Source of the DNA: Chloroflexota bacterium
GTDB lineage: Bacteria; Chloroflexota; Limnocylindria; P2-11E
Assembly (NCBI GenBank): GCA_028876375.1
Contig: JAGWSB010000017.1
Span: forward strand, 1 to 38,314
Direction: 5' to 3'
Length of the DNA: 38,314 nucleotides
Positions 1 through 38,314 of the stretch are shown here, piece after piece. A program made the translations under genes and the position numbers. The first letter of the stretch is position 1; each line of letters starts with the position of its first letter. The notes beneath the pieces were generated by a model that worked only from the letters and a program-made list of their open reading frames with translations, had not been told where the DNA came from and made no database searches.

Positions 1-1122
1 CTCGAGGCGCCGTCGGACGTCGGGCCACTCCCGGTCGACGATCGAGTAGTAGCAGGCGTCGCGGACCGTGCCGTCCGGCAGCACCCGCTCGTTCCGGATG
101 ACCCCGTCCAGCTTCGCGCCGATCCGTTCGATGGCGCGCCGCGACCGCTCGTTCCGCACGTTGGTCTTCAGCCAGACGCGGATCGCCCCGAGCTCGAAGG
201 CGTTGCGCAGCTGGAGGTACTTGGCCTCGGTGTTCGCGGCCGTGCGCCGGGCCGAAGCGGCGAGCATCGTCCAGCCGATCTCGACCGACCGGTTCGCGCG
301 GTCGATCGCGCCGTATCGCGTCGTGCCGATCACGACGCCGTCGCCGGCGCGCCGCGTGAGCCACGGCAGGTGCTCGCCCTGGATCTGCAGGTCCAGCGCG
401 TCGCGTACGTAGCGCTCGATGGTGGCCACGGAGGACGGCGGAGGCGATCCCAGCCACGTCCAGATGTCGGGCTCGCGGACCGCTTCGAACAGGGCGGCGG
501 CGTGCTCCGCGTGGAGCGGCTCGAGGAGGACGTGCTCGCCGCGCAGAGTGAGCGGCCGCGGGTCGAACGCCGGCCGCGCGCGCCCGACGACGTAGGCCAT
601 GCGGACGTCGTCGGCGAACTCGCCGCGGTCGGTGAGCACCCCGTCGCGCTCGATGCCCTCGACCTCGAACCCGCAGGCCTTGTACGAGGCGATGGCGCGG
701 TCGTTGAACGACAGCACGCTGAGAGAGATGCGATGCGCGCCCAGGTCGCCGGTCAGGTGACGCACCAGCGTGGCGAGCGCGTCGCGCCCGAGGCCGCGCG
801 ACCACAGCGCCGGTTCGCCGATGCCGACGCCGACCTCGGCGCTGCGGGCCTTCGGACGCCAGTCGCGATAGTTGGCGAAGCCGATCGGCCCTCCCTCGTG
901 CTCGATGACGAAGAGCCGGCCGTCCGGCTCGACGAAGCGGGCCATGAACGCGGCGGCGGCATCGGGGTCGGGGAATCGCCCCGGCGACCTCCCCCACTGC
1001 ATCCACGCGAACTCGGGCACGGCCGCCCAGCGCACGAAGTGCGTGGCGTCGGCGTCGCGCGCCGGCCGGAGCCGCACGCGCTCGCCGACCAGCACCGGGG
1101 ACGGCGCGATCCGGCTGGTCAC
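1..1122 (-). CDS. Tandem GNAT-family N-acetyltransferase (RimJ/RimL-like), 3' truncated by window edge
   Basis: The reverse-strand frame is open from a GTG at 1122 to the window edge without a stop (374 codons), which is why the ORF track misses it. The GTG overlaps the thrS stop as GTGA, so the two are probably translationally coupled. I read two RimJ/RimL-type acetyltransferase domains: residues about 12-175 (starts VGERVRLRPARDADA, then GFANYRDW, SYKACGFEVEG) and about 185 to the edge (LRGEHVLLEPLHAEHAA, VIGTTRYGAI, IGWTML, AIERIGAKLDGV). Each would bind acetyl-CoA and acetylate an amine such as a protein N-terminus, aminoglycoside or metabolite; the substrate cannot be read from the sequence. 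The second domain keeps the typical N-(E/V)RSRRAIER helix preceding IGAKLDG. The C-terminus lies outside the window. Confidence 0.85.
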   Translation of the reverse strand, partial: MTSRIAPSPVLVGERVRLRPARDADATHFVRWAAVPEFAWMQWGRSPGRFPDPDAAAAFMARFVEPDGRLFVIEHEGGPIGFANYRDWRPKARSAEVGVGIGEPALWSRGLGRDALATLVRHLTGDLGAHRISLSVLSFNDRAIASYKACGFEVEGIERDGVLTDRGEFADDVRMAYVVGRARPAFDPRPLTLRGEHVLLEPLHAEHAAALFEAVREPDIWTWLGSPPPSSVATIERYVRDALDLQIQGEHLPWLTRRAGDGVVIGTTRYGAIDRANRSVEIGWTMLAASARRTAANTEAKYLQLRNAFELGAIRVWLKTNVRNERSRRAIERIGAKLDGVIRNERVLPDGTVRDACYYSIVDREWPDVRRRLE

Positions 1123-2963
1123 GCGATGGCGTCGCCGACGCTGGGTTCGGCCGGCGCGAAGTCCGCCGGCAGGGCCTGCGTGTCGCGCTCGCGCACGACG
1201 CGCTCGACGAAGGCGTCGAGCAGGACGCCGCGCTCCTCCTGTCCCTTCCCCGCCCCGCGGGGCCGCACGGAGACCGTCCCGGTCTCCGCCTCCTTGCCCC
1301 CGACGACGACCAGGTAGCCGGCGCGCCGGTGCTGCGCCTCGCGGATCCGCTCGCGCATGTCCGCCAGCGGCGGCTCGTCCAGGTGCACGCGGATCCCGCG
1401 CTCGACGAGGCGGCCCGCCACCGAGCGCGCGTAGTCCATCGCGTCCTCGCGGATGGGGACGATCGCGACCTGCTCCCAGTTGAGCCACAGCGGGAAGTTG
1501 CCGGCGTAGTGCTCGATGAGGCCGCCGACGAAGCGCTCGAGGCTGCCGAAGAGGACGCGGTGGATCATGACCGCGCGCTCCCGCTCGCCCCTCTCGTTCA
1601 CGAAGGTGACGTCGAAGCGCTCCGGCAGGTTGAGGTCGATCTGGATCGTCGGCCCCTGCCACTCGCGACCGATGGCGTCCTTGACCTTGATGTCGATCTT
1701 CGGCGCGTAGAAGACACCGCCGCCTTGGTCGGTCTTGTAGGGGACCTCGCGCACCCCGAGGGCGTCGCGCAGCGCCTTCTCCGCCGTGTCCCACATCTCG
1801 TCGGTCCCGAGGCGGCGCTCCGGCCGCGTCGAGAGGTAGATGACCGGATCCGTGTAGCCGAAGAGGCGCATGAACTCCATCGCGAGGTCGAAGACCTTCC
1901 CGATCTCCTCCTGCGCCTGCGCGGGAGTGCAGAAGATGTGGCTGTCGTCCTGGGTGAACCCGCGCACGCGCTGCATCCCGTGGAGCGTGCCGCCGCGCTC
2001 GTAGCGGTAGACCGTGCCGAGCTCGCCGATGCGCAGCGGCAGCTCGCGGTACGAACGGACGCGCGACTGGAACACCTTGATGTGCCCCGGGCAGTTCATC
2101 GGCTTGATCCAGAAGCGCTGCGTCCCCTCGTCGAGCAGGAGCGGCCCGTACATGTTCTCGCCGTACTTCTCGAGGTGGCCGGAGCGCTGGTACGTGCGCT
2201 CGTGGGCCATGTGCGGCGTGTAGACGAGGGTGTACCCCCGGGCGTGGTGGACGCGGCGCCACCACGACTCGAGCTCCTCCCGCACGATCGATAGCCGCGG
2301 CAGCCAGAGCACGAGACCGCTCCCGAGCTCCTCGTCGATGCGGAAGAGCTCGAGCTCGCGCCCGAGCACGCGGTGGTCCCGCCGCTCGATCTCCTTGAGG
2401 CGCTCGAGGTAGGCGTCGAGCTCCTTCTGCGACGGCCATACCGTCCCGTAGATGCGCGTCAGCTGCGGCCGCGTCTCGTCGCCCCGCCAGTACGCGCCGG
2501 CGATGGACATGAGCTTGAAGGCCTTGATGCGGCCGGTACGGTCGACGTGCGGCCCCTTGCACAGATCGACGAAGTCGTCGTGGCGGTAGATGCTCACCGC
2601 AGTGGCTTCCGCGCCCTCCGCCTGGTCGAAGCTCTGGATGAGGTCGACCTTGAAGTCCTGCCCGCTGGCGCGGAACAAGCGCAGCGCCTCGTCGCGCGGC
2701 AGCTCGCTGCGCTCGAAGGGCACGTCCGCCTTCGCGACCTCGCGCATGCGCGTCTCGATGCGCGAGAGGTCCTCGGGCACGATGGGCCGCGGGGTCTCGA
2801 GGTCGTAGTAGAAGCCGTCCTTGATCGCCGGTCCGATGCCGAGCTTCGTACCCGGGAAGAGGTCGAGGACCGCGCCGGCCATGAGGTGCGCCGTCGAATG
2901 CCGGAGAGGCTGGAGCGGATCCTCCTCGCCGTGTCCGGCCCTGCGTCCGAGCTGCTTCGCCAT
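1119..2963 (-). CDS. thrS: Threonyl-tRNA synthetase lacking the N-terminal TGS domain
   Basis: Charges tRNA-Thr in the cytoplasm. The protein has 614 residues. The editing domain begins almost at once with HSTAHLMA (HxxxH, residue about 22) and includes DLCKGPHVD. The class II catalytic core carries motif 2 around YRYERGGTLHGMQRVRGFTQDD, zinc ligands in MNCPGH and later His residues, and motif 3 in MIHRVLFGSLERF. A C-terminal anticodon-binding domain starts near VAIVPIREDAMDYA. Family members usually carry a TGS domain of about 60 residues before the HxxxH. Here the ATG at 2963 has a good GGGGGA ribosome-binding site and the T-box terminator lies directly upstream, so the TGS domain is truly absent. 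The gene overlaps the downstream GNAT gene by GTGA and is controlled by the T-box leader. Confidence 0.97.
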   Translation of the reverse strand: MAKQLGRRAGHGEEDPLQPLRHSTAHLMAGAVLDLFPGTKLGIGPAIKDGFYYDLETPRPIVPEDLSRIETRMREVAKADVPFERSELPRDEALRLFRASGQDFKVDLIQSFDQAEGAEATAVSIYRHDDFVDLCKGPHVDRTGRIKAFKLMSIAGAYWRGDETRPQLTRIYGTVWPSQKELDAYLERLKEIERRDHRVLGRELELFRIDEELGSGLVLWLPRLSIVREELESWWRRVHHARGYTLVYTPHMAHERTYQRSGHLEKYGENMYGPLLLDEGTQRFWIKPMNCPGHIKVFQSRVRSYRELPLRIGELGTVYRYERGGTLHGMQRVRGFTQDDSHIFCTPAQAQEEIGKVFDLAMEFMRLFGYTDPVIYLSTRPERRLGTDEMWDTAEKALRDALGVREVPYKTDQGGGVFYAPKIDIKVKDAIGREWQGPTIQIDLNLPERFDVTFVNERGERERAVMIHRVLFGSLERFVGGLIEHYAGNFPLWLNWEQVAIVPIREDAMDYARSVAGRLVERGIRVHLDEPPLADMRERIREAQHRRAGYLVVVGGKEAETGTVSVRPRGAGKGQEERGVLLDAFVERVVRERDTQALPADFAPAEPSVGDAIA

Positions 2964-2974
2964 GTCGTCCCCCT

Positions 2975-3190
2975 AGAAGAACAAACGACCGCTCGTCTAC
3001 TGGGACGAGGCGGTCGCTCGCGGTTCCACCCAGCTTCCGCCGGCGGACCGGCGGCGCTTTCGTTCCGGCTGTATGGGGCCGACCCTCGGCGCTCGGCGGT
3101 GGTGACCCTCGCCCGCTGCCTGCCGGCTCTCACCGTCCCGGCTCGCTGCGCGGTGCTCGGTCGGGGGCATGTCCGCGTCGTCGCGCGTGC
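2975..3190 (-). promoter_or_regulatory. T-box riboswitch leader of thrS
   Basis: On the minus strand the leader contains the near-invariant T-box GGGTGGAACCGCG (3019-3031), which pairs with the uncharged tRNA acceptor end. A Stem-I distal segment reads AGCGAG, then GCCGG, a GACGGTGAGAG loop containing the conserved GGTG, then CCGGC. Further 3' comes GTCACCACCG, in which ACC followed by A fits a threonine specifier codon. An intrinsic terminator follows the T-box, and its 5' arm begins within GAGCGACCGC, so antiterminator and terminator are mutually exclusive. Expected behaviour: uncharged tRNA-Thr stabilises the antiterminator and thrS is transcribed. The 5' limit is estimated from a possible -10 TATCCT at 3193-3198. 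Confidence 0.92.
2977..3016 (-). terminator. Intrinsic terminator of the thrS T-box
   Basis: CGACCGCCTCGTC and GACGAGCGGTCG form a 12-bp stem with one bulged C and a six-base loop (2986-3016), followed by TTTGTTCTT. This is the strongest factor-independent terminator in the window and sits just before the thrS ribosome-binding site, as expected for transcriptional T-box control. Confidence 0.9.
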
Positions 3191-3192
3191 TG

Positions 3193-3198
3193 AGGATA
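3193..3198 (-). promoter_or_regulatory. Candidate -10 box for the thrS leader
   Basis: TATCCT on the minus strand, just upstream of the T-box leader and just past the stop of the preceding membrane-protein gene. No convincing -35 is seen at 17 nt. Confidence 0.4.
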
Positions 3199-3204
3199 CC
3201 CCTC

Positions 3205-3843
3205 CTAGGTGAGGAGCACGCCGATGAAGATCACCAGCACGCCGATGAAGTTCGTCCACTCCACCACGCCCGTCGCTCCGGTGAACGCCGCGGTGCCGCC
3301 CACGGCGGCGATGAGGACGCCGACGGCGATGACCACGTTGGCCAGGGCGCGCCGTCCCTCGTGCCGCTTGGCCACGAAGCCCCACGCCGACCACAGCGCG
3401 CCGCCGATGAGGATGAGGCTGCCGAGGCCGCTCCCGATCCCGGCCAGGATCCGCGGGAACGGCGCGGCGTCGAAGCCGCGGCCGGTGTCGGCGGCCTTGC
3501 TGAGGTCGACCAGGCTGACGGCCACGGCGATGACGCCGAGGACGGTGAAGACGATGACGACCCACGTCGCCCACCGCGCCACCCGCGGCGGCGTGAGGAG
3601 GTGGATCGTGCCCAGCGACAGCCAGGCCACGTTGAGGACCGCGCCGAAGAGGTAGAAGACGCGGTAGTTCAGGTCGGTGACGCCGCTCAGCTGCCGCGCC
3701 AGCCCCGCCGCCGCGGCAACGGCGAACATCCCGAAGCCGATGGCCCACGCCGCCTGGTACGCGCGCCCGCGCCGCGACCACCGCTGCGCCATGACCGCGG
3801 CGAACACCGCGCTGATGACGAACGAGAGGGCGGCGGCGATCAT
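3205..3843 (-). CDS. Seven-helix integral membrane protein of unknown function
   Basis: 212 residues, almost entirely hydrophobic helices separated by short polar loops. About seven transmembrane segments can be counted, starting IAAALSFVISAVFAAVM and ending with a helix rich in Ile and Val (VLVIFIGVLLT). A basic loop RWSRRGR after helix 1 suggests a cytoplasmic side there. I recognise no catalytic motif or named family. The gene starts 28 bp after the stop of the binding-protein gene 3872-4936 and could be co-transcribed with it, although a TAGGGT box 9 nt before the ATG could serve as its own -10. Its stop lies next to the thrS leader promoter. It might be a permease-like partner of the orphan binding protein, but nothing in the sequence proves that. 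Confidence 0.75.
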   Translation of the reverse strand: MIAAALSFVISAVFAAVMAQRWSRRGRAYQAAWAIGFGMFAVAAAAGLARQLSGVTDLNYRVFYLFGAVLNVAWLSLGTIHLLTPPRVARWATWVVIVFTVLGVIAVAVSLVDLSKAADTGRGFDAAPFPRILAGIGSGLGSLILIGGALWSAWGFVAKRHEGRRALANVVIAVGVLIAAVGGTAAFTGATGVVEWTNFIGVLVIFIGVLLT

Positions 3844-3871
3844 GCCGCCGCCACCCTAATACCTTCCGGCC

Positions 3872-4936
3872 CTACTGTCCGTACAGCTTCTTGACGAATC
3901 CGCTGGCCTCGATCTCCTTGAGGATGCTCGTGTCCATGAGCTGCGCGGGCTTGAGGTCCTTCGCCTTCGCCTTCTGCGTGGCGGTCTCGTTGATCACCTG
4001 CTGGAACGCCTCCTCGGACGGATAGGGCACCTGCGGGAACACGTCCTTGTACGCCGAGTACCCGATGTCCAAGAACTGCGGGTCGGTGTTCTTCAGGTAC
4101 TTGCCGATCACGGTCTTCACGAACGCGGGGTCCTGCTTCCAGCGCGCGATGGCCTCGATCGTCGCCTTCAAGTTGGCGGTGACCGCGTCCTTGTTGTCGG
4201 TCAGGTACTTGCGCGTGACCGCGATGCCCACGTTCTGCTCGGGCTCGTTGTACGTGGACATGTCGAGGATCTCGTGGGCACCCGCTTTCTGCGCGAGGAT
4301 GTTGTTCGGCGGCGAGACGGCGATCGCCGCGCACTTCCCGCTCGTGAGCACCGCGATCTGCCCGGGCGGGTCGTTGGCCGCGACGAACTGGAAGTCCTCG
4401 AGCTTCCACCCCTGGTGCTTGGCGATGGAGCCCCAGGCGAAGTAGTCGGCCGTGCCGATGCGCGTGACCGCGATGGTCTTGCCCTTGAGCTGGTCGATCG
4501 ACGTCACGCCCGGCATGGCCATGACGCGGAAGATCATCTTGTTCACGAAGCCGGCGATCAGGACGACGTCCTCGCCGCCGGCGGCCGAGGTCACGACCGC
4601 CGACCCGGCGACGCTGGTCATGTCGATCTTCCCGCCGAGCATCGCGGCCATGGCGTTGTTGCTGCCGCTCACGTAGGAGAGGTCGAACGCCTGCCCGTAC
4701 TTCTTGAAGTAGCCGGCCTCGAGCGCGACGGGCCACAGCATCTGGTTGGAGGTGAGCGCGACCCACGCGCCGGTCGCCTTCGTCGCCTTCGGTGCCGCGC
4801 TCGCGGCGCCCGCGGATGCGGCGGCGGTCGCGGCCGGCGATGGCGCGGCCGCCGGCGCGCACGACGAGAGCACCACCAGCCCGCCCAAGGCGGCGGACGA
4901 TCGCAGGAGCGCGCGGCGCGAGAGCCTGTGTGCCAT
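3872..4936 (-). CDS. ABC-type SsuA/THI5-like periplasmic substrate-binding lipoprotein
   Basis: 354 residues. The N-terminus is a Tat-type signal (SRRALLR followed by a hydrophobic stretch) ending in the lipobox LSSC, so the mature protein should be lipid-anchored outside the membrane. An Ala/Pro/Ser-rich linker (about residues 30-55) is followed by an NMT1/THI5/SsuA-like fold: a first lobe with LWPVALEAGYFKKYG, GGKIDMTSVAG and LKGKTIAVTRIGT, and a second with AVLTSGKCAAIAVSPP. The family binds nitrate, sulfonates, taurine, bicarbonate or thiamine precursors; the ligand is not predictable here. No cognate ATPase or permease is adjacent, so it is an orphan receptor in this window. AAGGAGG sits 6 nt before the ATG. 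Confidence 0.88.
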   Translation of the reverse strand: MAHRLSRRALLRSSAALGGLVVLSSCAPAAAPSPAATAAASAGAASAAPKATKATGAWVALTSNQMLWPVALEAGYFKKYGQAFDLSYVSGSNNAMAAMLGGKIDMTSVAGSAVVTSAAGGEDVVLIAGFVNKMIFRVMAMPGVTSIDQLKGKTIAVTRIGTADYFAWGSIAKHQGWKLEDFQFVAANDPPGQIAVLTSGKCAAIAVSPPNNILAQKAGAHEILDMSTYNEPEQNVGIAVTRKYLTDNKDAVTANLKATIEAIARWKQDPAFVKTVIGKYLKNTDPQFLDIGYSAYKDVFPQVPYPSEEAFQQVINETATQKAKAKDLKPAQLMDTSILKEIEASGFVKKLYGQ

Positions 4937-4961
4937 GACCCCCTCCTTATCGCTGGAGGGG

Positions 4962-4967
4962 ATGCTA
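4962..4967 (-). promoter_or_regulatory. Candidate -10 box of the binding-protein gene
   Basis: TAGCAT on the minus strand, 25 nt upstream of the ATG at 4936. It places the transcript start inside or just after CCCCTCC, leaving a short leader with an AAGGAGG ribosome-binding site. No clear -35. Confidence 0.35.
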
Positions 4968-5072
4968 GCGCGGGGTCGCCGCGGGACTGTGCGCTGCGCG
5001 AGGTGCGTCGAACATCGAGAAGGTGAGGGACATCGGAGAGGTCACCGACTTGCTGCGGATCCGATCGGCCGT

Positions 5073-5145
5073 GGGCGGTAGAGGGCTCGAACCTCTGACC
5101 TCTTGCATGTCAAGCAAGTGCTCTGACCAGCTGAGCTAACCGCCC
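5073..5145 (-). tRNA. tRNA-Val (anticodon GAC)
   Basis: A 73-nt cloverleaf on the minus strand: acceptor GGGCGGT/ACCGCCC, D stem GCTC/GAGC, anticodon stem CTTGC/GCAAG with loop TTGACAT (anticodon GAC), T arm AGAGG-TTCGAGC-CCTCT. It reads GUC and GUU. The CCA end is not encoded. Confidence 0.97.
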
Positions 5146-5156
5146 GTGGAGGCCTC

Positions 5157-5185
5157 AGTTTACCGCCGCGCTCGGCCGCGGTCGA
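5157..5185 (-). promoter_or_regulatory. tRNA-Val promoter
   Basis: On the minus strand TCGACC (5180-5185), a 17-nt spacer, and TAAACT (5157-5162) lie 11 nt upstream of the mature tRNA 5' end. The -10 resembles the TACACT box found upstream of both tRNA-Pro genes in the window. Confidence 0.55.
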
Positions 5186-5186
5186 C

Positions 5187-6284
5187 CTATCGCTTCTCCC
5201 CTTCGAACGCGCGGAAGCCCGCCAGGGGAGCGTCCTTCGCGAAGAGCAGCACGCGGAACGCGCCGAGGCCGTTCGGATCGAGGAGCGTGTCCACGGCCGA
5301 GCGCCGGCTCGCCGCGCGCAGCTGCTCGAGCGGCGTGGACGGACGCGCCGCGGCCTCGCGGACGCCGAGGGCGAGGAGGACGTCGCGCTGCGTGGCGTTC
5401 CCGACGAGCCGCAGCCCCGCGCCTTCCGCGGCGCGGCGGATGGCGGTGACGTTCACCGTCGCGGTGATGTCCATCTGCCCCGGGCGCTGGAGCGTATCGG
5501 CTATGAGGTGGTGCCGACTGAATCCGCGGAGCGTCCCCTCCCCGAGCCGCGCGAGGAGCCCGGCCTCGTCGTCCGCGTAGTCGACGAGCAGCAGATACCC
5601 GCGCGTGAGCGCCGCCGCGATCTGAGCCACCCAGCTCTCCGCGGCGATCCCGACCTCCCAGCGTCCGCCGACCGGGAGCGTCTCCGGAACGCGCCAGCGC
5701 AGGTCGGACTGGCTCGCGGGCCGCAAGGTCTCGACCAGCACCGGGCCGTCCGCGTCGACGTACACCTCGCGGACGCCGTCCTGGGTCCGGACCAGGACGT
5801 GGACGGGGAAGGCGTCGAGCACCTCGTTGGCGAAGATCAGCCCGTGGATCGGCGCGAGCCCGCGCGGCGCCGTCGCCCACCGCAGCTCGCGCCCCGCGAG
5901 CGCGACCGCCTGGAGCTCGCGGAAGCGGGGCGATACCTCGACGATGGCCGGGCGCACGCCGCGCGCGGCATCGGGGCGCTCGCGCTCGAGGGCCGCCAGG
6001 AGGTCGCGCATGACGCCGCCGCGGCCGGCGCCCGCCTCGACGAGGTCCCACGTCGCCGGGCGGCCGAGCGCGACGTGCGCGTCGATGGCGATGCGCGACA
6101 GCGCGCGCCCGAACGCCGGGCCGAGCTCGCCGGAGGTGAAGTAGTCCGACGCCTCGAACCCGATCGCGGCGCGGGTCGTGTAGTAGCCGTCCTCCGGATC
6201 GAAGAGCGCGGACTCCATGAAGCTCGCGAAGGTGATGGGCCCGCTCGATCGGATGCGCGCGCTCAGGCGCTCGGCGAGCCCCAC
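5187..6284 (-). CDS. SAM-dependent methyltransferase of the MidA/NDUFAF7 (DUF185) family
   Basis: 365 residues. Family signatures seen: an N-terminal region with ITFASFMESALFDPEDGYY and a phenylalanine-glycine segment (YFTSGELGPAFGRAL), a SAM-binding motif I variant LVEAGAGRGGVMRDLL, a motif FANEVLDAFPVH typical of this family (NE.LDA.P), and LLVDYADDEAGLL later in the fold. In mitochondria NDUFAF7 methylates an arginine of the complex I 49-kDa subunit (NuoD homologue). Bacterial members are mostly uncharacterised. A nuoD gene lies about 5 kb away on the same strand, which makes an equivalent role attractive, but that link is an inference. The gene is downstream of the unknown gene 6328-7035 with a 43-bp gap, and its stop is next to the tRNA-Val promoter. 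Confidence 0.88.
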   Translation of the reverse strand: MGLAERLSARIRSSGPITFASFMESALFDPEDGYYTTRAAIGFEASDYFTSGELGPAFGRALSRIAIDAHVALGRPATWDLVEAGAGRGGVMRDLLAALERERPDAARGVRPAIVEVSPRFRELQAVALAGRELRWATAPRGLAPIHGLIFANEVLDAFPVHVLVRTQDGVREVYVDADGPVLVETLRPASQSDLRWRVPETLPVGGRWEVGIAAESWVAQIAAALTRGYLLLVDYADDEAGLLARLGEGTLRGFSRHHLIADTLQRPGQMDITATVNVTAIRRAAEGAGLRLVGNATQRDVLLALGVREAAARPSTPLEQLRAASRRSAVDTLLDPNGLGAFRVLLFAKDAPLAGFRAFEGEKR

Positions 6285-6327
6285 GTCGTCATCGAGCCTA
6301 GTCGCTCCGCCGCGGCGCGCGCCGCGG

Positions 6328-7035
6328 CTAGCGCGAGAGCGGCGTCACGGTGGGCGTCGGTGTCGCGGTCGGGACAGCGTGGAACGCGCTCTCGACGTAG
6401 CGGTCGCCGGCCCAGGTGAAGGTCCGCTGCATGCGCGGGTCGAGCTGCTGCCCGACGAGCTTGCCCGTGCCCTCGAGGGTCGTGACCCGCGACGGCCCGA
6501 GCTCGATCTCGGCGAGCGCGCCGAGAGGACGGCGGAGCAGCTCCTGCATCCGCCCGCTCACCCAGCGCGCGATGACGAGCTCGTTGCGGCCGCACGCGGT
6601 GCCGCCGCACTCGCCGACGACGTACACCAGGTGCTCGGCGTCCGCGACGGGTATGACCGCCAGGCGGATGATCCGCTGCGGCTGCTTCGTCGCGGCCGTC
6701 TGCACGCCGGCGTCCAGCGAGGGCGACGTCGCTCCGGCCGGCGTCACCACGAGGTGCTGTGACAGGACGACCGTCGGCTTCAGGCTCACCCACGTCTGAC
6801 GGAGCTCGACGAAGACCGGCGCGCCGCCCTCCTGCCGCAGCGGGAAGCCGCAGCGCGCGTCCTGCCCGGCCGGCAGGCCCTGGCGCAGCGCGCAGAGGTC
6901 GTCGTCGATCGGCCCCGCGGCGACGACGGCGGAGCGCGCCGTGATCACGCCCGACCATTCGACCACGAGCATGACGACGGTCGCCCACGCGAGCGCCGCG
7001 ACGAACACGGCCGCGAGCCGCGCACCCCTCCGCAT
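6328..7035 (-). CDS. Membrane-anchored extracytoplasmic protein of unknown function
   Basis: 235 residues. A basic start (MRRGARLA) and one hydrophobic segment at about residues 7-27 (VFVAALAWATVVMLVVEW) indicate a signal anchor. The rest is soluble, with two pairs of Cys (LCALRQG/RCGFPL and GECGGTACG) that could form disulfides outside the cell, and a C-terminal low-complexity tail of Thr-Pro repeats (TATPTPTVTP). I recognise no family. It lies 50 bp downstream of the flavoprotein gene at 7086 and could be read-through from the Nuo series. Its length, frame and codon use are consistent with a real gene, but the function is unknown. Confidence 0.7.
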   Translation of the reverse strand: MRRGARLAAVFVAALAWATVVMLVVEWSGVITARSAVVAAGPIDDDLCALRQGLPAGQDARCGFPLRQEGGAPVFVELRQTWVSLKPTVVLSQHLVVTPAGATSPSLDAGVQTAATKQPQRIIRLAVIPVADAEHLVYVVGECGGTACGRNELVIARWVSGRMQELLRRPLGALAEIELGPSRVTTLEGTGKLVGQQLDPRMQRTFTWAGDRYVESAFHAVPTATPTPTVTPLSR

Positions 7036-7085
7036 CCGCGGACGATCTTAGAGGGGATCCGAGCGGGCGCGCTCCTCCCCGGGGC

Positions 7086-9497
7086 CTATTCCCCCCAGCG
7101 AGGCGGCGCCGGCGGGCGGACCTCCGGCGGCCGCACTCCGCGTCGGTCCTCGCCGTCGAGCGGGATGTGCTCGCTCGGCTTCCACGTCCGGGCCACGGCC
7201 AGCTCCTCCTTGGCGAGAACGGTCGTGCCGAAGCGCTGGTAGACGGAGAGCTCGAAGTTCGGCGTCTCCCCCAGCGCGGCGTGCGGGCAGACCTCGACGC
7301 AGTCGCCGCAGTAGATGCAGCGCGTGATGTCGAGCTCCCAGGTCTCGAGATCCCGCTCGCGCATCATCAGCGCGCCCGTCGGGCAGGTCTCGGCGCAGGC
7401 GCCGCACGAGACGCAGTCGGTGTACTGCAGCGACACGTTCCACGGCGTCGTCACGATCGAGTCGTAGCCCACGCCCATGAGGCCGTAGCAGTTCGCGCCG
7501 ATGACGTCGCGGCAGATGCGGACGCACTGCGTGCAGTTGATGCACTTGTTGAGGTCGCGAAGGATGAAGTCGTGGCTGAAGTCGTACTCGTAGTCGTGGT
7601 AGTCGACCGGCTCCGCGCGGTGGAAGCGGTTCTCGGTGAGGCCGTGCTCGAGCGACAGCCGCTGGAGATGACAGCGGCCGACGTCGGGGCAGACGCACTG
7701 GAGGCAGCGCCCGGCCTCCTTCTCCGCCTGCTGCTTGGCGTAGCCGCTCTCGATGAGCTGGAAGCTCTGAACGCGCTGGTCGAAGGGCAGGAACGGCATG
7801 CGCACCTGCGGCTCTTCGGGCTTGTACGGCACGATGTCGATGAGCTCGGGGACGGACTCCTCCTCCGTGATCTCCGCGGCGACCTCGGCCATGTCGGCGC
7901 CGCTCAGGTAGCGGTCGATGGCCTTCGCCGCCAGCTTCCCCTGCGCGACGGACTGGATGACCGTGACGGCGCCCATCTGGCAGTCGCCGCCGGCGAACAC
8001 GCCGGGGCGATCGGTCATGAGCGCGCCGTTGGCCACGATGGTCTCGCGGCGCGTCTTGCGCAGCCCCGGCGAAGCCCCGTACCAGTCGAGGTCCGGCACC
8101 TGGCCGATGGCCGGGATGACCGTGTCGCACTCGATGACGAAGTTCGAGCCCTCGATGGGGACCGGGCGGCGGCGGCCGGAGGCGTCCGGCTCGCCGAGCG
8201 CCATGCGCTGGAACTCGACGCCGCCCACGCGGCCGTCCTTCTCGACGATCTTCACCGGCGCGGCGAAGAACTCGAGCCGGATGCCCTCGTGCTCCGCGTC
8301 GTCGACCTCGCTGTAGTGCGCACCCATCTCTTTGCGCGACCGGCGGTAGACGACGGTGACGTCGGCGCCGAGGCGGCGCGACGTGCGCGAGCAGTCGAAC
8401 GTGGTGAACCCGCCGCCGATGACGACGACCTTGCTGCCCTTCCCCACCGGCACCGGGTCGCCGCGCGCGTTCTGGTTGAGGTAGTTGATGGCCTCGATGA
8501 CCCCCGGGAGGTCCTCGCCGGGGATGCGCAGCTCGTTGCTGCGCCACGCCCCGATCCCGAGGAAGACGGCGTCGTAGCCCTGCGCGAAGAGGTCGTCGAT
8601 GCTGAAGTCGCGGCCGAGCATCATGCCGCCCTTGAACTCGGCGCCCAGCTGCCACACGCAGTTGAGCTCCTTGTCGAGCTTCACCTTCGGCAGGCGGTAC
8701 TCGGGGATGCCGTAGCGGAGCATGCCGCCCTGCTTCGGCATCATGTCGAACACCGTCACCTGGTGCCCCTTGAGCGACGAGTAGTAGGCGCACGTCATCC
8801 CCGAAGGCCCGGCGCCGATGACCGCGACGCGCTTGCCGGTCGCCGCCGCCTGCGGGAACGGCGTCGGGGCTTTGTCCATCTCGAGCGAGAGCTCGCCGAA
8901 GTACCCGTGGCACTGGCGGATGGCGATCTCCTCCTCGACCAGCCCGCGGCGGCACACCTCCTGGCACGGCGCCGGACAGACCAGGCCGAGCGCGTACGGG
9001 AAGGGCAGCGTCTCCTTGAGGAGGCGCGCCGCCTCGAGGTGCTGGCCCTTCGCCTCGAGCTCGAGGAAGCCCGGGATGTCGATGTGCGTCGGGCAGCCGA
9101 TCTGGCACGGCGGCATGCAGTACGCGTTGTGGTCGCTGAGGATGTATTCGAGGTTCTGACGGCGCTTCGCGAAGAGGCCGTCGCCCGTGGCCTTGATCTT
9201 CATCCCCGGCGTCACCGGCAGATGGCACGACGGCATCGGACGGTCGTAGCCTTCGATCTCGACGAGGCACATGCGACACGCCGCCGCCGGCGCGAGCTTC
9301 TCGTCGTCACACAGCGTCGGGACGTCGAAGCCGGCGCGCTGCGCCGCGCGGAGGATCGACTCGCCGATCGCGGCGGTGACCTCCTGGCCGTCGATCTCGA
9401 TGCTGCAGGTCGGCATCCCCGAGGGGATCTCGCCGTGGTGCGACACGGTGGGGATCTGCGACTCGGTCGACTGGACGTAGCGCTCGAGGATGCTCAC
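7086..9497 (-). CDS. NuoG-like ferredoxin / GltD-type FAD oxidoreductase / polyferredoxin fusion
   Basis: 803 residues from the GTG at 9497, preceded by AGGAGAGA at 8 nt. The 1112-residue track ORF merely extends this frame through nuoF. Domain order: a [2Fe-2S] ferredoxin domain (Cys spacing x10-x2-x12, about residues 63-90) like NuoG; a Cys cluster CMPPCQIGC and VCPAPCQEVCRRG as in the GltD [4Fe-4S] region; an FAD/NAD(P)-binding core with GAGPSG and GGGFTTFDCS; and three C-terminal [4Fe-4S] motifs (CINCTQCVRIC, CVSCGACAETC, CIYCGDCVEVC). Such proteins pass electrons between NAD(P)H, flavin and Fe-S chains. The molybdopterin-type C-terminal domain of a true NuoG is absent. It lies 14 bp after nuoF in the same operon, so NuoF is its likely partner. 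Confidence 0.9.
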   Translation of the reverse strand: MSILERYVQSTESQIPTVSHHGEIPSGMPTCSIEIDGQEVTAAIGESILRAAQRAGFDVPTLCDDEKLAPAAACRMCLVEIEGYDRPMPSCHLPVTPGMKIKATGDGLFAKRRQNLEYILSDHNAYCMPPCQIGCPTHIDIPGFLELEAKGQHLEAARLLKETLPFPYALGLVCPAPCQEVCRRGLVEEEIAIRQCHGYFGELSLEMDKAPTPFPQAAATGKRVAVIGAGPSGMTCAYYSSLKGHQVTVFDMMPKQGGMLRYGIPEYRLPKVKLDKELNCVWQLGAEFKGGMMLGRDFSIDDLFAQGYDAVFLGIGAWRSNELRIPGEDLPGVIEAINYLNQNARGDPVPVGKGSKVVVIGGGFTTFDCSRTSRRLGADVTVVYRRSRKEMGAHYSEVDDAEHEGIRLEFFAAPVKIVEKDGRVGGVEFQRMALGEPDASGRRRPVPIEGSNFVIECDTVIPAIGQVPDLDWYGASPGLRKTRRETIVANGALMTDRPGVFAGGDCQMGAVTVIQSVAQGKLAAKAIDRYLSGADMAEVAAEITEEESVPELIDIVPYKPEEPQVRMPFLPFDQRVQSFQLIESGYAKQQAEKEAGRCLQCVCPDVGRCHLQRLSLEHGLTENRFHRAEPVDYHDYEYDFSHDFILRDLNKCINCTQCVRICRDVIGANCYGLMGVGYDSIVTTPWNVSLQYTDCVSCGACAETCPTGALMMRERDLETWELDITRCIYCGDCVEVCPHAALGETPNFELSVYQRFGTTVLAKEELAVARTWKPSEHIPLDGEDRRGVRPPEVRPPAPPRWGE

Positions 9498-9511
9498 GTC
9501 GTCACTCTCTC

Positions 9512-10750
9512 CTAGGGCTGGGCCATCGTTTCGTAGCGGCGCGAGCGGCTGGGAGCGCACGTCCCTTCCGGGCAGCGGCGCTCGACGATGTGGGCGCGGT
9601 AGTCGTCCGGGAACTCGGCGATCGTCGTACGCACGATCGACGCGCTGGTGATGCCGAAGCCGCACAGCGAGAAGTCGCTCAGATGGTCGGCGAGCTCGCC
9701 GAGCCACTTCAGGTCGTCCTCGCGGCCGAGCCCGGAGGAGATCGACTCGAGGATCCCGCGGACGCGCTTGGTCCCGACGCGGCACGGGACGCAGATCGCG
9801 CACGTCTCCTTCGAGAGGTACTCGAAGAGCCGCGCCGCCTCCGCGACGATGCACGTCCCTTCCGCGATCGCGCGCACCTGCCCCGACCCCATGTACGTCC
9901 CCGCCGCCTTCAGGTCCTCGTAGTCGTAGCGGACGCCCGTCCGCGTCGAATTCAGGATCCCGCAGGTCGGGCCTCCGACATGGATCGCCTTGAGCGCGTG
10001 GGTGACGCCGCCCGCCGTTTGGACGACCTCCCCCAGCGTCGTTCCCAGGCTCACCTCGTACACGCCCGGCTCCGCGACCGCGCCGGTCACCGACACGAGC
10101 TTCGTGCCGCGCGAGCCTCCGCTGCCGGAGAAGGAGTCGGGTCCGTCGCGCACGATGAGGGGCAGCGCCGCGAGCGTCTCGGCGGACGACACCAGCGTCG
10201 GCCGCAGTCGGACGCCCTGCTCGGCGGGCCACGGCGGACGCTGCCGGGCCATCGCGCGCTTGTTCTCGAGCACCGCGAGGAGCGCGCTCTCCTCTCCGCC
10301 CATGAACCCGCCCGGGCCGAGCGCGATCTCGACGCTGACGCCGTCGTCGTGCCGCGCGACGGCGGCGATCGCCTTCTCGGCCGCGGACCGGGCGGCGGTC
10401 GCCTCCGGATGGAGATAGAGCCACGCCTCGCGGGCGCCGACCGCGCGCGCGGCGATGACGATGCCGCCGAGCACGAGCTCCGGCGACCGCTCGAGCAGCG
10501 TTCGCGAGAGCGGGCTGGCCGGATCCGCGTCGTACGCGTTGGCCACGACGTAGGCGGGGTCGCCGGATACCTCCGCGGCGGTCCGCGTCGCGCGCATCTT
10601 CGCGCCGAGGGGGAAGCCCGCGCCGCCGCGTCCGCGCAGCTCGGACCCCTCGATCAGCGCGATCGTGTCGTCGGCCGACAGCGCGAGCGCCCGCTCGCGG
10701 CTCCCGGTCGCATCGGCGCCGAGGAGGCGGAAGGCCGCGCTAGTCGGCAT
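9512..10750 (-). CDS. nuoF: NADH dehydrogenase subunit F-like flavoprotein (51 kDa type)
   Basis: 412 residues, within the NuoF range. It has the glycine-rich FMN/NADH segment LRGRGGAGFPLGAK, a GGEESALLAVLE segment, an SLBB-like domain (YEVSLGTTLGEVVQTAGG), and the N3 [4Fe-4S] ligands ETCAICVPCRVGTKR plus a fourth Cys in FSLCGFG. Several residues usually conserved around FMN differ: the NADESEPGT loop reads NAYDADPAS, GAYICGEE reads GGFMGGEE, and the NVET segment reads SSAET. It starts inside the end of the NuoI/NuoE fusion gene (11-bp overlap) and is followed 14 bp later by the flavoprotein gene. The likely role is NAD(P)H oxidation feeding the Fe-S chain, with altered flavin or substrate handling possible. 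Confidence 0.9.
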   Translation of the reverse strand: MPTSAAFRLLGADATGSRERALALSADDTIALIEGSELRGRGGAGFPLGAKMRATRTAAEVSGDPAYVVANAYDADPASPLSRTLLERSPELVLGGIVIAARAVGAREAWLYLHPEATAARSAAEKAIAAVARHDDGVSVEIALGPGGFMGGEESALLAVLENKRAMARQRPPWPAEQGVRLRPTLVSSAETLAALPLIVRDGPDSFSGSGGSRGTKLVSVTGAVAEPGVYEVSLGTTLGEVVQTAGGVTHALKAIHVGGPTCGILNSTRTGVRYDYEDLKAAGTYMGSGQVRAIAEGTCIVAEAARLFEYLSKETCAICVPCRVGTKRVRGILESISSGLGREDDLKWLGELADHLSDFSLCGFGITSASIVRTTIAEFPDDYRAHIVERRCPEGTCAPSRSRRYETMAQP

Positions 10751-11462
10751 ACGCGGGCTCCAGCGGCTGCGCGACGTCCTGGTCGTGGAGCGTGTCGTGG
10801 ACCGGGGCGGGCGATACCGGCGGCCAGCTGGCCGCGATGCCGACGTTCCCGGTGTAGCGCCGGCCGCCGCGCGGGATCGCCGTCCCCTCCCCCGGGGGCG
10901 CGCCTCGGAAGTTCGGCAGCAGCGACGCGGCGGTGTAGACGCTCGTCATCGCCACGTCGAACTCCGCCGCGACGAGCTGCGCCGCGGTCCACGGCAGGTA
11001 GCCGTAGGCCCCGTGCGCCGCGTACAGGACGCGGTGCAGACGGTCGGCGGTGTGCGGCGTCTGGCTGAGGATGCGGCGCATCGGCGCGAGGTCGAGCGAC
11101 GTCTCGTCCTCGGCCGGGACGGTCGTCACCACCTGCGACATCGGCCGGCGCGCGCCGTACGGCGCGGCGGCGACCATGCGGATGCGGTAGTACGCGCTGC
11201 GCGGCGCGATCGTCGGGCGCTTGCGGAAGCCGTTGCGGAACTTGTACGAGATGGAGATCGCCCGCGGCGGGCAGGCCTTCTCGCACATGAGGCACGACTC
11301 GCACTTGAAGATGTTCGTCTCCGGCTCGAGGAGCAGCGCGATGAGGCCGCGGCTGCGCTCGGGCAGCTCGCGCTTCTCGTACGGGTACTTGCGCGTGACC
11401 GCTTGATGCCGCAGCGCGTGGCTCAGCGTCCGCCGGAGCCCGACGAAGATGCCGCTGATCAT
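10740..11462 (-). CDS. Fusion of half NuoI (one [4Fe-4S]) to the NuoE N-terminal helical domain
   Basis: 240 residues. Residues 1-80 resemble NuoI: GLRRTLSHALRHQAVTRKYP, a KRELPERSRG segment, then one complete cluster motif CESCLMCEKACPPRAI. The second NuoI [4Fe-4S] motif that should follow about 30 residues later is missing; the chain instead runs through YYRIRM into a segment with no cysteine. Residues about 115-185 resemble the N-terminal helical part of NuoE (RVLYAAHGAYGYLPWTAAQL, VYTAASLLPNF), but the thioredoxin-like [2Fe-2S] domain of NuoE is absent and the C-terminus is Pro/Gly-rich. I checked the neighbouring frames for the missing Cys motifs and found none, so a simple frameshift does not explain it. 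It lies 13 bp after nuoD and overlaps nuoF. Confidence 0.72.
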   Translation of the reverse strand: MISGIFVGLRRTLSHALRHQAVTRKYPYEKRELPERSRGLIALLLEPETNIFKCESCLMCEKACPPRAISISYKFRNGFRKRPTIAPRSAYYRIRMVAAAPYGARRPMSQVVTTVPAEDETSLDLAPMRRILSQTPHTADRLHRVLYAAHGAYGYLPWTAAQLVAAEFDVAMTSVYTAASLLPNFRGAPPGEGTAIPRGGRRYTGNVGIAASWPPVSPAPVHDTLHDQDVAQPLEPAYAD

Positions 11463-11475
11463 CGCGCGCGGCTCG

Positions 11476-12672
11476 TCATCGATCGACGTCGCCGAGGACG
11501 ATGTCGATGGATCCGAGGATGGCCACGAGGTCGGCGATGAGGCGGCCGTTCAGCAGCCACGGCAGGATCTGCAGGTTCATGAAGGACGGGCCGCGCATCT
11601 TCGCGCGGAAGGGGTTCGGCGCCGACCCGCCGGCGCTGATCATGTAGAACCCGACCTCGCCCTTCGCGCCCTCGACCGTGTAGTAGGCCTCGCCGCGCGG
11701 GCACTTCCACACGTGCCCCTGGCGCGCGCGCACCGGTCCCGCCGGGAGCTTATCGATGCATTCGCGGATGAGGGCGATCGACAGCTTCATCTCGTTGAGG
11801 CGCACCTGATAGCGCGCGTAGGCGTCGCCCTCGGTGAAGATCACCGGCCTCAGCGTCTTCAGCTCGGGATAGATCGAGTAGGGCCGGTCGCGCCGCAGGT
11901 CCCAGTCGACGCCCGACCCGCGCGCCATCGGCCCGGTGAGGCCGTATTGCAGCGCGACCTCCTTGGGGATGACGCCGATGCCGACGGTCCGCTCGAGGAA
12001 GATCTCGTTGCCCTCGAGGATCTCGCGGTAGTCCCGGTCGATCGCCTTCTCCCAGCGGTCGAGGAACCGCTCGATCTTTCCCAGGACCCCCGGCGGGAAG
12101 TCGTACAGGAGTCCGCCGGGGCGGAAGTAGTTGTGGTTCATCCGCGATCCGCAGATCTCCTCGAGGATGTCGAGGATCTCCTCGCGGTCGCGCATGCACC
12201 ACAGGAACGGCGTCGTCGCGCCGACGTCGAGGCCGTACGACCCGAGCCAGATGCAGTGCGAGGCAGACCGCGACAGCTCGTCGACGATGACCCGCAGGAA
12301 CTCCGCGCGACGCGGCACGTCGATGCCCGCGATGGCCTCGGCGGCCCCGCAGTAAGCGTGCTCGTTGAGCATCGCCGAGACGTAGTCCGCCTGGTCCGCG
12401 TAGCGCGGCCCCTGCTGGTACGTGCGCCACTCGAAGATCTTTTCCAGGCCGCGGTGGAGGTAGCCCATCACCGGGACGCACTCGACGATCATCTCGCCGT
12501 TCAGCTTGATGACGAGGCGGAGCACGCCGTGCGTCGAGGGGTGCTGCGGTCCGAGGTTGAGGATGAGCTCCTCGGTCTCGAGCCCCTCGCCGATGGTCTC
12601 TATCTCCGGCGGTGGAGCCTCGGCGGGCACGCCGCCACGCTGCTCGCGCCGCATGTCGGTCTCGGTGGCCAT
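11476..12672 (-). CDS. nuoD: NADH-quinone oxidoreductase subunit D (49 kDa)
   Basis: 398 residues from the ATG at 12672, preceded by AGGAGG and overlapping the nuoB stop as TGATG. The family start LNLGPQHPSTHGVLRLV is clear. Then come GYLHRGLEKIFEWRTY (quinone-site region and the HRG whose Arg is methylated in mitochondria), DYVSAMLNEHAY, and the C-terminal ILGSIDIVLGDVDR typical of NuoD. Together with NuoB it forms the quinone-reducing junction of complex I. The NuoC partner that normally sits between nuoB and nuoD is missing here, and the first 30 residues before LNLGP are a low-complexity leader rather than a NuoC remnant. Confidence 0.96.
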   Translation of the reverse strand: MATETDMRREQRGGVPAEAPPPEIETIGEGLETEELILNLGPQHPSTHGVLRLVIKLNGEMIVECVPVMGYLHRGLEKIFEWRTYQQGPRYADQADYVSAMLNEHAYCGAAEAIAGIDVPRRAEFLRVIVDELSRSASHCIWLGSYGLDVGATTPFLWCMRDREEILDILEEICGSRMNHNYFRPGGLLYDFPPGVLGKIERFLDRWEKAIDRDYREILEGNEIFLERTVGIGVIPKEVALQYGLTGPMARGSGVDWDLRRDRPYSIYPELKTLRPVIFTEGDAYARYQVRLNEMKLSIALIRECIDKLPAGPVRARQGHVWKCPRGEAYYTVEGAKGEVGFYMISAGGSAPNPFRAKMRGPSFMNLQILPWLLNGRLIADLVAILGSIDIVLGDVDR

Positions 12673-13256
12673 CAGCCTCCTCGGAAGATCTTCTCGCGGA
12701 GACGCAGGATCCCCTCTGTCAGCGCTTCGGGGCGCGGCGGGCACCCGGGAACGTACACGTCCACGGGCACGACCGTGTCGACGCCCTGGAGCGTCGCGTA
12801 GCTGTCCCAGAACTCGCCGCCGGACGAGGCGCAGTTGCCCATCGCGATGACCCACTTCGGCTCGGGCATCTGCTCGTACAGCCGCCGCAGGCGCGGCGCC
12901 ATCTTGTGGGTGACGGTGCCCGCGACGATCATCACGTCGGCCTGCCGCGGGCTCGACCGGAACACCTCCGCGCCGAAGCGCGCGAGGTCGTGGTGCGACG
13001 CGGAGGCGGCCATCATCTCGATCGCGCAGCACGCGAGGCCGTAGCCCAAGGGCCACGGGCTGCGCGAGCGCGCCCAGCTCATGAGGTCCTTGATGGTGGC
13101 GAAGACGACGTTGTCCTCGTTGGCGAGCGCGCCGGGCGTCGGGGGAACGTAGTCGGGAGCGCCGAGGCCTGTCTGTGTGGTCGTCGGCCGCTCCTTGAGC
13201 GCGTCCGCGATCTCGAAGTGGATCGGGCGCGCCGGCGGCTTCTGATCGACAGCCAT
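12672..13256 (-). CDS. nuoB: NADH-quinone oxidoreductase subunit B (N2 cluster)
   Basis: 194 residues. Ligands of the N2 [4Fe-4S] cluster are present: the tandem pair in [12 protein letters not shown], the Cys in [10 protein letters not shown], and VPGCPPRPE. The N-terminal 50 residues (Pro/Thr-rich, ending [16 protein letters not shown]) are longer than in many NuoB proteins. It hands electrons from the peripheral arm to quinone at the NuoB/NuoD interface. The ATG at 13256 lies 22 bp after the stop of the inositol-monophosphatase-like gene. TACACT, 9 nt before the ATG on the minus strand, could be an internal promoter for the Nuo genes. Confidence 0.96.
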
Positions 13257-13278
13257 CTGGGATGGAGTGTAGGGATAC

Positions 13279-14100
13279 CTATGGATCTTGCACGTGGATC
13301 AACAGCGCCACGAGTGCTTCGTGGATGCCCCGCCCGCTCGCGACGAGCGTCGGTGCGTCCGGTCGCACGCCCTTCGTCTCGCTGAGCATGCCTCCGGCCT
13401 CCGATACGAGCAGACGCCCCGCGGCCCAGTCCCACTCGCGCCCGCCGGATTCGGCGTAGGCGTCGAGCCGCGCCGCGGCGACCCAGGCCAGATCGAGCGC
13501 CGCCGACCCCGCGCGGCGCACGTCGCGGACGACGGGAACGATCAGCGCTTCTCGCCGCGCCTGCTCGCGTCGGTCCTCGGCGTCATAGGAGAAGCCGTCA
13601 CCCAGCAGCGATAGGCCGAGATCGGTCACGCCGCTGACCGCGAGCCGGCGCGGCTCCGACGCGCTCGCCGACGACCGCAGCCAAGCCCCCTCGCCGCGCG
13701 CGGCGGAGAAGAGCTCGCCGCGCACGGGGTCGTGCGTCACGCCGACGAGGGGGCCGCCGGCGTCGGCGCACGCGATCGTCACGCACCAGTGCGGGATGCG
13801 GTACAGGTAGTTGACCGTGCCGTCGAGCGGATCGACCAGCCAGCGGCGGCTCGACGTCCCGGTCGCGCCGCCGCCCTCCTCCGACACGATCGCGTCGTGC
13901 GGATGCGCGCGCCGGATCGCGTCGACGATGAGCGCCTCCGACGCGCGGTCGGCGTCGCTCACCTCGTCGGTGCGCGACGACTTCGTGCTCCGTCCGCTCA
14001 CCGGTCCGTCCCACCGCTCCAGCAGGAGACGGCCCGCCGCGAGCGCCGCGCTCTCCGCGGTCGCGAGCGCGGCCTCCGTCGCCGCGCGCATCCGCGTCAC
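13279..14100 (-). CDS. Inositol-monophosphatase-family phosphatase
   Basis: 273 residues, the usual family size. Metal-binding and catalytic motifs are intact: the SEEGGG glutamates, [14 protein letters not shown] (the DPxDGT motif) and [16 protein letters not shown] near the C-terminus. The family dephosphorylates inositol phosphates, fructose-1,6-bisphosphate, histidinol phosphate or 3'-phosphoadenosine 5'-phosphate, and the sequence does not decide among them. The GTG start overlaps the stop of the 5'-nucleotidase gene as GTGA. An in-frame ATG three codons later is an alternative. Two phosphatases are therefore coupled just upstream of the Nuo genes; a functional connection is not evident. 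Confidence 0.9.
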
Positions 14101-15743
14101 TGCGCCGTCACGCGGCCGGGGCTGATGGGCGAGACCGGCGAGTGCGCCTCGAGGTACGTCGCGACGACGTCCTCGTCGACGTCGCCGTAGATGAGGTCGG
14201 TGCCCTTGGTGAACTCGACGTGGCCGTCGCCGCCGCCCTGCAGGTAATCGATCGTCGCGACGTGATAGGTCCGCGCCGGGTCGAGCGGCTGTCCGCCGAC
14301 GGTCGCGCGCGTGACGCGGCTCCCCGGCGCCGCGGAGGATCGGTACGCGAGCGTTCCCCCGGCCATGAAGAGGCGTCCGGCGCTCCCCGCCATCCCCTCG
14401 AACACCTCGGTCAGCTGCGCACCGGTGAGGTCGAGGCTCACGACCGTGTTCCGGAAGGGCAGGACCTCGGCCAGCTCTTCGTACGTGATGTCGCCGGCGC
14501 GCAGGGACGACCGCAGGCCGGCGCCGTTGTAGAACGCGAGGTCGCTCTTCCAGCCCTGCCGTCGTCCGTAGTCCAGGAGCGCGTCGGCGACGAGGTTGCC
14601 GAGCGGGTCGTTCATCTCGCGGTCCGCCTGGAACGCGTCCGTCGCCTTGCCCACCACTCGCTTGCCGTACTTGTCGGCGTCGGCGCGGCGCTCGGCCACG
14701 AGCGCGGCGACGCTGGCCAGCGGCGGTGCCGCGCCCGACGCGACGGGCAGGATCACGCCGGCGCTTTGCACGGCGGAGACCCTGTGCGTCGCGGGATCGA
14801 TCGTGAGCTCGATGCGCCCGAGATCCTCGGCGGCCGTTCCCGCTTGGAAGATCTTCGTCGTCCCCGCGACGCGCGCGGTGCGGAAGACGAGGTGATCGTG
14901 CCCGCCGACGATCACGTCGATGCCCGGGACCGCCTCGGCGAGCGACGTGTCGCCGCCCGCGATGCGCGAGGTGCCGCCCTCGACGCCGAGGTGGCTGAGC
15001 ACGACGATCACGTCGGCCTGGCGCCGCACCTCGGGGAGGTACTTCCGCACGCTCTCGATCCCCGGAAGGAACACCAGGCCCTTCGTGCTGCTCGCCTTGA
15101 TGATCGAGGCGCTCGGATAGGTGAGGCCGATGACGCCGACGCGCGCGATCCCCAGATCCTTGACGATGTACGGCTTGACGTAGGGCGGCGGCGCGCCGGT
15201 CGCGGCCTGCACGAGGTTCGCCGCGAGGAACGGGAAGCTCGCCTCGGCCGCGCGCTTAGCGAGCTCGTCCTGGCCCCAGTCGAGGTCGTGATTCCCGACG
15301 GCCTGCGCGTCGTACCCGATGAGGCTCATCGCCTTCGTCATCGCGGCGCCGTGGTCGATCGCCGAGATCAGCGTGCCGCTGAGGGCGTCGCCCGCGTCGA
15401 GCGTCAGCGTCCGCGCGGGCGCGCGCGAGCGCTGCAGCTGGATCATCCCGCCGAGGATGGCCATGCCGCCCAGCTCGAACGACCTCCCCGACGTGGTGAT
15501 CGTCTGCGCGTCGAGGTGCCCATGGATGTCGTTGGTGTGGAGGATCTGGATGCGGTCCGCCGCGAGCGGCGCCGCCGCCGCGACCGCGGCCGCCGAGGGG
15601 GCGAGCGCGGAGGCGCTCGGCGGGCGCGAGGCGACGGGGCCGGTGGACGCCGTGCACGCTCCGAGGAGCGCGACGACGGCGAGGAGGGCGCTAAGCCGGC
15701 TGATGCGCCCTGTACTGGAGCTCGTAGAGACGATGGTAGACAC
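14097..15743 (-). CDS. 5'-nucleotidase / UDP-sugar hydrolase family lipoprotein
   Basis: 548 residues. The signal segment RISRLSALLAVVALLGAC ends in a lipobox, and an Ala/Ser/Pro linker follows, so the enzyme should be anchored outside the membrane. The metallophosphatase domain has LHTNDIHGH, DAGDALSGT, VGNHDLDWGQ, VVLSHLG and VGGHDHL. The C-terminal 5'-nucleotidase domain has YNGAGLRSSL, LPFRNTVVSLDLTGAQL and the substrate-clamping TIDYLQGGGDGH. It would release nucleosides and phosphate from extracellular nucleotides. The ATG at 15743 lies 53 bp inside the ABC transporter gene; no closer in-frame start precedes the signal peptide, so the overlap seems real, although a rarer start codon cannot be excluded. 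Confidence 0.93.
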   Translation of the reverse strand: MSTIVSTSSSTGRISRLSALLAVVALLGACTASTGPVASRPPSASALAPSAAAVAAAAPLAADRIQILHTNDIHGHLDAQTITTSGRSFELGGMAILGGMIQLQRSRAPARTLTLDAGDALSGTLISAIDHGAAMTKAMSLIGYDAQAVGNHDLDWGQDELAKRAAEASFPFLAANLVQAATGAPPPYVKPYIVKDLGIARVGVIGLTYPSASIIKASSTKGLVFLPGIESVRKYLPEVRRQADVIVVLSHLGVEGGTSRIAGGDTSLAEAVPGIDVIVGGHDHLVFRTARVAGTTKIFQAGTAAEDLGRIELTIDPATHRVSAVQSAGVILPVASGAAPPLASVAALVAERRADADKYGKRVVGKATDAFQADREMNDPLGNLVADALLDYGRRQGWKSDLAFYNGAGLRSSLRAGDITYEELAEVLPFRNTVVSLDLTGAQLTEVFEGMAGSAGRLFMAGGTLAYRSSAAPGSRVTRATVGGQPLDPARTYHVATIDYLQGGGDGHVEFTKGTDLIYGDVDEDVVATYLEAHSPVSPISPGRVTAQ

Positions 15744-17580
15744 CGCGCTCGGCGAGCAGCTCGCGGTGCGTGCCCGTCTCCACGACGCGGCCCTTGTGAA
15801 GCACGATGATCCGGTCGACGTTCTGGATCGTCGACAAGCGGTGCGCGATGACGATCGAGGTCCGGCCGCGCATGAGCTTCTCCAGCGCGTCCTGGATGAG
15901 GTGCTCGGTCTCGGTGTCGACCGAGGACGTCGCCTCGTCGAGGACGAGGAGGATCTCGGGGTTGAACGCGATCGCGCGCGCGAACGCGAGCAGCTGCTTC
16001 TGCCCGACGCTCAGCATCGAGCCGCGCTCGGTGACGACCGTCTCGTAGCCCTCGGGCAGACGGTCGATGAAGCGGTCCGCGTTGACGAACCGCGCCGCCG
16101 CGCGCACGCGCTCGTCGGAGATCGTCGCGTCGTTGAGCCGGATGTTCGACGCGATCGTGCCGGCGAAGATGAACGGATCCTGGAGGACGACGCCGATGTG
16201 GCGCCGCAGGTCCTGCTGCTTCAGGGATCGGACGTCGACGCCGTCGAGGAGGATGCGGCCGCGCTGCACGTCGTAGAAGCGCGAGACGAGGCTGATGATC
16301 GAGGTCTTCCCCGCCCCGGTCGCGCCGACGATCGCGACGCTCTCACCCGCGGAGATGGTGAAGTCGACGTCCTTGAGGATCCAGTCCGCGCCCGACCCTT
16401 CCTCGCGCGGCCCGTCCGGACGCGCCTCCGGGAGCGCCGCTTCGGCGGCGAGCTGGTAGGAGAACCAGACGTGGTCGAAGCGCACTTCGCCGCGCACGTG
16501 GCGCAGCTGCGCGGCGTCGGGCGGGTCGGCGATCGCCTGCGGCGTGTCGAGGAGCCGGAACACGCGCTCCGACGAGGCCATCGCCGCCTGGAGGATGTTG
16601 TATTTGTCCGCCAGGTCGAGGACGGGCTGGAAGAACTGCGAGATGAGCTGCCAGAACGCGAGGAGCGTTCCGACGGTCATCTGTCCTTGGAGGATCCAGT
16701 AGCTGCCGGCGAGCAGGAGCACCGCGCTCGTCGTCGCGCGCGTGAAGTTGACCGACGGCTGGAAGGTGCTCATGGCGCGCACGGCGCCCTGGTTCGCGCG
16801 GTAGAGGTCGGTGTTCAGCGTGTCGAAGCGACGGAACGTCTCACCCTCGCGCGTGAACAGCTGGATGACCGACATGCCCGAGAGCGTCTCGTTGAGGTAC
16901 GCGTTCACGCGCGCGAGCCGGATGCGGATGGACCGGAAGGACTCGCGCATCATGCCGCGGAAGTACGCCGTCATCAGGACGAGGATCGGCAGGGCGACGA
17001 AGGTGACGAGCGCAAGGCGAAGGTCGAGGAGAAGCATCACGACCATCACGCCGACGATGATGAAGACGTCGCCGAAGATCGAGACGACGCCGCGGCTGAC
17101 GAGGTCGATGAGGGCATCGATGTCGTTCGTGATGCGGGTCATCAGTCGCCCGACCGGGTTGCGGTCGTAGAAGGAGAGCGGCAAGTACTGCAGGTGGCGG
17201 AACAGCTCGAGACGGAGGTCGTACATGGCCCGCTGTCCGGCGATCGCCGTCAGGAGCGCCTGCACGTAGCGGATCGCCGACGAGAGCACGAGCACGCCGA
17301 AGTAGAGGAGCCCGTAGAGGGCGAGGCGCGACAGCCCGACGTCGACCGGGACCTGACCGTCGACCACCGGCGTGATGGAGCGGTCGACGACCTCCTTCGC
17401 CAGGATCGGCGGGACCACCTGCGACGCCGAGTACAGGAGGAGCAGGGCCATCGCGACCGCGACCATCGCCGTGTACGGCCGCACGTAGTGGAGCAGCCGC
17501 CGCATGAGGCGCGAGTCGTAGGCCTTCCCGAGGATCTCGTCCTCGTGGAAGAAACCGGTGCCGCCGTGGCCGTGCGCCAT
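15691..17580 (-). CDS. ABC exporter half-transporter, catalytic subunit of a heterodimer
   Basis: 629 residues: six transmembrane helices (about residues 35-330) followed by a nucleotide-binding domain. Walker A is GATGAGKTS, the Q-loop VVLQDPFIF, Walker B ILLVLDEATSSVD with the catalytic Glu present, and the H-loop His is in VIAHRLSTI. The signature motif is altered to LSVGQ rather than LSGGQ. A 20-residue Pro/Glu-rich insertion lies between FSYQ and the strand before Walker A. The start overlaps the stop of the partner gene as TGATG. Altered signature here and altered Walker B in the partner are what heterodimeric exporters of the TM287/288 or BmrCD type show. Substrate unknown; multidrug or lipid export is typical. 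Confidence 0.95.
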   Translation of the reverse strand: MAHGHGGTGFFHEDEILGKAYDSRLMRRLLHYVRPYTAMVAVAMALLLLYSASQVVPPILAKEVVDRSITPVVDGQVPVDVGLSRLALYGLLYFGVLVLSSAIRYVQALLTAIAGQRAMYDLRLELFRHLQYLPLSFYDRNPVGRLMTRITNDIDALIDLVSRGVVSIFGDVFIIVGVMVVMLLLDLRLALVTFVALPILVLMTAYFRGMMRESFRSIRIRLARVNAYLNETLSGMSVIQLFTREGETFRRFDTLNTDLYRANQGAVRAMSTFQPSVNFTRATTSAVLLLAGSYWILQGQMTVGTLLAFWQLISQFFQPVLDLADKYNILQAAMASSERVFRLLDTPQAIADPPDAAQLRHVRGEVRFDHVWFSYQLAAEAALPEARPDGPREEGSGADWILKDVDFTISAGESVAIVGATGAGKTSIISLVSRFYDVQRGRILLDGVDVRSLKQQDLRRHIGVVLQDPFIFAGTIASNIRLNDATISDERVRAAARFVNADRFIDRLPEGYETVVTERGSMLSVGQKQLLAFARAIAFNPEILLVLDEATSSVDTETEHLIQDALEKLMRGRTSIVIAHRLSTIQNVDRIIVLHKGRVVETGTHRELLAERGVYHRLYELQYRAHQPA

Positions 17581-19427
17581 CAGGGCGTCCCCTCCCCCAG
17601 GCCCTCACCGGGGATCCGCGGCGCACGCGCGACCGAGCCGTCCTCCGGCTCGGGTCGCACGCGACGCTCGTGCTCGGCCTGTTCGACGTCGACCTCGAGC
17701 TCCTCTTCGAGGAGCTGCCGGCGATACATCTGGGCGTACAGCCCGCCGGTCGCGAGGAGCTGCGCGTGCGTTCCTCGCTCGACGATCCGTCCGTCGTCGA
17801 GGACGAGGATCTCGTCCGCGTCCTTCACGGTCGAGATGCGGTGCGCGACGACGATGCTCGTCCGCTCGCGCATGACGCCGCGGAGCCGGCGGAGGATCTC
17901 CGACTCGGTGTACGTGTCGACCGCCGACAGCGCGTCGTCGAGGATGAGCACGCGCGGGTCCTTCGCCACGGCCCGCGCGATCGCGGCGCGCTGCTTCTGG
18001 CCGCCGGAGAGCGTTACGCCCCGCTCGCCGATCATCGTGTCGTAGCGCGCGGGGAAGTCCTCGACGTCCTTGTCCAGCTGGGCCACGTCGGCGGCCCACT
18101 CGAGGCGCTCTTCGGGCAGCTCCTGCTCGCTGCCGAACCCGACGTTCTCGCGCAGCGGCAGGGAGAACAGGTACGTCTCCTGCGGCACGTAGCCGATCGC
18201 GCGCCGCAGCACGGGCAGCGGGTAGCGCCGGACGTTCACGCCGTCGACGAGCACCTCGCCCTGTTGGACGTCGAAGAGTCGCGGGATGAGGTTGACGAGG
18301 GTCGACTTCCCCGATCCGGTCGGACCGACGATCGCCAGCGACCCGCCGGCGGGCACCGTGAAGGTCACGTCCCGCAAGACGATCGTGTTGCCGTACGCGA
18401 AGGTGACGCCGCGCAGCTCGACCTCCCCGCGGATCGGCGAGGCGACGGGGTCGATCGGCTCGGCGATCGCCGCGCGGGCGTCGAACAGCTCTTGCAGCCG
18501 CACGAGCGACGCCCAACCCTGCTGGAAGATGTTCGTGATCTCTCCGAACGAGATCATCGGCCACTGCAGCAGGTAGAGGTAGGCCACGAACTGGATCAGC
18601 TCGCCGACGGTCATCTTGCGGCCGATGGCGTCGGTGCCGCCGACGTACAGCGCGGCGAGGACCGCGCAGCCCATGATGAAGTTCATCGCCGGCCACACCA
18701 GGCCGTTGAGGCGCGCGAGGTCGATGGCGCGCCGGACGTACTCCATGTTGACGTCGGCGAACGAGCGGATCTCCGGCTCCTCCTGCGAGTAGGCCTTCAC
18801 CACGCGGATGCCCGAGAAGTTCTCCTGCGCCTTGGTCGAGAGGTCGCCGAACTGCGCCTGGAGCTGCTGGAACCTCTCATTCACGCGCCGTCCGATGGCC
18901 CAGAAGCTCACCGACGCGACGGGCATGAGGACCAGGCTGAGAACGGTCAGCTTCACGTTGACCTGCAGCATCGACGCGATCGAGAGCACGAGGATCGACG
19001 TCGTCGAGACGAGCATCAGGATCCCGAAGCCGTACATCTGGCGCACGGCGGTGAGGTCGTTCGTGAGCCGCGCCATGAGGTCGCCGATCCGCTGGTGCTG
19101 GAAGTAGCCGAGCTCCATCTCCTCGAGGTGCGAGAGGAGGTCGTTGCGCATCTCGTACTCGACGAGGCGCGATGAGTCGATGATCTGATACCGCCCGAAG
19201 CCGCGGACGAGCGCCTCCATCGCCGCGACGCCGATCATCGCGAGCGCGAGGACGACGATCGCCGAGAAGGGCGCCCCGCCGTTCACGTCGTCGACGATCC
19301 CGCCGATGAAGCGCGGCGGGATCACCGCGAAGAACGAGGAGGCGACGACGGTGATCGTCCCTGCGATGAGCTTCGACCGATGGCGGCGGAGGTAGCGGAG
19401 GAAGGTCGATCTGGAGCGTGAGGCCAC
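17580..19427 (-). CDS. ABC exporter half-transporter, degenerate-site subunit
   Basis: 615 residues: an N-terminal six-helix domain and a nucleotide-binding domain with Walker A GPTGSGKST, Q-loop YVPQETYLF, an intact signature LSGGQKQR, Walker B VLILDDALSAVD and H-loop VVAHRIS. The residue after the Walker B Asp is Asp, not the catalytic Glu, so the site formed by this subunit's Walker motifs and the partner's LSVGQ should be hydrolysis-poor, while the other site is canonical. The GTG start is 12 bp after the MFS gene. The C-terminal tail (about 40 residues, Glu/Arg-rich) is longer than usual. It forms the exporter with the 15691-17580 product. Confidence 0.95.
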   Translation of the reverse strand: MASRSRSTFLRYLRRHRSKLIAGTITVVASSFFAVIPPRFIGGIVDDVNGGAPFSAIVVLALAMIGVAAMEALVRGFGRYQIIDSSRLVEYEMRNDLLSHLEEMELGYFQHQRIGDLMARLTNDLTAVRQMYGFGILMLVSTTSILVLSIASMLQVNVKLTVLSLVLMPVASVSFWAIGRRVNERFQQLQAQFGDLSTKAQENFSGIRVVKAYSQEEPEIRSFADVNMEYVRRAIDLARLNGLVWPAMNFIMGCAVLAALYVGGTDAIGRKMTVGELIQFVAYLYLLQWPMISFGEITNIFQQGWASLVRLQELFDARAAIAEPIDPVASPIRGEVELRGVTFAYGNTIVLRDVTFTVPAGGSLAIVGPTGSGKSTLVNLIPRLFDVQQGEVLVDGVNVRRYPLPVLRRAIGYVPQETYLFSLPLRENVGFGSEQELPEERLEWAADVAQLDKDVEDFPARYDTMIGERGVTLSGGQKQRAAIARAVAKDPRVLILDDALSAVDTYTESEILRRLRGVMRERTSIVVAHRISTVKDADEILVLDDGRIVERGTHAQLLATGGLYAQMYRRQLLEEELEVDVEQAEHERRVRPEPEDGSVARAPRIPGEGLGEGTP

Positions 19428-19439
19428 TCGCGGATCAGT

Positions 19440-20774
19440 CTATCGGGGCGCTCCTGTGTCACGCGATACATTCGCCAGCCCTCGCCCGACCATCGCGATC
19501 CGTCGCACTCGACGACCACCCATCCACACGCCGATCACGAGGATGGCCGCTCCGACGAAGACGGGGGCGATGCCCCAGATGTCGGCGACGGGTCCGATGA
19601 CGAGGAGCGGCAGGAGGCTGAAGACCGAAACGAGCATGTTGAGCACGCCGAATACGCGGCCGCGGATCACCTCCGGGAGCTCCTCCTGGATGTACGTCAT
19701 CGACGGCACGGTGATGAACGCGTAGGAGATCCCGAACACGAACGCGGTGAGCGTCACGACCCCGATGAAGTACGGGAGACCCTCCAGCCCGCCGCCCTGC
19801 GCGGCACGCCCGGCGACGAGCGCGACGGGGCGGGCCGCGGCGAGCACGACGAGGGCGACGGCCGCGGTGCCGAGCCCGAGCCCGACGGCGCGGCTGTGGC
19901 CGATCCGCGGGCTCACCGCGTTCAACGTGCCGAGGCCCGCGATCACGCCGATCCCGGCCGGCGCGACGAGGAGCGCGAAGGAGCGCTCCGGCAGGAGCAG
20001 CACCTCGCGGACGTAGCCGGGAGCGAGCGCTCCCGCCATCGCCACGAGGGTGTACGTCACGGCGATGTAGACGAGCGACCAGGTGATGGCCGGCTGCTTC
20101 GTGAGGAACGCCAGCGCCTCGCCGACGTCGCGGCGCCCGCGGTCGATGGCCTGCCCGGCGACGTCGACACCCAGCCGCTCGGCGACCGGCGCCCCCGGGG
20201 GCAGGGTCGCGCAGAGGATCGCCGACGCGGCGAACATCGCCACGATGATCGCGAAGAGCGTCGGGTAGCCGGCGAAGGCGACGACCAGAGGCGCGACGAT
20301 GATGAACCCGAGGAGGAAGGCGCCGTTGAAGGTGAACGTGAACAGCGAGTTCGCGGTCAGGAGATCGCGCTTGCGTACGATCGCCGGCAGCGTCGCCGCC
20401 TCGGCGGGAACGAAGAAGACCGTGACCGAAGCGACGAGGAAGTTCACGGCGTAGGCGGTGACGAGGTCGCGGCCGAACAAGAGCGTCACGGTGACGGCCA
20501 GCGCCCGCAGCGCGTTCGTGACGACGAGGACGAGCCTCTTGTCGCTGCGGTCGACGAAGACGCCCGCGAGGATCCCGAACAGGACCGGGGGTACGACGGC
20601 GAACAAGATGAGGAGCGACGAGGACGTGTTCGACTTCGTCAGCTCCGCGACGAGGGCGATGAGCGCGGACGTCAACGCGTTCGCCGCCGTCATGGACAGG
20701 ATCTGCGCCGACCAGACGGCGAGGAACGCGCGGTTGCGCAGCAGGCCGTGCTGTGCCGCTTCTCCGAGCTCCAC
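19440..20774 (-). CDS. Major facilitator superfamily transporter (MFS_3/enterobactin-exporter-like)
   Basis: 444 residues from the GTG at 20774. The track start at 20927 lies inside the DUF951 gene and its extra residues are a shadow. About twelve hydrophobic helices are visible, with the typical N-half motif GILAGVFVDRSDKRLVL between helices 2 and 3 and a related loop PEVIRGRVFGVLNM in the C-half, as in EntS-like exporters. A basic cytoplasmic loop (VDVAGQAIDRGRRDVGEAL) separates the halves. It probably exports a small molecule by proton antiport. It starts two bases after the DUF951 stop and is followed by the ABC exporter pair, so three exporter genes are contiguous. Confidence 0.9.
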   Translation of the reverse strand: MELGEAAQHGLLRNRAFLAVWSAQILSMTAANALTSALIALVAELTKSNTSSSLLILFAVVPPVLFGILAGVFVDRSDKRLVLVVTNALRALAVTVTLLFGRDLVTAYAVNFLVASVTVFFVPAEAATLPAIVRKRDLLTANSLFTFTFNGAFLLGFIIVAPLVVAFAGYPTLFAIIVAMFAASAILCATLPPGAPVAERLGVDVAGQAIDRGRRDVGEALAFLTKQPAITWSLVYIAVTYTLVAMAGALAPGYVREVLLLPERSFALLVAPAGIGVIAGLGTLNAVSPRIGHSRAVGLGLGTAAVALVVLAAARPVALVAGRAAQGGGLEGLPYFIGVVTLTAFVFGISYAFITVPSMTYIQEELPEVIRGRVFGVLNMLVSVFSLLPLLVIGPVADIWGIAPVFVGAAILVIGVWMGGRRVRRIAMVGRGLANVSRDTGAPR

Positions 20775-20776
20775 GT

Positions 20777-20989
20777 TCAGTCCGAGGGTGCCAGCGGTCT
20801 CTCCACGAACCGCTTGATGTCCCTCTCCACGGCGCTCCGGCCCACGAGGACGCGGTGCCCGCAGGTCAGGCACCGCAACCCGATGTCCGCCCCGAGGCGG
20901 ACGATGCGCCAGGTGTCCCCGCCGCACGGATGTCGCTTCCGGAGCATGACGACGTCATCCATGTACAGCGGTATGGGCGGCCGAGGCAT
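20777..20989 (-). CDS. DUF951 zinc-ribbon protein
   Basis: 70 residues. The core KRHPCGGDTWRIVRLGADIG and RCLTCGHRVLVGRSAVER is the DUF951 pattern: an HPCG followed by a CxxCGH, four potential zinc ligands. An internal ATG at residue 10 (MDDVVMLRKR) is a possible start closer to the family norm. DUF951 proteins are small, widespread in Firmicutes and Chloroflexota, and of unknown function; they may bind nucleic acid. The gene sits 12 bp after a DUF881 gene and 2 bp before the MFS gene, so it is co-transcribed. Confidence 0.88.
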   Translation of the reverse strand: MPRPPIPLYMDDVVMLRKRHPCGGDTWRIVRLGADIGLRCLTCGHRVLVGRSAVERDIKRFVERPLAPSD

Positions 20990-21001
20990 GCGCGGCCGAG
21001 T

Positions 21002-21652
21002 CTATTGGGCCGCGAGCGGAGGCAGATCGAGCGCGTTCTCGCGCGTCACCGTGAAGCGCGTGCGCTGGTAGATCAGCTGGAACTGCCCGACGATCCCTCC
21101 GGTGCGCGTCATCGCGACGTACAGCACGTCGGACGCGCCGATCGACCGGACCGTCCACGGTCCGCGCACGCCCGTCCCGTCGACGACGAGATCCCCGTTC
21201 GCGCCCGCGGCGAACCAGCTGCGTGGTCCGACGCGCGCGTCGTTCACCGCGATCGCTTCCGCGCCCGCGTTGCGCAGCTCGTTCACCAGATCGGAGAGCG
21301 CGTGGTCGTCGAACGGTCCGTCGACGCGGATCGAGATCCCCGGCCCGGTGACGCGGCTCTGTGCGGAGAAGACCTCGAGCTGCTCCAGCTGACGCTGCGA
21401 CTCCTCGAGCGTTCCTTGCCCGCCCGACACCTGGCTCTGCGCGCGGTCGACGCGCAGCTGGAGGTCGAAGATCTCCTCGCGCAGCTGGCGGTTGCGATCG
21501 TTGAGATCGGCGATGAGCGTGGTGAGCGACTCCGGCGTCTCTTGCTCCAGGCTCCGTGAGTACACGTCGCGCGAGCGGAACTGCGATACGACGAGCACGC
21601 CGAGAAGAAGGGCGACAGCGGCGACGGCGGCGCCCCCGACGCGGGATCTCAC
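21002..21652 (-). CDS. DUF881 (YlxW-like) membrane-anchored protein, second copy
   Basis: 216 residues from a GTG at 21652 that overlaps the preceding DUF881 stop as GTGA. The 430-residue track ORF extends through the wrong frame of that gene. One N-terminal membrane anchor (AAVAALLLGVLVVSQF), a coiled-coil segment (about residues 45-95, LIADLNDRNRQLREEIFDLQ onward), then the DUF881 domain with GISIRVDGPFDDHALSDLVN and NAGAEAIAVNDARV. In Firmicutes, DUF881 genes lie near the ftsZ/sepF region; the biochemical role is unknown. Two paralogues in tandem suggest a heteromeric complex. The domain faces outside if the single helix is inserted in the usual way. Confidence 0.88.
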   Translation of the reverse strand: MRSRVGGAAVAAVALLLGVLVVSQFRSRDVYSRSLEQETPESLTTLIADLNDRNRQLREEIFDLQLRVDRAQSQVSGGQGTLEESQRQLEQLEVFSAQSRVTGPGISIRVDGPFDDHALSDLVNELRNAGAEAIAVNDARVGPRSWFAAGANGDLVVDGTGVRGPWTVRSIGASDVLYVAMTRTGGIVGQFQLIYQRTRFTVTRENALDLPPLAAQ

Positions 21653-22371
21653 TGCGGCGTCGCCGATCGGACGACGACGGGACCCCCATACGCCGGGAGC
21701 GTCACCGCGGGGACGCTCGCGATGCGGAGGTCGACCACCTGCTGATCGCGTCGGCGCTTGAGGTCGCTCAGCTGCGAGGGGTCGTCGACGACGGCGAGGA
21801 TCGACGACGTCGGCCCGACGGCCGTCACGGTGAAAGGCGCGGAGACGATGCTCCCGTTGACGACGATGGTGCCGCCGACGCAGTACACGCTCGACGACGC
21901 CACGATCCGCTCGCCGTCGATCGCGACCGCGCGCGCCCCGCCTCGCCAGGCGGCGTTGACGATATCCGTGAGATCCGGAGCGAAGCACGGGAGACGGTCC
22001 TGCGTGAGATCGGCGGCGGCGCGCGTCGCGTCGAGGGTGACGACGACGCCCTCCCCCGATGCGTCGGTGAGACCGGCGCGCCGCTTGAGGTCGTCGAGCT
22101 GGGCGGATAGGTCGCGGACCGTCCCGTTCTGGGCGGCGCCCGCCCGCTGGAGCTGATCGAGCTTCGCGCGGACGTCCGCGAGCTGCGCCTTGAGCGACGT
22201 CTGCTCGTCCTGCAGCCGGCCGAGGCTCGCGGTGAGCGGGTCGATGTAGCGGATGCCGACGTCGCGCGAGCCGGGTGCCGCGAGCGTCGCCCACTGAGCC
22301 GCCACCAGGAAGCCGAAGACGAGGGCCGGAACGGCGATCGCGAGGCCCTTCTGCAGCGCGACGGAACGCAT
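21649..22371 (-). CDS. DUF881 (YlxW-like) membrane-anchored protein, first copy
   Basis: 240 residues from the ATG at 22371; in-frame GTG codons at 22392 and 22431 are alternatives and none has a strong ribosome-binding site. A membrane anchor (GLAIAVPALVFGFLVAAQW) is followed by a coiled coil (about residues 45-90, LGRLQDEQTSLKAQLADVR onward) and a DUF881 domain with GEGVVVTLDATRAAADL, DIVNAAWRGGARAVAIDGERI and a Cys pair (LPCFAP, VYCVGG). It is the first gene of the long minus-strand series that runs down to the Nuo genes. The upstream 110 bp separate it from the divergent tRNA-Arg. Confidence 0.87.
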   Translation of the reverse strand: MRSVALQKGLAIAVPALVFGFLVAAQWATLAAPGSRDVGIRYIDPLTASLGRLQDEQTSLKAQLADVRAKLDQLQRAGAAQNGTVRDLSAQLDDLKRRAGLTDASGEGVVVTLDATRAAADLTQDRLPCFAPDLTDIVNAAWRGGARAVAIDGERIVASSSVYCVGGTIVVNGSIVSAPFTVTAVGPTSSILAVVDDPSQLSDLKRRRDQQVVDLRIASVPAVTLPAYGGPVVVRSATPQ

Positions 22372-22445
22372 CTGAATGGAAGTGTCGGGCACGGCTGCAA
22401 CCTGCCGCCGGGGCCGTATCGCTCCGCTCACGGCCCCGTCGTGGC

Positions 22446-22451
22446 TACGAT
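22446..22451 (+). promoter_or_regulatory. Candidate -10 box of tRNA-Arg
   Basis: TACGAT lies 29 nt upstream of the tRNA-Arg 5' end on the plus strand. The distance fits a precursor with a short 5' extension. It lies in the divergent interval with the DUF881 gene. The spacing to any -35 was not convincing. Confidence 0.3.
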
Positions 22452-22480
22452 GCGTCCGCAGCAGCCGCTCGCAGCTCCTA

Positions 22481-22553
22481 GGGGCTGTAGCTCAGAGGAC
22501 AGAGCAGGTCCGTCCTAAGGACTTGGTCGTGGGTTCGACTCCCACCAGCCCCT
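22481..22553 (+). tRNA. tRNA-Arg (anticodon CCT)
   Basis: Cloverleaf: acceptor GGGGCTG/CAGCCCC, D stem GCTC/GAGC, anticodon stem GGTCC/GGACT (one G-U pair) with loop GTCCTAA (anticodon CCT), T arm GTGGG-TTCGACT-CCCAC. It reads AGG. No encoded CCA. Confidence 0.96.
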
Positions 22554-22587
22554 CCGCCGCCATCCACGCGCGGAGGGTCCGCGGCTT

Positions 22588-22593
22588 TACACT
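22588..22593 (+). promoter_or_regulatory. -10 box of tRNA-Pro(CGG)
   Basis: TACACT, 11 nt upstream of the tRNA 5' end, the same distance as the TAAACT box of tRNA-Val. The same hexamer precedes tRNA-Pro(GGG). Confidence 0.5.
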
Positions 22594-22604
22594 GCGAGCT
22601 CGAA

Positions 22605-22677
22605 CGGGGTGTAGCGCAGCCTGGTAGCGCGCTGCGTTCGGGACGCAGAAGTCGCGAGTTCAAATCTCGCCACCCCG
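22605..22677 (+). tRNA. tRNA-Pro (anticodon CGG)
   Basis: Cloverleaf: acceptor CGGGGTG/CACCCCG, D stem GCGC/GCGC, anticodon stem CTGCG/CGCAG with loop TTCGGGA (anticodon CGG), T arm GCGAG-TTCAAAT-CTCGC, discriminator A. It reads CCG. CCA is not encoded. Confidence 0.96.
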
Positions 22678-22694
22678 ACAGCCGCGCGGACCCT

Positions 22695-22707
22695 TGACCG
22701 CCGGTCA
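22695..22707. terminator. Possible bidirectional hairpin between tRNA-Pro and the BNR gene
   Basis: TGACCG-C-CGGTCA is a perfect 6-bp inverted repeat between convergent units; the BNR stop codon lies inside it. There is no U-tract, so termination is only suggested by position. Confidence 0.25.
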
Positions 22708-23865
22708 GAGCGTCGCCGTGGACACCGACATCACCGGCGGGAGGAAGTCGGCGACCATGGCCCAGGTCCGCCCTTCGTCGGGGCTTGCCCAGACCTCGCC
22801 GCCCTCGGTGCCGAAGTAGATGCCGACGGGATCGAGCCGGTCGACGGCCATCCCCTCGCGCAGCACCTCCGAGCGCGCGCCTTTCGGCAGCCCGCGCGCC
22901 TGCCGCTTCCACGACCGCCCCGCGTCGGTCGTCGCGTAGACGGCGATGCCGGGGTCGGGCGCGATGCGCGTCTGCCCCTCGAGCGGGATCACGTACGCCG
23001 TCTTCGGATCGTGCGGGTGGATCGCGGACGCGAAGCCGAACGAGTACTTGTCGAACTGCAGGCTCGCCTCGGGAAGCCCCGCGCTCGTCTCGCGCCACCG
23101 CCCGTCACCGCCGTCGAGCCAGTACACCCCGAAGTGGTTCTGCTGGAAGCGGACGCCCGGAGCGGTGGGGTGGGCCACCAGGTGGTGTACGCAGAACCCG
23201 ACCTCGGGCTCCTTCTGCGGATCCATCGGGTTGACGAGGCCCTTGTTGCGCGTGCTCCAGGTCTTCCCGCCGTCCGCCGACTCGAAGACGCCCACGGCGC
23301 TGATGCCTATCTGCATCTTCTTGGCATCCGCGGCATCGATGGCGATCGAGTGGAGGATCAGGCCGCCCGCCCCCGGGTTCCACTGGTGGTGCGTCGGGTG
23401 GTCCGTGAGCGACGCGACCTCGCTCCACGTCTCGCCGCGGTCGTCGCTGCGGAAGAGCGCCGCCGGCTCGATCCCCGCCCACATCACCTTCGGCTGCGAG
23501 GCATGGCCGGGCTCGATGTGCCAGGTGCGCTCGAAGACGAGCTCGCGCGTCACCTGCTTCGGCGCCTGCTCGCCCTCGACCCAGGTGTGGTACGTCGCGA
23601 CCCTGCCCTTCGCGAAGGCCGGGTTCGAGACGACCTTCCACGTCTTGCCCTGGTCGCGGCTGACGCGGATCTTCGGACCGCCCCACGTGAGGTTGCAGGC
23701 CGCGAAGATCGAGTCGCCGTCGCGATGATCGAACGCGAGGTGGTGCACGGGCTCACCCGGGAAGAGCGGGCCTTCCGCCGTCCACCTCTTGCGTCCGGCA
23801 CCCGACCGGAAGATGTACGCGCCTTTCCTGGTGCCGACGAGCACCGCGACCTTCTTAGCCGCCAT
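22705..23865 (-). CDS. Asp-box (BNR/sialidase-like) beta-propeller protein
   Basis: 386 residues without signal peptide or membrane segment, so probably cytoplasmic. Five Asp-box motifs are visible: SRDQGKTW, SDDRGETW, SADGGKTW, TTDAGRSW and SPDEGRTW, spaced as in a six- or seven-bladed propeller. The opening VAVLVGTRKGAYIF is typical of the group annotated as WD40/YVTN/BNR-like or exo-alpha-sialidase; sialidase activity should not be assumed, since the arginine triad of true sialidases is not recognisable. The gene overlaps the stop of the MoaD/ThiS-like gene as TGATG, so propeller and ubiquitin-like protein are made together. It is the last gene of the four-gene operon. Confidence 0.88.
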   Translation of the reverse strand: MAAKKVAVLVGTRKGAYIFRSGAGRKRWTAEGPLFPGEPVHHLAFDHRDGDSIFAACNLTWGGPKIRVSRDQGKTWKVVSNPAFAKGRVATYHTWVEGEQAPKQVTRELVFERTWHIEPGHASQPKVMWAGIEPAALFRSDDRGETWSEVASLTDHPTHHQWNPGAGGLILHSIAIDAADAKKMQIGISAVGVFESADGGKTWSTRNKGLVNPMDPQKEPEVGFCVHHLVAHPTAPGVRFQQNHFGVYWLDGGDGRWRETSAGLPEASLQFDKYSFGFASAIHPHDPKTAYVIPLEGQTRIAPDPGIAVYATTDAGRSWKRQARGLPKGARSEVLREGMAVDRLDPVGIYFGTEGGEVWASPDEGRTWAMVADFLPPVMSVSTATL

Positions 23866-24146
23866 CAGTTCCCTCCCGACATCGCCGGCACCAGGGTGAG
23901 AACGTCGCCCTCGCGGAGCGGCGTGCCTTCCCCCTGCAGCCGGTGGATCTCGTCCTCGTTCCGAAAGACGTTCAGATGCTGACGGATGCGACCTTGCTCG
24001 TCACGGATCCGCTCTCGCAAGCCAGGCAGCTCACCCGGGAGCAGGTCGAGCGCTTCCCCGACGGTCCCCGCGTCCAGCGTCACCCGGCGCGCGCCGCCGG
24101 CCATATCGCTGAAAGCGCCATGGAGCCGCACCGTCACCCGCGCCAC
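23865..24146 (-). CDS. Free-standing ThiS/MoaD-family ubiquitin-like protein ending SGGN
   Basis: 93 residues of beta-grasp type: VTVRLHGAFSDMAGGARRVTL at the start, a helix (VGEALDLLPGELPGLRERI), LNVFRNEDEIHRL, and the C-terminal LREGDVLTLVPAMSGGN. Family members carry sulfur as a C-terminal thiocarboxylate on Gly-Gly or are conjugated to protein lysines (archaeal SAMPs). Here one Asn follows the Gly-Gly, so the tail must be trimmed, or activation would fail. It lies 9 bp after the PfkB kinase gene and overlaps the propeller gene. It is distinct from the ubiquitin-like domain fused to the CoA-transferase upstream; both share the VPAxSGG ending. Confidence 0.9.
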   Translation of the reverse strand: MARVTVRLHGAFSDMAGGARRVTLDAGTVGEALDLLPGELPGLRERIRDEQGRIRQHLNVFRNEDEIHRLQGEGTPLREGDVLTLVPAMSGGN

Positions 24147-24155
24147 GCGGGGACG

Positions 24156-25100
24156 CTACTCCACGCCCGGCGCCGTGTCCTCCGCCGCGCCGGCGCCGAT
24201 GTCGACGAGCGATCGCAGCAGCCGGTAGCGCTCGTCGACGGCCCCCGGCGTCGCGGCGGCCACGCCGTCGACGCTGAAGGTCTCGACGGCGAAGGATGCG
24301 CTCACCGTCCCATGCACGACGGCGCGACGAAGCTCGGCCGCGTCGGTCCGTCCGACCGACGCCAGGTGGCCGACGAACCCACCGGCGAATGAGTCGCCTG
24401 CCCCTGTCGGGTCCTGCACCTTCTCGAGCGGATACGCGGGGGACCAGAACACGCCTCCGTCGCGGAGGAAGAGCATCGCGCCGTGCTCGCCGCGCTTCAC
24501 GACGAGCGCGGTCGGACCGAGCGCGAGGATCTCGCGCGCCGCGCGGATGATGCTGAACGTCTGCGCGAACTGGCGGGCCTCGCCTTCGTTGACGCACACG
24601 ACGTCGGCGCGGGACATCACCTTCGCGACCGCGTCGCGCTTGTACTCCAGCCAGTAGTTCATCGAGTCCATGACGACCAGCTTCGGCGCCCGCACCTGGT
24701 CGAGGAGGTCGAGCTGGATGTCCGGGTCGATGTTCGCGAGGAACACGTAGGGCACCTCGCGCTTGTCGTCCGGCACGATCGGATGCCACTCCGCGAAGAC
24801 GCCGAGATCGGTGTGGAGGGTCTCGGCGGCGCTCATGTCGTAGTCGTAGCGGCCGTGCCAGCGGAACGACCGCCCCGCGCGCCGCTCGATCCCGGCGACG
24901 TCGATCCCCTCCCCGCGCAGCCGCGCGATGTCCGTGTCGCGGAAGTCCTCGCCGACGACGGCCACGACGTGAACGGGCGCGTAGCGGCTCGCGGCGAGCG
25001 CGAAGTACGACGCGGCGCCGCCGAGGACGTCGCGGCGCCGATCGAACGGCGTCTGGACGTCGTCGTACGCCACGGAGCCGACGACGAGGATCTCAGGCAC
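24156..25100 (-). CDS. PfkB-family carbohydrate/nucleoside kinase
   Basis: 314 residues from the GTG at 25100; the 825-residue track ORF is this frame extended through the CoA-transferase gene. Family motifs: N-terminal ILVVGSVAYDD and GGAASYFALAASRY, and the C-terminal DPTGAGDSFAGGF (anion hole and catalytic Asp). It transfers phosphate from ATP to a sugar or nucleoside, substrate unknown. It lies 20 bp after the ubiquitin-like/CoA-transferase fusion and 9 bp before the ThiS/MoaD gene, so all four genes are one transcript. A kinase, a CoA-transferase and two ubiquitin-like domains in one operon do not match a pathway that I know. Confidence 0.92.
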   Translation of the reverse strand: MPEILVVGSVAYDDVQTPFDRRRDVLGGAASYFALAASRYAPVHVVAVVGEDFRDTDIARLRGEGIDVAGIERRAGRSFRWHGRYDYDMSAAETLHTDLGVFAEWHPIVPDDKREVPYVFLANIDPDIQLDLLDQVRAPKLVVMDSMNYWLEYKRDAVAKVMSRADVVCVNEGEARQFAQTFSIIRAAREILALGPTALVVKRGEHGAMLFLRDGGVFWSPAYPLEKVQDPTGAGDSFAGGFVGHLASVGRTDAAELRRAVVHGTVSASFAVETFSVDGVAAATPGAVDERYRLLRSLVDIGAGAAEDTAPGVE

Positions 25101-25120
25101 GCGACCGAGGATGCTACGGG

Positions 25121-26527
25121 CTAGATCGCGCCTTCGCGCCGCAGCGCTTCGATCTCTCCGGCGCTGTACCCCAGCTCGCCGAGCACCTCGTCGGTGTGCT
25201 CGCCGAGGAGCGGCGGGTGGCGCCGCACGGACGGCGGCGTCACGTCCATGCGCACGGGGATGCCCGGCGCGCGGACGCGGCCCGCGACGGGGTGATCGGT
25301 CTCCGCGATGAGCCCCAGGTGCTTGACCACGGGATCGCTGAAGACGTCGCGCAGGTCGTTGATCGGACCGACCGGCACGTTGGCTTCGCGCAGGCGACGC
25401 ACGACCTCGGCCTTCGGGAGCTCGCCGATGCGCGCCGACATCGCCGCGACCAGCGCCTCGCGGTTGCGGAGCCGGGCACGGTTGTCGGCGAAGCGGGCGT
25501 CGCCCGGGAGGTCCTCGAGGTCGAGCGCGCGGCAGGCGCGTGAGAACAGCGCGTTGTTGCCGCAGCACACGTTCACGTAGCCGTCGGCCGCCTTGAAGGT
25601 CTGGTACGGCGCGATCGAGGCGTGAAGGTTGCCCTCGCGCGCGGGGACGGTGCCGTCGGCGAAGTAGCGGGCCGCTTGTCGCGACAGCAGCGCGACCTGC
25701 CCGCCGATCATGGTCGCGTCGATGACCTGTCCCGTGCCGGTGCGCTCGCGCGCGTGCAGCGCGGCGACGATGGCGAACGCCGCGAACATGCCGGCGACGA
25801 TGTCGCCCTGCGGGACTCCGACCATCGTCGGCATGCCGCCCGGCTGGCCGGTGAGGCTCATGACCCCGCCCATGCCTTGAACGATGAGGTCGTAAGCCGC
25901 CCAGGCGCGGCCGGGCCCGTCCTGTCCGAACCCGGAGATGCGGCACAGGATCGCGCGCGGCGCGATGGCGCGGATCCGCTCGGGCGCGAACCCGAGGCGC
26001 TCGAGCGTGCCGGGGCTGAAGTTCTCCACCACGACGTCCGCGCCTTCGATGAGGCGCTCGAGGATCTTCTTCCCCTCGGCGTTCTTGAGGTCGATCGTGA
26101 CACTCCGCTTGTTGCGGTTGATCGACAGGTAGTAGGCGGAGACGCCCTTGATGTCGGGCGGCGCCCACTCGCGCGTCTCGTCGCCCGTACCCGGCATCTC
26201 CACTTTGACCACGTCCGCGCCGTGGTCGCCGAGCATGAGCGTGCAGTACGGCCCCGCGAGCGCGCGCGTGAGGTCCACGACGCGGATCCCGTCGAGCGCC
26301 CCGCCCGCGCCGCCGCTGATCGCGGGCACCACCTCGAGCGTGTCGCCCGCGTGCAGCCTCGTCGACGCTTCGCACTGCTCGCCGTTCAGGACGAAAGCCG
26401 CCGTCGCGTCGCTCGGCACCCCGACGGCCGACAGCACCTCCGCGACCGTGAGGCCGTCGCCGTGGACCTCGAGGATCTTGCCGGGGGCGAACTGGCGCAG
26501 CGCGCCGTGCAGGATCAGGCGGACCAC
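25121..26527 (-). CDS. ThiS/MoaD ubiquitin-like domain fused to a CaiB/BaiF CoA-transferase
   Basis: 468 residues. Residues 1-75 are a complete beta-grasp domain: VRLILHGALRQFAPG, LTVAEVLSAVG, FVLNGEQCEAS, LHAGDTLEVVPAISGG. After AGG the family III CoA-transferase starts directly with LDGIRVVDLTRALAGPYC, where unfused enzymes have their initiator Met. No ATG, GTG or TTG lies between the Gly-Gly and that point, so the transferase part cannot be made separately by initiation. The transferase has the conserved GVPQGDIVAGM (catalytic Asp), RTGTGQVIDATM and a normal C-terminus (GELGYSAGEIEAL). The family moves CoA between organic acids via an aspartyl-CoA intermediate. A cut after SGG would release a mature ubiquitin-like tail. 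Start GTG with a -10 TAAAGT 8 nt upstream. Confidence 0.9.
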   Translation of the reverse strand: MVRLILHGALRQFAPGKILEVHGDGLTVAEVLSAVGVPSDATAAFVLNGEQCEASTRLHAGDTLEVVPAISGGAGGALDGIRVVDLTRALAGPYCTLMLGDHGADVVKVEMPGTGDETREWAPPDIKGVSAYYLSINRNKRSVTIDLKNAEGKKILERLIEGADVVVENFSPGTLERLGFAPERIRAIAPRAILCRISGFGQDGPGRAWAAYDLIVQGMGGVMSLTGQPGGMPTMVGVPQGDIVAGMFAAFAIVAALHARERTGTGQVIDATMIGGQVALLSRQAARYFADGTVPAREGNLHASIAPYQTFKAADGYVNVCCGNNALFSRACRALDLEDLPGDARFADNRARLRNREALVAAMSARIGELPKAEVVRRLREANVPVGPINDLRDVFSDPVVKHLGLIAETDHPVAGRVRAPGIPVRMDVTPPSVRRHPPLLGEHTDEVLGELGYSAGEIEALRREGAI

Positions 26528-26535
26528 TTGGGCGG

Positions 26536-26541
26536 ACTTTA
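26536..26541 (-). promoter_or_regulatory. Leaderless -10 box of the ThiS-CoA-transferase operon
   Basis: TAAAGT on the minus strand, 8 nt before the GTG start, which places the transcription start at or next to the start codon. It is divergent from the LON-gene box 9 bp away. Confidence 0.45.
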
Positions 26542-26550
26542 GCCCTGCGG

Positions 26551-26556
26551 TAGCGT
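26551..26556 (+). promoter_or_regulatory. Leaderless -10 box of the LON-domain gene
   Basis: TAGCGT followed by six bases and then the GTG start at 26563. There is no room for a ribosome-binding site, so the mRNA should be leaderless. Confidence 0.5.
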
Positions 26557-26562
26557 GGCGGC

Positions 26563-27243
26563 GTGACCGACCTCGCGAGCACGCCCACCGCCCTGCCGCT
26601 GTTCCCGCTCAACAGCGTGCTCTTTCCCGACATGCTGCTGCCGCTGCACGTCTTCGAGCCGCGCTACCGGCTGCTCGTGCAGCGCTGCCTCGACGCCGGA
26701 ACGCCCTTCGGCATCGTCCTCATCCAGGAGGGCGAGGAGGTCGGCCCGGCGGCGATCCCCCACCGCATCGGCACCCTCGCGGAGATCGTCGCGCACGCTC
26801 CGCTCGCCGACGGACGTTCGCTCATCACCGTCCGCGGCAGCCGCCGCTTCGAGATCGACTCCGTCGTGACCGACGTCGAGCCGTACCTCGTCGGGCACGT
26901 GCGCTACCTCGATGACGCTCCCGAGGAGACGGCGCGCCGCCTCGCCGACACCGTCGCCGAGGCGTACGCCGATTACGTGGTCGGCGTGGTGGCCGCGACC
27001 GCGGGGGTGCGACGCGAGGTGCCCGTCGTCGACGAGATCCAGGGCGGCTCGCCCTGCGACGTGTCCTATCGCGTCGCCGCGGGGCTCGCCGTGGAGGACG
27101 ACGAGCGCCAGATGCTCCTCGAGACGGCGACGACGCGCGAGCGCCTCGTCCGCGAGCGCGAGATCCTCTCGCGCGAGTGCGCGCTGCTCACGGAGATGCT
27201 CGTGCGGATGCGCGCGCGCGGCGAGGGCCCGACGCTCCACTAG
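26563..27243 (+). CDS. LON substrate-binding (N-terminal) domain protein
   Basis: 226 residues. The opening TALPLFPLNSVLFPDMLLPLHVFEPRYR is the PF02190 signature, with PFGIVLIQEGEEVG, IGTLAEIVAHAPLADGRSLITVRGSRRFEI following. A C-terminal helical part (VSYRVAAGLAVEDDERQMLLE, then an Arg/Glu-rich helix) completes the fold. The AAA and protease domains of Lon are absent, as in many stand-alone members whose role is unknown, possibly substrate recognition for proteolysis. The GTG start follows a leaderless promoter. It is divergent from the ThiS-CoA-transferase operon and convergent with the amidohydrolase gene (11 bp between stops). Confidence 0.92.
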   Translation: MTDLASTPTALPLFPLNSVLFPDMLLPLHVFEPRYRLLVQRCLDAGTPFGIVLIQEGEEVGPAAIPHRIGTLAEIVAHAPLADGRSLITVRGSRRFEIDSVVTDVEPYLVGHVRYLDDAPEETARRLADTVAEAYADYVVGVVAATAGVRREVPVVDEIQGGSPCDVSYRVAAGLAVEDDERQMLLETATTRERLVREREILSRECALLTEMLVRMRARGEGPTLH

Positions 27244-27254
27244 CCCGTCCGCCT

Positions 27255-28829
27255 CTAGCCGATCCCCTCCGCGAAGCGGATCCGGCCGTCGACGATCGTC
27301 CCGGTGACCCGCAGCTCCGGCCACTCCTTGGGCGCGACGCGCGCCAGGTCCGCGGACACGACCGTGGCGTCGCAGCGCTTCCCCACCTCGAGCGTGCCCA
27401 GCTCCGCGTCGCGTCCGAGGGCGTAGGCGACGCCGGAGCTGTAGCCGGCCAGCGCCTCGTCGAGCGTGAGGGCCTGCTCGGGGTGCCAGGGCGCCGCGTC
27501 GCTCGGGCGCATGCGCGTCACCGCGGCGTGGATCCCGAGGAGCGGGTCGATCGGCTCGACCGGCGCGTCGGAGCCGAACGCGAGCACCGCGCCGCGGTCG
27601 CGGAGCGTGCGCCAGGGGTACGCGCGCACGGTCCGCGACCCGCCCCAGTAGCGGTCCGCGAGGTCGCGGTCGCTCGTGGCGTGTATCGGCTGCATCGACG
27701 CGACGACGCCGAGCGCGCCGAAGCGCCCGAGGTCGTCGGCGCGCACGAGCTGGACGTGCTCCACCCGCTGTCGCAGATGCGGCGCCGTGCGGCGCGTCGG
27801 CTCGATCGCGTCGAGCGCGACGCCCACGGCCCGGTCGCCGATGGCGTGGATGGCGACGGAGATGTCCGCCGCCGCTGCCGTCGCGACGCGCTCCGCGAGC
27901 TCGTCGGGCTCGATGGTGAGCACGCCGCGGTCGCTCGTCCCCGCGTACGGCTCCTCGAGCGCGGCGGTCTGCGACCCGAGCGCGCCGTCGGTGAAGATCT
28001 TGAGCGGGCCGATCCGCAGGAGGTCGTCGCCGAACCCCGTACGCAGCCCGAGCGCGATGGCTTCGTCGAGCCGGGCGAACGGCAGCCCTTGGTGGACGCG
28101 CAGCCCGAGCTCGCCGCGGGCGCGCATGCGGTCGAACGCGTCGAGGGGGATCGCGCCGACGAAGCTGTCGAGGCCGCCGATGAGCGTCAGCCCGCGACGC
28201 CACGCCTCGCTCTGGCCGAGCCGCGCGAGCTCGTAGCGCTCCCGTGCGTCGGGCTGCGGGAGCACGCGGTCGACGAGGCCGATCGCGTTCTCCTGGAGGA
28301 TCCCGGTGGGGACGCCGCTCTCGTCGCGCGCGATGACGCCGCCGGGCGGCGCGGGAGTGCCGACGCCGATCTCCGCGACCTGGAGCGCTCGCGTGTTGGT
28401 CCACCGCGAGTGGCCGTCGCGGCTGCGCAGCGCCGCGGGGTGCCCGTGCGAGACGCGGTCCAGCTCCTTCGCCGTCGGCCAGCGTCCCCACGCGTTCTTG
28501 TCGAAGCGCCCGCCGAGGATCCAGCGGCCCTGCGCAAGCCCGCTCGCGTAGGCGTCGATCCGCGACAGCGCCTCGTCGATGGTCGCCGCGTCGCTGAGGT
28601 CGATGCGGCGCATCTGCTGCGCCCACCACACGAAGTGGCAGTGCGCGTCGCCCCATCCCGGGACCATGAGGCCGCCGCGCAGGTCGATACGTTCGGCGTC
28701 CGCGGCGTCCCGCGCGAGGTCCGCGCCGCGTCCGACGGCCGCCACGCGTCCGTCGCGAGCGAGCAGCGCCTCCGCGCTCACGCCCGCCCGGACGTGGACG
28801 CGCCCGCCGTGGAAGAGGACCCCGCTCAC
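27255..28829 (-). CDS. YtcJ-like metal-dependent amidohydrolase
   Basis: 524 residues from the GTG at 28829; the 789-residue track ORF is the same frame extended through the HAD gene. Amidohydrolase-3 features: an N-terminal beta sandwich (VLFHGGRVHVRAG), WGDAHCHFVWW with the metal-binding HxH, GRFDKNAWG, KIFTDGALGSQTAAL with the bridging lysine region, HAIGDRAV, RVEHVQLV and FGSDAPVEPIDP with the catalytic Asp, then VASMQPIHATSD typical of YtcJ. The family hydrolyses amide or ester bonds in small molecules. The start overlaps the HAD stop as GTGA, so the two are coupled. Confidence 0.93.
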   Translation of the reverse strand: MSGVLFHGGRVHVRAGVSAEALLARDGRVAAVGRGADLARDAADAERIDLRGGLMVPGWGDAHCHFVWWAQQMRRIDLSDAATIDEALSRIDAYASGLAQGRWILGGRFDKNAWGRWPTAKELDRVSHGHPAALRSRDGHSRWTNTRALQVAEIGVGTPAPPGGVIARDESGVPTGILQENAIGLVDRVLPQPDARERYELARLGQSEAWRRGLTLIGGLDSFVGAIPLDAFDRMRARGELGLRVHQGLPFARLDEAIALGLRTGFGDDLLRIGPLKIFTDGALGSQTAALEEPYAGTSDRGVLTIEPDELAERVATAAAADISVAIHAIGDRAVGVALDAIEPTRRTAPHLRQRVEHVQLVRADDLGRFGALGVVASMQPIHATSDRDLADRYWGGSRTVRAYPWRTLRDRGAVLAFGSDAPVEPIDPLLGIHAAVTRMRPSDAAPWHPEQALTLDEALAGYSSGVAYALGRDAELGTLEVGKRCDATVVSADLARVAPKEWPELRVTGTIVDGRIRFAEGIG

Positions 28830-29719
28830 AGGCCGCGCTCGACCAGCGACGGGATCTCGCTGAGGTCGCGAACGATCGCGTCCGGCCGGACGTCGATGCC
28901 CGCGGGCGCCCCGCACGCGCCGCACATGACCGTCCCCTCCCGGAGCCAGAGGTCTTCGGCGGGGTGCTCGCAGCTCGCGGGATCGCGGCGGCGGCGCTCG
29001 ACCCAGGGGCTCGACGGCACCTCGCCGTCGCCGGCGAGCGCCTCGGCGTAGTCGGAGCGGCGCCAGACGGCGCGCAGGCCGACCCGCTGCGCCCCCCAGA
29101 CGTCGGCGATCAGGCTGTCGCCGACGTGGAAGGCCTCCTCCGGCCGGGCGCCCGCGATCTCCAGCGCGCGCTCGAATATCGCCGGGTGCGGCTTCCGCCA
29201 GCGAGCGCTGTGTGAGCTCACCACGCCGTGCACCGCGGCGTCGAGGCCGAACTGCCGCCAGTCCTCGAGCACCTCCGCGTCCCCGCGCGAGACCGTGTTC
29301 GTGACGAGCACCACGCGAAGTCCTCGGTCGCTGCACCATCGCAGCGCCTCGAGGGCGCCGCGCACCGGCGTCGACACCTCGCGCAGCGGGACGCACATGA
29401 GCGCGCGCAGCCGATCGAGGTCGAGGCCGCCGACGTCGACGCCCCGCCCGGCGAACCAGGCGCGGATCCACTCCAGCGTGTCCTGGCGCGCGCCATCCGG
29501 CGCGAAGCGGCCTTCGCCGCCGTCGCGCGCCGCCAGCGCGCGCGCGAGCGACACGTTCCAGGTGGGCTCGAGGTGCGCGTCCATGAGGTCGTCGAGCCAC
29601 TCCGGCTCGCCGAAACCGGCGCACACCTGCTCCCGCATCTTCCCGCGCAGCACGTCGCGGGACGCCCAGTGCTCGACCAGCGTGTCCCCGACGTCGAAGA
29701 AAGCCGCGCGCAGCGTCAC
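28826..29719 (-). CDS. HAD-superfamily phosphatase with a C-terminal zinc-ribbon-like tail
   Basis: 297 residues from the GTG at 29719. HAD motifs: motif I FFDVGDTLVEH (nucleophile Asp, with Gly at the usual +2 Asp position), motif II LVTNTVSRG, motif III lysine in RWRKPHPAIFERAL, motif IV HVGDSLIADVWGAQ. A helical cap lies between motifs I and II. The last 60 residues hold CEHPAEDLW and VMCGACGAP, three Cys and a His that could bind zinc, which is unusual for HAD phosphatases. The start follows a leaderless -10 TACGAT at 6 nt, shared back-to-back with the plus-strand gene 29744-30193. It is coupled to the amidohydrolase. Confidence 0.9.
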   Translation of the reverse strand: MTLRAAFFDVGDTLVEHWASRDVLRGKMREQVCAGFGEPEWLDDLMDAHLEPTWNVSLARALAARDGGEGRFAPDGARQDTLEWIRAWFAGRGVDVGGLDLDRLRALMCVPLREVSTPVRGALEALRWCSDRGLRVVLVTNTVSRGDAEVLEDWRQFGLDAAVHGVVSSHSARWRKPHPAIFERALEIAGARPEEAFHVGDSLIADVWGAQRVGLRAVWRRSDYAEALAGDGEVPSSPWVERRRRDPASCEHPAEDLWLREGTVMCGACGAPAGIDVRPDAIVRDLSEIPSLVERGL

Positions 29720-29724
29720 CTGGC

Positions 29725-29731
29725 TATCGTA
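29725..29731. promoter_or_regulatory. Overlapping bidirectional -10 (TATCGTA) between HAD and 29744 genes
   Basis: TATCGT reads rightward and TACGAT leftward on the same seven bases. The leftward box is 6 nt from the HAD GTG (leaderless); the rightward box is 13 nt from the ATG at 29744. Confidence 0.45.
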
Positions 29732-29743
29732 CGGATCGCCGCG

Positions 29744-30193
29744 ATGATGGACTTCGAGCAGCTCGCCTTCATCGAGAAGTGGCGGCAGCGCGCGTCGCGC
29801 GGGATCGTCGTCGCTCTCGACGGGCGCCACGGCGACATCCTGATCACCGTACGCGTGGGCGAGCTCGGCGAGCGGCTCGACCTCCGGGGCCGCGACGCGA
29901 CGGGCGCGATCCGCAAGTCGCGCCTCACCATCGGCGACCGCGTCTTCATCGCCGTGGAGTACGCGGCGAAGGACGCCGTCCGCGGCAGCGGCGCGGGGCG
30001 CGTCAGCGGCGAGGTCGTCCAGCCCGGCGCGACGGTCGACGGGACGATCGCCTCGGTGGGAGAGATCAGCGTCGTGCAGTGCGGCGCGGACGTGCTCGTG
30101 CGCGGGGACACGCTGCCGGGCTTCGCGGCCGGCGACCCGGTGCGCTTCAGCGTCGCCGAGGAGGGCAAGGCCTACATCATCCCGACGCGCTAG
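29744..30193 (+). CDS. Small beta-rich cytoplasmic protein of unknown function
   Basis: 149 residues, ATG ATG start at 29744; the 321-residue track ORF starts too early, antisense to the HAD gene. Sequence features: a helix (MMDFEQLAFIEKWRQRASRG), then alternating strand-like segments (IVVALDGRHGDILITVRVG, RVFIAVEYAA, VVQPGATVDGTIASVG, VRFSVAEEGKAYIIP). There is no signal peptide, membrane helix or catalytic motif that I can name. The later part resembles an OB-like or cold-shock-like small barrel, but this is weak. It is divergent from the HAD gene, and its TAG stop shares the palindrome CTAG with the stop of the convergent peroxiredoxin gene. Confidence 0.7.
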   Translation: MMDFEQLAFIEKWRQRASRGIVVALDGRHGDILITVRVGELGERLDLRGRDATGAIRKSRLTIGDRVFIAVEYAAKDAVRGSGAGRVSGEVVQPGATVDGTIASVGEISVVQCGADVLVRGDTLPGFAAGDPVRFSVAEEGKAYIIPTR

Positions 30194-30693
30194 TCGAGCT
30201 TCTTCAGCTCCTCCTCGATCTCGGCGGGATCGGGTACCTCGCGCAGCGTGTGGACGTCGATGTAGCGGACGACCCCCTGCCGATCGATCACGAAGATCGC
30301 GCGCTCCGGCCGTCCGGCGGCCTCGTCGAAGACGCCGTAGGCGCGCGCGAACGCCCCGTGTGGCCAGAAGTCGGAGCACAGCGGGATGTCGATCCCCTTG
30401 AGATCGTCCGCCCACGCCTTCAGCGCGTACACCGTGTCGCACGAGATGCCCACGACCTGGGCATCCTCCGCGCCGAGCTTCTTCTGCAGCTCGCTCAGCG
30501 CGGGAAGCTCGCTGTTTCAGGTGTTGGTGAACGCGAAGGCGAAGAACGCCAGGACGACCTTCTTCCCGAGGAGCGCTCCGAGCACGATCTCGCGACCATC
30601 GTGGGAGCGCATGGTGAACGCCGGAGCCGGATCCCCGACCTTCAGCGTCGGCGTCTCTCCGGCGAGCTTGGTGCGTCCGACGGGTGCGGCCAT
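30190..30693 (-). CDS. AhpE-like peroxiredoxin, predicted selenoprotein (in-frame UGA at the catalytic site)
   Basis: The track shows two fragments, but they are one frame: ATG at 30693, 58 codons, TGA at 30517-30519, then 108 codons to the TAG at 30190. Across the TGA the text reads FAFAFTNT-U-NSELPAL, which aligns with the peroxiredoxin active site TxxC...E, so residue 59 (normally the peroxidatic Cys) is predicted selenocysteine. Downstream are VVGISCDTVYALKAWADDL, CSDFWPHGAFARAYGVFDE and RAIFVIDRQGVVRY, the AhpE/Prx core with the conserved Arg. The Pro of PxxxTxxC is Ala here. It would reduce hydrogen peroxide, organic peroxides or peroxynitrite in the cytoplasm. Leaderless -10 TACTCT at 7 nt. 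A SECIS-like hairpin follows the UGA. Confidence 0.85.
30474..30511 (-). promoter_or_regulatory. SECIS-like hairpin just after the UGA of the peroxiredoxin
   Basis: In the mRNA, starting at the sixth base after UGA, CGAGCUUC pairs perfectly with GAAGCUCG (8 bp) enclosing 22 nt, in which CGC/GCG can close a five-base apical loop GCUGA containing G and U. The 38-nt size and position match bacterial SECIS elements that recruit SelB. Folding was done by eye. Confidence 0.6.
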
Positions 30694-30699
30694 CGCCGC

Positions 30700-30706
30700 T
30701 AGAGTA
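30700..30706. promoter_or_regulatory. Overlapping bidirectional -10 (TAGAGTA)
   Basis: TAGAGT reads rightward, 6 nt before the GTG at 30712; TACTCT reads leftward, 7 nt before the ATG of the peroxiredoxin at 30693. Both transcripts would be leaderless and would start from the same seven bases. Confidence 0.55.
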
Positions 30707-30711
30707 CCGGC

Positions 30712-30915
30712 GTGCCGACCGAGGTGAAGCCCGCCCGCATCGAGGCCGACCGCGCGCGCTTCTTCGCCTACCAGGTCGCGTGCCCGTTCGACGGAACGCT
30801 CGTGGGACCCCGCTTCGTCACGCGCGAGCATCTGGACGTTCCGCCGAACCCGCCGTATGCGGCGACGGTGCGCTGCCCGAACGACAAGCAGCTCTTCGAG
30901 GTGATCTTCCGCTAG
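30712..30915 (+). CDS. 67-residue soluble protein with two conserved-looking cysteines
   Basis: GTG start, 67 residues. It contains ARFFAYQVACPFDGTLVGPRF and YAATVRCPNDKQLFEVIFR: two C-P dipeptides 37 residues apart, resembling half of a zinc ribbon or a redox pair. No named family comes to mind. It is divergent from the selenoperoxiredoxin and shares its bidirectional -10 box, so the two may be co-regulated. The six-base spacing from TAGAGT to GTG supports this start. Confidence 0.7.
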   Translation: MPTEVKPARIEADRARFFAYQVACPFDGTLVGPRFVTREHLDVPPNPPYAATVRCPNDKQLFEVIFR

Positions 30916-30923
30916 GTGCCGGA

Positions 30924-30936
30924 CCGGCGATGCCGG
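30924..30936. terminator. Possible hairpin between convergent genes
   Basis: CCGGC-GAT-GCCGG, a perfect 5-bp stem, 9 bases after the 67-residue gene and upstream of the convergent small peptide gene. There is no U-tract. Confidence 0.25.
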
Positions 30937-30975
30937 CGCCGCCCGCCCGCGGCGCCCCATCGCATCAGAGCGAAG

Positions 30976-31035
30976 TTACTTCTTCTTCGAGCTCTTCTTC
31001 GCTGACTTCTTGGCCGCCTTCTTCTTTGCGGGCAT
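30976..31035 (-). CDS. 19-residue lysine-rich peptide (histone-tail-like)
   Basis: ATG at 31035 to TAA at 30976, missed by the track because it is too short. It encodes MPAKKKAAKKSAKKSSKKK: 11 lysines, with only Ala, Ser and one Pro otherwise. Such a composition is like the tails of bacterial H1/HU-type nucleoid proteins and suggests binding to nucleic acid or acidic surfaces. It lies 43 bp after the HTH gene on the same strand. The best ribosome-binding site of the window precedes it, which is the main argument that it is translated. No family assignment is possible; an RNA-level function of the segment is the alternative. Confidence 0.6.
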   Translation of the reverse strand: MPAKKKAAKKSAKKSSKKK

Positions 31036-31039
31036 CCCA

Positions 31040-31056
31040 GATCACCTCCCTCCTTA
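31040..31056 (-). promoter_or_regulatory. Exceptional double Shine-Dalgarno before the lysine-rich peptide
   Basis: TAAGGAGGGAGGTGATC contains TAAGGAGG and GGAGGTGATC, each a perfect complement of part of the 16S rRNA 3' end, ending 4 nt before the ATG. Nothing else in the window approaches this. Confidence 0.7.
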
Positions 31057-31078
31057 CAAGCTGACCTGAGGGACCCCT

Positions 31079-31357
31079 CTAGAACAGACGGCGCTGCCGT
31101 CCGGAGGCCGACGAGGCAGCTCCGGATCGCGCCAGCCATTCCTCGAACTCTCGTCGAGGGATCCGCCAGATCCGACCGACCCTGACCGCGGGGATGCGGG
31201 CGGGGTCCGCGTCGTCCATCGCGCCCAGTCGGCGCAGGATGGTCGTGGGGTGGACACGCAGGCGGCGCGCGACCTCCTCGGTCGTGAAGTACTCGTCGTC
31301 CGCGCCTCCGACTGCGCTGGCTGCGTTCGCTGCGTCTCCCAGCGCTGACTGCTTCAC
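31079..31357 (-). CDS. Excisionase/MerR-type helix-turn-helix protein
   Basis: 92 residues from the GTG at 31357. An upstream in-frame ATG at 31426 exists, but a TTGACA -35-like box lies inside that extension, so the shorter form is preferred. The core EYFTTEEVARRLRVHPTTILRRLGA, then a variable wing and VGRIWRIPRREFEEWLAR, is the HTH_17 (excisionase, BldC-like) fold. The insert DDADPARIPAVR makes the wing longer than usual. It may act as a small DNA-binding regulator, perhaps autoregulating through the 13-bp palindrome between it and the divergent Rieske gene. No integrase is nearby, so a phage excisionase role is not supported. Confidence 0.88.
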   Translation of the reverse strand: MKQSALGDAANAASAVGGADDEYFTTEEVARRLRVHPTTILRRLGAMDDADPARIPAVRVGRIWRIPRREFEEWLARSGAASSASGRQRRLF

Positions 31358-31362
31358 CTGCG

Positions 31363-31389
31363 TACGTACAGTCTGCCAGCACGTGTCAA
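31363..31389 (-). promoter_or_regulatory. Candidate promoter of the HTH gene
   Basis: TTGACA (31384-31389), 15 nt, then TACGTA (31363-31368), 5 nt before the GTG start. The -35 is a perfect consensus; the -10 and the spacing are weak. Confidence 0.35.
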
Positions 31390-31403
31390 GCAGGGCTCCG
31401 GCG

Positions 31404-31416
31404 GCAGGCTGCCTGC
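31404..31416. promoter_or_regulatory. Perfect palindrome GCAGGC-T-GCCTGC in the divergent promoter region
   Basis: A 13-base perfect inverted repeat between the divergent HTH and Rieske genes, upstream of the TTGACA box and 18 bp before the Rieske ATG. A possible operator for the HTH protein. Confidence 0.3.
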
Positions 31417-31434
31417 AGGCACACACTCTTCGAG

Positions 31435-32346
31435 ATGCCCGAGACCATCGGTGACCGGCTCGTGCGCGGCGACAAGGGGAGCTTCCTCGACGGTCTGGGG
31501 AACGCGGTCGGCGCCGTCGTCGGTGGCTTCTACCGCATCCCCGGCACGCGCCCGCTCAAAGACGTCCTCCATGGGACGTGGGCGCTGCGCCACCCGCTCC
31601 ATCCCGCCCTCACCGATGCCGTCGTCGGAGGGCTCACCGTCGTCGCGGTGCTCGACGTCATCTACCTGTTCCAGCGCGACCCCTCGCTCCTGCGCGCGAC
31701 GGACATCGCGCTCGTCGTCTCGCTCATCGCCGCCGTCGGAGCCCTCGCCAGCGGCTACACCGACTGGAACGAGACGTTCGGCAACGAGCGCAGGCTCGGG
31801 GTCCTGCACGGCCTGCTCATGTCGCTCATCAGCGTCGGCTACCTCGTCTCGCTGTGGCTCCGCGTCGGCGGCGGCTCGCGCGACGCCGCCATCGCGCTCG
31901 GCCTCATCTGCTGGGTGCTCCTCGCCGCCACGGCGCACCTCGGCGGCGAGATGGCTTTCGGCTTCGGGACGGGCGTCGATCGCCAGGCCTGGGCCGAGGT
32001 CCCCGGCGACTGGGAGACGCTGGCCCTGCGCGCGGACGCGCTCGAGGAGCGCAAGGTCGTCCGCGCGCAGATGAGCAACGGCTTCGCGCTCGCCGTCGCC
32101 AAGCTCGACGGCGCCCTCTACGCCATCGGCGCCGTGTGCACGCACGCGAGCGGCCCGCTCGACGAGGGCGAGCTCGTCGGCGACGACAAGTGCGACGTCA
32201 AGTGTCCGTGGCACGGGTCCGTCTTCTCGTTCCGGAGCGGCACCGCGCTGCACGGTCCGGCGACGATGGACGAGCCGACGTTCGAGACGCGCATCGCGGC
32301 CGACGGACGCGTCGAGGTGAAGCTACGCGGCGCGGGTGGCCACTAG
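31435..32346 (+). CDS. DUF2231 membrane domain fused to a Rieske [2Fe-2S] domain
   Basis: 303 residues. Residues about 45-175 form four transmembrane helices of the DUF2231 type, beginning HPLHPALTDAVVGGLTVVAV and including GYTDWNET and RRLGVLHGLLMSL. Residues about 195-300 are a Rieske domain: YAIGAVCTHASGPLD with the CxH pair and VKCPWHGSVFSF with the CxxH pair, so cluster binding is intact. It is similar to proteins that couple a membrane anchor to a low-potential Rieske centre; the partner is unknown. A quinone-linked or oxygenase-electron role is possible. It is divergent from the HTH gene and convergent with the kinase gene. Confidence 0.92.
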   Translation: MPETIGDRLVRGDKGSFLDGLGNAVGAVVGGFYRIPGTRPLKDVLHGTWALRHPLHPALTDAVVGGLTVVAVLDVIYLFQRDPSLLRATDIALVVSLIAAVGALASGYTDWNETFGNERRLGVLHGLLMSLISVGYLVSLWLRVGGGSRDAAIALGLICWVLLAATAHLGGEMAFGFGTGVDRQAWAEVPGDWETLALRADALEERKVVRAQMSNGFALAVAKLDGALYAIGAVCTHASGPLDEGELVGDDKCDVKCPWHGSVFSFRSGTALHGPATMDEPTFETRIAADGRVEVKLRGAGGH

Positions 32347-32370
32347 CCCGTCTCGCCTACTCGTAAGCGA

Positions 32371-32862
32371 TCACGTCGTCGAACAACGCCCGCTCCGATG
32401 CCGTAGGCCCGCCACGGACCACTGCAGTCCCCTGTCGAGCTGAACCTCGTCGATGCGGAACGTCCCTGTCGGCAGATCCGCGTTACGCGCAGCGAGCCGA
32501 CGGAGGAGCTCGTCTCGTGAGGCCATCGACACGCACAGCACGACCCTGATGCCGAGCGCCTGCGCCTCGGTGCGGTAACGGTCGCGCTCTTCCCGGGTCC
32601 AAAGGCCCCAGTCGAGGACGACGTTCACTCCGAGTTCTAGCGCTCGCAGTGCGAGCGCCCACTGGATCCGCTCCACCTGTGGACGATGCGGAGCGCGAAG
32701 GGCTCCGTTCTCGTCGAGCCCGACGAGCTCCTCGTCGGCGTAGAGCTCGTGGAGCCACTCATCCGCAGTGAGCCGCAACGCCCCGTGCTCGACCTCGATG
32801 CGCTTGGCAACGGTCGTCTTGCCTGACCCTGGGACGCCGCAGGTGATGAAGAGGGTCGCCAC
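32371..32862 (-). CDS. P-loop AAA kinase (COG0645/zeta-like), probable 3' frameshift
   Basis: 163 residues from the GTG at 32862; the track start at 33087 is a shadow of the endonuclease gene. It has Walker A GVPGSGKTT, LRLTADEWLHELY, VVLDWGLWTREERD and a LID-type RLAARNADLPTGTFRIDE, so it is a small nucleoside/aminoglycoside/zeta-like kinase fold. The last 20 residues do not look like the family. One extra base in the G4 run (plus-strand CCCC at 32429-32432) would instead give GTAVVRGGPTASERALFDD and end with AYE at 32357, much nearer the usual C-terminal pattern. This points to a one-base deletion, natural or from sequencing. Leaderless -10 TAGGCT lies 8 nt upstream. Confidence 0.8.
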   Translation of the reverse strand: MATLFITCGVPGSGKTTVAKRIEVEHGALRLTADEWLHELYADEELVGLDENGALRAPHRPQVERIQWALALRALELGVNVVLDWGLWTREERDRYRTEAQALGIRVVLCVSMASRDELLRRLAARNADLPTGTFRIDEVQLDRGLQWSVAGLRHRSGRCSTT

Positions 32863-32870
32863 AGCGCAAG

Positions 32871-32876
32871 AGCCTA
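32871..32876 (-). promoter_or_regulatory. Leaderless -10 box of the kinase gene
   Basis: TAGGCT on the minus strand, 8 nt before the GTG start at 32862. Confidence 0.35.
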
Positions 32877-33001
32877 CCGACGACCCTGCGTGTACGACGA
32901 CCACCTGCGCGTCCGCGCCGCACGCAGCTCCGAAGGACCCTACGCCGCGCCGGACAACCCTCCTATCGTCTCCGTGACGGCAGCGCGGGAAGGGAAGATC
33001 G

Positions 33002-33967
33002 ATGGTCGACGACCGGTGCGTCGTCGCTCGCCTCCATCCGGTCGCGCTCGCCTGGGCGGCCGGCTTCTTCGACGGCGAGGGCAGCACTTTCGTGCACCGC
33101 TCGCGGCCCAGCTACAGGAGGCTCGAGCTCAGCATCGGGCAATCGGGGCCCGACGGCGTACCGGAGGTGCTGCTTCGGTTTCAAGCCGTCGTTCTTGGCA
33201 TGGGAACGATCGATGGACCCGAGGCCGAGCGCATGTACTTCTGGAGAGCGCGCACCTTCGTCGAGGCGCAAGCCACCATCGCCCTGCTGTGGAAGGAGCT
33301 CGGGCCGGTGAAGAGACAGCAGGCGGGTATCGCATTTCGTACTGTCGGCTCGCAGTACGAGCAAGGTCGGTTGCGAGCTCGCCGCCCACGGCTCCGTCAC
33401 CGCCCGCATGAGCTGCACGCGGCTGCGGCTTTGTCTCAGGCCGCGCGGCAGGAGATCGACCGCGCGTGGGCCGCGGGCTTTCTCGATGGTGAAGGCCACT
33501 TCGGGCTGCCACGTTCCCGCTCCCGTGTCGATCTGCCGGCTTGGCGGCGCATCCGCGTCTCGGCGACGCAGAACGGCTCACCCGGACAGCCGGCCGTCGT
33601 CCTCAGCAAGCTCGTGCGGATCCTCGGTGGAAAGATCGAGCGGCACGGCGAGCCGGACGACCATCGCTGGGTCTTGGAGGGGCTCCGCGGGGTCGAGCGG
33701 GTGCTCGCCCTCGTACGTCCATGGCTCGGCACGGTGAAGCAGCTGCAGGCCCGCGGCGCGATCGATGGGTTCGCGGCCCAACAGCGCATTCGTGGCGACG
33801 CGACGAAGTGCGCCCGCGGACATAGCTATAGCCACGTCTACATGAGCAAGAGCGGGCCGAAGCGTCGCTGTAAGGCATGCGCACGGCTCCTGGGGCGGAG
33901 CAGCCGGGCGCGCCAGGGGGTCAAGCCTCGGAAGTTCACGAACGTCGCTCGCAGGTACACTTTCTAG
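33002..33967 (+). CDS. Free-standing two-motif LAGLIDADG homing endonuclease with a C-terminal zinc finger
   Basis: 321 residues. Two LAGLIDADG-type helices are present, LAWAAGFFDGEGS near residue 17 and RAWAAGFLDGEGHF near residue 160, each with the acidic metal-binding residue and followed by the beta-strand-rich half-domain. Such a single chain folds as a pseudo-dimer and cuts a long DNA site. The C-terminal region holds CARGHSYSHVYM and RRCKACARLL, a CxxGH...CxxC finger otherwise common beside HNH endonucleases. No intron or intein host surrounds it, so it is free-standing. SD GGAAGGGA lies 6 nt before the ATG. The stop is 9 bp before tRNA-Pro(GGG), whose -10 lies within the end of this gene. 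Confidence 0.87.
   Translation: MVDDRCVVARLHPVALAWAAGFFDGEGSTFVHRSRPSYRRLELSIGQSGPDGVPEVLLRFQAVVLGMGTIDGPEAERMYFWRARTFVEAQATIALLWKELGPVKRQQAGIAFRTVGSQYEQGRLRARRPRLRHRPHELHAAAALSQAARQEIDRAWAAGFLDGEGHFGLPRSRSRVDLPAWRRIRVSATQNGSPGQPAVVLSKLVRILGGKIERHGEPDDHRWVLEGLRGVERVLALVRPWLGTVKQLQARGAIDGFAAQQRIRGDATKCARGHSYSHVYMSKSGPKRRCKACARLLGRSSRARQGVKPRKFTNVARRYTF
33956..33961 (+). promoter_or_regulatory. -10 box of tRNA-Pro(GGG)
   Basis: TACACT, 15 nt before the tRNA 5' end, inside the last codons of the endonuclease gene; identical to the box before tRNA-Pro(CGG). Confidence 0.45.
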
Positions 33968-33976
33968 TCGTACGCG

Positions 33977-34050
33977 CGGGGTGTAGCTCAGCTTGGCAGA
34001 GTGCGTGAATGGGGTTCACGAGGCCCCGGGTTCGAATCCCGGCACCCCGA
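33977..34050 (+). tRNA. tRNA-Pro (anticodon GGG)
   Basis: Cloverleaf: acceptor CGGGGTG/CACCCCG, D stem GCTC/GAGT, anticodon stem CGTGA/TCACG with loop ATGGGGT (anticodon GGG), T arm CCGGG-TTCGAAT-CCCGG, discriminator A. It reads CCC and CCU. No encoded CCA and no intron. Confidence 0.96.
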
Positions 34051-34060
34051 CAGTAAATAT

Positions 34061-34633
34061 CTAGGTTACGGCCTTCAACGCCACCTCCACGAAAGCGAGC
34101 TGCGTCGGCGGCACGTGCATCGCCATCACCTCCGCGGGCTCGGCGAAGCGCGGGCGGCGCACCGCCGGATCCGTCCCCGCCGCCGCTTCGGACGACGTCG
34201 TCGCGCCGTAGATGAGCTGCAGGAAGTCGGGATACGGATAGTGCGCCGGCAGGTCGGGCAGGCGCGGGCCGAGGTTGTGGAAGAGCGACAGTCCGAGGAG
34301 ACGCGGCTCGCCGTCCATGACGCAGCGGACCTCCTCCCAGACCTCGCGGCGCAGCGCTTCGAGGATCGTCTCGCCCGCCTCGATGCCTCCTCCCGGGACG
34401 ATGTGCGACCACCCGTCGGTCCCGTCGAAGACGAGGATCCGCCCCGCCTTCACGAGGATCGCGCGCACGCGGGTGACGAGATCGAGCGGGGGCAGCCGCT
34501 CGCTGTAGAAGTTGGTCACCTCGAGGTCGATGCCGCGCGGCCAGCGCACGCGCTCGACCTCCGCCGCCGTCAAGCCCGCCAGCGCGGCCGCGACCCGCGG
34601 GTCGTAGGGGACCGCGGCCGGCGGCTCGGTCAT
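34061..34633 (-). CDS. Nudix hydrolase
   Basis: 190 residues from the ATG at 34633, which overlaps the reductase stop as ATGA. The Nudix box reads GGIEAGETILEALRREVWEEV, matching G-x5-E-x7-REUxEE with the final Gly missing. An extension of about 60 residues precedes the domain, with the strand RAILVKAGRILVFDG just before the box. The family hydrolyses nucleoside diphosphates linked to another group. As the last gene of an operon with folE, it may act on dihydroneopterin triphosphate, the step that FolQ-type Nudix enzymes carry out in folate synthesis; that is an inference from context only. Confidence 0.9.
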   Translation of the reverse strand: MTEPPAAVPYDPRVAAALAGLTAAEVERVRWPRGIDLEVTNFYSERLPPLDLVTRVRAILVKAGRILVFDGTDGWSHIVPGGGIEAGETILEALRREVWEEVRCVMDGEPRLLGLSLFHNLGPRLPDLPAHYPYPDFLQLIYGATTSSEAAAGTDPAVRRPRFAEPAEVMAMHVPPTQLAFVEVALKAVT

Positions 34634-35457
34634 CGCCGGAAGGCGTAGCGGAGCAGCAGGTAGTCCTCCGAGCGCTTCACGCTGAGGAGATCCGCCCATG
34701 GCGCGCGCTCGGGATGGAACGCCGTCGGCTCGACGAGGCTCGTCCCGCGGCGCTCCTCGGAGCGGCCCGCGACGTGCGGCGACACGGTGAGGAACAGCTC
34801 GTCCACCACGCGCTCCTCGAGCATCCGCCCGAACAGTGTCGGTCCGGCCTCCGAGAGGATCAGCCGCGCCCCGGTCTCGTGGACGACGGCGTCGATCACG
34901 TCGCGCATCGACGGCTCGCGCTCCCCCACCGCCCGCAGCGGGACCTCGCCGGTGCGGCCGGCGAGGCGCTCGGCCCCCGCGACCGACGTGACGATGAGCG
35001 GCTCCACGTCCGGCGAGCGGAAGACGGCGAGCGAGAGGTCGATCTCGCCGCTCGCTGAGACGATCGCGACGCGCGTCCGCTCGGGGAGCCCTCGCGCTCG
35101 CCGCATCTCGCGGAAGAGCTCCGCGGCCTGCGGATAGACCTGCTGGGGCGTCCACGTCACCTTCGGCTCCGCCCGCAGCGTGCCGGCGCCGGACACGACC
35201 ACGTCCGCGGCGGCGCGGAGGATGCCCATCACGGCGCGGTCCCCCGCGTTGCCCTTGCTGATGACCGCCGCCCCGGCCAGGCCGGGGAGCCCGAAGGACA
35301 CGAGGCCGTCGATCGTCGAGACGAAGTTGGCGAAGACGAGGCGGCCCTCGGGGAAGGAAAGGTCGCCGCCGTAGCAGTCGCGCAGCGGTCCGGGCAGCGG
35401 GACGGGCGATCCGTGCGGCCGCTCGAACAGCGTCTCGAGCTGGGGCAGCGGCGCCAT
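34630..35457 (-). CDS. RibD C-terminal/DHFR-like reductase
   Basis: 275 residues from the ATG at 35457. Typical features: VFANFVSTIDGLVSFG (the substrate-binding opening of RibD-C), MGILRAAADVVVSGAGTLRAE with the nucleotide-binding glycines, and LILSEAGPTLFGRMLEE near the C-terminus. It lacks the deaminase half of RibD. RibD-C enzymes reduce pyrimidines in riboflavin synthesis or, in some lineages, serve as dihydrofolate reductase. The position 5 bp after folE rather than beside ribA/ribBA fits a pterin or folate role, but this is not proven. The Nudix gene overlaps its end. Confidence 0.9.
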   Translation of the reverse strand: MAPLPQLETLFERPHGSPVPLPGPLRDCYGGDLSFPEGRLVFANFVSTIDGLVSFGLPGLAGAAVISKGNAGDRAVMGILRAAADVVVSGAGTLRAEPKVTWTPQQVYPQAAELFREMRRARGLPERTRVAIVSASGEIDLSLAVFRSPDVEPLIVTSVAGAERLAGRTGEVPLRAVGEREPSMRDVIDAVVHETGARLILSEAGPTLFGRMLEERVVDELFLTVSPHVAGRSEERRGTSLVEPTAFHPERAPWADLLSVKRSEDYLLLRYAFRR

Positions 35458-35462
35458 CGCGC

Positions 35463-36176
35463 TCAGTCCGAACGCGAGCCCGTCAGGTGGAAGAACTCCT
35501 TCCGCAGCTCGGCGTCCTCCGCGTAGAAGCCCCGCCACGTCAGCGTGCGCGTCTTCGGGTTCACCGCTCGCACGCCGCGCATCTGCGTGCAGAGGTGGTG
35601 CGCCTCCATGTGCACGGCTACGCCGTGCGCGTTCACGAGGCGGCTCAGCGCGTCGGCGACCTCCTCGCCGAGCCGCTCCTGCACGGTGAAGCGCCGCGAG
35701 AACACGCGGACGAGCCGCGTGAGCTTCGAGATCCCGATGATCTGGTCGTGCGCGATGTACCCCACGTACGCCTGGCCGTAGAACGGCAGGGCGTGATGCT
35801 CGCAGAGGGCGAAGAAGTGGATGGGGCCTTCCACGATCTGGTCGACGTGGCACGAAGGCCCGCCCTTGCACTCGGTCGGGAAGGCGGTGAGCAGCTTCGG
35901 GTCGCCCTCGTACCCGTCGGTCGCGTCGAAGATGGCGCGGACGAAGCGCTTCGGCGTGTCGCGCGTGCCGGGCGTGTCGAGATCGAGGCCGAACGCGCCG
36001 AACATCTCGGCGATGTAGCCCTCGAAGCGCTTCCACTGCTCCTCCGGGAGCTCGCGCTTCCGGACGAGCAGCGGCGACCGCAGCTCCTCGTCGTCGGCGG
36101 GAAGGTGCGCGTGCGCGATCGCGCCCTCGCGGATGGGGACGGGTGCGTTCTTCGCGCGCCGCTGCTGCGCCGTCAT
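35463..36176 (-). CDS. folE: GTP cyclohydrolase I
   Basis: 237 residues from the ATG at 36176, which has AGGAGG 6 nt upstream; the track extends too far upstream. It converts GTP to 7,8-dihydroneopterin triphosphate, the entry step of folate and pterin synthesis. Zinc and catalytic residues are present: FALCEHHALPFYGQAYVGY, ISKLTRLVRVFSRRFTVQERLG, and AHHLCTQMRGV. A 60-residue N-terminal extension rich in charged residues precedes the fold. It lies 31 bp after the iron-trafficking-like gene and 5 bp before the DHFR-like reductase. Confidence 0.96.
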   Translation of the reverse strand: MTAQQRRAKNAPVPIREGAIAHAHLPADDEELRSPLLVRKRELPEEQWKRFEGYIAEMFGAFGLDLDTPGTRDTPKRFVRAIFDATDGYEGDPKLLTAFPTECKGGPSCHVDQIVEGPIHFFALCEHHALPFYGQAYVGYIAHDQIIGISKLTRLVRVFSRRFTVQERLGEEVADALSRLVNAHGVAVHMEAHHLCTQMRGVRAVNPKTRTLTWRGFYAEDAELRKEFFHLTGSRSD

Positions 36177-36207
36177 GTCGTCCTCCTGGGCCTTCGCGTC
36201 ACCTCGC

Positions 36208-36459
36208 TCACGTCCGGTCCCCCGCGGGCTGCCCCGGAAGGCCGAGGTACTGGCGCGTGAACTCGTACAGCTTCTCGCGGTCCTCGCGGAGCGCGGGTCG
36301 CAGACCATAGTGATTGATCACGCGGATCTGCGCTTGGAGCCACTCCTTCCAGCATTCGGCGCAGATCCCGCGCTCGATCTCGTCGCCCAGGGCGCCCGGC
36401 AGGACGCGGCCGGCCGCTTCGCGCGTCTCGCCGCACCGCACGCACGCCACCCGGGCCAC
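36208..36459 (-). CDS. YggX-like iron-trafficking protein with two CxxC motifs
   Basis: 83 residues from the GTG at 36459; the -10 TACCAT lies exactly 6 nt upstream, supporting this start over the longer track ORF. The C-terminal half, KEWLQAQIRVINHYGLRPALREDREKL, follows the YggX (PF04362) pattern of a helix with NHYGL replacing the usual NExxLN, and ends with LYEFTRQYLGL. The N-terminus has CVRCGE and, later, CAECWKEW: four Cys where E. coli YggX has one, so zinc or Fe-S binding is possible. The family protects iron-sulfur proteins from oxidative damage. It heads the folE operon. Confidence 0.72.
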   Translation of the reverse strand: MARVACVRCGETREAAGRVLPGALGDEIERGICAECWKEWLQAQIRVINHYGLRPALREDREKLYEFTRQYLGLPGQPAGDRT

Positions 36460-36465
36460 GTGGCC

Positions 36466-36471
36466 ATGGTA
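36466..36471 (-). promoter_or_regulatory. Leaderless -10 box of the YggX-folE operon
   Basis: TACCAT on the minus strand followed by six bases and the GTG start at 36459. Confidence 0.5.
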
Positions 36472-36537
36472 CGAGCGATGCGGCCGCGAGCGGCATGGAC
36501 GCAGCGCAGGCCCGGCCGTCGTGGGATGCTCCGGCCG

Positions 36538-36954
36538 ATGAGGACCTTCCTCACCGCCGCGCTCGTGACGGTCGCCCTGTCCGCGTGCGGCGCGCCGGCC
36601 GCACCCGCGGTCGACGTCTCTAAGGGCGAGATCCGCGCCGACCTGAAGGAGTACCAGGTCGCGCTCACCTCGAACACCGTGCGGGCGGGGCAGGTGACGT
36701 TCCTGGTGCGCAACGTCGGTGGGATGGCGCACAACTTCGTGGTCGTCAAGACGGACGCCGCGCCCGACAAGATCCCCCTGGACACCGAGAAGCAGATCGC
36801 GAAGGAGGACGGCAAGGTCGGCGGGATCGACGGCGTCGCCCCCGGGAAGAGCGCGAACCTGCGGCTCGACCTCGCGCCCGGGCACTACGTCGTCATGTGC
36901 AACATCCCGACGCACTACCAGCTCGGAATGCGCGCCGAGCTCACCGTCCAGTAG
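36538..36954 (+). CDS. Cupredoxin-like type 1 copper lipoprotein
   Basis: 138 residues from the ATG at 36538 (track ORF starts too early). A short signal ends in the lipobox ALSAC, so it is anchored outside the membrane. The cupredoxin fold follows (EIRADLKEYQVALTSNTVRAG, VTFLVRNVGGMAHNFVVVK), with copper ligands visible as the His of AHNF and C-N-I-P-T-H-Y-Q-L-G-M: Cys, His five later, Met five after that. It would shuttle single electrons, for example to a terminal oxidase or nitrite reductase; no such partner is in the window. Its stop is 3 bp from the convergent repeat protein. Confidence 0.92.
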   Translation: MRTFLTAALVTVALSACGAPAAPAVDVSKGEIRADLKEYQVALTSNTVRAGQVTFLVRNVGGMAHNFVVVKTDAAPDKIPLDTEKQIAKEDGKVGGIDGVAPGKSANLRLDLAPGHYVVMCNIPTHYQLGMRAELTVQ

Positions 36955-36957
36955 GGA

Positions 36958-38314
36958 TCAGGGGAGTCCGGTCCGCGGCAGCACGACGTCGTAGCCCACG
37001 TCGCCGCTCACGCTGAGACGCTGGCCGACCACCGACACCGCGTCGATCCGCGGCGGGAACACGTCGACGGCGTACTCCCCGGGCGGCACGGCGATCGAGT
37101 AGTGCCCGTGGATGTCGGTCGCTCCGAAGTAGCGCGGCCCTGACGCGTCGTTCACGTTGACCGTCGCCGCCTCGACGGGTGCCCCGCTCGCGTCGCGGAT
37201 CGTCCCGCTCACCCGGACGCCGCGGGGCAGCGTGATGTCGAGACGGGCGTCGCCCGGACCGACGCGGATGGACTGCGCCTTCGTCCAGTCCGGTACGGCG
37301 TTCGGCCAGTATCCCGCGATGACGTCGCTGTCGGCCGGCGGCACGACGTTCACCACGTACGTCTCGGAGCGCGTAGCGACCTCGTAGCTGCCGTCGTCGG
37401 CCGTCGTGCGGCAGATCTTGCCGGTCGGGAACGGCGTGTCGACGCACACGAAGGCGAGCGCGACCGGCGCTCCGTCGGTCGTCGTGACGCGGCCGCGCAG
37501 GACGGGGCCCGCCGGCAGCGCGATGTCGAGCGCGCGGTCGCGATGGAGGTCGAAGGGCGTGGCGTCGACCCCCTGCAGCGCGCCGCTGTAGAGCTCGTAT
37601 ATGAGGCGCGATCCGCGGTCACCGGGCGGGATGGCCCACACCCAGTACGTGTCCGGCTCGCGTACGAGCGCGTAGCGGCCGTTCTTGTCCGTGCGGTCGC
37701 AGTCCCAGCCGAGCGGCGTCGTGAACGCGTAGGTGCAGACCTGCGCCTCCTTCTGCGGCGTCCCATCCAGCCCCGACAGCACGGTCCCCGAGAGCACGAC
37801 GCCCGGCCGCAGCACGACGTCGACGCCGCCGGCGTCGGCCGTGCGCGTGTCGATGACGTCCGCCTCGTCGGACGACGCCCGCCCCCGCGCCCACTGGGCG
37901 ATGAAGCGGGACCCGTTCGGCGGTCCGGTGATCTCGAGCTTGTGGAACCCGGGCTTCACCGCGACCGTGTACGCGCCGCCATCGCGCGTCTCGGCGCAGG
38001 GCACGTCGTCGGTCTCCAGCGCCTGCGCGCACACCTGCGCGCCGACGAGCCCGTGTCCGGCCTCGTCCTTGACCGTCCCTGCGATCGTCGCCCGGCCCTC
38101 GAGGGTGACGACGGCGCTCGTGCTCTCGTCCAGGTCCACGACCGCGACCCCGTCGGCCAGCCGCGCGCCTTTCGGCGGCGTGGCTCGGATGGAGTAGGTG
38201 CCGCGCGGCAGCTCGATGACCGCGCGGCCGTCGCCGCCGGTCGTCCCGCACGCCGTGGCGCCGCCGGTCCGGGTCGCGCACACCGAGGCGTTCGCGACGC
38301 GGCCGGTCGGCCCG
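36958..38314 (-). CDS. Carboxypeptidase-regulatory-like repeat protein, 5' truncated by window edge
   Basis: At least 452 residues; the frame continues past the M at 38283 to the edge (GPTGRVANASVCAT...), so the start is outside. About five beta-sandwich repeats of the CarboxypepD_reg/Cna-B type are visible, each built on G.V.....G.PV..A.V, a charged DG.Y, and a hydrophobic close (for example GTVKDEAGHGLVGAQVCAQ, GTIRDASGAPVEAATVNV). Four repeats hold a paired-Cys pattern (VCA...PCAE, VCT...DCDR, VCV...ICRT, VCAT...ACGT), suggesting one disulfide per repeat in an extracellular protein. The last repeat lacks it. Role unknown; surface adhesion or carbohydrate binding is typical of the fold. Confidence 0.85.
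   Translation of the reverse strand, partial: GPTGRVANASVCATRTGGATACGTTGGDGRAVIELPRGTYSIRATPPKGARLADGVAVVDLDESTSAVVTLEGRATIAGTVKDEAGHGLVGAQVCAQALETDDVPCAETRDGGAYTVAVKPGFHKLEITGPPNGSRFIAQWARGRASSDEADVIDTRTADAGGVDVVLRPGVVLSGTVLSGLDGTPQKEAQVCTYAFTTPLGWDCDRTDKNGRYALVREPDTYWVWAIPPGDRGSRLIYELYSGALQGVDATPFDLHRDRALDIALPAGPVLRGRVTTTDGAPVALAFVCVDTPFPTGKICRTTADDGSYEVATRSETYVVNVVPPADSDVIAGYWPNAVPDWTKAQSIRVGPGDARLDITLPRGVRVSGTIRDASGAPVEAATVNVNDASGPRYFGATDIHGHYSIAVPPGEYAVDVFPPRIDAVSVVGQRLSVSGDVGYDVVLPRTGLP

Follow-up and report, generated by a model that had tools for sequence, protein, structure and literature searches.

A predicted selenocysteine-containing AhpE-like peroxiredoxin in a Chloroflexota genome and its relatives

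The window, by which we mean the whole stretch of 38,314 nucleotides that was analysed, contains on its minus strand the gene of a predicted selenocysteine-containing AhpE-like peroxiredoxin (prx, 30190..30693), identified from its translation with TGA read as selenocysteine (Sec, U), from Pfam, and from sequence and fold matches in the PDB. The frame comprises 167 codons from the ATG at 30693-30691 to the TAG at 30192-30190, and its sole interruption is the in-frame TGA at codon 59 (30517..30519, minus strand; read as 30519-30517). If this UGA were a stop, the truncated product would be encoded by the N-terminal 58 codons preceding it (30520..30693, minus strand). With the TGA translated as U the product has 167 amino acids (MAAPVGRTKL...FAFAFTNT-U59-NSELPALSEL...EELKKLD), and the Pfam AhpC-TSA match spans the TGA (E 4e-34, 117.6 bits compared to a cut-off of 26). 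The UGA is located within a T/SxxU motif (FTNTU) at the position of the peroxidatic cysteine. In a phmmer search against the PDB, residue 59 aligns with the peroxidatic cysteine of Mycobacterium tuberculosis AhpE (Rv2238c, E 1e-27), which we take to be Cys45, and 57 homologues with cysteine share the column of U59. An earlier note on this DNA had regarded two open reading frames as same-frame halves of one peroxiredoxin, separated only by a single TGA at the catalytic cysteine, and both the continuous frame and the alignment to AhpE bear this out. The coordinates of the note are correct; it gives no strand, and translation of the plus strand yields an unrelated frame. Those of its predictions that are accessible to computation all hold.

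The surroundings of prx offer several further observations. A gene of 67 codons (30713-30916, plus strand) is divergent from prx and adjoins it in 12/12 loci of the clade of TGA-bearing genes described below. It has a zinc-ribbon-like CPxC...CPxC pattern in most relatives, one cysteine of each pair has been lost in this genus group (CPFDG...CPND), and a comparison with Pfam gave no match for it. At about 30978-31036 (minus strand) a tiny lysine-rich frame, MPAKKKAAKKSAKKSSKKK, with a purine-rich stretch before it was noticed by eye, which is possibly a very small basic protein. The open reading frame at 33002-33967 (plus strand) contains two copies of an AWAAGF-DGEG motif and resembles, also by eye, a homing endonuclease of the LAGLIDADG type. 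It is located just upstream of a tRNA-Pro (33977-34051).

The AlphaFold2 model of the peroxiredoxin, built on an alignment of 35 relatives, has a mean pLDDT of 91.9 and places residue 59 near the start of a helix formed by residues 57-73. The top 12 fold matches of the model in the PDB are all AhpE (TM 0.82-0.87 by query length), and the sequence search of the PDB likewise favours AhpE (E 1e-27 versus 3e-16 for the next peroxiredoxin class). By both sequence and fold the nearest solved protein is M. tuberculosis AhpE (4x0x, 1xvw), a one-Cys peroxiredoxin that is reduced by outside thiols; 4x0x superposes on the model with a TM of 0.86 by query length at 38% identity. However, the protein described here has a predicted Sec where AhpE has Cys45, Ala52 instead of the proline of the PxxxT motif, and two extra cysteines. 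Judged from the alignments, AhpE-type is a statement about the closest relative only, the clade differing at this proline and in the extra cysteine residues. The best NCBIfam match is PrxU of Eubacterium (Peptoclostridium) acidaminophilum (NF040737), which is also a Sec peroxiredoxin, but the score of 70.3 bits is far below the equivalog cut-off of 270, and the protein is AhpE-like and not PrxU-like.

In peroxiredoxins the peroxidatic residue attacks the peroxide, assisted by a threonine and an arginine. The corresponding residues Thr/Ser56 and Arg131 are kept in 12/12 members of the clade, and R131 (30301..30303, minus strand; position from the frame and the homologue alignment) is invariant in all 81 homologues compared. 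The proline of the PxxxTxxU motif, in contrast, has been replaced in the clade (Ala in nine members, His in two, Val in one), while it is present in 9/12 of the other Sec homologues and in 48/57 of the Cys homologues. Because this position varies elsewhere too (nine of the 57 Cys homologues have Val, three of the 12 other Sec homologues are without Pro), the proline was not treated as defining. A 2026 review quotes the longer motif PxxxTxxU and tabulates the family itself as TxxU (PMC13188914). In addition, Cys85 (30439..30441, minus strand; located in the same way as R131) is found in 12/12 clade members and is almost absent outside the clade, and Cys106 is found in 10/12. As far as the alignment tells, the clade thus appears mildly unusual in having the PxxxTxxU proline replaced and an extra invariant Cys85, which could resolve the oxidised Sec. 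A selenenylsulfide might be formed with either Cys85 or Cys106.

The replaced proline and the newly appeared Cys85 and Cys106 would also fit a Sec-encoding gene whose product is not mainly a peroxidase but serves as a redox chaperone, a sensor or a thiol-disulfide oxidoreductase. However, the peroxiredoxin active-site residues at positions 56 and 131 are retained throughout the clade, the modelled fold is that of AhpE, and the UxxC motif of thiol-disulfide oxidoreductases is missing. We consider such a function improbable, although of all the alternatives it is the one that fares best.

The other explanations concern the TGA itself, for which related genomes were compared. The TGA is present at the same codon in 12/12 clade members, and none of the genes contains another internal stop. 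In a sample of 400 genomes of the phylum, the gene was found in each of the nine genomes from its family, including the one described here, and in the single genome of the same order that belongs to another family, each time with exactly one TGA. It is also present in two named GenBank MAGs, Chloroflexi RIFCSPLOWO2_02_FULL_71_16 and M_DeepCast_50m_m2_054 (L048 and L049). These relatives come from separate assemblies and their proteins are 54-80% identical. In a tree that was built with the TGA codon masked, the 12 TGA genes form a clade with 99% SH-aLRT support, and a nearby Chloroflexota clade has a cysteine codon (TGC or TGT) in 14/14 genes. A single base change would suffice to turn a true TGC or TGT of an ordinary Cys peroxiredoxin into the observed codon by a sequencing or assembly error. 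However, such an error can be excluded for practical purposes because the TGA recurs in the assemblies of 11 relatives, and the distribution of TGA and cysteine codons follows the tree.

The TGA is a stop codon in translation table 11 and automatic annotation would split the gene there, which would be compatible with a nonsense-mutated pseudogene or with a truncated product of 58 amino acids. However, there is no other stop or frameshift, and the protein after the TGA is 70-86% identical between relatives with dN/dS values of 0.14-0.58 in the usable pairs. The value for L020 against L049 was left out because a one-codon gap after the UGA makes it meaningless. The part downstream of the TGA, whose conserved character the earlier note had pointed out, is under purifying selection and includes the invariant catalytic Arg131. 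Together with the complete Sec machinery of the genome, this leaves a decayed or truncated gene with hardly any credibility.

The host MAG comprises 2.6 Mb in 134 contigs and is 90% complete, and the membership of the selABCD genes in this genome depends on correct binning. The MAG contains a tRNA-Sec with the anticodon TCA (75.5 bits compared to a gathering score of 47), which is located two bases from the end of a contig. SelA (524 bits) is encoded directly upstream of and on the same strand as SelB, which scores above its cut-off (345 bits) and includes the SelB winged-helix domains, and SelD is present as well (337 bits). The set of selA, selB, selC and selD, implied by the earlier note and looked for in the way it had proposed, is thus found in one genome, and because all four are present the Sec reading cannot be refuted through a lack of SelB or tRNA-Sec. 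The SelD gene is itself interrupted by an in-frame TGA where Sec or Cys classically stands (STCAG-U-GAK; L128, G000 C28:88193-89119, minus strand), and in the gene of a formate dehydrogenase alpha subunit a TGA occupies the classical Sec position (RV-U-HGPTVVSLAATFGRGAMTNHW; L163, G000 C37:22536-25295, plus strand). Since the peroxiredoxin, SelD, and the formate dehydrogenase each have a UGA where Sec is expected, at least three selenoproteins are predicted for this genome. A SelW-like protein was considered as a further candidate and rejected, because it is a Cys version. Beside selD in L128 there is another LAGLIDADG-like open reading frame, recognised by eye. A genome-wide reassignment of UGA of the kind seen in codes 4 and 25, or readthrough by an ordinary suppressor without Sec, has nothing specific in its favour and is extremely unlikely. 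Against it stand the UGAs at the classical Sec sites of SelD and formate dehydrogenase, the presence of tRNA-Sec, SelA, and SelB, and the orthologous gene of a genome from the same family (L026), which genuinely ends at a UGA, so that UGA is not simply reassigned in the family.

The tRNA-Sec and the TGA-bearing prx occur together in 10/10 sampled genomes of the order. The trait is so widespread in the phylum that their co-occurrence is uninformative at this level: tRNA-Sec was found in 46 of the 51 genomes with a TGA-bearing match, counted by hand among the matches listed, versus 326/400 genomes overall. These 326 genomes have a tRNA-Sec above the Rfam cut-off, some of the matches being weak (E around 1e-9), and Sec decoding seems to be very common in Chloroflexota. 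Among the listed members of one family of the same class (f3), none has a tRNA-Sec match in the 400-genome sample. The distribution of Sec and Cys over the tree of the 81 homologues needs at least five changes, which is in line with the known repeated exchange of Sec and Cys. A TGA at the peroxidatic codon was also seen in distant homologues from Dehalococcoidia (L050, L051), a Betaproteobacteria MAG (L056), Acidobacteriota (L079, L097, L098, L105, L107), and Planctomycetes (L090).

A SECIS-like hairpin can be folded just downstream of the UGA (30465..30507, minus strand). Its GCAGA loop begins 29 nt after the UGA and its folding energy is -25.3 kcal/mol (z -1.94; 11/200 dinucleotide shuffles are as stable). 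In the 2026 review, the bacterial SECIS model is given with a loop of 3-9 nt having a G in the first two positions, a distance of 16-37 nt from the UGA, an upper stem of 4-16 bp, and an MFE of at most -7.5 (PMC13188914). The loop starts with G and lies within the distance range, and the energy is within the limit, but the apical stem is weak, consisting of 2 bp above an internal loop compared to the 4-16 bp of the published model, with which the hairpin thus agrees only in part. RNAalifold did not reveal a consensus SECIS fold for 17 Sec genes, and the region after the UGA gave no match to Rfam. Because of the short apical stem and the missing common fold, we term the hairpin SECIS-like and do not regard it as a proven SECIS. 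A comparison of the 51 nt that follow the UGA with synonymous recodings gave a z of -2.14 for this prx gene and means of -1.66 for 20 Sec genes versus -0.08 for 18 Cys homologues. As a set, the Sec genes are thus folded more stably after the UGA than their synonymous recodings, while the Cys homologues are not. In the 12 clade genes the effect peaks just after the UGA and is weak elsewhere in the gene; about five of them individually have a synonymous-shuffle z near zero. The base following the UGA is A in 22/24 Sec homologues.

Taking these comparisons together, the gene very probably encodes a peroxiredoxin into which the bacterial Sec machinery inserts selenocysteine at the UGA, as the peroxidatic residue. 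We infer that SelA and SelD would make Sec on the tRNA-Sec and that SelB would bind the hairpin just after the UGA and deliver the charged tRNA. In the AhpE-like fold, Sec59 would stand where the catalytic helix begins, with the conserved Thr56 and Arg131 around it. The substrate would most likely be H2O2 or organic hydroperoxides, and their reduction would oxidise Sec to the selenenic acid. For the re-reduction two routes may be proposed, either by an outside thiol as for the one-Cys AhpE or through an internal selenenylsulfide via Cys85. A more specific proposal, that the clade has evolved a Sec-specific AhpE variant in which the proline is replaced and oxidised Sec is resolved intramolecularly by the new, invariant Cys85, is tentative and rather doubtful.

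Peroxiredoxins with Sec have been catalogued for a long time. The literature reports 12 Sec-containing T/SxxU peroxiredoxins in a 2006 survey that already assigned three selenoproteins to the Chloroflexi (PMC1794560), 253 Sec-containing peroxiredoxins from the Global Ocean Sampling (PMC2398784), and 91 Sec-containing TxxU peroxiredoxins in 78 organisms in 2016 (PMC5029168), and the 2026 review counts them among the Sec families (PMC13188914). The earlier note had expected an AhpE-type protein to extend a set known from a few bacteria. AhpE is indeed the nearest relative, but the novelty was overstated in view of the 91 proteins in 78 organisms already listed by 2016 (PMC5029168). Our literature search, which was partial in coverage, came across neither a mention of this lineage nor a Sec protein described as AhpE-type. 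With the TxxU Sec-peroxiredoxins (PF00578) the protein shares the AhpC-TSA domain, a predicted peroxidatic Sec in TxxU as its single Sec, and a host with selABCD, and differs from them in Ala (His or Val in its sisters) instead of Pro and in the clade-specific Cys85 and Cys106. Because this is an established selenoprotein family, the protein adds a member and not a new kind.

Our knowledge of selenoproteins therefore remains unchanged in kind. The analysis corrects the annotation of a gene that would otherwise be recorded in two pieces or as a pseudogene, both here and in at least 11 related MAGs. All sampled members of one Chloroflexota order retain a predicted Sec instead of Cys, whereas a neighbouring clade of the same phylum retains Cys. 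If the reading of Cys85 as resolving residue were true, the clade would have a selenenylsulfide-based catalytic cycle of two residues on the scaffold of a one-Cys peroxiredoxin. The two clades provide a natural set of Sec and Cys homologues with which to study what a peroxiredoxin gains from Sec.
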